From Deltaproteobacteria bacterium (GTDB lineage Bacteria; Desulfobacterota; Binatia; Binatales; Binataceae): a stretch of DNA of 50,522 nucleotides. The notes under the pieces are model-generated. The model ran no database searches. It saw only the letters and a program-made list of their open reading frames with translations, and was not told the origin of the DNA. Position 1 is the first letter of the stretch. Every line of letters begins with the position of its first letter. The stretch lies in NCBI GenBank assembly GCA_021799495.1, contig JAJZAI010000024.1:1-50522 (forward strand), written 5' to 3'. Both the position numbers and the translations under genes were made by a program. Below are positions 1 through 50,522 of this stretch, piece after piece.

Positions 1-1462
1 ACCGGGCGATCATCGGCACGAACGTGATCGAGAGCAGGAACGCGCCCACCAGCGCGTAAATTACGGCTTCGGCAAGCGGAACGAAGAGATAGTGCGAGAC
101 TCCCGTCAGCGTGAACATCGGCACAAAAACGATGCAGATGGCGAGAAGCGAGACGAGCGACGGTGCGACAATTTGCTGCGCGCCGTCGAGAATCGCGGCG
201 ACGATGTCTTTGCCCTGCTCAAGATGGTAGCTGAAGTTTTCGAGCGTCACGGTGGCGGCGTCGACCAGAATGCCGACCGCGAGCGCAAGGCCGCCCAACG
301 TCATCGAGTTGATCGTCTGCCCGGTCGCGGACAGCACTACGACTGAAAACAGCGCCGCCAACGGGATCGTCATCACGATAATCAGCGTCGCGCGCCAGTC
401 GCCCAGAAACAGCAGCACCAGAAAACCTGTCAGCACCGCGGCGATAACCGCTTCGCGCACAACCACCTCAACCGCTTCCTTGACGAATACCGACTGATCT
501 CCGAACAGCCTGATCTTCAACGATTTCGGCATCGCCTCTTTGATAAGCGGAATCATCCGCTTCACGCCCGCAACGATATCCAAAGTCGATTCCGTGCCTG
601 ACTTGAAGACCGGCAGAATGACCGCGCGGCGCCCGTTGACGCGCACCAGATTGGTCTGTGGCGGCGCACCATCGTGAACATAGGCGATGTCGCGCATGTA
701 GATGACAGTGCCGTTGACCCGTTTGATCGGCATGTCGTTGATCGGCTTGATTTCAACTGGACTCGAATTGAGCCGTACATGCCATTCGAAGGGGCCGATC
801 TTCTCGGTGCCCGCCGGAATGATCAGATTCTGCCGCATCAACGCGTTGGTCACGTCCGCAGGCGACACACCGTTGGCCTGCATCGCTTGCAGATTAAGAT
901 CGGCCTGCGTTTGCCGTACCAGACCGCCATACGGTATCGGAATCGCGGCGCCGGGCACGCTGGCGAGCTGCGGACGAATAAAGTTGTCGCCCAAGTCGAA
1001 CAGGACGAACTGCGATAGCCCCTTGCCTGACATCGCCAGTTGCAGAATCGGCACGGTCGTGGCGTTGTAGGCCAGCACATATGGCGGCGTGGTGCCGGGC
1101 GGAAGAAATTTCAGCACCGTTTGCGCCGCCGCGGTCACCTGCGCGACGGCGAAATTGATGTTGACGCTGGGCTGAAAGAAGATCTTGATGATGCCGTAGC
1201 CGATCACCGCCTCTGACTGCAACGATTCGATATTGTTGACCTGCACGGTTACCATCCGCTCGAAGAAATAGTTGATCCGCGCCGCCATCTCGTCCGGCAG
1301 CAATCCATTGTATGTAAAGACCACGGCGACTACTGGGATATCCACGTCGGGAAACATGTCAACGGGCGTGTTGAGCGTCGCGCGCGCGCCGGCAAGCAAA
1401 ATCAACACGGTCATCACGATGATCGTGATTGGTTGTTTCAGCGAAGTCTTAACGAACCACAT
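1..1462 (-). CDS. RND-family efflux transporter permease subunit (N-terminal part, runs off the left edge)
   Basis: Inner-membrane proton-driven exporter of the AcrB/MdtB type. The 487 visible residues are roughly the first half of a protein that is usually about 1,030 residues. They start MWFVKTSLKQPITIIVMTVL (TM1) and run into TM4-TM6. TM4 carries VGILVDAATVTLEN, the counterpart of the proton-relay segment of AcrB (LVDDA, D407/D408). Here only the first Asp is present and the second position is Ala. A hydrophobic stretch ending ITFVPMIAR reaches the window edge in frame. The ATG is preceded by a weak CGAGA. A small secreted protein lies upstream on the same strand, 249 bp away. The membrane-fusion and outer-membrane partners are not in view. 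The family is certain; the substrate cannot be told. Confidence 0.93.
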   Translation of the reverse strand, partial: MWFVKTSLKQPITIIVMTVLILLAGARATLNTPVDMFPDVDIPVVAVVFTYNGLLPDEMAARINYFFERMVTVQVNNIESLQSEAVIGYGIIKIFFQPSVNINFAVAQVTAAAQTVLKFLPPGTTPPYVLAYNATTVPILQLAMSGKGLSQFVLFDLGDNFIRPQLASVPGAAIPIPYGGLVRQTQADLNLQAMQANGVSPADVTNALMRQNLIIPAGTEKIGPFEWHVRLNSSPVEIKPINDMPIKRVNGTVIYMRDIAYVHDGAPPQTNLVRVNGRRAVILPVFKSGTESTLDIVAGVKRMIPLIKEAMPKSLKIRLFGDQSVFVKEAVEVVVREAVIAAVLTGFLVLLFLGDWRATLIIVMTIPLAALFSVVVLSATGQTINSMTLGGLALAVGILVDAATVTLENFSYHLEQGKDIVAAILDGAQQIVAPSLVSLLAICIVFVPMFTLTGVSHYLFVPLAEAVIYALVGAFLLSITFVPMIAR

Positions 1463-1711
1463 CGATAAATCTCGGGCGGCGATTATTCGTGCACGGATTG
1501 TTCCGTTGAATGCCGCCTCGTTCCGTTCATCGTGCGAATTTCCGGACGGTGCGCTGTTGAGCTCAGCGCCGCGGCGACAATGGGCTCCTGTTGTGCACGG
1601 CCGTATGCCGCGCAATGCCAGATGCTATCCTTGGATCGATTGCGCTCGATCCTTTGCGTTAACGATTAATTTGGTTGAGCGAAGCGGGCCGTTGACGGCC
1701 GGCCGCCTCGG

Positions 1712-2089
1712 TCAGGCTAGGGCGGCCGAACCGTCGTCGGATGGGAGGCGAATCAGCCGGTGCGATACGGTGTGGCGGCGCAACACCGCCGCGGCGATCG
1801 CGAGTGCAGAGGCGTCGAGCGCCATGCGGATGCCGCAGGCGAGCGGCAGCATTATCATCTCAAGCGGGCTGCGCTGAGCCGGAATCTGCCCCGTCCGCGT
1901 GCGTTCGACCGAGGTCAGAGCATCTCCGGCATTGTCGCAAATTGCTCTCGGTTGGGAGTAGTGGGTGACGGCGCGATCGATTTGCGCCAGATGCGGCTGC
2001 GGTGCGTATCCCGCGTTTGCGATGGTCAGGTCGAAGAGGCAAAGGAGGACAGCCAAGAGGCCACAGAACAACTTTGACGCAGCGTGCAT
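1712..2089 (-). CDS. small secreted protein, unknown function
   Basis: A 125-residue product with a convincing Sec signal peptide: short basic start MHAASK, hydrophobic core to about residue 22, and a likely cut after ANA (about residue 26). The mature part has no motif I recognise and only one Cys. A sigma70-like promoter (2121-2149) points at it from 32 bp upstream, which is the main reason to believe it is expressed. It precedes the RND permease on the same strand and might share its transcript across a 249 bp gap. The Shine-Dalgarno is poor and the C-terminal half could be overlapping noise, so the call is moderate. Confidence 0.45.
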   Translation of the reverse strand: MHAASKLFCGLLAVLLCLFDLTIANAGYAPQPHLAQIDRAVTHYSQPRAICDNAGDALTSVERTRTGQIPAQRSPLEMIMLPLACGIRMALDASALAIAAAVLRRHTVSHRLIRLPSDDGSAALA

Positions 2090-2120
2090 TGCAAATCAGG
2101 CGCTTATCAGTCCACCCTGA

Positions 2121-2149
2121 ATTCTAAGCTTATCTTTGCGTTTGCGCAA
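2121..2149 (-). promoter_or_regulatory. sigma70-like promoter for the small secreted protein (and perhaps the RND gene)
   Basis: Read on the minus strand, TTGCGC (2149-2144) is followed by a 17-bp spacer and TAGAAT (2126-2121), 4/6 and 5/6 to the -35 and -10 consensus. Transcription would begin about 25 bp before the ATG at 2089. Confidence 0.45.
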
Positions 2150-2248
2150 TGAGACAATCAAGAAAGCTACACGGGGCGTGTGTAAATTGAAGCCGTGGCC
2201 GTCTTGCGCGAGATTCGGACATCCATATCGGCAATGGGACGCGTTAGG

Positions 2249-2899
2249 CTAATCGCGCCGGCGGCCGAAGATTTTTTCCTCGATCGCGATCGCCGCCGCG
2301 AACTTCGGCCGCGCGTGAATGCGTTCGAGATACGCGGCCAGCCTTGGCCATCGCGACGCCTCCAGCGCGCCGCCCGCAAGGCGATAATTGACGAATTGAG
2401 TGGCGATCGCGAGGTCCGCGATCGAGAACATCCCGCCCGCCAGATAATCGCCCGCGATCTGCTTCTCCAGATAGTCGAACATCGGCGGCAGATCTTTTTC
2501 GACCGCCTGCCGATAGAGCGCGTCGTCGAACGGTTTCTTCATGATGCGCGGCCCGATAATCCGGTTGAAGAACATCTTGCCGCCGATAATCGGCGCAAGC
2601 CCGCTGTCGCCATATTCCTCGAACCATAGCGCCCGCGCGTATTCGTAGGGATCGGAAGGATAGAGCGCGGGCGATGGATGCGTCTTTTCGAGGTAGGCGC
2701 AAATGATCGAAGAATCGGCCAGCGCCTTGTCGCCATCCACGAACGCCGGGATTTTTCCGAGCGGGCTTACTTTGCGAAACTCCGGCGTCGCCGGGAACGG
2801 CACGACCTGTTCGTGCTCGTACTTAAGTTCCTTTTCATCCAGAACGACCTTGACCTTGCGCACGAACGGCGAACCATAGGCGCCCAGCAGCTTGAGCAT
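2249..2899 (-). CDS. glutathione S-transferase family protein
   Basis: Cytosolic GST of 216 residues, the normal length. The N-terminal thioredoxin-like domain (about 1-80) holds the G-site loop GAYGSPFVRKV, the cis-Pro segment LGKIPAF and ADSSIICAYLE, whose Asp-Ser pair contacts the gamma-glutamyl group in related enzymes. The all-helical domain (about 90-205) includes AGGMFSIADLAIA, the usual N-capping box with the conserved Asp. A GAGGAG ribosome site lies 8-9 bp before the ATG. It has its own promoter with a palindromic operator-like spacer (2932-2961) in the 89-bp gap after the inositol phosphatase gene, so it is probably inducible. The substrate is unknown. The family call is firm. Confidence 0.93.
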   Translation of the reverse strand: MLKLLGAYGSPFVRKVKVVLDEKELKYEHEQVVPFPATPEFRKVSPLGKIPAFVDGDKALADSSIICAYLEKTHPSPALYPSDPYEYARALWFEEYGDSGLAPIIGGKMFFNRIIGPRIMKKPFDDALYRQAVEKDLPPMFDYLEKQIAGDYLAGGMFSIADLAIATQFVNYRLAGGALEASRWPRLAAYLERIHARPKFAAAIAIEEKIFGRRRD

Positions 2900-2931
2900 C
2901 GAATCTTACTCCTCGGGATTTTGCCGCGCCG

Positions 2932-2961
2932 ATCATAATGGTTTCATGATGAAACCGTCAA
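2932..2961 (-). promoter_or_regulatory. promoter of the GST gene with a palindromic spacer
   Basis: On the minus strand TTGACG (2961-2956), an 18-bp spacer and TATGAT (2937-2932) give 5/6 matches to both boxes. The predicted start lies about 25 bp before the GST ATG at 2899. A perfect inverted repeat fills the spacer and just touches the -35 box (2940-2956). Confidence 0.65.
2940..2956. promoter_or_regulatory. 17-bp perfect palindrome, candidate operator inside the GST promoter
   Basis: GGTTTCAT-G-ATGAAACC, an 8-1-8 perfect inverted repeat located between the -35 and -10 elements. A dimeric repressor (TetR-, LysR- or MarR-like) bound here would block RNA polymerase; a MerR-type activator would twist the spacer. 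No candidate regulator is adjacent, so the partner is unknown. Confidence 0.6.
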
Positions 2962-2988
2962 CACGAGCGGATGCGGCCCGCGCGGCGA

Positions 2989-3870
2989 TTACGGAGCGGC
3001 GGCCGGACCGCCGTTTTCGGCCAGCATCTCGCGATGCCGCCGTTCGGCTTCGGACCGAGCGCCGGCGATCGTTTCGATCATCTCCTGATGAATCGCGCCG
3101 TTGCTGGCGATGATCCGCGCGCCCGCCAAATCGAGCCGCGAACCGTCCATGTTGCTGACATGTCCGCCCGCCTCCTCGACCAGCAGCGCGCCTGCCGCGA
3201 CGTCCCACGGTTTGAGTCCGAACTCCCAGAACCCGTCCACCCGCCCGCATGCGGTGTAGGCGAGATCGAGCGCCGCCGAGCCGGTGCGCCGGACGCCCTG
3301 GCAGCGCATCATGAACGCTTCCCAGAAGGCCAGATAATAGCGGCGGCGTTCGCGCCGGTCGTAGGGGAAGCCGGTCGCCAGCAGCGAAAGCTCGAGCGAC
3401 AGCGTGCGGCTCGTCCGGATCGGCTTGCCGTTGAGCCGCGCGCCCTTGCCGCGCATCGCGACGAAGCATTCCTTTTTGAACGCGTCGAGCACGACGCCCA
3501 ACTGCACCCGGCCGCGCCGCTCGTACGCGATCGATACGCAGAACATCGGAAATCCGTGGGCGAAGTTGGTGGTCCCGTCCAGCGGATCGACGATCCATCG
3601 ATGCTCCCCTCCGGGCGCGGCGCCGCGTCCTTCTTCCGCCAGCACCGCATGGGTCGGGAAGGCGCGTTGCAGCATTTCGACGACGGTCGCCTCGGCCTCG
3701 TGATCCGCCTCCGTGACCAGATCGATCGGATTGCTCTTGCGCGTCACGCTGGTGCGGCTGATCCATTTGAGATGGATGCGCGCGGCCGCGCGTGCCGCGC
3801 GCATCGCGACCTTTTCAATCTCCGCTAATTCGGCCACGGAACGCAAAGTTATTTGAGCGCCCGCGTTCAT
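2989..3870 (-). CDS. inositol monophosphatase family protein (SuhB-like)
   Basis: Mg-dependent phosphatase of the IMPase/SuhB family, 293 residues from the chosen ATG. The metal-site motifs are all present: AEEG (E79/E80), WIVDPLDGTTNF (Asp95, Asp98) and WDVAAGALLVEEAGG near residue 228. A longer in-frame reading exists upstream, but it adds low-complexity residues and runs under the divergent lipoprotein gene, so the start MNAGAQITL is preferred. Likely substrates are inositol-1-phosphate or similar sugar phosphates; SuhB homologues also act in rRNA antitermination in E. coli. It sits upstream of the GST gene on the same strand, which nevertheless has its own promoter. Confidence 0.93.
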   Translation of the reverse strand: MNAGAQITLRSVAELAEIEKVAMRAARAAARIHLKWISRTSVTRKSNPIDLVTEADHEAEATVVEMLQRAFPTHAVLAEEGRGAAPGGEHRWIVDPLDGTTNFAHGFPMFCVSIAYERRGRVQLGVVLDAFKKECFVAMRGKGARLNGKPIRTSRTLSLELSLLATGFPYDRRERRRYYLAFWEAFMMRCQGVRRTGSAALDLAYTACGRVDGFWEFGLKPWDVAAGALLVEEAGGHVSNMDGSRLDLAGARIIASNGAIHQEMIETIAGARSEAERRHREMLAENGGPAAAP

Positions 3871-4018
3871 TCCAGCGCGCGCTTTGCGGATATTCACAGG
3901 CGGCCCCGGCGTCTCCCGCGCTAAAGCGATCTGGCCCGGCGCGCGATATATGATTAAAGATCGATCAGGAGGAAGTGGAGGAACGACGGCGCCGCTTGCC
4001 GGGCGCGAAGGACTCCCG

Positions 4019-4633
4019 ATGAAACTTCCGGGCTTGCTCGCCGTACTGGTTCTGGCGGCGGCGTCAGCCGCATGCTCGCCGTATGCGGTCCAGCAGGCGA
4101 ACGCCGGTCGCACGCCAGCGGCTCCGCGTGCTGCGACCCCCTCCGCCGGACAAGCCGGCGCTACCGCTCCGCCGCCAGCGGACGCCAATCCAATCCCGCC
4201 GTTGCCCGCGACGCCCGCCGCGCAGTCGCAGGCGCTGACCAGTTACCTGCAAGCGCATCGCCTGCCCCTGGTTGGCGTCAACGTGATCGAGCAAAACGGC
4301 CATCCGAACGCGATCCTCTACGGTTTTGTCGCGACCCCCGCCGGCGAGCGGGACGCGGCGGACATCGTGCGCCGCGCCTTTCGCGGCTCTCAAGTGACTA
4401 TTCAGAATAGAATTTTGGTGCGGCCTGAATTGCTCGCTGCGAATGCGGATAATAAGCCGTCTAATAGTCAATTGGATTCAAACGGCGATATTTTCAATCG
4501 GATAGCGTCAAGTCAAAGCTATCCCGCCCCCGACCAGTCTGCGGAAATATCGGCATATCAACGCCAGACAGGTTCCAATTGGGGCGATCTTGCGATAATC
4601 TTGTTGACGTTCGCGCCGCTTTTTATTCCATAG
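4019..4633 (+). CDS. putative lipoprotein with a BON-like domain
   Basis: 204 residues, starting at an ATG with GAAGGA 7-8 bp upstream. Residues 1-19 form a signal peptide (MKLPGLLAVLVLAAASAAC); the Cys could be lipidated although the lipobox SAAC is weak. A Pro/Ala/Thr-rich linker follows to about residue 60. The next segment, with LYGFVATPAGERDAADIV and a closing IQNRILV, has the strand-helix-strand pattern of a BON domain, which in related proteins binds membrane or lipid surfaces. The tail ends in a hydrophobic ILLTFAPLFIP. Codons in the last third (from about 4400) are visibly more AT-rich than in the first part. It probably forms an operon with the next gene, 46 bp on. Confidence 0.7.
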   Translation: MKLPGLLAVLVLAAASAACSPYAVQQANAGRTPAAPRAATPSAGQAGATAPPPADANPIPPLPATPAAQSQALTSYLQAHRLPLVGVNVIEQNGHPNAILYGFVATPAGERDAADIVRRAFRGSQVTIQNRILVRPELLAANADNKPSNSQLDSNGDIFNRIASSQSYPAPDQSAEISAYQRQTGSNWGDLAIILLTFAPLFIP

Positions 4634-4679
4634 TCTTTTCAGCGAATTGATATCGCGACGCAATCAACGGGGTGAGCCG

Positions 4680-5402
4680 ATGAAAATCCAGCGTCATGTT
4701 CTGATCGCGGCGATGGCCGTTTCTTTTATCGCATCAGGCGAATTGCCCGCTCACGCTGCGGCCGCCAAGCCGGCCCACGCGCAGGCGCCGGCTGGCCTGG
4801 TGGTCGTGCAGGAAGACGTGCTGATTCCCTTGATTGACGAGCCGCAGGTTTATTTTCGTGAGGCGGGCAAGGATTACGCGCGGGGCGATCAGGCGGGCGC
4901 GGCGCGGCAGATGCGCGCGGGGGCGGCGTTGATTCGTCTTGAGGCCGGCCGCCATAATGCGGCAAACAAAGCGGGCCTCGATCGCGCCGCGAAACGGCTG
5001 GATGATCTGGCCGCGCAGATGAAAGCCGGCAAGGTTAAGTCGGCGGAACCGATGAATCAGGCTTTTGCCGCAGCGGACCTCGCCTTGGCCCGCCATTATC
5101 ATGAAATGGCGCTGCGGGCCGCGGGCAAAAAAGACCGACGCAGCGGCAATTGGCTGAAAGGCGCCGCGGATTCGGTGGAAGATGCCGCGAAATGGTCGGG
5201 TGGCGAAGTCTCCTCCGGCTTCAAGGCCGGTGTCGACGGCGCACGGACGCTCGGAGACAAAATCGCGAACGGCGCCGAATGGAGCGCCGGCGAGGTTCGC
5301 GCGAAGGCCGATGCGCTGGGGCGCGATATCGTCGGCGTTGGCCGGAGCGGCGCGAATTCCTCCGGAGCCGCGGCCGGCGGTTCCGGCGCAACCGCCAAAT
5401 AG
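4680..5402 (+). CDS. secreted Ala/Lys-rich helical protein (YfdX-like)
   Basis: 240 residues with a clean signal peptide (MKIQRHVLIAAMAVSFIA..., likely cut near HAAA). The mature part is almost all helix, and includes AADLALARHYHEMALRAAGKK, reminiscent of periplasmic YfdX-type helical proteins; this resemblance is by eye. The C-terminal third has two imperfect copies of a W-S-(G/A)-GEV segment (AAKWSGGEVSSG and AEWSAGEVRAK), an internal duplication. The tail is Gly/Ala/Ser-rich and likely disordered. A GGGGTGAG ribosome site supports the ATG at 4680. It follows the BON-like lipoprotein by 46 bp, suggesting a shared envelope role. No enzymatic motif is present. Confidence 0.72.
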   Translation: MKIQRHVLIAAMAVSFIASGELPAHAAAAKPAHAQAPAGLVVVQEDVLIPLIDEPQVYFREAGKDYARGDQAGAARQMRAGAALIRLEAGRHNAANKAGLDRAAKRLDDLAAQMKAGKVKSAEPMNQAFAAADLALARHYHEMALRAAGKKDRRSGNWLKGAADSVEDAAKWSGGEVSSGFKAGVDGARTLGDKIANGAEWSAGEVRAKADALGRDIVGVGRSGANSSGAAAGGSGATAK

Positions 5403-5425
5403 GCGATCTTACGGGGAAGGACCGC

Positions 5426-6607
5426 TCACCAGCGCGGGACTTCCGCCAGCGCGACGTCAAGCGCGGTTTTGCCGATCAATTCCCGCGCGCGGGCGTTCGA
5501 CAACGGATGGTTCGGGCCGGCGCGCACGTCGCGATAGTACCGTTCGAGCGGGAACTTGCGATGCAATCCGTGCGCGCCGGCCATCTCCATGCACAGATCG
5601 ACTATCCTGACCGCGTTATTGGTCGCCACGTATTTGGGCATCACCACGCGCGCAAGGCCTTCCGCGCCCGCGAACGAGCGCGGATTGCGTGCATACGCCT
5701 CGCCGGTCTGGAGAAAAAGCGCGCGCGATTGCGCGAGCAGCGCCTGCGCCTCCGCCATCGCGAACTGCGTTCCGGGCAGATATGAAATCGGCCGCGGCAG
5801 CGTCATCGGGCGATGCCGTCCGGCGAATTCGCGCGCGAATTTCAACGCCGCCTCTGCGATTCCCGTATAGATCGCCGCGACCGACACGCTGAACCACGCG
5901 AACAGCGAAATGCCGGTCTCATCGATCGGCCCGATCGGCCGCCGCTCCGACATTGCCGCCTCGCCCAGCCGCACGTCCTTCAGAATCAGGTCGTGGCTGG
6001 CCGTCGCGCGCATCGCCATCGTGTCCCAGGTCTCGACGATCTCCGCGCCGGGCGCGCCGCGCGGCACGGCGAACGTCGCGCTTGCCGGCGGGCCGGACTC
6101 CTCTTCGAGCGTCGCCATCACCATGAAGATGTCGATCACGGGCGAAAGGCTCGTGAACACCTTGCGGCCGTTGAGCGTCCAGCGATCGCCGTCTCGCCGC
6201 GCGCGCGTCGCGAAATAGCCCCAATCGCCGCCGGTTTCAGGCTCGCTGATGCCGCCGCCGATAATCCGGCGATGGCGTCCGATGAGGTCGAAGAACATTT
6301 CGTCGCGCGGGCCGCCCGCCGCGCGTTCGACCATGCTGCCGATTCCGAACAGATGCATGTTGATTGAAAGCGCCGTCGCCGCGCATCCCTGCGCGAGCCG
6401 TTCCTGGCAGAGCGCGTAGTCGATCAAATCCGCGCCCAAGCCGCCGTTGCGCTCGGGGATCACCAGCGCGGTGTAGCCGGTCTCTTTCATCCGCTCGACG
6501 TTTTCGATCGGAAAGCTCGCCTCGCGATCGTGCCGCGCCGCGCGCGTCGCGAAATCGTCGGCCAGTTCGCCCGCCAGCGCGAGCAGTTTCGCCTGCCGTT
6601 CAGACAT
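5426..6607 (-). CDS. acyl-CoA dehydrogenase-like flavoprotein
   Basis: FAD-binding protein of the ACAD superfamily, 393 residues, normal length. The N-terminal helical domain (LVIPERNGGLGAD), the beta-domain (GGGISEPETGGDWGYFAT, then WTLNGRKVFTS) and the C-terminal helical bundle are all present. The C-terminal segment YYRDVRAGPNHPLSN aligns with the YRD...YEGTSE region of classical short-chain dehydrogenases but has no Glu at the catalytic-base position. This is seen in monooxygenase-like or non-beta-oxidation members such as DszC relatives. The start has an AAAGGACG ribosome site. It lies 121 bp downstream of the UbiB-like gene on the same strand. The fold is certain; acyl-CoA oxidation is doubtful. 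Confidence 0.9.
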   Translation of the reverse strand: MSERQAKLLALAGELADDFATRAARHDREASFPIENVERMKETGYTALVIPERNGGLGADLIDYALCQERLAQGCAATALSINMHLFGIGSMVERAAGGPRDEMFFDLIGRHRRIIGGGISEPETGGDWGYFATRARRDGDRWTLNGRKVFTSLSPVIDIFMVMATLEEESGPPASATFAVPRGAPGAEIVETWDTMAMRATASHDLILKDVRLGEAAMSERRPIGPIDETGISLFAWFSVSVAAIYTGIAEAALKFAREFAGRHRPMTLPRPISYLPGTQFAMAEAQALLAQSRALFLQTGEAYARNPRSFAGAEGLARVVMPKYVATNNAVRIVDLCMEMAGAHGLHRKFPLERYYRDVRAGPNHPLSNARARELIGKTALDVALAEVPRW

Positions 6608-6728
6608 GGTCGTCCTTTCAGGCCGCCCGGCCGGTTACGGAGCCGGCGGCGGCTGGACTATCGAGGCTAGGCGACCGATCCCGCTTCGTAAAGTGAGTAT
6701 TCGCCCGCGTGTCACGATGTGGTGCGAA

Positions 6729-8147
6729 TCATTCCCGCACCGCCGACGCGGCGGGCGCGGTCGCCATCAACCTCGCGGCATAGGGCATCAGGGTCGTCAT
6801 CAGATTAACCTGCGAATCCAGCGTCTTGCCGAGGCCGCTCATCAGGCCGAGCACGCGATTCACCAGCAATACGTCGGCTGGAACTTCGACGATCGGATTG
6901 GCGCGCAGCGCGCGCGGCAGCTCCTCGGAAAACTCCTTGACCAGCGCGGCGTCGGCGTAGGCGCGGTTGCGCTGGACGCTGTTGCCGAGAAAAACGCTGG
7001 CGAGCGTCAGCAGCGTTTCCGGCGACTCGTCGCGCGTGCGAAATCCCAGCTCGCGGAACGCGGCGACGATCGCGTCGCGATTCGACGTCAGAATCGCGAA
7101 CGTCAGCCGCACCATCGCGTCGCGGAATACCGGCGGAAAATCTTTCGCCAGTCCGAAGTCGAGCAGCACGATCCGCGGCCCCGGCTGCACCAGGATGTTC
7201 CCCGGATGCGGGTCGGCGTGGAAAAAACCGTCGCGCAGAATCTGTTCCGTGAAAATCTCGATCAGCTTTTGCGCCACCGCGCGCTTGTCGATTCCCGCGC
7301 GTTCCAGCGCGGCGACGTCGGTCACCTTGATTCCCTCGACCAGCTCCATCGTGAGCACGCGCCGCGTCGTCAGGTCGTGATAGACGCGCGGCGCCACGAC
7401 CGCGTCGTCGGCCGCGAAGTTGCGCGCGATCGTTTCGCAGTTGCGCGCCTCGTTGAGGAAATCGAGCTCCATCGGAATGTATTTCAGGAGTTCGCGCGCC
7501 AGCGGCCGGAAATCGAATTCCCGCTCGATTAACGCGAGCAGCCGCAGCGTGAAGGTCAGGTTGCGCAGGTCCGCCGCGACGATCGACTCGATTTGCGGAT
7601 ACTGCACCTTGACCGCGCATCGCCGGCCGTCGCGCGCGACCGCGCGATGCACCTGCGCGAGCGAGGCGGCGGCGATTGGCGTCTCGTCGAATTCGGCGAA
7701 CGCATTCCCGAGCGAACGTCCCAGTTCCCGCTCGATCTGATCGCGGATGATTGGGAATGGCCGCGCCGGCACGCGATCGTGCAATTGGCCGAGCGTATTT
7801 ATCCATTCGTCGGGCAGAATATCGGCGCGGGTTGCGATAAACTGGCTCGCCTTGATCAGCAGGCCTTCCAGCCTGACCGAGGCGCGATAGAGCGCCCGCG
7901 CCGCGCGCGCGTCCTGACGGCGATAGCGGACTTCTTTTTTAGCGTCGCCCGCGAGCCGCGACCATAGCTGGATCGCCTTGTACGGCGCATAGATGCGTGC
8001 GGCCAGCCAGATCACGCTGGCGAATCGATGGGCGCGCGTGACGGGTCCGAGCGGCCGGGGTGCGGTCGAAGGAGCCGGTCCGTTGCCGGCAAGGGAGTAA
8101 TCGGAGGCGTTCAAATCAAGCGGCGCGTAAGCATCGCGCCCGGTCAA
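6729..8147 (-). CDS. ABC1/UbiB-family atypical kinase
   Basis: UbiB/ADCK-type protein-kinase-like fold, 472 residues. These ATPases support ubiquinone biosynthesis or lipid handling at the inner membrane. Landmarks in order: an N-terminal extension, the K-x-G-Q motif here read as LLIKASQFIATRAD (Gly changed to Ser), the Ala-rich nucleotide loop PIAAASLAQVHRA, VKVQYP with the conserved Lys, the catalytic HADPHPGNIL and the metal-binding DFGLAKDFP. A hydrophobic C-terminus is only moderate. The start is a TTG without a clear ribosome site, and its position is uncertain because a divergent MFS gene begins only 9-63 bp away. Whether the cell uses ubiquinone or menaquinone is not settled here, though a MenA-like gene is in the window. 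Confidence 0.9.
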   Translation of the reverse strand: MTGRDAYAPLDLNASDYSLAGNGPAPSTAPRPLGPVTRAHRFASVIWLAARIYAPYKAIQLWSRLAGDAKKEVRYRRQDARAARALYRASVRLEGLLIKASQFIATRADILPDEWINTLGQLHDRVPARPFPIIRDQIERELGRSLGNAFAEFDETPIAAASLAQVHRAVARDGRRCAVKVQYPQIESIVAADLRNLTFTLRLLALIEREFDFRPLARELLKYIPMELDFLNEARNCETIARNFAADDAVVAPRVYHDLTTRRVLTMELVEGIKVTDVAALERAGIDKRAVAQKLIEIFTEQILRDGFFHADPHPGNILVQPGPRIVLLDFGLAKDFPPVFRDAMVRLTFAILTSNRDAIVAAFRELGFRTRDESPETLLTLASVFLGNSVQRNRAYADAALVKEFSEELPRALRANPIVEVPADVLLVNRVLGLMSGLGKTLDSQVNLMTTLMPYAARLMATAPAASAVRE

Positions 8148-8210
8148 GTCTAAACGATGGCGACCAGGGGGAAAATCGCGTCGCGCGAAGTGGACGGGAA
8201 AAGCGCCGGC

Positions 8211-9473
8211 ATGGCGGCGCCCGCCGCCACATCGATAATCCGCCGCTACTATTCGGTCTGGACGATTTACGCCTTCGGCGGCGGCTTTCTCTACGGCGTT
8301 TATCCGCTCTTCCTGCGTTCGCGTGGGCTTTCGCAGTTCGAGATGAACAGCGTGCTCGCGGCTTATTTCGCCGTCACCTTCCTGACCGACGTGCCGACCG
8401 GCGCCTTCGCCGACGCCTTTGGCCGCCGCCGCGCCTTCGTCCTCGGATGCCTGCTGCGGGCGTCAGCGTTCTTGCTCTACTTTTTCGCGCATCGCTACGC
8501 CGTTTTTCTTGTGGCGGAAGCGATCGACGGCGTGGGTACAACCTTCTGCAACGGCGCGATCGATGCGTGGGGCGTTGACGCGCTCGACGACGCCGGCTTT
8601 ACGGGACTGAAAGACCGGCTCTTCTCGCGCATCTCGCAGTTTACCAACCTTGGCTTCATGCTCTCGGCGATCGTCGGCGCCTGGGTCGGCAGCCGCAACC
8701 TGGCGTGGCCATGGCTGCTGGGCGCCGCCGGCTACCTCGTGAGCGCGGCGGCGGGCCGTCTGATGATGGGCGAGCCGCGGCGTTCCCGGACTTTGCATCG
8801 TCCGCACGAGGCGGTCGTTACGACCGTGACTGGACGCATCGTCCGCGGCTTTCGTGCGGGCTTCGCCAGCCGGGCGATTTTCATCCTGAGCCTTGCCAAT
8901 GGCGCTTTTTTCGCCGCATGGGCGCCGTCGTGGCTGGAGTGGCCGCAATTTTTCGCCGACGCCTACCGGATGGGACCCTGGATCGTCGGCTGGATCTACG
9001 CGCTCTTCACGGTCGCGCGGATGGCCGGGGCGGAAGCGGTCGTGCGAATCGGGTTCGGTCCGATGGCGCGGGTGCGGATGCTGACGACCACCGCGCTGAC
9101 GATAGCCGTCGCCTTCGCGGCCGCATGGCTCGCCTCCGGACGAACCAACGCGGCGCTCGGATGCTTCGTCGCGATGAATCTCGGGATCGGCGCGCTGCTG
9201 CCGATGGCGCAGAGCTGGTTCAACGAAGAGATCGGGTCGGCAGATCGCGCCACGATGCTCTCGTTCAACAGCACCTTCGCGACGCTGGGCGCGGCGACGG
9301 GGCTGCTCTCGACGGGCGTGTTTGCCGACGTTCACGGAATCCCGGCGGTCTGGGGGGTTGCGGGCGCGATCATGCTGTTCACAGCGCCGCTATTTCTACT
9401 CCTCGCGCGAATCCGCGAATCTGCTCGCCTTGATCCGGCGCAAGTTCGGCCCGGTCCGGACGCCGCCCTTTAA
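8211..9473 (+). CDS. MFS transporter
   Basis: Major facilitator superfamily permease, about 420 residues with twelve predicted membrane segments. The loop between TM2 and TM3 reads TGAFADAFGRRRAF, a degenerate motif A (G-x-x-x-D-x-x-G-R-R/K). Further features are YFFAHRYAVFLVAEAIDGVGTTF and a long central loop around residue 200 (GEPRRSRTLHRPHE). The substrate is unknown; drug or metabolite export is plausible. An in-frame ATG at 8157 would place it 9 bp from the divergent UbiB-like start with no room for a promoter, so the ATG at 8211 is preferred. Neither start has a strong ribosome site. It is followed by a convergent nuclease-like gene after a 97-bp gap. Confidence 0.85.
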   Translation: MAAPAATSIIRRYYSVWTIYAFGGGFLYGVYPLFLRSRGLSQFEMNSVLAAYFAVTFLTDVPTGAFADAFGRRRAFVLGCLLRASAFLLYFFAHRYAVFLVAEAIDGVGTTFCNGAIDAWGVDALDDAGFTGLKDRLFSRISQFTNLGFMLSAIVGAWVGSRNLAWPWLLGAAGYLVSAAAGRLMMGEPRRSRTLHRPHEAVVTTVTGRIVRGFRAGFASRAIFILSLANGAFFAAWAPSWLEWPQFFADAYRMGPWIVGWIYALFTVARMAGAEAVVRIGFGPMARVRMLTTTALTIAVAFAAAWLASGRTNAALGCFVAMNLGIGALLPMAQSWFNEEIGSADRATMLSFNSTFATLGAATGLLSTGVFADVHGIPAVWGVAGAIMLFTAPLFLLLARIRESARLDPAQVRPGPDAAL

Positions 9474-9570
9474 TTTCAAATATTGGTGTGAAATCTAGGC
9501 TCAATCCCGCCGCTTGCGTCCTATGGCTTTAGGAAATTCGGGCTGGAAGGGTTCGGTGGTGATTCAAGAA

Positions 9571-10617
9571 TTATGAATCGTCTTCAGAGGATTCGTCGCC
9601 GTTTGGCAATTCGGGTTCAAAATCAGGCCAGTCGGCGTCTTCATTCGTTCCTTTTCTGCGGCGGCGAACTCGGGCCGCAAATTCCGGATACAGCATCGAG
9701 CGGTTGGCGAATTCAGCCAGTAAATCTTTATATTCGTCGAATTTAGTTCGATGCTCAGGGAGGACTGCGGAGAGGTTCTGTCCGATGAAATTCAGAAGAC
9801 GGCGATCAGGGTGGTTACCGATTCGAATATCGTGATAACCGAGGTTATTCTTGTGTTTGGCCTTTTCCGCAAGTTCGGAATCGGTGCTGGGGAAGAGTTG
9901 GTTGTAGGTTTGGTGGATTATGACACCGCATGTGTTTAAGACGACAAATGTTGAATAATGTATTCGTCTCGCGATTAGAACCGGCACAATATTGAGAGCG
10001 ACGCATTTGCTGAGCAGATCGATTACTTCCGTTCGATTGGGGTAAATCCATTCGCGAGCGTTCTTAGCCTCGATGCCGGCCCATCCTGAGTCGGGATGAC
10101 GGACGAGAAAATCTAGTCGGCGATCGCCGCCGATGTCACGTTTCCCCAAATGCCGTTGCGGTTCTTCCTTCTGGTAGAGTTGGGAGTCGTCGTGTTCATT
10201 GAGATTGATAAAGCGACCAAGAAAATCGCTGAACGCATTTTGTTGTTGAAGTGAGCGGAAAATCGCGATCTCGAGCGCCTGCCCCAGACGTTTTTTGAAG
10301 AGGTTATCTTGGAGGGCTTGGTAGACCGGAAGCTGGATTTCTAGTCGTTTGCGAATTGCGTCAGAAGTCGTACCGTTCAAGTGAAACCATATGCCCCCCG
10401 AAGGGGATTGCGGCTTGTATGGAACCACACGAGAATCTTTTTCAAGTTCTTTTCGAGCGGGCGTCAGGTGATGAGGATCAATCCGCATACCGTACGGTCC
10501 AGCATCGGCGATCTTTTGCTCGAGTGTCCTCCATGTTGCGATCCCATGGCGCTCAAGTACGCGTAATAGACGTCTGCGCGCTATCGAGAGGCGTTCCGCA
10601 CGGGATAATTTAGCCAC
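9571..10617 (-). CDS. lone winged-helix + PD-(D/E)XK nuclease-like protein
   Basis: 348 residues, with no family name I can give. Residues about 10-65 look like a winged helix (RRRLLRVLERHGIATWRTLE...). Residues 110-225 carry the order of a PD-(D/E)XK nuclease core: E116 in GQALEIAIF, D169 in GGDRRLDFLV, then GIEAKN with E183 and K185, and an IVPVLIARRI strand. The C-terminus is Arg-rich then very acidic (about 318-348). The gene is clearly less GC-rich than its neighbours, uses a GTG start without an evident ribosome site, and is preceded by AT-rich DNA, all signs of transfer. No methyltransferase or specificity subunit is adjacent. It may be a solitary restriction/defence nuclease, a DNA-repair-type nuclease or an element remnant. 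The nuclease core is inferred from motif order only. Confidence 0.75.
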   Translation of the reverse strand: MAKLSRAERLSIARRRLLRVLERHGIATWRTLEQKIADAGPYGMRIDPHHLTPARKELEKDSRVVPYKPQSPSGGIWFHLNGTTSDAIRKRLEIQLPVYQALQDNLFKKRLGQALEIAIFRSLQQQNAFSDFLGRFINLNEHDDSQLYQKEEPQRHLGKRDIGGDRRLDFLVRHPDSGWAGIEAKNAREWIYPNRTEVIDLLSKCVALNIVPVLIARRIHYSTFVVLNTCGVIIHQTYNQLFPSTDSELAEKAKHKNNLGYHDIRIGNHPDRRLLNFIGQNLSAVLPEHRTKFDEYKDLLAEFANRSMLYPEFAARVRRRRKGTNEDADWPDFEPELPNGDESSEDDS

Positions 10618-11038
10618 TTGTTTATTTTAACGGAAAAAATGGCGCGATAGAGATTTATATGTATTTGGAAGTATGTTTTGACGGTGCGTTTCGTGCGGTC
10701 GAGGTTTTATTAAAAATAAGGAAAGATATAAAAAACATAAAATAGCTAGATATAGCGTCTATTAGTTAATAATTGGCGCTGTGTTGAATTATCGTGGGGT
10801 TTTTTCCCGATCTTCTCGTTGAGAGGAGGTTGAGCGAGATCTAACCGCAGCACGGATGAATTTGTCTTACGGTCTCTTCGAAGTTCTTGAAGGATAAGAG
10901 CAGAAGATTGTTCCGGTTGTAGGCCGTGATCGCTAAGGGGCGGGCGGGTCGGCTATACTGGCGGATACGCGCCGCGTCGGTTAAAAATACAAGTCCGGCG
11001 CGCGCTTTCCACGCTGCGGGGACGGGCCGGCGACTACG
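10618..11038. other. AT-rich intergenic region between the nuclease-like gene and the threonine operon
   Basis: From about 10620 to 10790 the DNA is far more AT-rich than anything else in the window, with A- and T-runs. A 28-codon reading frame (10659-10745, plus) starts ATG TAT TTG and ends in Lys/Ile-rich codons; it has no convincing ribosome site and is probably chance. The GC-rich part nearer 11039 contains TATACT at 10954-10959, a plausible -10 for the aminotransferase/threonine operon, but no good -35. There is no tRNA and no direct repeats that I can see. Confidence 0.5.
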
Positions 11039-12247
11039 ATGGAATTTCCCAGAATCAAGCGACTTCCGCCCTATGTTTTTAACGCGATCGGCGAATTGTG
11101 CCTCAAGGCGCGCCGCGCCGGCGAGGACATTATCGATTTCGGGATGGGCAATCCCGACGACGCCACGCCCCCGCATATCGTCGCCAAGCTGGTCGAAGCC
11201 GCGGCCAAGCCGCCCAACCATCGCTATTCCGTGTCGCGCGGCGTTTACAAGCTCCGCCTCGCGATTTGCGATTGGTACAAAAGGCGTTATGGCGTGGAAT
11301 TCGACCCGGATTCCGAAGCGATCGTCACGATCGGCTCCAAGGAAGGCATCGCCCATCTCGCGCTCGCGATTCTCGATCAGGGCGACGTCGTGATCGCGCC
11401 CACTCCGACCTATCCGATCCATCAGTACGGATGCGTAATCGCGGGAGCGCAGGTGCAGGGTGTGCCGTTGCGCAACGGCGACGAATTTTTCGACGAAATG
11501 ATGGCGGTCGTCAGCCGCTGCTGGCCGCGCCCGAAGCTGCTGATCATCAGTTTTCCGCATAATCCGACCACCGCGATCGTCGATCTCGGCTTCATGAAGC
11601 GGGTGGTCGATTTCGCGCGCGAGCACGGGATTCTTGTCGTTCACGATTTCGCCTACGCCGACCTATGCTTCGACGGCTACAAGGCCCCGTCGATCATGGA
11701 AGTGCCGGGCGCGCGCGAAGTCGCGGTCGAATTCTTCACGCTCTCGAAGAGCTACAACATGCCCGGATGGCGGGTCGGTTTCGCGGTCGGAAATCGCGAG
11801 ATGATCGCGGCGCTGTCGCGGCTCAAATCCTATTTCGACTACGGGATGTTCGCGCCCGTGCAGGTGGCGGCGATTGCGGCGCTCAACGGGCCGCAGGATT
11901 GCGTGACGGAGATCGTCGAGAACTACCGCCGCCGGCGCGACGTGCTGGTTGACGGATTGAATCGCGCCGGATGGCCGTTGCGGAAGCCGCGCGCCACGAT
12001 GTTCGTATGGGCGCCGATTCCCGAGGCGCTGCGCCCGATGGGCTCGCTCGAATTCGCCAAGTTCCTGCTGGCCGAGGCGAAAGTCGCCGTTTCGCCGGGC
12101 GTCGGTTTCGGCGCCGACGGCGACGAGTTCGTGCGCTTCGCGCTGATCGAGAACGAGCATCGCACGCGCCAGGCGTTGCGCGGGATCAAGCACGCGCTCA
12201 GCCGCGCGCCGCAACTGACGCCGCTGCGGCGGATGGCCGGCGCCTGA
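11039..12247 (+). CDS. PLP-dependent aminotransferase, AlaC/aspartate-aminotransferase fold (class I)
   Basis: Fold-type I aminotransferase, 402 residues. It moves an amino group between an amino acid (probably alanine or aspartate) and a 2-oxo acid in the cytosol. Seen: [15 protein letters not shown] near residue 35, the cofactor-phosphate loop [18 protein letters not shown] (Asn contacting PLP O3'), VHDFAYADL (Asp for the pyridine N and a Tyr), the Schiff-base lysine K237 in [15 protein letters not shown], and the substrate Arg in [11 protein letters not shown]. It opens a tightly packed plus-strand operon. Its stop overlaps the homoserine dehydrogenase ATG by one base (TGATG). This order suggests a role in aspartate-family amino-acid synthesis, as glutamate-pyruvate or aspartate aminotransferase. 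Confidence 0.93.
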
Positions 12248-13614
12248 TGGCGCGGCCGCGCGCGCCGCGCCGCGACATCCCGCCCGCTCCGCGGAAGTCC
12301 CCGGTGAAACCGATACGGATAGCCCTGCTCGGATGCGGCACCGTCGGCGAGGGTGTCGTGCGGCTGATGCGGAGCAACGCCGCGATGTTCGAGCGGCGGC
12401 TCGGCGCGCCGCTGGAGCTGGCGGGCGTCGCCGACCGCAGCCTCAAGCCCATCCCGGAACTTGGAATCGGCAGGGAACTGATCGTCCGCGAGGGCGCGGC
12501 GCTGGTCGTGCGGCCCGACGTCGATATCGTCGTCGAATTGTTCGGCGGCCACGAGCCGGCGCGCACGCTCGCGCTCAAAGCGCTGGCCGCCGGCAAGGAC
12601 GTGGTCACCGCGAACAAGGCGCTGCTCGCCGAGCACGGCGCGGAGATTTTCGGCGCCGCGGCGAAGGCCGGATTGGCGGTCGGATTCGAGGCCAGCGTCG
12701 GCGGCGGCGTGCCGATTATCCGCATCCTGCGCGAGGCGCTGGCGGGCGATCGGCAGCGCGCGGTTTACGGAATCGTCAACGGCACCTGCAATTCGATTCT
12801 CAGCACGATGACCGACGCCGGCCGCGAATTCGCCGACGCGCTCGCTGCGGCGCAGCGGGCGGGACTGGCCGAGGCCGATCCCACGCTCGATATCGACGGC
12901 CACGACGCCGCACACAAGCTTTGCCTGCTGGTGACGCTCGCTTTCGGCGTGTTGCTGGAGCCGCGCAAGGTCCACACCGAAGGAATCCGGCGGCTGACGC
13001 TGGCCGATATCAATTTCGCGCGCGAGCTTGGCTACGTCGTCAAGCTGCTGGCGATCGCCAAGGACGACGACGGCGCGATCGAGGCGCGGGTGCATCCGAC
13101 GATGGTCCCGGCGCGCCATCTGCTGGCCGGCGTCAGCGGCGCCTACAACGCGATCTTCATCCACGGCGAGGCGCTCGGTCCGAGCATGTATTTCGGGCAG
13201 GGCGCGGGCCAGATGCCGACGGCGACGGCGGTGATGGCCGACGTGCTGGAAATTGCGCGCCATCGCGCGGCGGGGGCGCGCGGCGCCGGGGCGCCGGCGC
13301 TGGGCTACCCGATGCCGCATCTGAAGCGCGCGCGTGTCAAGCCGATGGACGACGTGGTATGCGAATACTATCTGCGTTTCATGGCGCGGGACCGGCCGGG
13401 CGTGCTGGGCGCGATCGCATCGATCCTCGGACGCAACGGCATCTCGATCGTCTCGGTGCTGCAGCATGGACGCGGAGTCGAAACCACGGTGCCGGTGATT
13501 ATGCGCACGCACGAAGCGCCCGAACGCAATCTGAAACGCGCCCTGCGCGCGATCGGCGGGCTCAAGATGGTCGCGGGCGATCCGGTCTATATCCGAATTC
13601 AGGAGCGGTTTTAG
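12247..13614 (+). CDS. hom: homoserine dehydrogenase
   Basis: NAD(P)-dependent reduction of aspartate semialdehyde to homoserine, the branch point to threonine and methionine. 455 residues, typical of the ACT-bearing form. The Rossmann motif [12 protein letters not shown] follows a short basic N-terminal tail. [24 protein letters not shown] and [17 protein letters not shown] are hallmark catalytic-domain motifs, with Lys and Asp catalytic residues. The ACT regulatory domain is clear near residue 380 ([19 protein letters not shown]), so threonine feedback is likely. The ATG overlaps the aminotransferase stop by one base, implying translational coupling; threonine synthase starts 4 bp after its stop. 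Confidence 0.96.
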
Positions 13615-13618
13615 ACCG

Positions 13619-14716
13619 ATGGCCGAAACGCATCAAACGGCGGAGGGCGCCCGGCTCACGCGATGGCCCGGGCTGATCGAACACTACCGGCGCTTTCTGC
13701 CGGTCACGCATGCGACTCCGGTCGTTACGCTCAATGAGGGCAACACGCCGCTGATCGAGGCGCCGGCGCTGGCCGATCGGATCGGCCGCGGCGTCAAGGT
13801 TTATCTGAAATACGAAGGCGCCAATCCCACCGGCTCGTTCAAAGACCGCGGGATGACGGTGGCGATGAGCAAAGCGCTGGGCGAGGGGGCGCGGGTCGTG
13901 ATCTGCGCCTCGACCGGCAACACCTCCGCGTCGGCGGCGGCGTACGCCGGCCGCGCCGGCCTGCAGGCCTGCGTGCTGATTCCCAGGGGCGCGGTCGCGC
14001 TGGGCAAGCTTTCGCAGTCGCTGATGCACGGGGCGAAGGTGATCGAAGTGATCGGCAACTTCGATATCTGCCTCAAGGTGGTGCGCGACGTGGCCGAGCG
14101 CGACCCGGTGCGGATCCGGCTGGTGAACAGCGTCAATCCCGACCGCATCGCGGGCCAGAAGACGGGCGCGTTCGAGGTTTGCGATCAGCTTGGCGACGCG
14201 CCGACGCATCATTTTTTGCCGGTCGGCAACGCCGGAAATATCACCGCCTATTGGGCCGGCTATCGCGAATACAAGGCGGCCGGATTCGCGCATCGCCTGC
14301 CCAAAATGATGGGTTACCAGGCGGCGGGTTCGGCGCCGATCGTCGAGGGCCGTCCGATCGACGATCCGCATACCGTCGCGACCGCGATCAAAATCGGCAA
14401 TCCGGCAAGCTGGAAGGGCGCGACCGGCGCGCGCGACGAATCCGGCGGATTGATCGATCTGGTGACCGACGCGGAGATACTCGCGGCTTACCGGCTGATC
14501 GCGGCGATGGGGGTGTTCGCCGAACCGGCGTCGGCGGCGTCGATCGCCGGACTGTTGAAATTCGCCGCGACCGGCGGGCTCAAGCCAGGCTCGGTCGTGG
14601 TCTGCACGCTGACCGGGCACGGCCTCAAGGATCCGGACACCGCGCTCAAGAACTTAAGCAATACGATCGTCGTCGAACCCGATATCGACAAGGTGCTGAA
14701 AATTATCGAAGGCTGA
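13619..14716 (+). CDS. thrC: threonine synthase
   Basis: PLP enzyme making threonine from O-phosphohomoserine. 365 residues, the compact class typical of Bacillus and deltaproteobacteria. It has [11 protein letters not shown], the Schiff-base lysine K75 in [31 protein letters not shown] with the phosphate-binding Ser/Thr/Asn set, and the cofactor loop [18 protein letters not shown] overlaps the end of hom as ribosome site. Its substrate requires a homoserine kinase, yet no GHMP-type thrB is in the operon; the next gene is the likely replacement. Confidence 0.96.
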
Positions 14717-14736
14717 GCGCGGAGCGGGAGCGATTC

Positions 14737-15954
14737 GTGAAATACGTGATTATCCATGGCGACGGCATGGCCGACTGGCCGTGCGAGGAATTGGGCGGCC
14801 GCACGCCGCTCGAGGCCGCGCGCAAACCCAATATGGATTCGATCGCGGCGCGCGGCCGGCTCGGGATGGTCGCGACGATTCCGAACGGAATGCCGCCGGG
14901 CAGCGACGTCGGCACGATGACGATGCTGGGTTACGACCCCGCGCGCTATCATACGGGACGCGCGCCGATCGAAGCCGCGAGCATGGGAATCGCGCTCGGG
15001 CCGGACGACGTGGTGTTTCGCATGAACCTGGTCGCGCTGGCGGCCGGCGCGGGCGGCGCGCCCGAGATGCTCGACTTCACCTCCGGCCATATCACCAGCG
15101 AGGAAGCGGCGCAGATCGTCGCGGATCTGCGCGCGGCTCTGGCGGGCGATGGAATCGAATTTTTCAACGGCGTCAGCTACCGCCATCTGATGGTCTGGCG
15201 CGACGGCGAGCCCGGCGCGACGCTGACGCCGCCGCACGACATCACCGGCAAGCCCGTCGCGGGCCATCTGCCGGAAGGTCCCGGTGCCGCCCGGTTGCGC
15301 GGCCTGATGGAGCGCGCGGCGGCGATCCTGAAAGACCATCCGGTGAACCGCGCGCGGCGCGCGGCGGGTAAATGCACCGCCACCGACGTGTGGTTCTGGG
15401 GCCAGGGCAAGCGGCCGGCCGTGCCGACCCTGCGCGAACGCTTCGGCGTCGAGGGTTCGGTCATTTCCGCCGTCGATTTGGTGAATGGTCTGGGCCGTCT
15501 GGCCGGCCTTGAGTTGATCAAGGTGCCGGGCGCCACCGGCTACCTCGATACCGACTACGCGGCCAAGGGCCGCTATGGAATCGACGCGCTCAAGCGGCGC
15601 GACTTTCTGCTGCTGCATATCGAAGCGCCCGACGAGGCGGGCCACATGGGCCGCGCCGATCTCAAAGCCGAAGCGATCGAGCGGATCGACGAATTGATCG
15701 TCGGGCCGCTTTTGCGGGCGCTGCCCGATTTTGGCGAATGGGCGCTGTTGCTGATGCCCGACCATGCGACGCCGTCGAAGCTGAAGACTCATTCGAGCGA
15801 ACCGGTGCCGTTTGCGATAATTCGCGCGAGCGACGACGGAGGCAATGCCGGCCGGCGCTATACCGAGGCCGACGCGGCGCGGACGGGAGTCGCAGTGCGC
15901 GCCGGCCACAAGTTGATCGAGGCGCTGTTTGGCGCGGCGCTGGCCGCCGGATGA
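14737..15954 (+). CDS. ApgM-family phosphoglycerate mutase-like protein, probable alternative homoserine kinase
   Basis: Alkaline-phosphatase-superfamily protein related to cofactor-independent phosphoglycerate mutase of archaeal type, 405 residues. It starts at GTG (VKYVIIHGDGMADWP) with GGAGCGGGAG upstream. The metal/catalytic signature is intact: Asp in IHGDGMAD, the nucleophilic Ser in PPGSDVGTMTMLGYDP, LHIEAPDEAGHMG and LLMPDHATP. This family (known as apgM and, for a subgroup, as a proposed homoserine kinase, TIGR02535) recurs next to hom and thrC in genomes without thrB. Lying 20 bp after thrC in an operon with no other kinase, it most likely phosphorylates homoserine. A purely glycolytic role remains possible. 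Confidence 0.85.
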   Translation: MKYVIIHGDGMADWPCEELGGRTPLEAARKPNMDSIAARGRLGMVATIPNGMPPGSDVGTMTMLGYDPARYHTGRAPIEAASMGIALGPDDVVFRMNLVALAAGAGGAPEMLDFTSGHITSEEAAQIVADLRAALAGDGIEFFNGVSYRHLMVWRDGEPGATLTPPHDITGKPVAGHLPEGPGAARLRGLMERAAAILKDHPVNRARRAAGKCTATDVWFWGQGKRPAVPTLRERFGVEGSVISAVDLVNGLGRLAGLELIKVPGATGYLDTDYAAKGRYGIDALKRRDFLLLHIEAPDEAGHMGRADLKAEAIERIDELIVGPLLRALPDFGEWALLLMPDHATPSKLKTHSSEPVPFAIIRASDDGGNAGRRYTEADAARTGVAVRAGHKLIEALFGAALAAG

Positions 15955-15995
15955 TCGCGCTAAAATAACGCCCAATACGGACAAGGAGCGCGGCG

Positions 15996-16949
15996 ATGGA
16001 GCGAAACCTGGCGCTGGAGGTGGTGCGCGCGACCGAGGCCGCGGCGCTGGCCGCCGCGCGTTTTATCGGCAAGGGCGACGAACGGATGGCGGATCGGGTC
16101 GCGGCGGAAGCGATGCGCAATACGCTCAACTCGATCGGGATGGACGGCAAGATCGTCGTTGGCGAGGGCGATCAGGGCGCGACCGACCTGCTCTATGCAG
16201 GCGAAATCGTGGGCACCGGCGCGGGGCCCGAAGTCGATGTGGCGCTGGACGGGCTGGAAGGTTCGCTAATCTGCGCGACCGGCGGACCGAACGCGCTGTC
16301 GTGCGTCGCGCTGGCCGAACGCGGCAAAATTCTGCGCTGCCCCGACACTTACATGGACAAAATCGCCTGCGGCCGGCTGGGCCGCGGGATTATCGATATC
16401 GACAAGTCGCCGGCCGAAAATCTGCGCGCGCTGGCCGAGGCTAAAAAGGTTTATGTCGAGGATTTGCGCGTCGCGATTCTCGACCGCCCGCGCCACGAAA
16501 AGTTGATTTCGGAAGTGCGCCGCGCCGGCGCCGGAATCAAGTTGCTGACCGCCGGCGATCTCTCGGCGGCGATCGCGACCACCCGGCCCGAAAGCGAAAT
16601 CGATTTGCTGATCGGCGTCGGCGGCGCGCATCAGGGCGTCCTCGCCGCCGCCGCGATTCGTTCGGCCGGGGGCGAGATGCAATGCCGGTTCGCGCCGCGC
16701 AACGAGCGCGAGGCGGAGGAATGCCTCGCCGCCGGAATCCTCGATTTGCGCCGCCGCTATCCGCTCGACGAAATCGCGGGCGACGACGTGATGTTTGCGG
16801 CGACCGGCGTGACCACCGGCGATTATCTGCGCGGCGTGCGTTTCTTCTCGGGCGGCGCGATGACCAACAGCGTCGTGATGCGCTCTAAAACGCGGACGAT
16901 TCGCTTTATCGAAGCGATCCATCACTTCGACTTCAAGCCGGAATATTGA
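15996..16949 (+). CDS. GlpX-type class II fructose-1,6-bisphosphatase homologue with a changed metal site
   Basis: 317 residues, the length of GlpX. In E. coli GlpX the metal ligands are D33, E57, D85, E88 and E213. Here D33 (in MADRV), E57 (VVGEGD), D85 and E88 (VALDGLEGS) fall at the same numbers, but position 213 is Gln (VGGAHQGV instead of GGAPEGV). Other usually invariant stretches also differ: DGLEGS for DPLEGT and GEGDQGATDLL for GEGExDEAPML. A GGAGCG ribosome site precedes the ATG, 41 bp after the ApgM-like gene. It may still be a gluconeogenic FBPase with altered metal use, or a phosphatase of another substrate linked to the threonine operon. Confidence 0.88.
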   Translation: MERNLALEVVRATEAAALAAARFIGKGDERMADRVAAEAMRNTLNSIGMDGKIVVGEGDQGATDLLYAGEIVGTGAGPEVDVALDGLEGSLICATGGPNALSCVALAERGKILRCPDTYMDKIACGRLGRGIIDIDKSPAENLRALAEAKKVYVEDLRVAILDRPRHEKLISEVRRAGAGIKLLTAGDLSAAIATTRPESEIDLLIGVGGAHQGVLAAAAIRSAGGEMQCRFAPRNEREAEECLAAGILDLRRRYPLDEIAGDDVMFAATGVTTGDYLRGVRFFSGGAMTNSVVMRSKTRTIRFIEAIHHFDFKPEY

Positions 16950-16964
16950 ACGGGCGGGCGCGGG

Positions 16965-17834
16965 TCAGCCGGGCGCAAGCGCCTCGATCACGCGCATGTC
17001 GGGGAGCCGCCCGCCGCCGGCGCTGAGCGGGATAATATAAACGTGATCGGCGCCGGCTTCGTAATGGGCGCGGATGCGATCGTGCAGCACGTTCTCGCCG
17101 CCCCAGGCGATTACCGCGTCGAGCAAGCGGTCGCTGCCGCCGTCGCGCATGTCCTTCTCGTCGTATCCCATCGAGGCGAAATAGCGCCGATAGGGCGGAG
17201 CGTTCAGGTAAAAACGCATGAAGGTGCGCACGCCCGCGCGCGCCTTGGCCGCATCGCGCTCGAGCATCACCATCTGTTGCGCCAGCAGGAGCTTGCCCGG
17301 ACCCATCTCGCGGCGCATCGCGGCGACCCGCGCCGGCGGCGTGAGCGCGGTGATGATGCCGTCGCTTTCCTCGATCCCGAGCCGCAGCATTTTCGGCAGG
17401 AGTCCCGCCAGCACGACCGGCGGTTCGCGCGCGGGTTCGGGCGCCTTGAACGGCCCATTGCGAATTCCGTCGAGATATTCGCGCATATAGCTGACCGGCT
17501 TTTCGAATTTCAGGCCGTTGCGCACCATGAACGGGCCGGCGCTCACGCCGAGGCCGAGGATGAAGCGGCCGGGATAAAGTTCGGCGAGTGTGCGCGAAGC
17601 GGCGCCCGCGGCCATCGGCTCGCGTTTCCATACGTTGGCGATCGCGGTGCCGGCGATTATCCGTTCGCTCGCGCCCAGCGCGTGCGCCGCCATCACGAAG
17701 GGGTCGCGGCCAAAGGTTTCAGGAATCCACAGGACCGAGTAGCCAAGCCGCTCGATCGCCGGAATGAAGCCGGCGATTTCGGGCGCCGTCATCGTGTCGA
17801 AATAGGCGAGGATGCCAGGTTTGCGCAGATCCAT
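16965..17834 (-). CDS. LLM-class (F420/FMN-dependent) oxidoreductase
   Basis: Bacterial luciferase-like TIM-barrel flavoprotein, 289 residues. The start MDLRKPGI is preferred because GGAG lies 8 bp upstream; an ATG 24 bp further out lacks one. Seen: the N-terminal strand LAYFDTMT, RLGYSVLWIPETFGRDPF, the AGTAIANVW segment, ELYPGRFILGLGVSAGP (typical of F420-dependent members of this family) and a C-terminal GADHVYIIPL. The substrate is unknown. It is the last gene of a minus-strand set after an SDR and a BMP-type binding protein; the SDR stops 69 bp upstream. It ends 15 bp from the convergent glpX-like stop. F420 versus FMN use cannot be decided here. Confidence 0.88.
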   Translation of the reverse strand: MDLRKPGILAYFDTMTAPEIAGFIPAIERLGYSVLWIPETFGRDPFVMAAHALGASERIIAGTAIANVWKREPMAAGAASRTLAELYPGRFILGLGVSAGPFMVRNGLKFEKPVSYMREYLDGIRNGPFKAPEPAREPPVVLAGLLPKMLRLGIEESDGIITALTPPARVAAMRREMGPGKLLLAQQMVMLERDAAKARAGVRTFMRFYLNAPPYRRYFASMGYDEKDMRDGGSDRLLDAVIAWGGENVLHDRIRAHYEAGADHVYIIPLSAGGGRLPDMRVIEALAPG

Positions 17835-17903
17835 CTGAAAAGCTCCGTGAGAAAACAAGCTCGTAGCAGATAAGGGCGCGGGCGGTAAATCGACGGCGCC
17901 GGC

Positions 17904-18869
17904 TCAGAAGCGCAGCGATCCCGCGGCGCTCCACGCGAGCGGCTCGGCGCGCACGTCGAGGAAAACCCGCCGCCAGGTGACGTCGATCGCGCCGGCCGCG
18001 CCTTCGACGAGCAGTTCGAACAGGCCGCGATCGATCTGATCGGCCGGCTGCGCCAGCAACTGCGCCATGGCTTTGGCCGCCTCGTGCGTCTCCAGCATCC
18101 GCGGCTGCCAGCGCCCGAAGACCTTCGGATTGGATGCGTATTCGCCGGTCATCCCGGTGCGGACGAAGGGCAACAGGATGCAGGCCGTGCGCACCAGCGC
18201 CGCGTCGCGGCCGAGATTCACCGCGAGCACGCCGGGAATTTGCAGCACGGCCCAGTTGCTGATCGCATAGCCGGGCACCGAAACGCCGGGGTCGATCGCT
18301 TGACGCGAGGAGACGTAAACCAGTTGCAGCGGCTCCTTGTGATAGACCGCCTCGCCCGCCCACAGATGCGTCATCGCGAGAAAGCCGTCGATCTTGGTGT
18401 CGAGCACGAGCCGCGATTCGCCGAGCGCGTCGATAAAATGCTGGCGCACGCGCGCGCGCCGCATCGCGATCGCCTCGCCCGCGATTTCCTTGAGCGCGCG
18501 GCCGAAGGCGTAGCCTTTTTCGGTCAGGCCGGAGTTGCAAATCAGAAGATTCGGCGGCAGCCCGCCCATCTGGTCGATCACGTAACTGCGGGTCGCCCAG
18601 AGATCGCCGAAATTGGTCACGTCGGCCTGAACCGGGAATGCGTTGACGCCGCGATCGCGCAATTCCTTGACCAGATCGAATCCGTCGGCATAGCTGGCGT
18701 GGAAGTGCACGCCGACCGAAGCGGCGCCGTTGAGACCCGCCGCCAGCGCGAACGCCTGGCCGAGCCCGCCGTCTTTGCCCGCGCCGGAGATGAGCACACG
18801 TTTTCCGGAGACTCCGGCGCTGAGTTCCTCGGCGAAGCGAAAATCTTCGGCACGCACAGTGAACGCCAT
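17904..18869 (-). CDS. short-chain dehydrogenase/reductase-like protein with YxxxN in place of YxxxK
   Basis: Rossmann-fold SDR relative, 321 residues, larger than the usual 250. The nucleotide loop reads LISGAGKDGGLGQAF (a variant of TGxxxGxG), followed by VQADVTN (adenine-binding Asp) and LLICNSGL (the NAG position as NSG). The catalytic strand YVSSRQ supplies Ser and PGYAISNWAV supplies Tyr, but the Lys four residues on is Asn (codon AAC). A long insertion between about 125 and 165 and a C-terminal extension distinguish it from classical SDRs. GGGAG lies 8 bp before the ATG. It is in the same strand set as the BMP lipoprotein and the LLM oxidoreductase. It may be a binding protein or a specialised reductase. 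Confidence 0.85.
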   Translation of the reverse strand: MAFTVRAEDFRFAEELSAGVSGKRVLISGAGKDGGLGQAFALAAGLNGAASVGVHFHASYADGFDLVKELRDRGVNAFPVQADVTNFGDLWATRSYVIDQMGGLPPNLLICNSGLTEKGYAFGRALKEIAGEAIAMRRARVRQHFIDALGESRLVLDTKIDGFLAMTHLWAGEAVYHKEPLQLVYVSSRQAIDPGVSVPGYAISNWAVLQIPGVLAVNLGRDAALVRTACILLPFVRTGMTGEYASNPKVFGRWQPRMLETHEAAKAMAQLLAQPADQIDRGLFELLVEGAAGAIDVTWRRVFLDVRAEPLAWSAAGSLRF

Positions 18870-18994
18870 CAGGGTGCTCCCGTTGCGAACGGTTAATCGC
18901 GGACGCCGCTATGGTCGATCGATTGGCCGCGCGTGGCAAGACGATCGAAAGCGCGCCGTCCCTCCCGATGGCAAAAGCCGCGCGAACTGCGCTG

Positions 18995-19990
18995 CTAATG
19001 GCTCAGGTTGATGGAGCCGTCGACGATCAACTGCTCGGCCCGTTTGGCCTGGTCGATAGCGGTTGCGGGGATGACGGACTGGAGGCGCGGGTTGATCACG
19101 ACGCTGACCATCCCGTCGCGCATCCCGTACTGGATCATGCCGGTGCGAAACGTTCCGTTTTTCACTTCGGTGGCGACGCGCAGGAAGGCCTGCGGAATCG
19201 ACGTGACCGCGCTGGCCAGCACGGCGCCAGGCACGACGTCGTTCTGATTGCCGACGATGCCGAACGCGTAGGCGTGCGCTTGCGCCGCGGCCTCGAAGAC
19301 GCCGATACCGGCGGCGTCGGCGTCCTGGAAGATAACGTCCGCGCGATGGCTGATTTGCGCGAGCGCGGCCTCTTTGGCCGCGCCGACGTCGTTGAAATTG
19401 CCGGTGTAGCTGACCAGCATCCGGCCGTCGGGCCGGACCGAAAGGAAGCCGCGGCGAAAGCCGTCGAAGGCGATTTTCAGCGAGGGAATTTCGATTCCTC
19501 CGATCGCGCCCACCACGCCGGTTTTGGAGACGCCCCCGGCGATCACGCCCTCGACGTATGCGGCCTCCTCGATCTTGAAGCTGATCGACGCGACATTCGC
19601 CGCCGACGCGCTGCCGGAGGTGACCGCGAAGATGGTGTGCGGGAATTGCCGGCCGGTTGAGATCGCGGCGTCGGTGTACTCAAAACCGTGAGCGAAGACC
19701 AGACGAAAATCGCGCGCGGCAAAGTCCCGCATGGCGTCGGCGAAATCCGCCGGCGACGCCGTCTGAACCATCGCGGTGTGCGCGTCGAGACGCTGGTGGA
19801 TCAGCATCAGGCCGTCATAAGCCGCCGCGTTCCATCCGGCGTCGCTGATCGGGCCGGGAACCAGGAGCGCCACGGAAAAGCCGCGCCGCGCGCCCGCCGA
19901 ACGATGGCATCCGCAGAGCGCTATCGCGCCGATGGCGATTAAAAGCGTCCAAAAGCTGAATATGGTTTTTACTGGAAACGATTGGCGCAT
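18995..19990 (-). CDS. BMP-family (BmpA/PnrA/Med) substrate-binding lipoprotein
   Basis: Periplasmic-binding-protein-like lipoprotein, 331 residues. A hydrophobic signal peptide ends in IALCGC, a good lipobox with the Cys near residue 28. The mature protein shows the family pattern: VALLVPGPISDAGWNAAAYDG, the ligand-site FAHGFEY, IFAVTSG, EEAAYVEGVIAGG, and DVIFQDADAAGIGVFEAA. Relatives bind purine nucleosides for an ABC importer or act as membrane-anchored regulators. No ABC ATPase or permease lies nearby, so it is an orphan binding protein here. An in-frame GTG lies 12 bp further upstream. It is divergent to the lytic transglycosylase gene and upstream of the SDR and LLM genes on the same strand. 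Confidence 0.9.
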   Translation of the reverse strand: MRQSFPVKTIFSFWTLLIAIGAIALCGCHRSAGARRGFSVALLVPGPISDAGWNAAAYDGLMLIHQRLDAHTAMVQTASPADFADAMRDFAARDFRLVFAHGFEYTDAAISTGRQFPHTIFAVTSGSASAANVASISFKIEEAAYVEGVIAGGVSKTGVVGAIGGIEIPSLKIAFDGFRRGFLSVRPDGRMLVSYTGNFNDVGAAKEAALAQISHRADVIFQDADAAGIGVFEAAAQAHAYAFGIVGNQNDVVPGAVLASAVTSIPQAFLRVATEVKNGTFRTGMIQYGMRDGMVSVVINPRLQSVIPATAIDQAKRAEQLIVDGSINLSH

Positions 19991-20155
19991 TAACCGAATC
20001 ACGACTTCGCACCACTATCCAGAACGCATCCAATGCATTGACTCTGCATGGAGAAGTCTCTAATCGATAAGATAGCCGTTTGGCGAATGGAACCGGCGGC
20101 GGTCGCGCGCAGCCGGGCGGTTGAAGGTACGCAACACGAATTTGGGGAGGGGGCC

Positions 20156-21385
20156 TTGCCGAGCGGGTTTCAAAGAAAAATCGCGCGGCGCGGATTGCGC
20201 CGCCTCACGCTGGCGCTCTGCGCGCTGGCGCTGATGCTTGCGCCGGCGCGCCGTGCGGATGCGGCCGAAGTCGTTTTTCCCGAACCTTCGGCGATTCAAC
20301 CCAACGTCAATTTCTGGGTGCAGGTTTTTTCGCAGTATTCCGAACGCGACTTCATTATTCATGATCGGGACAACATCCAGCGCGTTTACGAAGTTATGCA
20401 TCTGCCCGGCGGGGGCGACCCGACGCGCGAAGAGGTCGCGTACGTCAACGACTATCTGAAGAGCAAATATGCCTCGATTCTGAACCGCCTCGCCACGGGC
20501 GAAAAGCCGGTGACGTATGAGGACATCCGCGTCGCCAATATGTTCAGGGGCGAGCCGCGGGCGGCATGTGCGCTGGCGGCGCAAAACCTGCGGGTGCAGC
20601 AGGGACTGCGCGATCAGTTCCGCGAGGGTCTGCTGCGCAGCCGGTATTACCGGCCGACCATGGAGCGGATTTTCCGGTCTGCCGGACTGCCGCCGGAGCT
20701 GGTGACGCTGGCGACGGTCGAATCGGGCTTCTACAGCCGCGCGAAATCGAGCGCCGGCGCGGTCGGCATTTGGCAATTCACGCGCGGCACCGGCCGCCAA
20801 TACATGCGGATCACGCGCTGGCACGACGACCGGTTGAATCCCGATACCGAAACGCGCGCGGCGGCCGAGCTGCTGCGCTCGAACTATGATTCGCTGGGAA
20901 GCTGGCCGTTGGCGATAACCGCCTACAATTACGGCACCGGCGGCACCGAGATGGCGGCGTCGCAGTTCGGCGGCGATTACAACAAGATTGTGCGCGAGTA
21001 TAACGGGCCGCATTTCGGATTCGCCGCGCGCAACTATTACGCGGAATTTCTCGCGGCGCTCTACATCCACGAGAACGAAAACCGGATTTTCCCCGATCTG
21101 AAATACGACGAAGCGCCTCCGCCGCCGCCCGTCCGTACCGATTTCGCGCCGCCGCATCGCAGCCATCGATGGCGCCGATGGGGCGTGCATCGGGTGAGCG
21201 CGCATCATTCGGCAAGATCGCGTCGTCATCATCACCACACGGTCGCCCGCGCGACGAGGGCCCACCGAGTTCATGCGGCGGCGCATCAGTCGAAACGGCG
21301 GCTTGCGTCCGCACATTTGTCTCATCGGCGGGGCCGCCGCGAACGGATCGCGAATCGCGGCGCGCGTCATCGGGAAGACTCCTGA
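20156..21385 (+). CDS. lytic murein transglycosylase (SLT/MltD-like) with His/Arg-rich tail
   Basis: Cleaves peptidoglycan glycan strands in the periplasm. The chosen start is TTG at 20156, because GGGGAGGGGG stands just before it and the product then begins with an ideal signal peptide (basic ARRGLRR, hydrophobic LALCALALMLAP, cut near ADA, residues 1-36). An ATG at 20048 gives a longer product without a ribosome site. The SLT domain has the catalytic Glu, E189 in LATVESGFYSRAKSSAGAVG, then GIWQFTRGTGRQYM, DPDTETRAAAELL-type repeats and ITAYNYGTGG. The last 65-75 residues are almost only His, Arg, Ala and Ser (RRHHHHTVARATRAHR). That is not a LysM domain; it may bind metals or the cell wall. 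Confidence 0.88.
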   Translation: MPSGFQRKIARRGLRRLTLALCALALMLAPARRADAAEVVFPEPSAIQPNVNFWVQVFSQYSERDFIIHDRDNIQRVYEVMHLPGGGDPTREEVAYVNDYLKSKYASILNRLATGEKPVTYEDIRVANMFRGEPRAACALAAQNLRVQQGLRDQFREGLLRSRYYRPTMERIFRSAGLPPELVTLATVESGFYSRAKSSAGAVGIWQFTRGTGRQYMRITRWHDDRLNPDTETRAAAELLRSNYDSLGSWPLAITAYNYGTGGTEMAASQFGGDYNKIVREYNGPHFGFAARNYYAEFLAALYIHENENRIFPDLKYDEAPPPPPVRTDFAPPHRSHRWRRWGVHRVSAHHSARSRRHHHHTVARATRAHRVHAAAHQSKRRLASAHLSHRRGRRERIANRGARHREDS

Positions 21386-21585
21386 GCCTGTCTTCAGGGT
21401 TGCCGTCCACGGCGCCAAATTAACTGAAAAAATCGGCGGATGCGGCCTTTGCGGCGGCGTCGCCCGCCTGTTCCGCTTGCGTCTGAATCGGAAGCGTTCG
21501 CAAAGCGCATCCGTTAACGGTTCGGTCGCTGCCGAAGTTCGCGCGGACATTTTTGACGAGCCTGAGATTTTCCCGCTGGCGCGGC

Positions 21586-21614
21586 TTGACGGGACGGCTC
21601 CGGAATTGTAAGAA
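21586..21614 (+). promoter_or_regulatory. promoter of the Fur-box operon
   Basis: TTGACG (21586-21591), 17 bp, TAAGAA (21609-21614). The -35 is good and the -10 is weak. The predicted start site falls in the Fur box that follows immediately, the classic arrangement for iron repression. Confidence 0.45.
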
Positions 21615-21616
21615 AT

Positions 21617-21631
21617 TGATAGTCATTCTCA
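21617..21631. promoter_or_regulatory. Fur box
   Basis: TGATAGTCATTCTCA matches the 7-1-7 consensus TGATAATnATTATCA at 12 of the 14 defined positions, and the two differences are symmetrical. It lies 24 bp before the cupredoxin ATG. A Fur-family gene is in the same window (28824-29330). Confidence 0.75.
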
Positions 21632-21654
21632 ATTTCAACCGCGGGAGCATAGCG

Positions 21655-22008
21655 ATGCCTTGCAGGAAAAAAACGATTTTCACGTTTCTGACCGCCGCTG
21701 TCGCCGGCGTGATGGCTTTCAGCCAGCCCGTTCATGCGGCAGGCGCGACGGTCGCATCCGTCCGTTTCAGCGCGGATCATTTTGAGCCGGCTAAACTGAC
21801 GGTTCCGGCGAATCAACCTTTCAAAGTCGAAGTCACCAATGCCGATAAAAAGGCGATCGAGTTCGAAAGCTTCGATCTCCATCGTGAGCGCGTGGTGCGG
21901 CCCGGCGAGACCATTACGGTTTACATGGCGCCGACGGTGCCCGGCCATTACACGTTCTGCGACGATTTCGACCATAGCGTTGCCGAGGGCGCGATCGAAG
22001 CGCGCTGA
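21655..22008 (+). CDS. periplasmic cupredoxin-domain protein, FtrB-like
   Basis: 117 residues: signal peptide to about residue 28 (core FLTAAVAGVMAF, cut near VHA), then a single cupredoxin-fold domain. The segments LTVPANQPFKVEVTNADKKAIEFESFDLHRERVVRPGETI (residues about 48-87, potential ligands E69 and H76) and HYTFCDDFDH (C102, H107) resemble the cupredoxin of FtrB/EfeO-type iron uptake proteins, where a Fe/Cu oxidation role is known. A GGGAG ribosome site supports the ATG. It sits directly under a Fur box and is translationally coupled (TGATG) to a haem-binding protein. An FTR1-type permease, the expected partner, is absent here. Confidence 0.85.
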   Translation: MPCRKKTIFTFLTAAVAGVMAFSQPVHAAGATVASVRFSADHFEPAKLTVPANQPFKVEVTNADKKAIEFESFDLHRERVVRPGETITVYMAPTVPGHYTFCDDFDHSVAEGAIEAR

Positions 22009-22466
22009 TGAGCGGACGGACGCGCGGCTGGCTGATCGGCCTCGCGGCCATCGCGGCGATTCAGGTTTTGCGGATGCCGGTGCGCAACGGGCGCGAGCAG
22101 GGCGGTTTTGAGGCGCCTCCGGCCGTGCGGAGCGCCATTCTGACCGCCTGCTTCCAGTGCCATTCCGAACAACCACGATGGCCATGGTACACGCAGCTTG
22201 CTCCCGTCTCGTGGTTCATTCACGCACAGGTTGGCGAGGCGCGCAGACGGCTGAATTTCTCGACGTGGAAGGATTATCTCTACGATCCCGGAACGGCCGC
22301 GCGAAAGTTCGGCGCGATTAATCAGATGGTGCGCAGCGGCGCGATGCCGCCATGGTATTTCCGGATGCTGAGCGCGCGCGGCCGACTGACTCCGGCGCAG
22401 CGCACCGCAATCGAAACCTGGGCGATCGAAGGACGCGCGCAAGCCCTTAAAGCCGAACCCAACTAA
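22008..22466 (+). CDS. haem-binding domain protein (Haem_bd family, single CxxCH)
   Basis: 152 residues with an N-terminal membrane anchor or uncleaved signal (WLIGLAAIAAIQVLRM, about 8-23). The periplasmic part has CFQCH at 48-52, a c-type haem attachment site, followed by SEQPRWPWYTQLAPVSWFI, the typical Haem_bd context, and SGAMPPWYF near residue 114 where Met could be the second axial ligand. Relatives are small envelope cytochromes or haem proteins of unknown function. It overlaps the cupredoxin stop by one base, so the two should be made together and are under the same Fur box. An electron-transfer pairing with the cupredoxin is the obvious inference. Confidence 0.88.
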   Translation: MSGRTRGWLIGLAAIAAIQVLRMPVRNGREQGGFEAPPAVRSAILTACFQCHSEQPRWPWYTQLAPVSWFIHAQVGEARRRLNFSTWKDYLYDPGTAARKFGAINQMVRSGAMPPWYFRMLSARGRLTPAQRTAIETWAIEGRAQALKAEPN

Positions 22467-22480
22467 CCAATTATTCCAAT

Positions 22481-22506
22481 CTTTCCGCCGCCTGCGCGGC
22501 GAAAAG
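22481..22506. other. intercistronic hairpin
   Basis: Inverted repeat CTTTCCGCCGC / GCGGCGAAAAG around the loop CTGC, with one mismatch, between the haem-binding gene and the outer-membrane gene. There is no T-run after it, so it is more likely an mRNA-stability or attenuation structure than a full terminator. Confidence 0.4.
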
Positions 22507-22526
22507 AAAGAAAGCGTCGATTTTTT

Positions 22527-23342
22527 ATGGGCAACTTTTGCCTGACGATATTAGTGTGTTCGCTGGCCGTCTTCGCCGCCGCGCAAGCGTGTGCCCAGGT
22601 CGATCCGTGGGAGTTCGAGGTCTATCCGTATCAGACCGAAGGCGCCGGGATGCTTGAAATGGAATCGCTCAACGCGATCGTGCCGAACGGCCATTCGACC
22701 GGCGGGGACGGCACGGCCGCGGGCGAATTCGCCAGCCAGTGGATGTACTACACGTCGATCGAGGTCACCTACGGCCTTACCGATCACGTCGAGGCGGCCG
22801 CCTACCTGGATTTGGCGCGCCCGAACGGAGCCTCGCTGCAATACGCGGGCTCGAAATACCGCTTGCGCGGGCGGCTCTTCGAGCAGGGCGAGATGCCGAT
22901 CGATATGGGCTGGTATGCGGAACTGGAATGGCATCGAATCCCCCAGTTCGATGACGTTCCACTCGAACTCGAGTTGCGGCCGATTCTCGAAAAAGACATC
23001 GGGCGCGTCGAAATCGATCTCAATCCGATTTTCGAGAAAGCGATTTTTGTCGGTCCCTACAAGAATCAGGGCTTTGAATTCGGCTATGTTTCCGGCGTTT
23101 ATTACAACTGGCTCCGCAAAGTGTCGCCGGGTTTGGAATTCTACGGCGGAATCGGACTGATCGACGACAGCGATCCGCTCGCTCGCCAGCAACACTACAT
23201 TTTCCCGGTTTTGCGCGGCGCGCTCGACAACGGCCTCGAGTACAACTTCGGTCCCGGCTTCGGCCTGACGCGCGGCTCGGATCGTGTGATCACGAAATTC
23301 AATCTCGAATTCGAGCGTTACATCGGCGCGCTTTTCGAATAG
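22527..23342 (+). CDS. probable outer-membrane beta-barrel protein
   Basis: 271 residues with a signal peptide (MGNFCLTILVCSLAVFAAAQACA) ending before QVDPWEFEVYPYQTEG. The mature part alternates polar and aromatic/hydrophobic residues in short strands and turns (IEVTYGLTDHVEAAAYLDL, YAELEWHRI, FEFGYVSGVYYNWL, GLEFYGGIGLID) and ends in an F-E pair after ERYIGALFE, consistent with a 12-14 strand barrel. A few bacterial families of this kind are annotated only as hypothetical. It follows the Fur-controlled pair after a 60-bp gap containing a hairpin, so co-transcription is likely but not proved. The ribosome site is weak. Confidence 0.75.
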   Translation: MGNFCLTILVCSLAVFAAAQACAQVDPWEFEVYPYQTEGAGMLEMESLNAIVPNGHSTGGDGTAAGEFASQWMYYTSIEVTYGLTDHVEAAAYLDLARPNGASLQYAGSKYRLRGRLFEQGEMPIDMGWYAELEWHRIPQFDDVPLELELRPILEKDIGRVEIDLNPIFEKAIFVGPYKNQGFEFGYVSGVYYNWLRKVSPGLEFYGGIGLIDDSDPLARQQHYIFPVLRGALDNGLEYNFGPGFGLTRGSDRVITKFNLEFERYIGALFE

Positions 23343-23363
23343 CCCGCGGCGCGCTGCCGGAGT

Positions 23364-25133
23364 TTACCAGCCGATCGCCTGCGCCGGCATCACGACCGCC
23401 ATCTGGCCGCGCGGATCGGCGCCGCCTTCGAGCAACCGCCGCGCCGGATCGAAGCGGATACCGAGCACGTGGCCCTCGCACCACGGCGGCCGCACCTCGA
23501 CCTGATGGCCGCGGGCGCTGAGCTCGGCCCGCACCGCCGGATCGATTCGTTCCTCGACGCGCAACACCCCCGGCCGCGCGTTATGCGGATAGAACGTCGA
23601 AGGAAAATGCGCCGTCGAAAAACGCGGCGACTCGATCGCCTCCTGCACTGACATTCCGAAATCGACCAGGTTCAGAAAGAACTGCAGCGTCCATTGGTCC
23701 TGTTGATCGCCGCCCGGCGTGCCGAATGAGAGCCACGGCTGGCCGGCCCGCGTCGCGATCGAGGGGGTGAGCGTGGTGCGCGGCCGTTTGCCGGGCTTGA
23801 GCGCGTTGGCGTGCGCTTCGTCGAGATAAAACGTCTGCATCCGGCTGCCGAGCGGGAAGCCGAGCGACTCGACCACGGGCGAACTGGGAATCCATCCGCC
23901 GCTCGCCGTGACCGCGATCATATTGCCCCGGCCGTCCGCCGCCGTGACGTGAATCGTGCCGGGGCCCCATGAGCGCGGTTCGCCCGCCGGCCGCTCCAGC
24001 ATCGGACGGCAATTGATCGGATCGCCTGGCCGCTGTTCCATCGACGCCCGGCGTGGATCGATCAGTTCGCGGCGGACAGCGGCATAGCGCGCGGAGAGCA
24101 ATCCTTCGAGCGGGACGCGCGCAAATTCAGGATCGGCGTAGTACTGCTCGCGATCGGCGAAAGCGAGCTTGGCCGCTTCGATCAGCGTGTGCACGTAATC
24201 CGCCGAATTATGGCCCATCGCGGCAAGGTCGAAGCCCTCGAGCAGGCGCAGTTGCTGCAGATAGACGGGGCCCTGCGACCACGGTCCGCACTTGTGCACG
24301 GTCACGCCGCGATAGTCCGCCGTCACCGGCTCCTCGATTCGCGTGGCGAAAGCGGCAAGGTCGTCGAGCGCAAGCAGGCCGCCGTTGGCGCCGGACCATG
24401 CGGCGATTTCGCGCGCGATATCGCCCCGGTAAAAGCGCTCGCGGGCGGCGTCGATCGCGGCTTCGCGGCCGCGCGTGCGTGTGGCGGCTTCCGCATCGAT
24501 CAGGCGGCCGAAGAATTTCGCCAGCGCGTGATTTTTGACGATTTGACCGGTATGCGGCGGTTCGCCGCCGGGCATATAGACGGCGGCGCTGCTGGGCCAT
24601 TTTTCGCGGAATTTTTTGGCGTTGACGCGAATCGAGGCCTGGCCGATCAAACCCGACAAATCCTGCGGCGTCTCGCCGTCGCCGGCGAGTCCCGGATGCA
24701 TCGGGAAACCGTCTTCGCACAGCGCCGCGGCAGGCGCCGCGACCTCGGCCAGCGTCATCGTGCCGAACGTTTTCAGCGCGACCGCGAGCGCGTCGAAGGC
24801 CGCCGGAACTCCGGCGGCGAGCAGACCTTCGCCCGGCACGAGCGTCAGGCCCAGACCGCGATAATGCTCGATCGTGGCGCGCGCCGGCGCGGTCATGTTG
24901 CCGTTGATTGCGACCACCCGGCGGGCATCTGCCGAGTAAATCAGCATCGGCGCCTCGCCGCCGATCGTATGCATGTGCGGATTGACGACGCCCTCGACCA
25001 ACGTCGCCGCCACGGCGGCGTCGATCGCGTTGCCGCCTTTTGCGAAGATCCGCGCGCCCGCCGCGGCCGAGAGATAATGTTCGGTCGCGACCATCGCCTC
25101 GCGGCCCATCATAAGCGGATACCAAGTGGTCAT
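23364..25133 (-). CDS. gamma-glutamyltransferase family protein (Ntn hydrolase)
   Basis: 589 residues from the ATG of MTTWYPLMMGREAMVATEH, with GGGAAGA 6-7 bp upstream; a longer in-frame reading has no ribosome site. The Ntn-hydrolase precursor layout is present: ARIFAKGGNAIDAAVAA (family signature), the long propeptide-like large subunit, then the self-cleavage site before T393 in WGPGTIHVTAADGRG, and PRTTLTPSIA and FGTPGGDQQDQWTLQFFLN in the small subunit. No signal peptide is evident, unlike secreted GGTs, so a cytosolic role (for example glutathione, gamma-glutamyl amide or cephalosporin-acylase-like turnover) is likely. It is convergent with the outer-membrane protein gene (21-bp gap). 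Confidence 0.93.
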   Translation of the reverse strand: MTTWYPLMMGREAMVATEHYLSAAAGARIFAKGGNAIDAAVAATLVEGVVNPHMHTIGGEAPMLIYSADARRVVAINGNMTAPARATIEHYRGLGLTLVPGEGLLAAGVPAAFDALAVALKTFGTMTLAEVAAPAAALCEDGFPMHPGLAGDGETPQDLSGLIGQASIRVNAKKFREKWPSSAAVYMPGGEPPHTGQIVKNHALAKFFGRLIDAEAATRTRGREAAIDAARERFYRGDIAREIAAWSGANGGLLALDDLAAFATRIEEPVTADYRGVTVHKCGPWSQGPVYLQQLRLLEGFDLAAMGHNSADYVHTLIEAAKLAFADREQYYADPEFARVPLEGLLSARYAAVRRELIDPRRASMEQRPGDPINCRPMLERPAGEPRSWGPGTIHVTAADGRGNMIAVTASGGWIPSSPVVESLGFPLGSRMQTFYLDEAHANALKPGKRPRTTLTPSIATRAGQPWLSFGTPGGDQQDQWTLQFFLNLVDFGMSVQEAIESPRFSTAHFPSTFYPHNARPGVLRVEERIDPAVRAELSARGHQVEVRPPWCEGHVLGIRFDPARRLLEGGADPRGQMAVVMPAQAIGW

Positions 25134-25373
25134 AGATAATCTTCCCAATCCATTGCGGCGAACCTGAGGGTCGTGGGAGCGGCAATTTCGGCTCCCTGCG
25201 ACATTGAATACCCGGTTTGGGATACGGGAGTACAGACCAGGCCGGACCGTCCCGCTTCGCGAAATGCGACGCGAAATCGGATTCGGTAAAATAAGCAATG
25301 CCCAGCAAGTGAAATTAGCTGTGGAAAACCGCGCGGTCCTGAAAAATTTGCGATCATGAATCGGCCCGATGCT

Positions 25374-25382
25374 TGCTATACT
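25374..25382 (+). promoter_or_regulatory. extended -10 promoter for the 67-residue protein
   Basis: TGCTATACT fits the extended -10 consensus TGnTATAAT with one mismatch in the hexamer. No good -35 lies 17 bp upstream, as expected for extended -10 promoters. The start codon is about 60 bp downstream. Confidence 0.45.
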
Positions 25383-25441
25383 GATAAACGGGTGGCGGAT
25401 CGCCCTTATCCATAAACTGGGCGGGAAAGGCGGCGGAGATT

Positions 25442-25645
25442 ATGGTAACTATGAATCATGAATCGGTCGTCGGTCGTCATTGCAGATTGGTGCGGCCGGT
25501 GCGCGACAACGAAGGACGCGGACGCTTCAAGGAAGAGCCGCTCATCGTCAAACAAGTCGAAAACCTGGGCCGGGTGATGTATCTGGTTAAGTTCGACGAC
25601 GGAAGCACAACCTTTCTGTTCCCTTCCGAAATATCGTTGAACTGA
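25442..25645 (+). CDS. small protein of unknown function (67 aa)
   Basis: A compact, balanced sequence: VGRHCRLVRPVRDNEGRGRF, then EEPLIVKQVENLGRVMYLVKFDDGSTTFLF. The predicted alternating beta strands with charged turns suggest a small SH3-like or KOW-like barrel; this is inference. It has a GGCGGAG ribosome site, its own extended -10 promoter and a strong hairpin 30 bp after the stop, so it looks like a stand-alone transcribed gene. No membrane segment or metal motif; one Cys. Confidence 0.65.
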   Translation: MVTMNHESVVGRHCRLVRPVRDNEGRGRFKEEPLIVKQVENLGRVMYLVKFDDGSTTFLFPSEISLN

Positions 25646-25674
25646 CTTAGACGTTTTCCACACGGCGCCGTGCG

Positions 25675-25701
25675 CCGGTTCGGTTGGCGAAACCGAACCG
25701 G
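25675..25701. other. perfect 11-bp hairpin after the 67-residue gene
   Basis: CCGGTTCGGTT / AACCGAACCGG with loop GGCGA, just after a CACGGCGCCGTG palindrome. No T-tract follows, so it may be a Rho-assisted or mRNA-protecting structure. The 227-bp stretch from 25646 to 25872 otherwise holds nothing I recognise. Confidence 0.45.
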
Positions 25702-25872
25702 GCCGCGCGCGGCCGCCATTCCGCGAATATTGCGAACCTTGCTACGCATGGCGTCTCGCGACGCCGTCGATGCCGCGCTGGCGGCTCTTGCGCTCGCATC
25801 GGCGCGATCCGATCATTGATCTGCGGAAAATCCGCGCCGCTTCGCGGGACCGCGGGAAGGTTTGGAGCGACG

Positions 25873-26175
25873 ATGCCTACCTATGTAATCGGGGTTCGAC
25901 GGACGGAAAAAGGCCATCAGACGCTGAAAGAGTTTTCGCACGTGATGGCGCGCGCCGACCGGATTCGCGAAATCAATGGCGGCAAGCTCGTCGGCGCCTA
26001 CGCGACCTTCGGCCGCTTCGACATGGTGGTGATCGTCGATTATCCCAGCGGCACCGCGATGCAGAAGGCGATGACCACGATGCTCGCTGAGGGTCTTTTT
26101 ACGGTCGAGGTTTCCGAAGCGATTCCGCTGTCCGAATTTCTGGCGATGCTCAAGGAGGACGAGAGCGAACGCTAG
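25873..26175 (+). CDS. GYD-domain protein
   Basis: 100 residues, start MPTYVIGVRRTEKGHQTLKE with GGAG upstream. The ferredoxin-like alpha/beta pattern with INGGKLVGAYATFGRFDMVVIVDYPS matches the small GYD family (pfam08734), named for the Gly-Tyr-Asp-like motif seen here as GRFD. Function unknown; relatives occur near redox and amino-acid genes. The TAG stop is formed by the CTAG terminus of the palindromic element that follows, so the present C-terminus (KEDESER) may have been set by that insertion. Confidence 0.85.
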   Translation: MPTYVIGVRRTEKGHQTLKEFSHVMARADRIREINGGKLVGAYATFGRFDMVVIVDYPSGTAMQKAMTTMLAEGLFTVEVSEAIPLSEFLAMLKEDESER

Positions 26176-26291
26176 GGAAGCTCCGCAAAAGGTCAATCCC
26201 GTCATTCTGAGCGCAGCGAAGAATCCCGGGATTCTTCACTCCGCTGCGCTCCGTTCAGAATGACAAACCGGCTTGTGCGGAGCTTCCCTAG
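26172..26291. repeat. 120-bp palindromic MITE-like element
   Basis: Perfect 16-bp terminal inverted repeats (CTAGGGAAGCTCCGCA at 26172-26187 and its complement at 26276-26291) flank a second, longer imperfect palindrome. The inner arms both start GTCATTCTGA and meet at CCCGGG. The sequence GTCATTCTGAGCGCAGCGAAGAATC is of a type I know as a dispersed repeat in related bacterial genomes. It lies between convergent genes (GYD and NUDIX), contains no reading frame and supplies the GYD stop codon. As RNA it would fold into one long hairpin, and so can act as a bidirectional terminator. No second copy is in the window. Confidence 0.75.
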
Positions 26292-26316
26292 CCTGCGCGC
26301 GCCGGGTTCGCGCCGG

Positions 26317-26844
26317 TTAACGAGTTTCGTCGAGCAGGGCGCGAGTGTGGAACAGCGCCGCGATCGTTTTCGCGTCCACAATCTCGCCCCGCCGGACCAT
26401 CCTGAATGCTTCCTCCAGCTTTATTTTTTCGACCTCGATAACTTCGTCCTGATCGAGCATACCCGCGGCGGGCGCGAGCTCGCGCGCCAGAAAGAGCGTG
26501 ATCCGCTCGTCGCAGAAGCTTGGGATCGTGACGATCGAGCCAAGTTCATCCCATCGCCGCGCCGCCAGTCCAGCTTCCTCGCGCAATTCGCGCTCCGCGC
26601 ACTGACGCGGCGTTTCGCCGGCATTGAGGCATCCGGCGGGAATTTCGCGCAGCCATCCGCCGGCCGCATGCCGGTACTGGCGGAGCATCGCGATCGTTCC
26701 GTCCGCATCCAGCGCGACGATCGCCGCCGCGCCCGGATGGCGAATCACGGCGAGATCGATCGAGACGCCGTTGGGCAAATCCGCGCGTTCGACGCCGAAA
26801 TCGACGACGCCGAGTTTCAGTACCGGGCGGCGGTTAAGGGCCAT
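26317..26844 (-). CDS. NUDIX hydrolase (ADP-ribose pyrophosphatase-like)
   Basis: 175 residues. The NUDIX box at 71-93, GCLNAGETPRQCAERELREE followed by AGL, fits Gx5Ex7REUxEExGU exactly. It is preceded by LREIPA and followed by a DQDEVIEVEKIKLEEAFRMV tail typical of ADP-ribose/ADP-sugar hydrolases (NudF/MutT-type). It should cleave ADP-ribose or a related nucleoside diphosphate sugar to AMP, housekeeping of nucleotide by-products. The ATG at 26844 is taken; a TTG lies one codon upstream. Its 3' end is 25 bp from the MITE-like element. Confidence 0.93.
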   Translation of the reverse strand: MALNRRPVLKLGVVDFGVERADLPNGVSIDLAVIRHPGAAAIVALDADGTIAMLRQYRHAAGGWLREIPAGCLNAGETPRQCAERELREEAGLAARRWDELGSIVTIPSFCDERITLFLARELAPAAGMLDQDEVIEVEKIKLEEAFRMVRRGEIVDAKTIAALFHTRALLDETR

Positions 26845-26951
26845 CAATGAAGCATGCGGCGGCGGCGCGGGCGGCGCAAGCGCGGGATGATTGCGCGGAT
26901 TGCCGGAAGGGCCGAATCGCGGCGATAATCCGGATGGAGTCGGGCATCACG

Positions 26952-27557
26952 ATGGCGCGCACGGTAATTCCAATCTATTTCGATTACGCCTCGGCGCTCT
27001 GCTACGTGGCGTGGCGGATCGTCGGCGAGCTGCGCGGTGAGCTCGACTTCGATCCGTTATGGAAAGGCGTGCCGATTCGGATGCGCGACGGCCGCACGCG
27101 GCCGGGAAACCGGCTCGGCGCGATCGAAAAAATGAAGATTGCGACGGTGATCGCCGAAACCGGCGTGGCGGTGACGCCGTTGGAGAGCTGGATCGATTCG
27201 CAGGCCGCGCTGGAAGGCTCGGAGCTGGCGCGCGCGGCCGGCCGCTTCGACGCCTATCACGACGCGGTCTTCCGCGCGGTTTTCGAGCAACGGCGCGACA
27301 TTTCCGACGCGGCGGCGCTCGGCGAAATCGCCGCGGCGGCCGGGCTTGATCGCGAAAAATTCGTCGCGGGCGTGAGCGCGGGCGCGATGCGCTCGCGGCT
27401 CGAAGAATATCGCCGCGAAGCCGACAGTTTCTCGGCGTTGGGCTATCCGGCGTTCGTGCTCGGCGACTATCCGCTTACCGGAATTCAGCCGAAAGAGACG
27501 ATGCGCTTGGTGCTGGCGCGCTATCTGGCGCGCCGCTCCGCGGAGCCGCTGAATTGA
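26952..27557 (+). CDS. DsbA-like / 2-hydroxychromene-2-carboxylate isomerase family protein
   Basis: About 201 residues of thioredoxin fold with a helical insertion. The active-site position at the start of helix 1 reads DYASALCYVAW, i.e. SxxC instead of CxxC, as in the GST-kappa/HCCA-isomerase branch. WKGVPIRMRDG near residue 38, a middle helical domain (LEGSELARAAGRFDAYHDAVFRAVF), and GYPAFVLGDYPLTGIQP with the cis-Pro follow. Activity is probably glutathione-dependent isomerisation or thiol chemistry in the cytosol, since there is no signal peptide. The start is uncertain: ATGs at 26934 and 26952 are both in frame, and GGAG fits neither perfectly. The NUDIX gene is divergent. Confidence 0.85.
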   Translation: MARTVIPIYFDYASALCYVAWRIVGELRGELDFDPLWKGVPIRMRDGRTRPGNRLGAIEKMKIATVIAETGVAVTPLESWIDSQAALEGSELARAAGRFDAYHDAVFRAVFEQRRDISDAAALGEIAAAAGLDREKFVAGVSAGAMRSRLEEYRREADSFSALGYPAFVLGDYPLTGIQPKETMRLVLARYLARRSAEPLN

Positions 27558-27570
27558 TCGCGGTCCCACG

Positions 27571-28407
27571 TCAGCGGGACATGAAGATCGGACAGGGCGC
27601 GTTGCGCAAGAGATATTCGGTGTTGGAGCCGAGCACCATCTCGATAATCCGGCTGTGGCCGAAAGCGCCGACGAACAAGAGATCGGCGTCGTGCTCGCGA
27701 ATCGCGCCGATTATGCCCTCATTGGCGTGGCCGGGAATGAGATGGAAATCGGTCTTTAGCGGATACGGCTCAAGATATTCCCGCGCCTGGGCAAGCGTGC
27801 GTTCGCCAAGTTTGGAATCGCGGGCGACCGTGATCACGGTCAGCGGCGCGCCGAGCGTGACGCATAGTTCGGCCGCCGCGCGCATCGCGCGCGCGGCTCG
27901 GTCGCTGCCGTCGTACGCCAGCAGCGGACGCGAAATTTCGCGATAGCGTATCGGCGAAACCAGCAGCGGGCGCGGCGATTTGCGCGCCACGCTTTCGGTC
28001 GCCGAGCCGAGCAATCCGGTGGAGAAGCGTTCGTTGACGCCGCGATGGCCGATCAGCACGAGGTCGGCGGACTTGGCGCGCTCGCAAATCTGGTTGGCGA
28101 CCACGCCGATATCGAGCAGCGTTTCCGCCTCGATTCGTTCATTGCGCGCGGCGTACGCGAATTCGTCCAGCACGGCCTTGCCGCGGGCGTTCAGCACCTC
28201 GCGCATCTTCGAGGAAAAATCCATGTAGGGTTCAAGTCCAAGCGAACCCGAGATATCATGCAGCAAAGAACCCTCGATCGAGACGATATCGACCACATGC
28301 AGGCCGATCAGCGCGGCGCCGAGCCGGCGCGCCAGATGAAACGCATAAACCTGCGCAGTGCGCGCATGTTCGGACGTATCGATGCCGACGAGAATCCGTT
28401 TGATCAT
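27571..28407 (-). CDS. tandem-domain universal stress protein
   Basis: 278 residues, two UspA domains. The start MIKRILVGID is preceded by GGGGGA; a longer reading adds 15 residues without support. Domain 1 ends with LIGHRGVNERFSTGLLGSATESV, where the ATP-binding G-x2-G-x9-G-S motif has one extra residue. Domain 2 (about 155-278) has a canonical FVGAFGHSRIIEMVLGSNTEYLL. Tandem USPs bind ATP or respond to stress. Domain 1 may be non-binding. It is a single-gene unit, convergent with the DsbA-like gene (13-bp gap). Confidence 0.94.
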   Translation of the reverse strand: MIKRILVGIDTSEHARTAQVYAFHLARRLGAALIGLHVVDIVSIEGSLLHDISGSLGLEPYMDFSSKMREVLNARGKAVLDEFAYAARNERIEAETLLDIGVVANQICERAKSADLVLIGHRGVNERFSTGLLGSATESVARKSPRPLLVSPIRYREISRPLLAYDGSDRAARAMRAAAELCVTLGAPLTVITVARDSKLGERTLAQAREYLEPYPLKTDFHLIPGHANEGIIGAIREHDADLLFVGAFGHSRIIEMVLGSNTEYLLRNAPCPIFMSR

Positions 28408-28520
28408 CGAACGTATCCCCCGGTCCTGAATTTCGCGATACCATGCATGCACGGTCCTCTCAAGCCTGCGATTTATGAAGAATCCGCGATGTTTGGACCC
28501 GGACGGTTGAAAGAGGCGCG

Positions 28521-28808
28521 ATGAGCACGGGCAAGGAAACGCGGTTGTTGGGATTGGTGGATGAGTTGGCGGAAGCGGCCAAGCGGCTCGGCCTTGAGGT
28601 GCGGCGCGAAAAGCTGCTGCGGGAAGTGGGTTATCGTGCGCGCGGGGGCGCCTGCCGACTGCGGCAGAAGAATCTGATAATTATCGACCGCGAGCAGCCG
28701 GCGGCCGAGCAAATTGAGGTGCTAGCCGAGGCGATGCGCGGCCGGAATCTCGAAGAGGTTTACCTGTCCCCGGCGGCGCGCCGAATCGTGCAGGCGACGC
28801 CCGAGTGA
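28521..28808 (+). CDS. small protein upstream of fur, function unknown
   Basis: 95 residues, start MSTGKETRLLGLVDELAEAA with AAGAGG upstream. Predicted helix, then the strand pair VRREKLLREVGYRARGGACRLRQKNLIIID and a C-terminal helix; basic N-terminal half, two Arg-rich patches, one Cys. No known motif. It ends 15 bp before the Fur gene and is almost certainly co-transcribed. A role in metal sensing or a simple passenger are both open. Confidence 0.75.
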   Translation: MSTGKETRLLGLVDELAEAAKRLGLEVRREKLLREVGYRARGGACRLRQKNLIIIDREQPAAEQIEVLAEAMRGRNLEEVYLSPAARRIVQATPE

Positions 28809-28823
28809 AAAAGGTCCAACGCG

Positions 28824-29330
28824 ATGGCGCAGGGCGAAGAAGCGCGTGAGCGGACGCATCCACCGCCGGAACGGCGGTCTCGCGCCGGCGCCGAGGAGCG
28901 GATGCTCGCGTTCCATGAGCGCCTGCGCGAACGCGGGCTGAAATCGACCGGCCCGCGTGACGATATCGCGCGCGTATTCTTCGAACTCGGCCGCCATATC
29001 AGCGCGGAGGAGCTTTACGCCGAAGTCCGCAAGGTCAATCCGCACGTCGGCTATGCGACTATCTATAGAACGCTTAAGCTGCTTAAAGACTGCAATCTTC
29101 TGTTCGAGCGCCATTTCGAGGAAGGGCAGGCGCGTTACGAAGTGGCCGGCGAACACCATCACGACCACTTCATCTGCGAAAACTGCGGCCGGATTATCGA
29201 GTTCGAAAGCGACGAAATCGAACGGATGCAGGATTCGATCGCAAGCAAGCTCGGCGTCCTGTTGACCCATCACAAGATGGAGCTTTACGGGTTGTGCGGA
29301 GAATGCCGCGCCAAAAAGCCGTCAAGATAG
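28824..29330 (+). CDS. fur: Fur-family ferric uptake regulator
   Basis: Metal-dependent repressor, 168 residues with a 25-residue Arg/Glu-rich N-terminal extension (an ATG at residue 27 gives a more usual length). The winged-helix DNA-binding domain holds HISAEELYAEV and VGYATIYRTLKLLKDCNLL. The regulatory metal site HHHDHFICENCGRIIEF (111-127) and the structural Zn cysteines C118, C121, C158 and C161 are all present. It belongs to the Fur subgroup rather than Zur or PerR by the HHHDHxxC run, although these cannot be told apart with certainty. Its likely target is the Fur box at 21617-21631. An AAGG ribosome site precedes the ATG. Confidence 0.95.
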   Translation: MAQGEEARERTHPPPERRSRAGAEERMLAFHERLRERGLKSTGPRDDIARVFFELGRHISAEELYAEVRKVNPHVGYATIYRTLKLLKDCNLLFERHFEEGQARYEVAGEHHHDHFICENCGRIIEFESDEIERMQDSIASKLGVLLTHHKMELYGLCGECRAKKPSR

Positions 29331-29383
29331 TTCAAGTCTCAAATTTCATCATATAGACCGGCCGGCCGCCGCGTTCCAGACCG

Positions 29384-30133
29384 TTAGCGCCCGTCGATAA
29401 TGAGCGAACGGCGCACCGCGTGAAGATCGATTTCGACTTCGAGGCCCGCGACCGGCGGGCGCGCGTAATGCCACGCAATGCCGTCCACGCCCGCGTTGCA
29501 TCGCGATAGCAGCGACGGCATCAGCGGATGAACGTCGTGAACAGTATAAAGGTTGACGGCGGTCGCATCCGCCCATCCGGCGCCGATCTCTTCCAGATGG
29601 CCGGATATAACGGTCAGCACCGCGTCGAGCTTGCGCGCGATCGCCGCCGCCGACGTATCGCCGCGCGCGACGATTTCCGGCCTTCCCGACGTTCCCGGCG
29701 CGACCTCGGCCGCCCCGGACAGTACAAACGTGGCGCCAGGACCGTCCGCCGGCGCCGCGAAGTAAAATCCCGCGAGCGCGGGATTAGCCACACGAACCGC
29801 TTCGGGCGCGACGTTGGTGCGGGCGACCGGAATGCGGCCATCGATAACCAGGCCCCACTCCTTCATCCCTGCGACGTAGGGACGGTTGAATTCCTCGAAC
29901 TGCGCGGGAGTGAGCGGCGCCGGGATGCGCAGATGGACGCCGCACAGCGCCGCGCGCGGCCGCCCAACGCCTGTGAGGTAGCGCTCGACGCGGGCGAAGC
30001 CAGCCTCAAGCGGCATCGCGGGCCGCAGCGCGGCGTGGACGATTTCAAAGCCCGCTCCAGCGACGCATCCGGCGGAAAACGCCGGGCCTCCCGCGATAAA
30101 GCTGTAGCCGCCCTGCGGATTTTCAAGCAGCAT
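29384..30133 (-). CDS. RidA/YjgF-superfamily-like protein
   Basis: 249 residues; the start MLLENPQGGYSFIAGG is supported by GGGAGG 7 bp upstream. The pattern of a duplicated or extended RidA-type trimer subunit is suggested by EEFNRPYVAGMKEWGLV, RTNVAPE, then a second half with DAVLTVISGHLEEIGAGWADATAVNLYTVHD, a segment typical of RidA enamine/imine deaminases. The usual catalytic Arg could be the one in VARTNV. Length is about twice that of RidA, so it may be an internal duplication. The assignment is by eye and moderate. It is convergent with fur, 53 bp apart. Confidence 0.6.
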   Translation of the reverse strand: MLLENPQGGYSFIAGGPAFSAGCVAGAGFEIVHAALRPAMPLEAGFARVERYLTGVGRPRAALCGVHLRIPAPLTPAQFEEFNRPYVAGMKEWGLVIDGRIPVARTNVAPEAVRVANPALAGFYFAAPADGPGATFVLSGAAEVAPGTSGRPEIVARGDTSAAAIARKLDAVLTVISGHLEEIGAGWADATAVNLYTVHDVHPLMPSLLSRCNAGVDGIAWHYARPPVAGLEVEIDLHAVRRSLIIDGR

Positions 30134-30430
30134 CGTTACGCCTCCCGATTTCGACGCTCGCGGCCTAGCCCGCAAACTGCAAGCTGGCACGAAGCGGTTG
30201 GCTCCGCCAATGGACGAACGACGCCGCTACAGCCGCTTCCGGCGCGCCGCCGAAACTCCGTTCAATGCCGTTTTCGACGTGCGTCCGTAGCCGCGAAGGC
30301 GTTGATTATTGACCGACAGGTATGCGAATGAACACTGTACGCGACTGAATTCTGGTTTTTCGGGAGCCGCAAGGCGCCCGACGCGGTTTGAGGCGGGATC
30401 ACGCGCGGTCCACGCCCGGGGAGCTTTACG

Positions 30431-31678
30431 ATGGAGCAGCATCAGGCGCAAATGCTCAAAGGCTATCATGTGCTCGACTTCACCCACTTCGTGGCGGGGC
30501 CGACCTGCACGCGAATCATGGCGGAGTTGGGCGCCGACGTGATCAAGGTCGAACGTTCGCCCGAGGGCGACCACGTGCGCCGGCTTGGTCTCGTCAAAGA
30601 GGGGATGAGCACCTACTACTTTCAGCACAGCCACAGCAAACGCAGCCTTGGGATCGATTTGCGCAAGCCGCGCGCGAAAGAATTGATCCTCGCGATGATC
30701 CCGAAAATCGACGTTGTGGTGGAAAATTTCGCCCCCGGCGTGATCGGCGCGATGGGTTTCGGCTACGAGACGCTCAGCAAGATCAATCCCAGGCTGGTGA
30801 TGTGCTCGATTTCGGTCGCGGGCCAGAACGGTCCGCTCAGCAGACGGCCGGGCTACGATTTTATCGGTTCGGCGTTCGCCGGCGTGACCGACTTGCTGGG
30901 CGAGCCCGATCGTCCGCCGATCGTGCCGACGATGGCGATCGGCGACGTTTCGACGGGCGTGGCCGCCGCGATGGCCGTGGGATACGCGCTGCTCAACGCC
31001 GAGCGCACCGGCAAGGGGCAGTATCTCGACGCGTCGCTGATGGACACCTATTTCCACATGCACGAATTGAGCGTGCCGGTGCTTTCGCTGCGGCCGGACA
31101 CGTACAAGCCGCGGCGCAACGGCTCGCAGCATCCGGTGGGCAGTCCTTCCGGCGTCTTCAAGGCGAAGGACGGCTATATCATGCTGCTGGTGCAGCAGCA
31201 TGAATTTCCCCGGCTGGCGCGCGCGATGGGGATGCCGGAGCTGGTTCACGACGAGCGCTTCCGCACCAACGGACGGCGCGTGCGCAATAACGCGGCGCTG
31301 AAGGAAATTATCGAGAACTGGTTCGCGACCTTCCCAGATCGCGACGCGGCGGTCGCGGCGCTGGACAAGGAGCGCGTGCCATGCGCTCCCGTTTACTCGA
31401 TTCAGGAAGCCGTCGCCCATCCGCACATGCGCCAGCGCAAGACCGTGCGGCGGGTCAGCGATCCGCGCTTTGGCGATTTCGACCTGCCGTCGATGCCGGT
31501 GAAGTTTTCGAACTATCCCGATCGGACCGATTTGCGCGCGGCGCTGGTCGGCGAAGACAACGAAGCGGTGATGCGTGAAATGCTCGGCTTGAGCGACGCG
31601 CAAATCGCCGAGCTTCACGCCGGAGAGGTGCTGCTGAAGGCGCCGGCGAAGCCGGCCGATGCCGAACACGTAATCTAG
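30431..31678 (+). CDS. CaiB/BaiF CoA-transferase family III protein
   Basis: Transfers CoA between carboxylic acids in the cytosol. 415 residues, the normal family size. The N-terminal GYHVLDFTHFVAGPTCTRIMAELGADVIKVE is diagnostic, as are VVVENFAPG, GFGYETLSKINP and RPGYDFIGSAF. GDVSTG (171-176) carries the Asp aligning with the catalytic D169 of formyl-CoA transferase. A GGGGAG ribosome site precedes the ATG. The acid substrate is unknown. It starts a plus-strand run continuing with a hydrolase and two LLM oxidoreductases, so activation of a catabolic intermediate as a CoA thioester is likely. The 297-bp upstream gap (30134-30430) has no clear promoter. Confidence 0.94.
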   Translation: MEQHQAQMLKGYHVLDFTHFVAGPTCTRIMAELGADVIKVERSPEGDHVRRLGLVKEGMSTYYFQHSHSKRSLGIDLRKPRAKELILAMIPKIDVVVENFAPGVIGAMGFGYETLSKINPRLVMCSISVAGQNGPLSRRPGYDFIGSAFAGVTDLLGEPDRPPIVPTMAIGDVSTGVAAAMAVGYALLNAERTGKGQYLDASLMDTYFHMHELSVPVLSLRPDTYKPRRNGSQHPVGSPSGVFKAKDGYIMLLVQQHEFPRLARAMGMPELVHDERFRTNGRRVRNNAALKEIIENWFATFPDRDAAVAALDKERVPCAPVYSIQEAVAHPHMRQRKTVRRVSDPRFGDFDLPSMPVKFSNYPDRTDLRAALVGEDNEAVMREMLGLSDAQIAELHAGEVLLKAPAKPADAEHVI

Positions 31679-31824
31679 CGGAAAATCGGCATCTTGATTC
31701 GCGGCGCGTCAAGGTCGCGTCCGCGGACATATCCGGAGGCCGTGCATCGGCCGAACGAGACCAGCCGGCGAAAGCGACCCCTAAGGCGCGAATCGCCGCG
31801 CTTCATACGGAGGATTCACGTCAG

Positions 31825-32616
31825 ATGGCAGAGTGGACTGAGGAAATCGCCCATGTCGCGGGGACCGATCTCGCAATTGTAAAAGGCGGCCAGGGCAAGC
31901 CCCTGCTGATCCTGCACGAGGAACTGGGCCATCCGGGCTGGATGTCGTATCACCAGGCTCTGGCGCAGGATCATACGCTGGTGATTCCGATTCAGCCCGG
32001 GATGGGCAGGTCGCCGAAGGTCGAGCAGATTCGCACCGTCCACGAGCTTGGGCTTTTCTATCTCTGGACGCTGCGCGAGTTGAATCTCGGACCGATCGAC
32101 GTGCTTGGAATTTCGTTCGGCGGGTGGATTGCGGCAGAGATGGCGAGCGCGGACAGCAAGGCGTTTCGCAAGATGGTTCTGGTCGCGCCGCCCGGAATCA
32201 AGCCGCCCGACGGCGACATCATGGACATTTTCGCCGTGACGATCGGCACGCAGCTCAACGCGACGATCTATGACGCCGAGGCGACGCCCGAATTCCGCAA
32301 GCTCTACGGCGGCGAACGCACGCCGGAGCAGTTCGAGGCGTTCGAGGAAGCGCGCACGGAGACGGCGCGAATCGCGTGGGACCCAATCCTTCACAATCCC
32401 AGCCTGCCCTATTTCCTGCAGGGCGTGCGCGGATTGCCGACCCGGATCATCTGGGGCCGCGAGGACGCAGTGGTGCCGGTCAGCGCGGCGGAAGCCTACC
32501 GGCAGGCGCTGGCGAACACGGACGCGAAGGTGACCATTTTCGAACACTGCGGCCATCGGCCGGAGATCGAAAAAGGCCCCGAGTTCGTCAAGCTGGTGCG
32601 CGAATTTCTGGCCTGA
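31825..32616 (+). CDS. alpha/beta-hydrolase fold protein
   Basis: 263 residues. The nucleophile elbow is DVLGISFGGWIA with S97, the acid is in WGREDAVVPV (Asp after strand 6) and the base is in EHCGHRPEIEKG, so the Ser-Asp-His triad is complete. The oxyanion region HEELGHPGW at 31-39 replaces the more common HGxPG. C-C bond or ester hydrolysis is possible; ring-cleavage hydrolases and lactonases of this type act next to monooxygenases. A GGAGG lies 11 bp before the ATG. It sits 28 bp before the first LLM gene. Confidence 0.92.
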   Translation: MAEWTEEIAHVAGTDLAIVKGGQGKPLLILHEELGHPGWMSYHQALAQDHTLVIPIQPGMGRSPKVEQIRTVHELGLFYLWTLRELNLGPIDVLGISFGGWIAAEMASADSKAFRKMVLVAPPGIKPPDGDIMDIFAVTIGTQLNATIYDAEATPEFRKLYGGERTPEQFEAFEEARTETARIAWDPILHNPSLPYFLQGVRGLPTRIIWGREDAVVPVSAAEAYRQALANTDAKVTIFEHCGHRPEIEKGPEFVKLVREFLA

Positions 32617-32643
32617 GCGAACGGCGCGAAAGGAGAACGATCG

Positions 32644-34047
32644 ATGCATCTGATGTATTTCACGGAGCGGCCGTATCGCGACGTTCCGGAAGAAGAAGTA
32701 ATCCGCAATCGCAGTTTCTTCGGCGTGCCCAACCGCTTTTACGATCCCGAAGTGGGCGCGCGGCTGTACAACGAATATCTCGACGAGGCCTGCTACGCCG
32801 AAGAGGTCGGTTTCGACGGCATCATGCTGAATGAGCATCACGGCACGCCCTTCTGCATGGGCGCGGTGATGAACATCGAGGCCGCGATTCTCGCGCGCAT
32901 CACGAAAAAAGCCCGCATCGTACTGCTCGGAAACCCGCTGCCGGTGGTCAAGAATCCGGTGCGTCTGGCGGAGGAGCTGGCGGAGATCGATCTGATCTCG
33001 AAAGGCCGGCTGGTGCCCGGATGGGTGCGTGGCGCCGGCAGCGAGCAGATTTTCAACCAGGCCAATCCCGCCTATAACCGCGAATATTTCAACGAAGCGC
33101 ACGATTTGGTGATCGCGTGCTGGACGCGGCCGGGACCATTCCGATGGGAGGGCAAGCATTTCAATTTCCGCTACGTGAATCCGTGGGTGCTGCCGTATCA
33201 GAAGCCCCGTCCTCCAATCTGGATTCCCGGCGTGATCAGCGCGGAGACGGTCATATGGTGCGCGAAGCATCGCTACCCCTACGTCGGCCTCGGCACCGCG
33301 CTGCAATCGACAGTCGAATTGTGGAATCTCTACGGCCAGACGGCCGCCGAAGAGGGCTATCAGGCGGGCACCGAAAATTTCGGCTACTTGCAGCAGATTC
33401 ATCTGGCGGAAACCGAGGAACAGGCGCAGGAACAGGGTAAAGCCGCTCTGTTCGGCGGCGGCGCGGCCAACTTTTCGCGGCCGGAATGGACTCTGCCGCC
33501 CGGCTATAATTCAAAGGAAGCGACCCGCCGCCTTGCGCGCCAGGCGACCGACTACGGCTTTCTGGGCATCACGTCGGAGAAGCTCAAAGAATCGCAATCC
33601 GGCGAAGTGCGGCATATCGGCTTGCCGCGCGACAAGAAAGACACGCGCGCCCGCCTGCGCAGCGGCCAGATTTCGCTGGAGGAAGCGAAGCGCAAGATTT
33701 ACGGCAACTATCAGAAGGCCCAGGACGGCCTGCAGATCGTTATCGGGACGCCGAAGACGGTCATTCCCAAGCTCAAGCTGATCATGGAAGTGCTGCGTCC
33801 GGGAATCCTTGGGTTGTTTCAGGCGCAGGGGCCGCTCACCACCGAGCAGCGGATGACGAGTGTCCGGCTGATGGGCCAGGAGGTGCTGCCGGCGATGCGC
33901 GATATCGCGCGCGGCCTTGGAATCGTCGATCCGTTCGAGCGCGAGCCGGGATCGCGGCCCCACACTTCGGGAACGAGCTACGAGCCGCTGGTCGATCTGG
34001 ATGCGCTCAAGCGTGCGCCCACGCGCGACGAATCGGTGCGGGTGTAG
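32644..34047 (+). CDS. LLM-class flavin-dependent oxidoreductase, copy 1
   Basis: Luciferase-like monooxygenase/oxidoreductase of the long SsuD/LadA-like type, 467 residues. TIM-barrel landmarks: MYFTERPYRDVPEEE, FDGIMLNEHHGTPFCMGAVM (metal- or flavin-near His pair), LLGNPLPVVKNPVRLAEE, LISKGRLVPGWVRGAGSE, WTRPGPFRWEGKHF and PPIWIPGVISAETVIWCAKH. GGAG lies 8 bp before the ATG. Its C-terminal 100 residues (DGLQIVIGTPKTVIPKL...) are the usual lid/dimer region. It likely oxygenates a hydrophobic compound using FMNH2 from a separate reductase. The next gene is a close duplicate. Confidence 0.92.
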   Translation: MHLMYFTERPYRDVPEEEVIRNRSFFGVPNRFYDPEVGARLYNEYLDEACYAEEVGFDGIMLNEHHGTPFCMGAVMNIEAAILARITKKARIVLLGNPLPVVKNPVRLAEELAEIDLISKGRLVPGWVRGAGSEQIFNQANPAYNREYFNEAHDLVIACWTRPGPFRWEGKHFNFRYVNPWVLPYQKPRPPIWIPGVISAETVIWCAKHRYPYVGLGTALQSTVELWNLYGQTAAEEGYQAGTENFGYLQQIHLAETEEQAQEQGKAALFGGGAANFSRPEWTLPPGYNSKEATRRLARQATDYGFLGITSEKLKESQSGEVRHIGLPRDKKDTRARLRSGQISLEEAKRKIYGNYQKAQDGLQIVIGTPKTVIPKLKLIMEVLRPGILGLFQAQGPLTTEQRMTSVRLMGQEVLPAMRDIARGLGIVDPFEREPGSRPHTSGTSYEPLVDLDALKRAPTRDESVRV

Positions 34048-34100
34048 GCGCGCGCCGGTTGAGATGCAGGCCGCATGGCTGACAACCAGGAGATAGAACA

Positions 34101-35483
34101 ATGATCCTGATGTATTTCACGGAACGGCCGTATCGGGAGGTTCCCGAAGACGAAGTGATCAAGAATCGCGGTTTCTTCGGCGTGCCGAACCGCTTTTTCG
34201 ATCGCGAAGCCGGTTCGCGATTGTACAACGAATATCTCGACGAGATGGTCTATGCGGAGGACGCCGGCTTCGACGCGATCATGCTGAACGAGCATCACGG
34301 CACGCCCTTTTGCATGGGCGCGGTGATGAACGTGGAAGCGGCGATCCTCGCGCGCATCACCCGGAAAGCGAAGATCGTATTGCTGGGCAATCCGCTGCCG
34401 ACCTTCAAGAATCCGCTCCGAATCGCGGAGGAGCTGGCGGAGATCGACTGCATCTCGCGCGGCCGGCTGGTGCCCGGATGGGTGCGCGGCGCGGGCAGCG
34501 AATCGATCTTCAACCAGGCCAATCCCGCCTACAATCGCGAACGCTTCGAGGAGGCGCACGATCTGATTCTGGCCGCGTGGACGCGTCCGGGACCGTTCCG
34601 ATGGGAGGGCAAGCACTTCAACTACCGCTTCGTGAATCCGTGGGTGACGCCATACCAGAAGCCGCATCCGCCGATCATGATTCCGGGCGTGCTGAGTCCC
34701 GAGACGGTGGTCTGGTGCGCGAAGCATCGCTACCCCTACCTCGGCCTCGGCACCGCGCTGCCAGCGACGGCCGAGCTGTGGAACATCTACGGCGATACGG
34801 CGGCGAACGAAGGCTACGTCGCGGGATCGGAGAATTTCGGATACCTGCAGCATGTCTTCGTGGCCGAGACGGAAGAGAAGGCGCAGGAGCTGGGCAAGGC
34901 GCATCTGTTCGGCGGCGGCCAGGGCGCATTTTCCCGTCCGGAGCACACGCTGCCGCCGGGCTACAACTCCAAGGAAGCGACGCGGCGGCTGGCGCGCACG
35001 ATGACCGCCGGATCGGGCGGTTTCCTCGGCGTCAGCTCGGAGCAGCTCAATCGCGCCAAGTCCAACGCCGAGCCGGGCAATTTGCAGGCGGTGGCGGACA
35101 GCACGCGGCGTCGGCTCGCGCGCGGCGAAGCCACGATCGAGGAGGCGCGCGCCGCCATCTACCGCAGCTATCAGAAAGCGCAGGACGGCCTGCAGATCAT
35201 CACCGGCACGCCCAAGACCGTTATTCCGAAGATTCGCAAAATTCTCGAGGTTCTGCGGCCGGGCGTGTTCGGGGTTTTCCAGAGCCAGGGGCCGGTCAGC
35301 CTTGCGGATCGCATGACCAGCATCCGCCTGCTCGGGCAGGAAGTTCTGCCCGCCGTGCGCGAAATCGGGAAGGAACTGGGCATCGTCGATCCGTTCGAGC
35401 GCAAGCCCGGCGCGCGGCCCTACGCTCCCGGCGCGCAGCGCGATCAACTGGTGTCGCTGGAGCCGCTTCGGGCGCGGGCTTGA
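34101..35483 (+). CDS. LLM-class flavin-dependent oxidoreductase, copy 2
   Basis: 460 residues, a close relative of the preceding gene: most of residues 1-300 can be laid side by side with the same motifs (MYFTERPYREVP, AIMLNEHHGTPFCMGAVM, RGRLVPGWVRGAGSE, RPGPFRWEGKHFNY). They differ in the segment 310-350, where this copy has a longer SSEQLNRAKSNAEPGNLQAV stretch, and in the final 30 residues. Tandem duplication followed by divergence near the presumed substrate-side loop suggests two substrates or isomers. An AGGAGA ribosome site precedes the ATG, and a terminator lies 65 bp after its stop. Confidence 0.92.
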   Translation: MILMYFTERPYREVPEDEVIKNRGFFGVPNRFFDREAGSRLYNEYLDEMVYAEDAGFDAIMLNEHHGTPFCMGAVMNVEAAILARITRKAKIVLLGNPLPTFKNPLRIAEELAEIDCISRGRLVPGWVRGAGSESIFNQANPAYNRERFEEAHDLILAAWTRPGPFRWEGKHFNYRFVNPWVTPYQKPHPPIMIPGVLSPETVVWCAKHRYPYLGLGTALPATAELWNIYGDTAANEGYVAGSENFGYLQHVFVAETEEKAQELGKAHLFGGGQGAFSRPEHTLPPGYNSKEATRRLARTMTAGSGGFLGVSSEQLNRAKSNAEPGNLQAVADSTRRRLARGEATIEEARAAIYRSYQKAQDGLQIITGTPKTVIPKIRKILEVLRPGVFGVFQSQGPVSLADRMTSIRLLGQEVLPAVREIGKELGIVDPFERKPGARPYAPGAQRDQLVSLEPLRARA

Positions 35484-35547
35484 GCGCGATCGATTTGGCA
35501 TGAAACGATCGCGCCGCGGGCGGTGACGGCGGCGCGAATAACGATCC

Positions 35548-35586
35548 GGCGGCGGGCGCTGAACTTTCGCGCCCGCCGCCGTTTTC
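35548..35586 (+). terminator. intrinsic terminator of the CoA-transferase/LLM operon
   Basis: Perfect 12-bp stem GGCGGCGGGCGC / GCGCCCGCCGCC with a 9-base loop, followed by GTTTTC. It closes the run starting at 30431. Confidence 0.75.
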
Positions 35587-35675
35587 ATTCCGCGCTCGCG
35601 CGGGGAGTCCGCCGCGATTAGAATTTCGATCGGCCCGCCGCGCGGGCCGAAATTCCAGCGAGGCGTGGAATCGCG

Positions 35676-36635
35676 ATGAACAATGCGGATGGAATGGCGA
35701 TCGGCGGGACGGATCGGCCCGGATGGTTCGCGCTGTGGATGCAGGCGAGCCGCGCATGGACGCTCGGGATGCCGTTCATGTGCGTATCCGTGGGGACGTT
35801 CGCCGCGCTCTATCGCGAGGGCGCGTTCTCGCCGATTCGCTATCTGATGGCGGTTGCGGCGGCGATGGCGCTGCAGGCCGGCGCCAACATGGTCAACGAC
35901 TATTACGATTTCATCAAGGGAACCGATTCTCCGGACTGGCAGTCGCCGGAGAATTTCGGGCCGGGATTGGTGATCCAGCGCGGCTATCTCCATCCCGAGC
36001 AGGTATTTCGCGGCGGCGTCGCCGCCTTCGCCGCGGGGATCGGGCTGGGACTCTGGCTCGCGTGGCTCTGCGGATGGCCGATTCTGGCGCTGGGCGTAAT
36101 CGGCGTGGCCGGATCTTACTTTTACACCGGCGCGCCGCTCAGTCTGGCGTATCACGGGCTGGGCGATTTCATGGTGTTCGCGCTGATGGGGCCGGGTTAT
36201 GTGCTCGGCGCCTACTACGTGCAGGCGCTGCATTTCTCGGCCACGGCGGCGGTTGTCTCGCTGCCGATCGGACTGCTCTGCTCGGGCGTGCTGCAGGCCA
36301 ACAATCTGCGCGATATCGATAACGACGCGGCGCACGGCAAGCGCACGATGGCGGTGATAATCGGGCGCGCGGCGGCGGTCAAGGAACTGAAATTGTCGAA
36401 CCTCGGCGCATACCTGATCGTTCTGATTGCGACGATCGCCGGTCTCGCGCCGTGGCTGGCGATCGCCGTCGTAATCACCGCGCCGCACGCGCTCGAAGAG
36501 ACGCGGCTGGTGTCGGACGGACCCGACGCCGACCGGCATAATCGCGCGATGATGCTGTCGGGCCAGATACAGTTTGAATTTGGCGCGGTGCTGGTCGCGG
36601 CGTTCGTTCTCAGCGCGCTATTGCGCCATATTTAG
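35676..36635 (+). CDS. UbiA-family prenyltransferase (MenA-like)
   Basis: Integral membrane aromatic prenyltransferase, 319 residues, about nine membrane segments. The two Asp-rich motifs needed for Mg-prenyl diphosphate binding are present: NMVNDYYDFIKGTDSPD (about 70-85) and NNLRDIDNDAAHGKRTMAV (about 208-226). The second resembles 1,4-dihydroxy-2-naphthoate prenyltransferase (MenA) more than UbiA itself, hinting at menaquinone. The N-terminal SRAWTLGMPFMCVSVG helix is also family-typical. It begins 90 bp after a strong terminator and so has its own transcription unit. The product could also be a lipid-linked aromatic of another pathway. Confidence 0.88.
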   Translation: MNNADGMAIGGTDRPGWFALWMQASRAWTLGMPFMCVSVGTFAALYREGAFSPIRYLMAVAAAMALQAGANMVNDYYDFIKGTDSPDWQSPENFGPGLVIQRGYLHPEQVFRGGVAAFAAGIGLGLWLAWLCGWPILALGVIGVAGSYFYTGAPLSLAYHGLGDFMVFALMGPGYVLGAYYVQALHFSATAAVVSLPIGLLCSGVLQANNLRDIDNDAAHGKRTMAVIIGRAAAVKELKLSNLGAYLIVLIATIAGLAPWLAIAVVITAPHALEETRLVSDGPDADRHNRAMMLSGQIQFEFGAVLVAAFVLSALLRHI

Positions 36636-36639
36636 GAAC

Positions 36640-36671
36640 TGCGGCGCGGCATGCGCCCGGACCGCGCCGCA
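36640..36671. other. hairpin between convergent genes
   Basis: TGCGGCGCGG / CCGCGCCGCA, a perfect 10-bp stem around a 12-base loop, centred between the stops of the MenA-like gene and the minus-strand small gene. It has no T-run; it could stop both messengers weakly. Confidence 0.45.
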
Positions 36672-36672
36672 A

Positions 36673-37092
36673 TCAGCGCGGCGGCGCCGACGCCATCATT
36701 TTGTCCACCGCGCCGATATTGACCTCGTGCGCCTCCGCCATCACGCGCAGGAACGCGGCGAGGCGCTCGTCCGCGATCGCGCCGGCGCGTTCGTTGATCT
36801 TGCGCATCACCCAGCGCTGGCCGCGATTGAGCAATTCGAGCTTCTCCTTGAGGCCGACGACCGCGCGGACTTTTTCGACGAAATCGCCCGTTTTGCCCGA
36901 CGGCGTTCCGCCAAGGCGGCGGACATGGCCGGCCAACTCGCCGGCGAAATATCCTTCGTCGTGCGAGACCTTGCGCAGCAGCTCGCGCAGGTCCAGCGAA
37001 TCGCAGATCTCCATCAGCTCGTGCAGCACCCGGCCGCCGGCGCGCTCGGCTTCGCCGAGAACGTTGAGGAACGATTCAAGTTCTGAATCCAT
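36673..37092 (-). CDS. ferritin-like four-helix protein (DUF6306-like)
   Basis: 139 residues, all predicted helix. The start MDSELESFLNVLGEAERAGGRVLHEL has GGAGG upstream. E15, E26 and HDEGYFAGEL (the His/Glu pattern seen in ferritin-like di-iron proteins) plus a C-terminal AEAHEVNIGAVDKMM suggest a four-helix bundle that could bind metal; the family resemblance to DUF6306 is from memory and moderate. No signal peptide. It lies in front of sppA on the opposite side of a 84-bp gap and is convergent with the MenA-like gene. Confidence 0.7.
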   Translation of the reverse strand: MDSELESFLNVLGEAERAGGRVLHELMEICDSLDLRELLRKVSHDEGYFAGELAGHVRRLGGTPSGKTGDFVEKVRAVVGLKEKLELLNRGQRWVMRKINERAGAIADERLAAFLRVMAEAHEVNIGAVDKMMASAPPR

Positions 37093-37176
37093 GGTCGTTC
37101 GCGCCTCCGTTATTGATTATCGGTACGACTTTACCACGCGGACGACGAGACCGTACGCGAACCGATCGGCGGCTGA

Positions 37177-38925
37177 TCATATGACCGGCACGATCGGACA
37201 ATAAACTTCGCCGATCATCGAGCGGCGATCGACCGCCATCCGCAGCGCGCGCACGAAGGGCGCGAATTCCGGCGGCACGCGCCATTGGGCGAACGCCATT
37301 CCCGCAATCTGCCCGCTGAGCAGCTTGCCGAGCGGGCCGGCTTCGGCCGGCAGCTCCTTAATCCGGACGGGCGCGGCTGCGCCGATGCCGGCGAGCTTCT
37401 TCGCCTCGGCGATCGCGTCGGTCATCGTGCCGAGCTGGTCGATCAATTTTTCCTGCAACGCCTGCTGGCCGGTCCAGACGCGGCCCTGCGCCACGTCGTT
37501 CACCTGGGCGACCGTCATGTGGCGCTGCGCGGCGACCAGCTTGAGAAAATACTGATAGGTGTCGCCGAGAATCTGATCGCGGAAAATCTGCTGCTGCGCG
37601 GGCGTGAAGTCCGTGAACGAATCGAACATCATCGCGTTGGCGCCGCGCGTCACCGCGCCGCTCGCGATACCGAGCGCTTCCGCCCCTCCCGAAACATTGA
37701 ATTTGCCGCCCAGCACGCCGATCGATCCGGTAATCGTGCCCGCGTCGGCGATAATTTTCGCCGCCGGCGTCGAGACCCAGAAGCCGCCCGACGCGCCGTA
37801 GCTCGACATGCTCACCACGACCGGTTTTTTCTTCGCCGTCAGTTCCACGGCGCGGCGGATCAGCTCGGACGCGATTACCGATCCGCCCGGCGAATCGACG
37901 CGAAAGACCACCGCCCTGACGCTGTCGTCTTCGCGCGCGTCCTTGAACGCGTCGATCATGTCGTCGGAAGTCATCGCGTCGGAAGCCGGTCCAAGCATCG
38001 GGTCGAAACCGCCCTGGCCGCGCTGGATCGCGCCGACGCCATAGACGATCGCGATTTTGTTGTTGCCGCCGCCGAGCCATCCCAACGATGGCCGCGCGTA
38101 ATCGTCGTAATCGATCAATTCGTGCTTTTCGCCGCGGTAGTGCTTGACCCGTTTGTCGAACTGATCTTCGTATTCCAGCCGGTCGAGCAGCTTGTCCTTC
38201 AGGCTTTGCTCAGCCGTCAGGGGCGCCTGGTCGATCGCGGCGCGAATCTGATCGGGCGGCAGATGGCGGTCTTTGGCCATCCCGGCGACGATCTGATCGA
38301 ACATGTTCCCGGCCAGGGCGTCGTCCTCCTCGCGCTGGGCCGGCGTGAAATCCTTCTGCGTGAAGACGTTGGCGGCGCTTTTGTACTTGCCGATCGCGGC
38401 GAAATTCGGCGTCACCTTGATCCAGTCGAACAGGCCGCGCGCGAATACCTCGCGGATGCCGACGCCGAGGATGTTCATCTCGCCCTGCGGCATCATCGAG
38501 ACTTCGTCCGCCGAGGCCGCGACGAGATAGGGCAGGTTTCCGAGGCCGCTTTCGCCGGCGCTCTCGATATAGGCGGTGGTCCATTTTCCGTGGCCGCGGA
38601 ATTCGCGGACCATCGCGCAGAGTTCCTGCGCTTGCGCCAGCTCCATCTGCGGATCGATCACCTTGATCGCCAGTCCGACAATCCGATTGTCGCGTTCGCC
38701 CTGTTGCAGCGACTGGCGCACGAGATTGAGCGCGGTCTGATGCTGCGCGAACAGGCCGAGCGGCGATTGTTCGCCGCGCTCCACCACCGGCCCGTCGAGC
38801 TGCAGGACGAGCACCGAACCCGGTTTGTAGCGATGCGACAAGTATTCGCTTGCCGCCACGACCACGAACAAAATCAGCAACACAAAAATCGTGCGCAGGA
38901 GCCATCGGAACAGTCGCTTGAACAT
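37177..38925 (-). CDS. sppA: signal peptide peptidase SppA, 67-kDa type
   Basis: Membrane serine protease degrading cleaved signal peptides, 582 residues. It starts at the ATG of MFKRLFRWLLRTIFVLLILF with GAGGTTGG upstream; the N-terminal anchor is residues 10-28. Tandem ClpP-like halves: the general-base Lys lies in IGKYKSAANVFTQKDF (first half) and the nucleophile Ser in SMSSYGASGGFWVSTP (second half), the split dyad of E. coli SppA. GTITGSIGVLGGKFN follows. A longer in-frame start exists but has no ribosome site. The divergent MFS gene lies upstream across a 237-bp gap in which I see no clear promoter. Confidence 0.95.
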   Translation of the reverse strand: MFKRLFRWLLRTIFVLLILFVVVAASEYLSHRYKPGSVLVLQLDGPVVERGEQSPLGLFAQHQTALNLVRQSLQQGERDNRIVGLAIKVIDPQMELAQAQELCAMVREFRGHGKWTTAYIESAGESGLGNLPYLVAASADEVSMMPQGEMNILGVGIREVFARGLFDWIKVTPNFAAIGKYKSAANVFTQKDFTPAQREEDDALAGNMFDQIVAGMAKDRHLPPDQIRAAIDQAPLTAEQSLKDKLLDRLEYEDQFDKRVKHYRGEKHELIDYDDYARPSLGWLGGGNNKIAIVYGVGAIQRGQGGFDPMLGPASDAMTSDDMIDAFKDAREDDSVRAVVFRVDSPGGSVIASELIRRAVELTAKKKPVVVSMSSYGASGGFWVSTPAAKIIADAGTITGSIGVLGGKFNVSGGAEALGIASGAVTRGANAMMFDSFTDFTPAQQQIFRDQILGDTYQYFLKLVAAQRHMTVAQVNDVAQGRVWTGQQALQEKLIDQLGTMTDAIAEAKKLAGIGAAAPVRIKELPAEAGPLGKLLSGQIAGMAFAQWRVPPEFAPFVRALRMAVDRRSMIGEVYCPIVPVI

Positions 38926-39162
38926 GCCAACCTCGTGCCGTTCGGTACGTCGCCCTCTTCCCCGGACTGATTCAGCGCTCGCGTATGGCAGCCGGGTCTC
39001 GTCCGCGGCGCTCGCGATGTGCTTGAATGCGGCGTCCGGAGCTCGAATGATAGCCAACCACAACCGCAAGCCTTCGGCCAGTCGCTGCGGCGCGATCGCT
39101 TCGATCGTCCGCCTCCGCCGCCAGATGATGGTGTGGAGAGCGTCCGCGCGCCCGCCGGTCGG

Positions 39163-40458
39163 ATGAACGCGCAGCCCGGTATTCGCGGCGTGGACGCGCC
39201 GCTGTTGAGCGAACAGACGCTCAGCGCCGTTCACTACCGCATTATCGCCCTATGCTTCGCGGCGTGGATTTTCGATTTCTACGACCTGATTCTCTATTCG
39301 TTCATCCTCGTGCCGATCGCGCGCGAACTCGGTTTGTCGCCGGCGGAATCCTCCCTGACGATGGGCGTCGCGTTCGCGACGACGGCGATCGGCGGCGTTC
39401 TGTTCGGTTTTCTGGGCGACCGTTACGGCCGCAAGCCGGTAATAATCTGTTCCGTCCTGATTTACGGCGCCGGCACGATCCTCTGCGCCTTCTCGCATAA
39501 TTTGGCGCAGTTGCTCGCCTATCGGTCGTTCACCGGACTTGGCATCGGCGGCGAATGGGCGGCGGGCCAAAGTCTGGTGGCGGAAACCGTGCCGCCCGCG
39601 CGCCGAGGCCGCTACGCTTCATACGTTCAAGTTGGTGCGCCGCTTGGCGTGATGCTGGCGGCGGCGATCGGCGGCCATCTTGAGCCGATCGTCGGTTGGC
39701 GGCGCGTGTTCACGCTGTCCGCGGCGCCTGCTTTCGCAGTCGCGTTCGCGGTATGGCGCTGGTTGCCGGAAAGCGACGTTTGGCGGCGCACGGGAGCCCG
39801 CCCGACCTTGTCGGTTCAGGCGCTGCGCGAGCTCGCGCCGTTCCATCGCGTGGTCGGCCTTTTGTTCGTCGTCCTGCTGGTAAACTCCGCAGCCTACTGG
39901 TTCACCTACACCTGGATGCCGAGCTATCTGCGCATCGCGCGCCATCTCACGCCGCAGGCGAGCGGCAATCTGATGATCTGGATGCAAATCGGCGCGCTGG
40001 CCGGGTATGCGATTTTTGGCGCGCTCGCCGATCGATTCGGCCGCAGGCCGGTTTTCTCGGCCTACGCGGCGTCGATGGCGGTGGGCATCCTACCCGCGAC
40101 CATCTTCTGGAGCCAATCGGCGCGCGTCGCCGGATTGATTCCGGCGGCGCTTGCGATCGCCGGTTTCGGAACCGGCGTATGGTCGGGCGTGGGCGCGATG
40201 ATTTCGGAGATGCTGCCGACGCACGTTCGCAATACCGCGCTGGGTTTGCTCCTGAACGTCACGCGCGGCATCCAATTCTTCACGCCGCTGATCATCACCG
40301 CGCTGAGCCCGCTAATCGGCTTTGGTCCGACGCTCGCGATCGGCGCGCTTTTCTCGGCCGCCGGTTCCGCGATCGTATGGTTGCTGCCGGAAACCCGGGG
40401 CCGCGTCATCACCGCGCACGACGCCGCGCAAATCCCGGAGCTTGCCGGGTTTCAATGA
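39163..40458 (+). CDS. MFS transporter, MHS (metabolite:H+ symporter) type
   Basis: 431 residues, twelve membrane segments. Motif A in its metabolite-symporter form is FGFLGDRYGRKPV (loop 2-3), repeated in weaker form in loop 8-9 as FGALADRFGRRPV. The segment FAAWIFDFYDLILYSFILVPIA and RSFTGLGIGGEWAAGQSLVAE are typical of the ShiA/KgtP/ProP group, which take up organic acids or osmolytes with protons. The start is an ATG with CGG just upstream, weak. It ends by overlapping the convergent phosphatase by 7 bp. Confidence 0.92.
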   Translation: MNAQPGIRGVDAPLLSEQTLSAVHYRIIALCFAAWIFDFYDLILYSFILVPIARELGLSPAESSLTMGVAFATTAIGGVLFGFLGDRYGRKPVIICSVLIYGAGTILCAFSHNLAQLLAYRSFTGLGIGGEWAAGQSLVAETVPPARRGRYASYVQVGAPLGVMLAAAIGGHLEPIVGWRRVFTLSAAPAFAVAFAVWRWLPESDVWRRTGARPTLSVQALRELAPFHRVVGLLFVVLLVNSAAYWFTYTWMPSYLRIARHLTPQASGNLMIWMQIGALAGYAIFGALADRFGRRPVFSAYAASMAVGILPATIFWSQSARVAGLIPAALAIAGFGTGVWSGVGAMISEMLPTHVRNTALGLLLNVTRGIQFFTPLIITALSPLIGFGPTLAIGALFSAAGSAIVWLLPETRGRVITAHDAAQIPELAGFQ

Positions 40459-42236
40459 CGCGCGGTGCGCTCGATCGATACGCCGTCGGGATAGTCGCGG
40501 CCGTCATACCGCGTTAGATGGATCGCGATCGTCACGCTCCGATCGCCATCTTTTGCCCCGGCGGAAACGGTTACAGGCCGCGCTTTGACGGCGGGCCGAT
40601 GCGCGCCCGCGAGCGCTTCCGCGATTGTCCGGCCGCTGGCGCCGGCGGCCCGCTTCAATCCGAATATATGTTCGATCGTCGGCGCGACGTCGCTGTTCGA
40701 GGTCGGCAGTTCGTCAACGTAACCGCGCCGGAAGTCTGGTCCGATCGCCGCTCCCACGTTGTGCAATTCGCGCGGGCCGAACGCTCCGTGCATGCCCATG
40801 CCCGTGGTGTAATGGGGCGCGTCGGAATAGATCACGCCCTCGATCGGCCTAACCAGCGCCTCCGAATGATTCGCGGTCGTCTCTTCGCCATTTGGGCCAA
40901 TAACGATCGCGCGATTCGACGGCCCGGTGAGCCCCTGATTGCTTTCGTCGGGAAATTCGCGGAACGAAACGATCAGGTCGGGCGAGCGCGGCGAGCCGCC
41001 GAGTCCGAAAGCACGTTCGCTGAAAGTGCCTTCGATAAATCCGCGGTAGTTTCGATTATGCGGCGGCCGCGCAGCGCGATCGCGCGAGAAGATCGGCCCG
41101 CACCACGGCTGCATGATCGCGTAATCGACGATTTTGCGCATCAGCGCGGTTCGCTCCAGCGCGCGCAACCGCGCCGGCAAGTAAACCAGATCCATGCCGC
41201 CGTTGCGCGCGACCACCATCCCGTCCGCGTCAGGGTCGCCCTTTATAACGCCGGCTTTGAGCAGTCGAGCCAATGGAATTTCCGCTTTAATCGTCGCGAA
41301 ACCGTGATCCGAAACCACGATCAGATCGGTTCGGCCGGCGATTCCAAGATCGCTTATCGCTTTTCTGATAGCGCCAAGATTTCGATCGTCGGCCGCGACC
41401 GCGTCCAGCGCGATCCGCGTGCCGAGACCGGCGAGATGCTGCGCCAAATCAGGATTGTGTTGCCAATAGACGATCAAAGACGGACGGCCGGCGGCGCTCG
41501 CGGCCTTGGCCGCGGGCAACGCGCGCCCGGTTACGATGCGAGCGAACCATGCGTCGCGCGCGGCGATCGATTCCGGATGTATCATCGTGATCGGCGGCTT
41601 GGCGTCGAGCTGAGCCGCGACAGCCGGCGGCGCGGCGACATCGTCCGACACGAACAGGCCATCGCCCGCCGCGTCGGTGGAGACGAAATCCGGATCGAAC
41701 ATCCCGGTCGGCCCCTGCTTGCCCAGAATGGCCACGTACCCGCCTGAATTCGCGACCGTCTGGCCGGCCGCCGCCAGCGTCACGACGCCGTTCGCGAAGG
41801 CCCGCGCGTCATGCAGCGCCAACAGGTACCGGGTGTTTTCGAGATTCAGCGGATCGTGCAGCAAATAGCCGACCGACGGAATCGTCGTCGCCCGCGCTAT
41901 GTCGAGCGCCGGCGCCAGATACATCATGTCGCCGAACACTCCGTCGCTCGCCGGCCGGCCGCCGGTCGCCAGCGCGGCGGCGTTGACCAGCGTCACGGTC
42001 GGAAAGACGGAATGATGCCGCGCGAAGCGCACGCCCGCGGTTTCGAGCGCTTGCAGGTTCGGCGTATCGCGCGCATCGACCAGATCCGGCCGCAATCCGT
42101 CCCAGACCATCAGAATTACGATCCGGCCGGGAGCGCTGGCCGCGGTCACCGCGCGCGCCGCTCCAAAAATTCCCGCAAGCACGGCAGCCGCAAAGGCGGC
42201 CAGCCAGCGCAAGGGCCGATTGCGCGCCGCCGTCAC
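40452..42236 (-). CDS. alkaline-phosphatase-superfamily (NPP-like) secreted phosphodiesterase
   Basis: 594 residues from a GTG start. The signal peptide has the core LRWLAAFAAAVLAGIFGAARAV, cut near residue 32. Metal ligands and nucleophile of nucleotide pyrophosphatase/phosphodiesterases follow: VWDGLRPD (D46), FPTVTLVNAAALATGG (likely T82), VSDHGFATIKAE and FGDMMYLAP/GAFGPRE-type His residues. Expected to hydrolyse phosphodiester or pyrophosphate bonds in the periplasm, perhaps scavenging. The preceding hydrolase gene ends inside its GTG (GTGA overlap), so the two are translationally coupled. Its end overlaps the MFS gene end. Confidence 0.9.
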   Translation of the reverse strand: MTAARNRPLRWLAAFAAAVLAGIFGAARAVTAASAPGRIVILMVWDGLRPDLVDARDTPNLQALETAGVRFARHHSVFPTVTLVNAAALATGGRPASDGVFGDMMYLAPALDIARATTIPSVGYLLHDPLNLENTRYLLALHDARAFANGVVTLAAAGQTVANSGGYVAILGKQGPTGMFDPDFVSTDAAGDGLFVSDDVAAPPAVAAQLDAKPPITMIHPESIAARDAWFARIVTGRALPAAKAASAAGRPSLIVYWQHNPDLAQHLAGLGTRIALDAVAADDRNLGAIRKAISDLGIAGRTDLIVVSDHGFATIKAEIPLARLLKAGVIKGDPDADGMVVARNGGMDLVYLPARLRALERTALMRKIVDYAIMQPWCGPIFSRDRAARPPHNRNYRGFIEGTFSERAFGLGGSPRSPDLIVSFREFPDESNQGLTGPSNRAIVIGPNGEETTANHSEALVRPIEGVIYSDAPHYTTGMGMHGAFGPRELHNVGAAIGPDFRRGYVDELPTSNSDVAPTIEHIFGLKRAAGASGRTIAEALAGAHRPAVKARPVTVSAGAKDGDRSVTIAIHLTRYDGRDYPDGVSIERTARH

Positions 42237-43129
42237 GCCTGCAGATGGCGCACGAACCAGTCCCGCGCCGCGACGCTCGCGCGCTCGAAATCGTTCACGT
42301 AAGCGTCGAAATGGCCTCCGGAGAGAATCAAAAGACTCTTCGGCTCAAGCGCCCGGTTGTACGCCGCGAAGGCCTCGTCCGCCACTGCCAGATGGTCGTT
42401 AGCTGCGACGATCATCAACAACGGCGTCGGACTGATGCGCGCGATATAGTCGCCGGGCTCGTACTCGCCGAGCATTTCGACCGTCCGCAACGTGACCTCG
42501 TTGCGCCACGCGGGAGCGCGCAGTTTCGCGGTCGCGGTGAACCATTCCCATGAATCGGCCGTCGGCAGCGCGGCCGGGTCGAGCGGATTGTCCACTACCA
42601 CCGGCATCATCGCCGGCGCCGCGCCGCGAAAACGCGCTTCGCGATCGGCGTCGAATTGCCGGCGGACCGCTTCGATCATGTCGGCCCGGATCAGGCGCTT
42701 GAGATTGCGCGAACCGCTTACCAGCGGAACCTGCGAGACTACGCATTTGACGCGGCGATCGATCGCGCCGACGGTCAGCACATGGCCGCCGCTGTAACTC
42801 GAGCCCCAAATGCCGATGCGCGCGGCGTCGATTTCGGGCCGCGCGCACGCCCACGTAATCGCGTGCCGGTAGTCGCGGACCTGCGCCCATGGATCGAGCT
42901 CTTGGCGCGGTTCGCCTTCGCTCGCGCCGAGATTGCGATTGTCGTAAACGACCACCGCCAGTCCTGCCGCCGTGAAAGTCTCGGCGAACCGATCGAGATA
43001 CATCTCTTTGACGGCCGAAAAACCGTGCGCCATCACGATCGCCGGAGCCCGATCGTTTTTGCCCGCGGCTGAGTAAAGCCAGCCGCGCAGAATAGTTCCT
43101 TCGGCGTTGATTTCGATATTGTGCCGCAT
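42233..43129 (-). CDS. alpha/beta hydrolase of the X-Pro dipeptidyl-peptidase/DLH-like group
   Basis: 298 residues, no signal peptide. AHGFSAVKEMYLDRF starts the fold, VVYDNRNLGASEGEPR is the characteristic loop after strand 4, and the nucleophile lies in GIWGSSYSGGHVLT (S111, G-x-S-x-x-G). The acid is in VAANDHLAVADE and the base in LSGGHFDAYV, so the triad is complete. Substrate unknown; relatives act on esters, acyl-peptides or lactones. Its TGA is embedded in the next gene's GTG. The start has a weak GAGG 11 bp upstream. Confidence 0.9.
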   Translation of the reverse strand: MRHNIEINAEGTILRGWLYSAAGKNDRAPAIVMAHGFSAVKEMYLDRFAETFTAAGLAVVVYDNRNLGASEGEPRQELDPWAQVRDYRHAITWACARPEIDAARIGIWGSSYSGGHVLTVGAIDRRVKCVVSQVPLVSGSRNLKRLIRADMIEAVRRQFDADREARFRGAAPAMMPVVVDNPLDPAALPTADSWEWFTATAKLRAPAWRNEVTLRTVEMLGEYEPGDYIARISPTPLLMIVAANDHLAVADEAFAAYNRALEPKSLLILSGGHFDAYVNDFERASVAARDWFVRHLQA

Positions 43130-43210
43130 TCGCAGAGCAACCTCGCGCCGGGATCATAAAGCAGCGCGCGGCGCGTCTCAAATGCTGCGGCGCTGGTCAG
43201 GCGGGCGGGA

Positions 43211-43250
43211 AATAAAAAACGCGGCGGACGCCCAAGGCGTCCGCCGCGTT
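43211..43250 (-). terminator. intrinsic terminator of the DUF1302 gene
   Basis: Read on the minus strand, AACGCGGCGGACGCC / GGCGTCCGCCGCGTT form a perfect 15-bp stem with a three-base loop, followed by TTTTTTATTT. It starts 15 bp after the stop codon; a textbook terminator, consistent with a strongly transcribed gene. Confidence 0.92.
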
Positions 43251-43264
43251 GTAGTTGGGCTCGA

Positions 43265-45148
43265 TTAGAGCAGGTTGAAGTTGTACTGGAATTGCGCCAG
43301 CAACATGCTTTGGCCCTTCAGGATGCCGCCCGCCATCGAGGCGTACGGGTTGCTGCCAAGGATTTCGATCGCCTGCAGCTTCATGAAGTACTTCTTGGTC
43401 CATGGCGGGTTCAGCACGATCGACGGAAACAGCAGGAAGGTGTTGCCCGCGGGGTTGTAAACCATCGTCCAGGTGGGCGCGATGTCTTCCCACAGCCACG
43501 AGGTGCCGATGTTGAACAGCGTGCTGACGTTGTTCTTGTAGTTGTTCTGGGGTTCGAGCGCGCCGCCCGTCCACGGTCCGAACGCTTCCATCATCGAGTT
43601 CGCGCCGTCGAGCGTGACGAAATCGTTGACTTCGACGTTGGCCGATAGGTTGCCGGTGCTGGTCAGCCACGGCGCGTAGGCCTGGTCGATATCCAAAGCG
43701 ACCATCCAGTTGAGCGTGTCGGTGTAGCGCACGCCCGACGGATTGCCGACGATGTCCCACGTGTTGACGCCCTGATGGTTGGTGTAAACCGCTTCCGCCC
43801 GTCCCACCAGCGGCAGGTACTCGGAAAGCGCTTCCGGCACCGGCAGCGGCATGTCGCCGGTCAGACCCACCTGCTGGATCGGCACGAACTTGTTCTCGAA
43901 CATGTTGGTGCCCTGCACCCAATAGGTATTCGGATAGAGATTCCAGCTATTGTAGTAAAAGGCCGTCAGCTCCGCCGGGCCGACCAGCGTATGGAAGCGC
44001 AGGCCCTCGTCCATATTCGATATGTTCGAGGCGGGGATATTCCACGGCGTAAGAACATCGAGCAAACTGCTGCCGGCCATCGCGCAGGGCCGGGCCAAGG
44101 CCGCCGGGTAGCGGCCGCGGCTGCCGGGCTGAGGCCCGAAGATGTGGATGAAATTCGAGCAGGCGTAGAACGGGTTGGCCAGCGGCGAGCCGATAATCCG
44201 GCTGAACTGCATCGGCTGTCCGGGCGGAACGAACGGAGGCGTCGCGCCGCCGATCACGGCGGTGTTCATCGGCGTGAAGTAGGTGGACGCGATATGCGCG
44301 CCGAAGCGGCCGGTCGGGTCGAAGCCGACGCCGGCGGGGAAACCGTTGTTCACCGTGCCGGCGTTGGTCATGCACTCGCCGTCGTAGCGATGGTCGGCGT
44401 AATAGCAACTGTTCCACATCGGCTGCAGCCGCGGGATCAGCACGCCTTCGAGAAAGTTCGAGGTGAACGGCCCGAACTCCGGCAGATTCAGGATCGGATG
44501 GATCATCCACTGCGGAATGCGCGACTGTTCGAGGTTCGAGAAGCCGAACGCCCAGGTCGTGTCCTGCGGGTTGATCACGTCGCCGACGCGGAAGGCCAGG
44601 GACTGTCCCCAGACCACGATCTGGTTGCCGACGTAAGTGGTCAGCGGGCCGGTCTTGTTCTCCCACCACGCGTCGCGCACCGTGTACTGGTTATAGAACC
44701 CGTTGCCGTACATCCCGAGTCCGTTCGCATTGTTGAACGCGTAGGGCGGCTCATAGACGAACCATTCGCGCATGAAGAACGAATTGCTGTCGTTGAGCTG
44801 GTAGTTCTCGTCCACCTGCAACAGCGTGCGCGCGGTCGCCAGCGAGTTCCGGCTGTGCGTGAACATCTGCAAGTTCGACGGGTTCTGCCACATGCCGAAG
44901 GTCTGGCTCAGATAGCCAGACACGTGCAGGCCGCTCAGCCAGCTATTCTCCTGCGACGCGCCGGAAGTTTGCGGCAACGCGTCGGCGTTGGCACCCGTGA
45001 TGTTGAGTCCGTTTGACGGCTGCGCATTGAGATCGCCGGCGCTCGCGGCGCCGACCAGCAGCCCGAAAATCATCAGCGCTCCAGCGAGCGCCGCCATTGT
45101 CCGGGAGACTCCCCCAGACCCGCACTTCTCGTGCAATCCAGTCTCCAT
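43265..45148 (-). CDS. DUF1302-family outer-membrane protein
   Basis: 627 residues; the start METGLHEKCGSGG follows GGGAGGAATTTGC, the strongest ribosome site in the window. Signal peptide to about residue 37 (core MAALAGALMIFGLLVG). The mature protein carries DUF1302 features: LSGLHVSGYLSQTFGMWQN, ARTLLQVDENYQLNDSNSFF, DAWWENKTGPLTTYVGNQIVVWGQSLAFRVGDVINPQDT, and a long series of aromatic-rich strands ending QFQYNFNLL. Barrels of this family are linked to uptake of hydrophobic or aromatic compounds in several phyla, usually with DUF1329. No DUF1329 gene is in the window. Asn/Gly/Pro-rich loops suggest a large 16-18 strand pore. A perfect terminator follows. Confidence 0.92.
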   Translation of the reverse strand: METGLHEKCGSGGVSRTMAALAGALMIFGLLVGAASAGDLNAQPSNGLNITGANADALPQTSGASQENSWLSGLHVSGYLSQTFGMWQNPSNLQMFTHSRNSLATARTLLQVDENYQLNDSNSFFMREWFVYEPPYAFNNANGLGMYGNGFYNQYTVRDAWWENKTGPLTTYVGNQIVVWGQSLAFRVGDVINPQDTTWAFGFSNLEQSRIPQWMIHPILNLPEFGPFTSNFLEGVLIPRLQPMWNSCYYADHRYDGECMTNAGTVNNGFPAGVGFDPTGRFGAHIASTYFTPMNTAVIGGATPPFVPPGQPMQFSRIIGSPLANPFYACSNFIHIFGPQPGSRGRYPAALARPCAMAGSSLLDVLTPWNIPASNISNMDEGLRFHTLVGPAELTAFYYNSWNLYPNTYWVQGTNMFENKFVPIQQVGLTGDMPLPVPEALSEYLPLVGRAEAVYTNHQGVNTWDIVGNPSGVRYTDTLNWMVALDIDQAYAPWLTSTGNLSANVEVNDFVTLDGANSMMEAFGPWTGGALEPQNNYKNNVSTLFNIGTSWLWEDIAPTWTMVYNPAGNTFLLFPSIVLNPPWTKKYFMKLQAIEILGSNPYASMAGGILKGQSMLLAQFQYNFNLL

Positions 45149-45872
45149 GCAAATTCCTCCCTGCCTGACTGAATCCAGGAACCTTGGAGATCGCCACACT
45201 CGGTTCCCTGAGCGGCTATCGGCGCCGCTGCTACCCCGGCGGCTTCCGATGACGCTTTCCAAATTGTTCGATTATCCGATTGGAGTTTTTCTGACCGGCA
45301 CGCTTCCGCAACGGCCCAAGGACGCGTCAAAAATCGCAGACTTAATCTTCAACGCGGGCGCCTGAATGAAAATGGCGCTGGGCGCTCAGGGCGATATCGG
45401 CTAATTCGAGGAGATTAATCCGGAAAAAAATGACAGCCGAACCAAACCCTCCCTGCGGAAACGCCTGAATCCGCACCTCCCTCCACCAAATAATCGCTCT
45501 CCATGCGCTTTCGACGGAACCGCGCCCGAGCGGATCGCAGACTGATAATCCCGCTCGGACCGTTCCGTGGTTTTCGCCTTGGCGCGGAAACCGCACGGCT
45601 TCCGCGCCTGCGAAAGCGCGACTGGCTATGTAACAAATCTTAAACATAAGATCAAATAGCGATAGCACGGTTTTTCGGACACGGCGGCGCAAGTGGCGCG
45701 TCCGCCGGTTCGGACTCCCGGCTTCCGGCCGCTGAAAACGCGCCGCGCCGCTCAGCCGTTTTTCCACAGCGGACCGTGCGCGCGATGTTAATCGAAGACC
45801 ACGCGAAACGGTGCGTTCGCGGATATGATTTGGTAGCGTCGGGCGTGGCCATCGCGGCCGGAGGTAATTGCG
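45149..45872. other. long intergenic region between the DUF1302 and formyltransferase genes
   Basis: 724 bp with no gene I can support on either strand. It holds the DUF1302 leader (minus) and the formyltransferase leader (plus). Near its middle ATCTTA-AACA-TAAGAT (45637-45652) is a perfect 6-4-6 inverted repeat in an AT-rich patch. On the minus strand TTGATC and TACATA flank that repeat with a 17-bp spacer, a weak candidate promoter that would give a leader of about 470 bases. A 38-codon plus-strand frame at 45249-45365 is not convincing. Confidence 0.4.
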
Positions 45873-46802
45873 TTGCGAATCGTATTGATCGGCCAGGCGG
45901 CCTTTGCCGAAAAGGCGCTTGAAACCCTGCACGCGCGCGGGGAGACGATCGTCCACGTCTATGCGCCGCCCGACGAACCCGGCGGCCGGCCCGATCCCCT
46001 GAAGCGCAAAGCGCTCGAATTGAAGCTGCCTTTGAGCCAGCCCGCGTCCTTTCGCGGCGAGGCGGAATTCGCACGCTTCAAGGCGCTCGACGCCGATCTC
46101 GCCGTGATGGCCTTCGTGACGATTATCGTGCCCGAGCGCGTTCTCTACGCGCCGCGCTTTCGCGCCATCTGCTTCCATCCCTCGCTCTTGCCGCGTCATC
46201 GCGGCGCCAGCGCGATCAACTGGGCGATAATCCATGGCGACGCGGAGACCGGCGTGACCTGGTTCTGGCCCGATCGCGGCATCGATACCGGTCCGATCCT
46301 GGTGCAACGGCGCGTGCCGATCGGCCCCGCCGACAGCACCGGATCGCTTTATTTCAACACGCTCTTTCCGCTCGGAATCGAGACCATGACCGAAGCGATC
46401 GATTTGATTCGCGCCGGCCATCCGCCCGCCGCCGCGCAGGACGAGCGGCTGGCCACCTACGAGGCTCCGTGCCGCGACGAGCACGCGGAAATCGATTTTC
46501 GCAAGCCCGCGCGCGAGGTCCATAATCTGGTTCGCGGATGCGATCCGCAGCCCGGCGCTTTCACGGCGCTCGGTGGCCGGCGGCTCAGGCTTTTCGACGC
46601 CGCGGCGCCGGGAGCGCCGGTCGCCGCGCCGCCGGGTTCCATCATCGCGATCGACGAAAAGGCGATGACGATCGCGTTGAACGGCGGCTCGCTCGTGGTG
46701 CGGCGGGCGCGCTTCGAGCCGAGTCCGAAAAAAGTTTCGCCCGCCGAACTGGCCGCCGCCGGCGAGCTGCGGGTTGGCGCGCGTTGCGGTCCGCCCGCGT
46801 GA
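45873..46802 (+). CDS. formyl-tetrahydrofolate hydrolase/formyltransferase-domain protein
   Basis: 309 residues, TTG start with CGGAGG 9 bp upstream. It matches the N-terminal hydrolase domain of animal 10-formyl-THF dehydrogenase more than methionyl-tRNA formyltransferase: AICFHPSLLPRHRGASAIN, FWPDRGIDTGPI, SLYFNTLFPLGIETM and a C-terminal barrel-like part (IDFRKPAREVHNLVRG). Catalytic residues: H102 and D138 are present; the Asn of Fmt is replaced by Cys at 100, as Ile/Tyr variations occur in the dehydrogenase. The carrier and aldehyde dehydrogenase domains are absent. It may transfer or hydrolyse a formyl group in nucleotide-sugar or folate metabolism. Confidence 0.85.
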   Translation: MRIVLIGQAAFAEKALETLHARGETIVHVYAPPDEPGGRPDPLKRKALELKLPLSQPASFRGEAEFARFKALDADLAVMAFVTIIVPERVLYAPRFRAICFHPSLLPRHRGASAINWAIIHGDAETGVTWFWPDRGIDTGPILVQRRVPIGPADSTGSLYFNTLFPLGIETMTEAIDLIRAGHPPAAAQDERLATYEAPCRDEHAEIDFRKPAREVHNLVRGCDPQPGAFTALGGRRLRLFDAAAPGAPVAAPPGSIIAIDEKAMTIALNGGSLVVRRARFEPSPKKVSPAELAAAGELRVGARCGPPA

Positions 46803-46826
46803 CGGCGGAACGCGTTCGAGCAGGCG

Positions 46827-47852
46827 ATGCGGTTGTGCGCGGGCACTGCGAAGGGAATCGTGATTATCGATCCGGCGCGCGGCGGCCGGCCGCTGATGGC
46901 GCTGGCCGATCCGCCGTCGGTCTGGTGCATGGCGCGGGACGCCGGCGATCCGAATCTGCTGTTCGCCGGCGCGGCGCATAACGCGTTTGCGGGCAGCGCC
47001 CGCGGCCGCGCTTCGCTGGCGCGTTCGACCGATGGCGGCCGATCGTGGACCGATATCACTCCCGGCGCCGCGCGCGAAGAGGAAGTATGGGCCGTCGCCG
47101 CCGCGCCCGGGCGCTCGGGAACGGTCTATATCGGCACGTCGCGCGGGCGGCTTTTCCGCAGCGAAAACGCCGGTGCGAGTTTTCGTGAATGCGCGGCGCC
47201 GCGCCGCCCGCCCGCCCGCGATCGCTTCGGCGCGGCGGCGCCGCGTGCGTCGATTCGCGCGATTCGCTTCAGTCCGCGCGATGCTTCCGTGATCCACGTT
47301 GTGCTCGAAGCCGCGGGCGTGTTTCGCTCGACCGACGGCGCGCGCGGCTTCGAAGCGCTCGAGCGGCCGGCCGCCGAAGAGTTTCACGATCTCGCGATCG
47401 ATCCTGGCGATCCTTCGCGCATGGCCGTCGCCACGGACGCGGGCGTCTATTTTTCGGCCACCGGCGGCGCGTCATGGAGCCGCGCCGCCGGCCTGAGCCG
47501 GGAATGGGCGATCGCGCTGCTGTTCGCCGGCGCAGGCGCCGGACATTCCGTATTCGCTTCCGCCGCCGCCGCGCCGCCGCCACTGTGGGCGATGGGCCCG
47601 GCGGGCGCGGACGCGATGATTTTTCGCAGCTTCGATCAAGGCCGCACGTTCGCGCCGCTTGCTTACGCCGGCGGCGCGGCCCATCCGGGACGCGGAGCGG
47701 CGATGCGGTTCGCGATGAATCCCGACAATCCGAACGATATTTTCGCCGCGATGTCGGACGGCTCGATCATGCGGATCGACGCCGCCGCGGGCGTGGCGCG
47801 GCTAATCGCGGAACGGTTGCCGCCGGTTTACGACGTGCTGGTGATTCCTTGA
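46827..47852 (+). CDS. Asp-box (BNR/VPS10-like) beta-propeller protein
   Basis: 341 residues, no signal peptide. It has five Asp-boxes (S-x-D-x-G-x-x-W/F type) at about residues 67-74 (STDGGRSW), 112-119 (SENAGASF), 168-175 (STDGARGF), 210-217 (SATGGASW) and 268-275 (SFDQGRTF), with one to two strands between, as in a six- or seven-bladed propeller of the sialidase/photosystem-assembly (Ycf48) type. No sialidase catalytic residues can be assigned. It begins 24 bp after the formyltransferase and probably shares its transcript. A structural or binding role is likely. Confidence 0.85.
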   Translation: MRLCAGTAKGIVIIDPARGGRPLMALADPPSVWCMARDAGDPNLLFAGAAHNAFAGSARGRASLARSTDGGRSWTDITPGAAREEEVWAVAAAPGRSGTVYIGTSRGRLFRSENAGASFRECAAPRRPPARDRFGAAAPRASIRAIRFSPRDASVIHVVLEAAGVFRSTDGARGFEALERPAAEEFHDLAIDPGDPSRMAVATDAGVYFSATGGASWSRAAGLSREWAIALLFAGAGAGHSVFASAAAAPPPLWAMGPAGADAMIFRSFDQGRTFAPLAYAGGAAHPGRGAAMRFAMNPDNPNDIFAAMSDGSIMRIDAAAGVARLIAERLPPVYDVLVIP

Positions 47853-48003
47853 TCGCGGATGGGCGCGGGAATTCTCGAACATCGCGGCCCGCGCCTGAGC
47901 GCTCAATCGCGCCGGCGGACCTTTTCGTCGCGGCGCGACGACAGTATCTCCAGGCTTACCAGCCGCGCGACCAGTAGGCGGTTCGCGTCTCCGGTGGGCC
48001 AGG

Positions 48004-48897
48004 TTACGCGGCTTGCGCCGTACGCGCTCGCTTCACCTCGGTCGCCATCCCGAGCTTTTCAAGCAGGCAGATCGCGGCATAACCGGCGTCAGGCTGGCGC
48101 CAGTCGCGTCCGAGGCGCGCCAGCGCCGGCCGCGCATGATGGTTGCGATGCCAATTCTCGCCCTGAAAAAAATGCATCGCGCCGAGCCATCCGACGTTGC
48201 GGCTCGAATCGGAGCCGACGGGAGTGTTGGGTTCCGTATGGCATACGCTGTTCACGAAGCATTGCGCATGCAGGGAAAAGACCAGCCGAATCGCTCCCGG
48301 CCAGAAGAACGCGGCCCAGCCGAAAAAAAGGCCGCCGAAAAACGACAGCGCCAGGATCGGCGGCTGGAGCGCCGGCCAGATGCGATATGACCGGCCGGCC
48401 ATGTCCGGGCAGAATTTGCCGATCGCCGGCATTTCCGCCTGCCATAGCCAGCGCAAATGCGCCCACCAGAAACCGTGCCGCACGGGACTGGAAACGTCGC
48501 CCTCGCCGTCGGCGTTGGCGTGATGAATCCGATGGCTGGCGACCCAGGTGAGCGGCAAGCCGGAGCCGTTGAAGATGGCGAAGAAAATCAGCGCCGCCTC
48601 GACCCATCGATTCAGCTTCACCGCGCGGTGGGCCAGTGCGCGATGGTAACAGACGGTCGTGCCGATGCCGCCAATCCAGCTAAGCGCGACCGCGCCGGCC
48701 AGAATGCGCCATCCCGGCAACGGAAACAGAATCAGGCCGGCCAGTGCGGTGGCGTGAATCAGGATGAACCACGGCAGCACCATCCGGTCATGCCGGGTGG
48801 TGCGCCACCACGGCCATTCCCATCCCGGAATGGCCGCCGGCGCGGGCTCGATCGAAAGTGCGGACGGATTGGACGGTGTGGCTGCCAAATGGCTCAC
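48004..48897 (-). CDS. acyl-CoA/acyl-lipid delta-9-type fatty acid desaturase
   Basis: Integral membrane di-iron desaturase, 297 residues, GTG start. Three His boxes: HRALAH (85-90), HRIHH (122-126) and ENWHRNHH near 257-264, spaced as in the delta-9 desaturase family. Membrane segments at about 40-80 and 190-215. It introduces a double bond into saturated fatty acyl chains, needed for membrane fluidity; the electron donor is not in view. It is 39 bp downstream of the RhlE-type helicase on the same strand. Confidence 0.92.
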   Translation of the reverse strand: MSHLAATPSNPSALSIEPAPAAIPGWEWPWWRTTRHDRMVLPWFILIHATALAGLILFPLPGWRILAGAVALSWIGGIGTTVCYHRALAHRAVKLNRWVEAALIFFAIFNGSGLPLTWVASHRIHHANADGEGDVSSPVRHGFWWAHLRWLWQAEMPAIGKFCPDMAGRSYRIWPALQPPILALSFFGGLFFGWAAFFWPGAIRLVFSLHAQCFVNSVCHTEPNTPVGSDSSRNVGWLGAMHFFQGENWHRNHHARPALARLGRDWRQPDAGYAAICLLEKLGMATEVKRARTAQAA

Positions 48898-48936
48898 CTT
48901 TTGGTTGTCGCGATAGTTCGCTGGTTCCGCGCGCGA

Positions 48937-50157
48937 TCAGCGCGCACGGAAACGGTTTCGGCGCGGTTGACGATGACCGCTTGCGGGACGATTGATGGCC
49001 GGCGCGGGCGGCCGATCCGCTGGCGGCGGCTGAAGCGCCGGCGGTTCGAAACCGGCCACGACAGTGCGCTCGAGCCTGCGGCCCAGCCGCTTTTCAAGGT
49101 CGCCGAGCGCGTTGCGCTCCTCAGGCGTGACGAGCGTCAGCGCCTCGCCCGATTTGCCCATTCGGGCCGTGCGGCCGATGCGATGAATGTAGGTGTCGGA
49201 GGCGTCGGGCAGGTCGAAATTGATGACGTGGGAGACGTCGGGAATATCAAGCCCGCGCGCCGCGATATCGGTCGCGACGAGCACGCGATAGGCGCCGCGG
49301 CGAAATCCGGACAACGCGGCGCTCCGCTGCTTCTGCGAGCGGTCGCCATGGATCGCCGCCGCGGCCACGCCGCCGCGCCCCAGCATCCGCGTGACCCGGT
49401 CGGCGCGGCTGCGCGTGCGCGTGAAAACGATCGCGCTCTCGACTTCCGGCCGTTTCATCAATTCGAGCAGCAACGGTCCCTTGTCGGCGATTTCCACCGG
49501 GCAGACCGCGTGCCGAATCGTGGCCGGCGGCGCGGCGATTTTACCGATATTGACGCGGACCGGGTCGCGCAGGAACTCGCGCGCAATCTGTTCGACCTCG
49601 GGGTCCATCGTCGCCGAAAACATCAGCGTTTGGCGCGGCGCCTTGAGCTCCCGCATGATCCGGCGCAACTGCGGCAAAAAGCCCATGTCGAGCATCCGGT
49701 CGGCCTCGTCGATCACGACCATCGCGATTCGTTCGAGCCGGACCGTGCCGCGCTCAAGATGGTCGATCAGGCGGCCGGGACAGGCGATCAGATAATCCGC
49801 GGTGCGCAGGTCCGCGATCTGCCGGTGCATCGATTCCCCGCCGACGATCACGGCCTTGCGCACGCGGCCGTCGCGCGAAAGCAGGTCGGCCTCATGCCCG
49901 ATTTGGGCCGCGAGCTCGCGCGTCGGAGCCAGAATCAGCGCAGTGACGCCGGCGCCGCGCTGCGCGCGCAGCCGGTTCAACATCGGCAGCAGGAACGCGG
50001 CGGTTTTGCCGCTTCCGGTGCCGGCGGTCGCGACCAGATCGCGGCCCGTCAGCGCCACCGGAATCGCGCCGGATTGAATCGGCGTGGGTTCGCGATGGCC
50101 TCGGTCGCGGATCGATTGAAGGGTTTCGGACGAAAGTGCAAATGCGGAAAAAGACAA
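48937..50157 (-). CDS. rhlE: DEAD-box RNA helicase, RhlE-type
   Basis: ATP-dependent RNA unwinding, 406 residues, TTG start with GGAG 5 bp upstream. All motifs are seen: Q motif (REPTPIQSGAIP), Walker A ATAGTGSGKT (43-52), APTRELAAQ, VIDEADRMLDMGF, SATMD, IVFTRTRSRADR, ATDIAARGLDIPDVSHVINFD and HRIGRTARMG. The C-terminal tail is Pro/Arg-rich (PPADRPPAPAINRP...), as in RhlE, and gives general RNA binding. Functions in ribosome biogenesis and RNA turnover. It is the first gene of a two-gene unit with the desaturase; the 239 bp upstream (50158-50396) holds nothing I recognise. Confidence 0.95.
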   Translation of the reverse strand: MSFSAFALSSETLQSIRDRGHREPTPIQSGAIPVALTGRDLVATAGTGSGKTAAFLLPMLNRLRAQRGAGVTALILAPTRELAAQIGHEADLLSRDGRVRKAVIVGGESMHRQIADLRTADYLIACPGRLIDHLERGTVRLERIAMVVIDEADRMLDMGFLPQLRRIMRELKAPRQTLMFSATMDPEVEQIAREFLRDPVRVNIGKIAAPPATIRHAVCPVEIADKGPLLLELMKRPEVESAIVFTRTRSRADRVTRMLGRGGVAAAAIHGDRSQKQRSAALSGFRRGAYRVLVATDIAARGLDIPDVSHVINFDLPDASDTYIHRIGRTARMGKSGEALTLVTPEERNALGDLEKRLGRRLERTVVAGFEPPALQPPPADRPPAPAINRPASGHRQPRRNRFRAR

Positions 50158-50396
50158 ACGGTCTCCGTTTTCAGAGCCAGCGGATTCAGGTCGGGCCGAG
50201 AGGCCAAACGATTGGTTCTGGGTGGTTGGGTTACGGCGTCACGGAATCCGACGCGCGCTTGGCCAAGATTGGCTTGTAAGAGAAGGTACGGGTAAATGCG
50301 TCCCCGATCAAGTAGGACCATGCCGCGGGCGGGCGCATGCGGCTGCGGACCCAAAGGTTTGATTTCGTAACGCCCGATGAAAGGGATGAGCGGACT

Positions 50397-50522
50397 TTAT
50401 TGCGGGATCGAGCCGCGCAAACGTTCGCGATCTTTGTCGTCGCCGACGCTCGGCAAACGCGGACATATCTCAGCCAGCCAGCGGATGCTCACGGCGTCGT
50501 CAAGCGCGCGCCCGTCAGCGTC
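50397..50522 (-). CDS. C-terminal fragment of an unidentified gene (runs off the right edge)
   Basis: 41 codons open to the window edge and ending TAA at 50397: the visible C-terminus contains DDAVSIRWLAEICPRLPSVG and ends RGSIPQ. Composition and codon use fit the genome. No motif can be assigned from so short a piece. Confidence 0.4.
   Translation of the reverse strand, partial: DADGRALDDAVSIRWLAEICPRLPSVGDDKDRERLRGSIPQ

Follow-up and report, generated by a model that had tools for sequence, protein, structure and literature searches.

Candidate split ferrous-iron uptake system in a Candidatus Binataceae genome: a cupredoxin, cytochrome and beta-barrel gene trio behind a putative Fur box

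A conserved trio of genes, encoding an FtrB-type cupredoxin, a mono-haem c-type cytochrome and a predicted outer-membrane beta-barrel, was found in the genome of an uncultured soil bacterium of Candidatus Binataceae (Binatota). Here, we propose that the trio probably belongs to a Fur-repressed system for ferrous-iron uptake, of the Ftr/Efe kind, that is split in two, the other half being an FTR1-family permease encoded in trans; we put the probability of this reading at roughly two in three. The sequences, protein families, fold predictions, gene order, conservation of the Fur box, the FTR1 gene in trans with its own box, and the FTR1 genes in cis in relatives were all computed here.

The source genome (G000) is 3.43 Mb long and 98% complete, and the named genomes closest to it are MAGs carrying the labels Deltaproteobacteria and Candidatus Binataceae, i.e., Binatota. 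The window, by which we mean the whole stretch of DNA that was analysed (50,522 nucleotides), is contig C75 of this genome. The features discussed are listed below, with positions in the window unless another contig is named.

21616-21632, no strand assigned: Fur box TTGATAGTCATTCTCAA (17-mer), ending 22 bp before the cupredoxin ATG; called by match to the clade consensus and by conservation
21655-22008, plus strand: FtrB-type (Cup-II) cupredoxin, 117 aa with signal peptide (PF13473, E 2.5e-24)
22008-22466, plus strand: Haem_bd mono-haem c-type cytochrome, 152 aa (PF14376, E 1.1e-27; haem motif CFQCH)
22480-22507, plus strand: hairpin between the cytochrome and barrel genes (RNA fold -17.8 kcal/mol, z -1.2; weak, possibly a chance fold)
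22527-23342, plus strand: predicted 12-stranded outer-membrane beta-barrel, secreted, 271 aa, with acidic lumen (AlphaFold model and fold matches)
28824-29330, plus strand: Fur regulator, the likely controller (PF01475, E 1.6e-39; top NCBIfam match ferric uptake regulator, below cut-off)
Contig C53, about 21361-22203, minus strand: lone FTR1-family permease gene (PF03239, E 8.3e-15; two REGxE motifs, REGLE and REGAE)

Conservation of the gene order

The barrel, the Haem_bd family and the cupredoxin were searched for in 57 related genomes, the neighbourhoods were mapped, and the family counts were drawn from those coordinates. An orthologous barrel was found in 27 of the 35 genomes of the window's family, and 20 of the 35 keep the order cupredoxin-Haem_bd-barrel; conservation of this order in the clade, which the initial annotation had put forward as a check on its proposal, was thereby borne out. 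Four family genomes (G015, G018, G026, and G029) have the cupredoxin and barrel genes together without Haem_bd, as does a second copy of the locus in G022. In G024, the barrel stands by itself, on a different contig from cupredoxin-Haem_bd, and the locus is cut or rearranged in G005 and G011. Loci from named genomes (n = 32) comprise 18 full trios, 7 pairs alone, 3 sets with FTR1 in or beside them, and 4 lone barrels. Because the genes flanking the trio differ outside the window's genus, the conserved block consists of the trio genes alone. A murein transglycosylase (SLT domain, MltD-like) lies at 20048-21385, directly upstream of the Fur box, and holds that position only within the genus.

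The operon of family f9 (G047, G054; L096, L099) has the order Fur-cupredoxin-FTR1-barrel, and the Fur encoded in the window has 62% identity to the Fur that directly precedes the cupredoxin-FTR1-barrel operon in L096. Across Binatota and Opitutaceae, the barrel adjoins the cupredoxin and the other partners vary. Of 148 genomes searched phylum-wide, only 3 have an ortholog or paralog of the barrel, and the set is therefore restricted to the class and a few Opitutaceae; no relative of the barrel was found in viral contigs.

MAGs labelled Opitutaceae (Verrucomicrobia; L090, L091, and L095) carry cupredoxin-barrel pairs resembling those of Binatota (55 to 59% identity to the nearest one for the cupredoxin, 65 to 69% for the barrel), owing either to horizontal transfer or to mislabelling of the MAGs. 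On contig C178 of G011 (L059/L077), a barrel open reading frame whose N terminus resembles the start of the Haem_bd protein is preceded by a 16/17 Fur box, with the cupredoxin missing, which reflects either a mid-operon deletion or an assembly error. In a UBA9160 MAG (L073, 5810-7831), a multicopper oxidase gene (PF07731, PF07732) follows the barrel gene with an overlap of a few bases, and no cupredoxin was found adjoining this barrel; the oxidase is possibly another ferroxidase partner.

The Fur box and a permease in trans

The initial annotation had reported a near-consensus Fur box ahead of the cupredoxin gene, and the box is indeed present, with a 15-bp core (TGATAGTCATTCTCA, 21617-21631) that matches 12 of 14 defined positions and is conserved in family relatives. 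A palindrome close to TTGAGAATCATTCTCAA precedes the cupredoxin in nearly all family copies (15 to 17 of 17 positions in most, 13 to 14 in a few), and for most of these copies none of 1000 dinucleotide-shuffled upstream sequences scored as high. The trio's own box agrees with the clade consensus at 15 of 17 positions, a match found in 0 of 1000 shuffles of its upstream region. Searched with the textbook Fur palindrome, the window gives one match versus 0.45 expected, which makes the box unremarkable alone; as a plain textbook match it is not significant, and it was accepted only via conservation. With the clade's own consensus, 0.06 matches are expected in the window, and by this measure the box does stand out. 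Overlap of the box with the transcription start, also claimed initially, was not supported, as the consensus sigma-70 promoter that overlaps the box lies on the minus strand only. Family f9 (13/17) and Opitutaceae (12 to 13/17) have weaker boxes, the L089 and L093 loci have none, and the lone barrels of G024 and G011 each have a Fur box of their own. Lying behind a Fur palindrome that is kept in relatives, the trio is a putative member of the Fur regulon, with Fur binding and an iron response predicted from the sequence.

A genome-wide scan with the pattern TTGANAATNATTNTCAA gave a single perfect match (C53:22214-22230) and two matches with one mismatch, namely, the trio's box and C25:2762-2778. 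The perfect match ends 10 bp ahead of the start codon (ATG) of the lone FTR1 gene. The encoded permease matches TIGR00145 with an E value of 1.1e-29, below the cut-off, and NF041756 (EfeU) with 75 bits (cut-off, 255). Of the 33 family genomes having FTR1, 31 combine the gene with a box that matches at least 14/17 positions. In L093, a 676-aa cytochrome c-FTR1 fusion is encoded just upstream of cupredoxin-barrel. No FTR1 was found in G016, which has the trio, in G011, or in the three Opitutaceae MAGs with cupredoxin-barrel.

The set had been described initially as having no permease, a description that holds for the operon and fails for the genome: FTR1 stands in trans behind the genome's best Fur box, so "no permease" describes the operon only, and the genome holds a split system. 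A complete lack of permease is ruled out by the genome-wide FTR1 and Fur-box searches. The accompanying idea of a system that works without a permease is not supported, given both this FTR1 in trans and relatives that have FTR1 inside or just upstream of the same operon. We infer a functional pairing of the trio with the FTR1 on the other contig, with the qualification that FTR1 occurs also in family genomes without the trio.

These results bear on a reading in which the genes form a periplasmic iron or copper stress module, with a ferroxidase and an electron sink that lower free Fe2+ and no transport. A cupredoxin together with a peroxidase-type haem domain would suit such a detoxifying role, as would the multicopper oxidase gene overlapping the barrel gene in L073. 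Fur repression at plentiful iron is the opposite of what detoxification needs, and the FTR1 links also speak against the module, which we regard as very improbable.

A second Haem_bd protein is encoded in the same genome (C12:81384-81908; L066, 6385-6909, minus strand), and a three-mismatch Fur-like site (C12:81808-81824) overlaps its predicted 5' end; it is possibly a further member of the regulon.

Proteins of the trio

The protein assignments of the initial annotation stand: an FtrB/EfeO-like cupredoxin, a CxxCH protein of the Haem_bd type coupled to it by a TGATG stop/start overlap (22006-22010), and a secreted beta-barrel-like protein. So does its proposal of an envelope iron module behind a Fur box; the module is conserved and combines a c-haem protein and a predicted beta-barrel with a cupredoxin of the FtrB type.

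The best match of the cupredoxin is Brucella FtrB (8vuk) both by PDB sequence search (E 3.9e-20; next match, 2.6e-6) and by fold (model pLDDT 86.4; Z 16.7, rmsd 1.3 A over 89 residues), and the EfeO-type cupredoxin fold 7wgu gives Z 13.7. Brucella FtrB binds Mn2+ (as a mimic of Fe2+) via E84, E86, E93, and D119, requires D118 for Cu2+ binding, oxidises Fe2+ in vitro, and binds Cu2+ (PMC11966278). In 28 cupredoxin sequences, E69 and E71 (ExE), E78, D103, and D104 are invariant, and by alignment they are equivalent to the Fe/Mn and Cu ligands of FtrB. The position equivalent to FtrB H121 (position 106) is Asp in the window and its closest relatives, where His stands at 107, and is His in most other family members and in f9; H121 is variable among FtrB clusters too (PMC11966278). 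Because the Cu ligand H121 is not kept and varies among FtrB clusters, we use "FtrB-type" as a statement of homology only. Assignment as a type-1 blue copper protein was rejected, since the retained ligands are the FtrB set and not His-His-Cys.

The cytochrome has a single CxxCH motif, with C48, C51, H52, and M113 invariant in 18 sequences, and an N-terminal hydrophobic stretch (residues 7 to 21, by hydropathy) that resembles an inner-membrane anchor. In the PDB it matches best the N-terminal portion of a cytochrome c peroxidase (9qdt, E 9.6e-10), and it resembles the haem domain at the N terminus of a tri-haem peroxidase. In Escherichia coli YhjA, His63 and Met125 ligate the N-terminal haem, and quinol is its proposed electron donor (PMC10301912). 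The window protein shares with this type of domain (PF14376) the CxxCH, the distal Met at nearly the same spacing (61 residues for His52-Met113 versus 62 in YhjA) and the membrane anchor, but it stands alone, without the di-haem peroxidase part. It would serve as a membrane-anchored electron carrier.

Co-encoding of a c-haem protein and a barrel also invites another reading, in which the set would not serve uptake but would pass iron or electrons across the outer membrane, as a porin-cytochrome unit that oxidises or reduces iron outside the cell (extracellular Fe(II) oxidation or reduction); the porin-cytochrome Cyc2 oxidises Fe(II) (PMC8406198). We consider such a unit improbable. The Haem_bd protein has one haem and a membrane-anchor-like N-terminal segment, four family genomes keep cupredoxin-barrel without the cytochrome, as does the second copy of a fifth genome, FTR1 takes the cytochrome's place in f9, and the Fur box common to the trio and FTR1 points to iron nutrition. 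Electron transfer across the outer membrane had been suggested in the initial annotation and is not supported here, the cytochrome having an inner-membrane-anchor-like N terminus, being absent from several copies of the operon, and being replaced by FTR1 in f9. For the barrel, an outer-membrane iron channel appears to be the better reading.

The 271-aa secreted protein has no Pfam or NCBIfam match, and a PDB sequence search returned nothing meaningful, the informative matches coming only from the fold search. Its AlphaFold model (pLDDT 80.6, pTM 0.77) consists of a signal helix and 12 long strands, and its best fold matches, at about 9% identity, are FapF (5o68, Z 21.2) and a COG4313 channel (4rl8, Z 19.8, rmsd 3.6 A). 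When strand facing is taken from alternation and hydropathy and not from coordinates, 16 conserved acidic strand positions face in and 0 out, and 5 conserved basic positions face in and 2 out. Paralogs of the barrel in the same genomes have no Fur box (8 to 11 of 17, i.e., background). Acids occupy the conserved positions at 0.57 in paralogs versus 0.97 in iron-linked orthologs, with the C-terminal two positions refractory to alignment. Several lumen acids are common to the paralogs that are not iron linked, and part of the acidic pattern is therefore structural; those that mark the iron-linked orthologs are E44, D126, E147, D157, and E184. One paralog in the same genome (29% identity; C76:118789-119493, L062) adjoins a TetR-type-looking gene and has no Fur box, and many family genomes contain such paralogs.

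The main rival to a split importer assigns the barrel a cargo other than Fe2+: the cupredoxin and FTR1 would import iron, and the barrel, as a general COG4313-like channel for another low-abundance ligand (e.g., an organic iron chelate or a hydrophobic compound), would share only the regulon. Its closest folds, FapF and a COG4313 channel, agree with this, the COG4313 family being implicated in uptake of hydrophobic molecules, as do paralogs at unrelated places without Fur boxes. Such a channel is nevertheless unlikely, given that the barrel stays beside the cupredoxin in Binatota and Opitutaceae while other partners vary, that split-off barrels (G024 and G011) have their own Fur box, and that the extra lumen acids mark the iron-linked orthologs.

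Proposed iron route and comparison with known systems

In the split importer that we favour, Fur would leave both boxes under iron shortage, which would open the trio operon and the lone FTR1 gene. Fe2+ would enter the periplasm through the acid-lined 12-strand barrel and would be bound at the Glu/Asp site of the FtrB-type cupredoxin, which would oxidise it or hold it for oxidation. By analogy to the place of FtrD in FtrABCD, the electron would pass to the membrane-anchored His/Met cytochrome and on to the respiratory chain, and Fe3+ would reach the cytoplasm via FTR1. In this scheme, we infer the metal specificity of the barrel, Fe2+ oxidation by the cupredoxin, the electron route, Fur binding, and the iron response. 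A fuller version, held tentatively and at somewhat less than even odds, has a dedicated Fur-controlled outer-membrane Fe2+ channel as an integral part of an FTR1-type system and a mono-haem cytochrome that takes the electron of Fe2+ oxidation, giving a complete route from outside to cytoplasm without FtrA/P19, TonB, or siderophore. Counting against a split importer are Opitutaceae and G016, in which no FTR1 was found, the L089 and L093 loci without a box, Asp at the His121 position in the genus, copies that lack the cytochrome, and lumen acids partly shared with paralogs.

Among known systems, FtrABCD (Brucella, Bordetella, and Burkholderia) likewise has an FtrB-type cupredoxin with ExE, Glu, and Asp-Asp ligands and an FTR1-family permease (in the role of FtrC), and in Brucella it is expressed under low iron (PMC11966278); its counterpart here lies behind Fur boxes. 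The window operon differs in having a c-type cytochrome and an outer-membrane barrel and no FtrD, in having Asp at the FtrB His121 position in the window's genus, and in not being one operon with its permease, which is on C53 while the trio is on C75. FtrA/P19 (PF10634) was found in 0 of 33 genomes searched, including G000, and full FtrABCD membership was ruled out for lack of P19. EfeUOB and EfeUOB-M share the EfeO-type cupredoxin fold and are comparable in their EfeU/Ftr1-family permease, although the FTR1 here scores below the TIGR00145 and NF041756 cut-offs; G000 has neither the imelysin M75 domain of EfeO (PF09375) nor the DyP peroxidase EfeB (PF04261), which is present in some relatives, and EfeUOB membership was excluded on these two absences. 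With no FtrA/P19, imelysin, or DyP, the system is thus neither a full FtrABCD nor an EfeUOB, and it may work like either. This combination, without FtrA/P19, an imelysin EfeO, or a DyP EfeB, differs from known Ftr/Efe systems, its transport, metal binding, and regulation being predictions from sequences and models. The P19/Ftr1 (FetMP) cluster of Campylobacter jejuni and Yersinia pestis has an FTR1-family permease, a Fur box, and a periplasmic iron-binding partner (PMC6083913), but the window genome is without P19.

Outer-membrane proteins implicated in ferrous-iron passage include FupA/FupB of Francisella and OmpC of E. coli (PMC7432831, PMC7315122). They are other proteins than the window barrel, FupA having 558 aa and FupB 482 aa. 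We know of no link between them and an FTR1 system. Compared with the literature of one open library, the surprising part, if true, would be a dedicated outer-membrane component of an FTR1-type system. The variable slot separating cupredoxin from barrel, which is taken by FTR1, taken by Haem_bd, or empty, points, together with the cytochrome c-FTR1 fusion, to c-haem as the electron acceptor in ferroxidation-coupled uptake. If true, the scheme would also give a specific prediction on iron nutrition in Binatota, which are described as yet uncultured (PMC8262859). The outer-membrane step of the C. jejuni FTR1-type system has been described as unidentified (PMC6083913); the barrel, which accompanies the FtrB-type cupredoxin in two lineages and in some relatives accompanies FTR1 as well, offers a concrete candidate for such a step.
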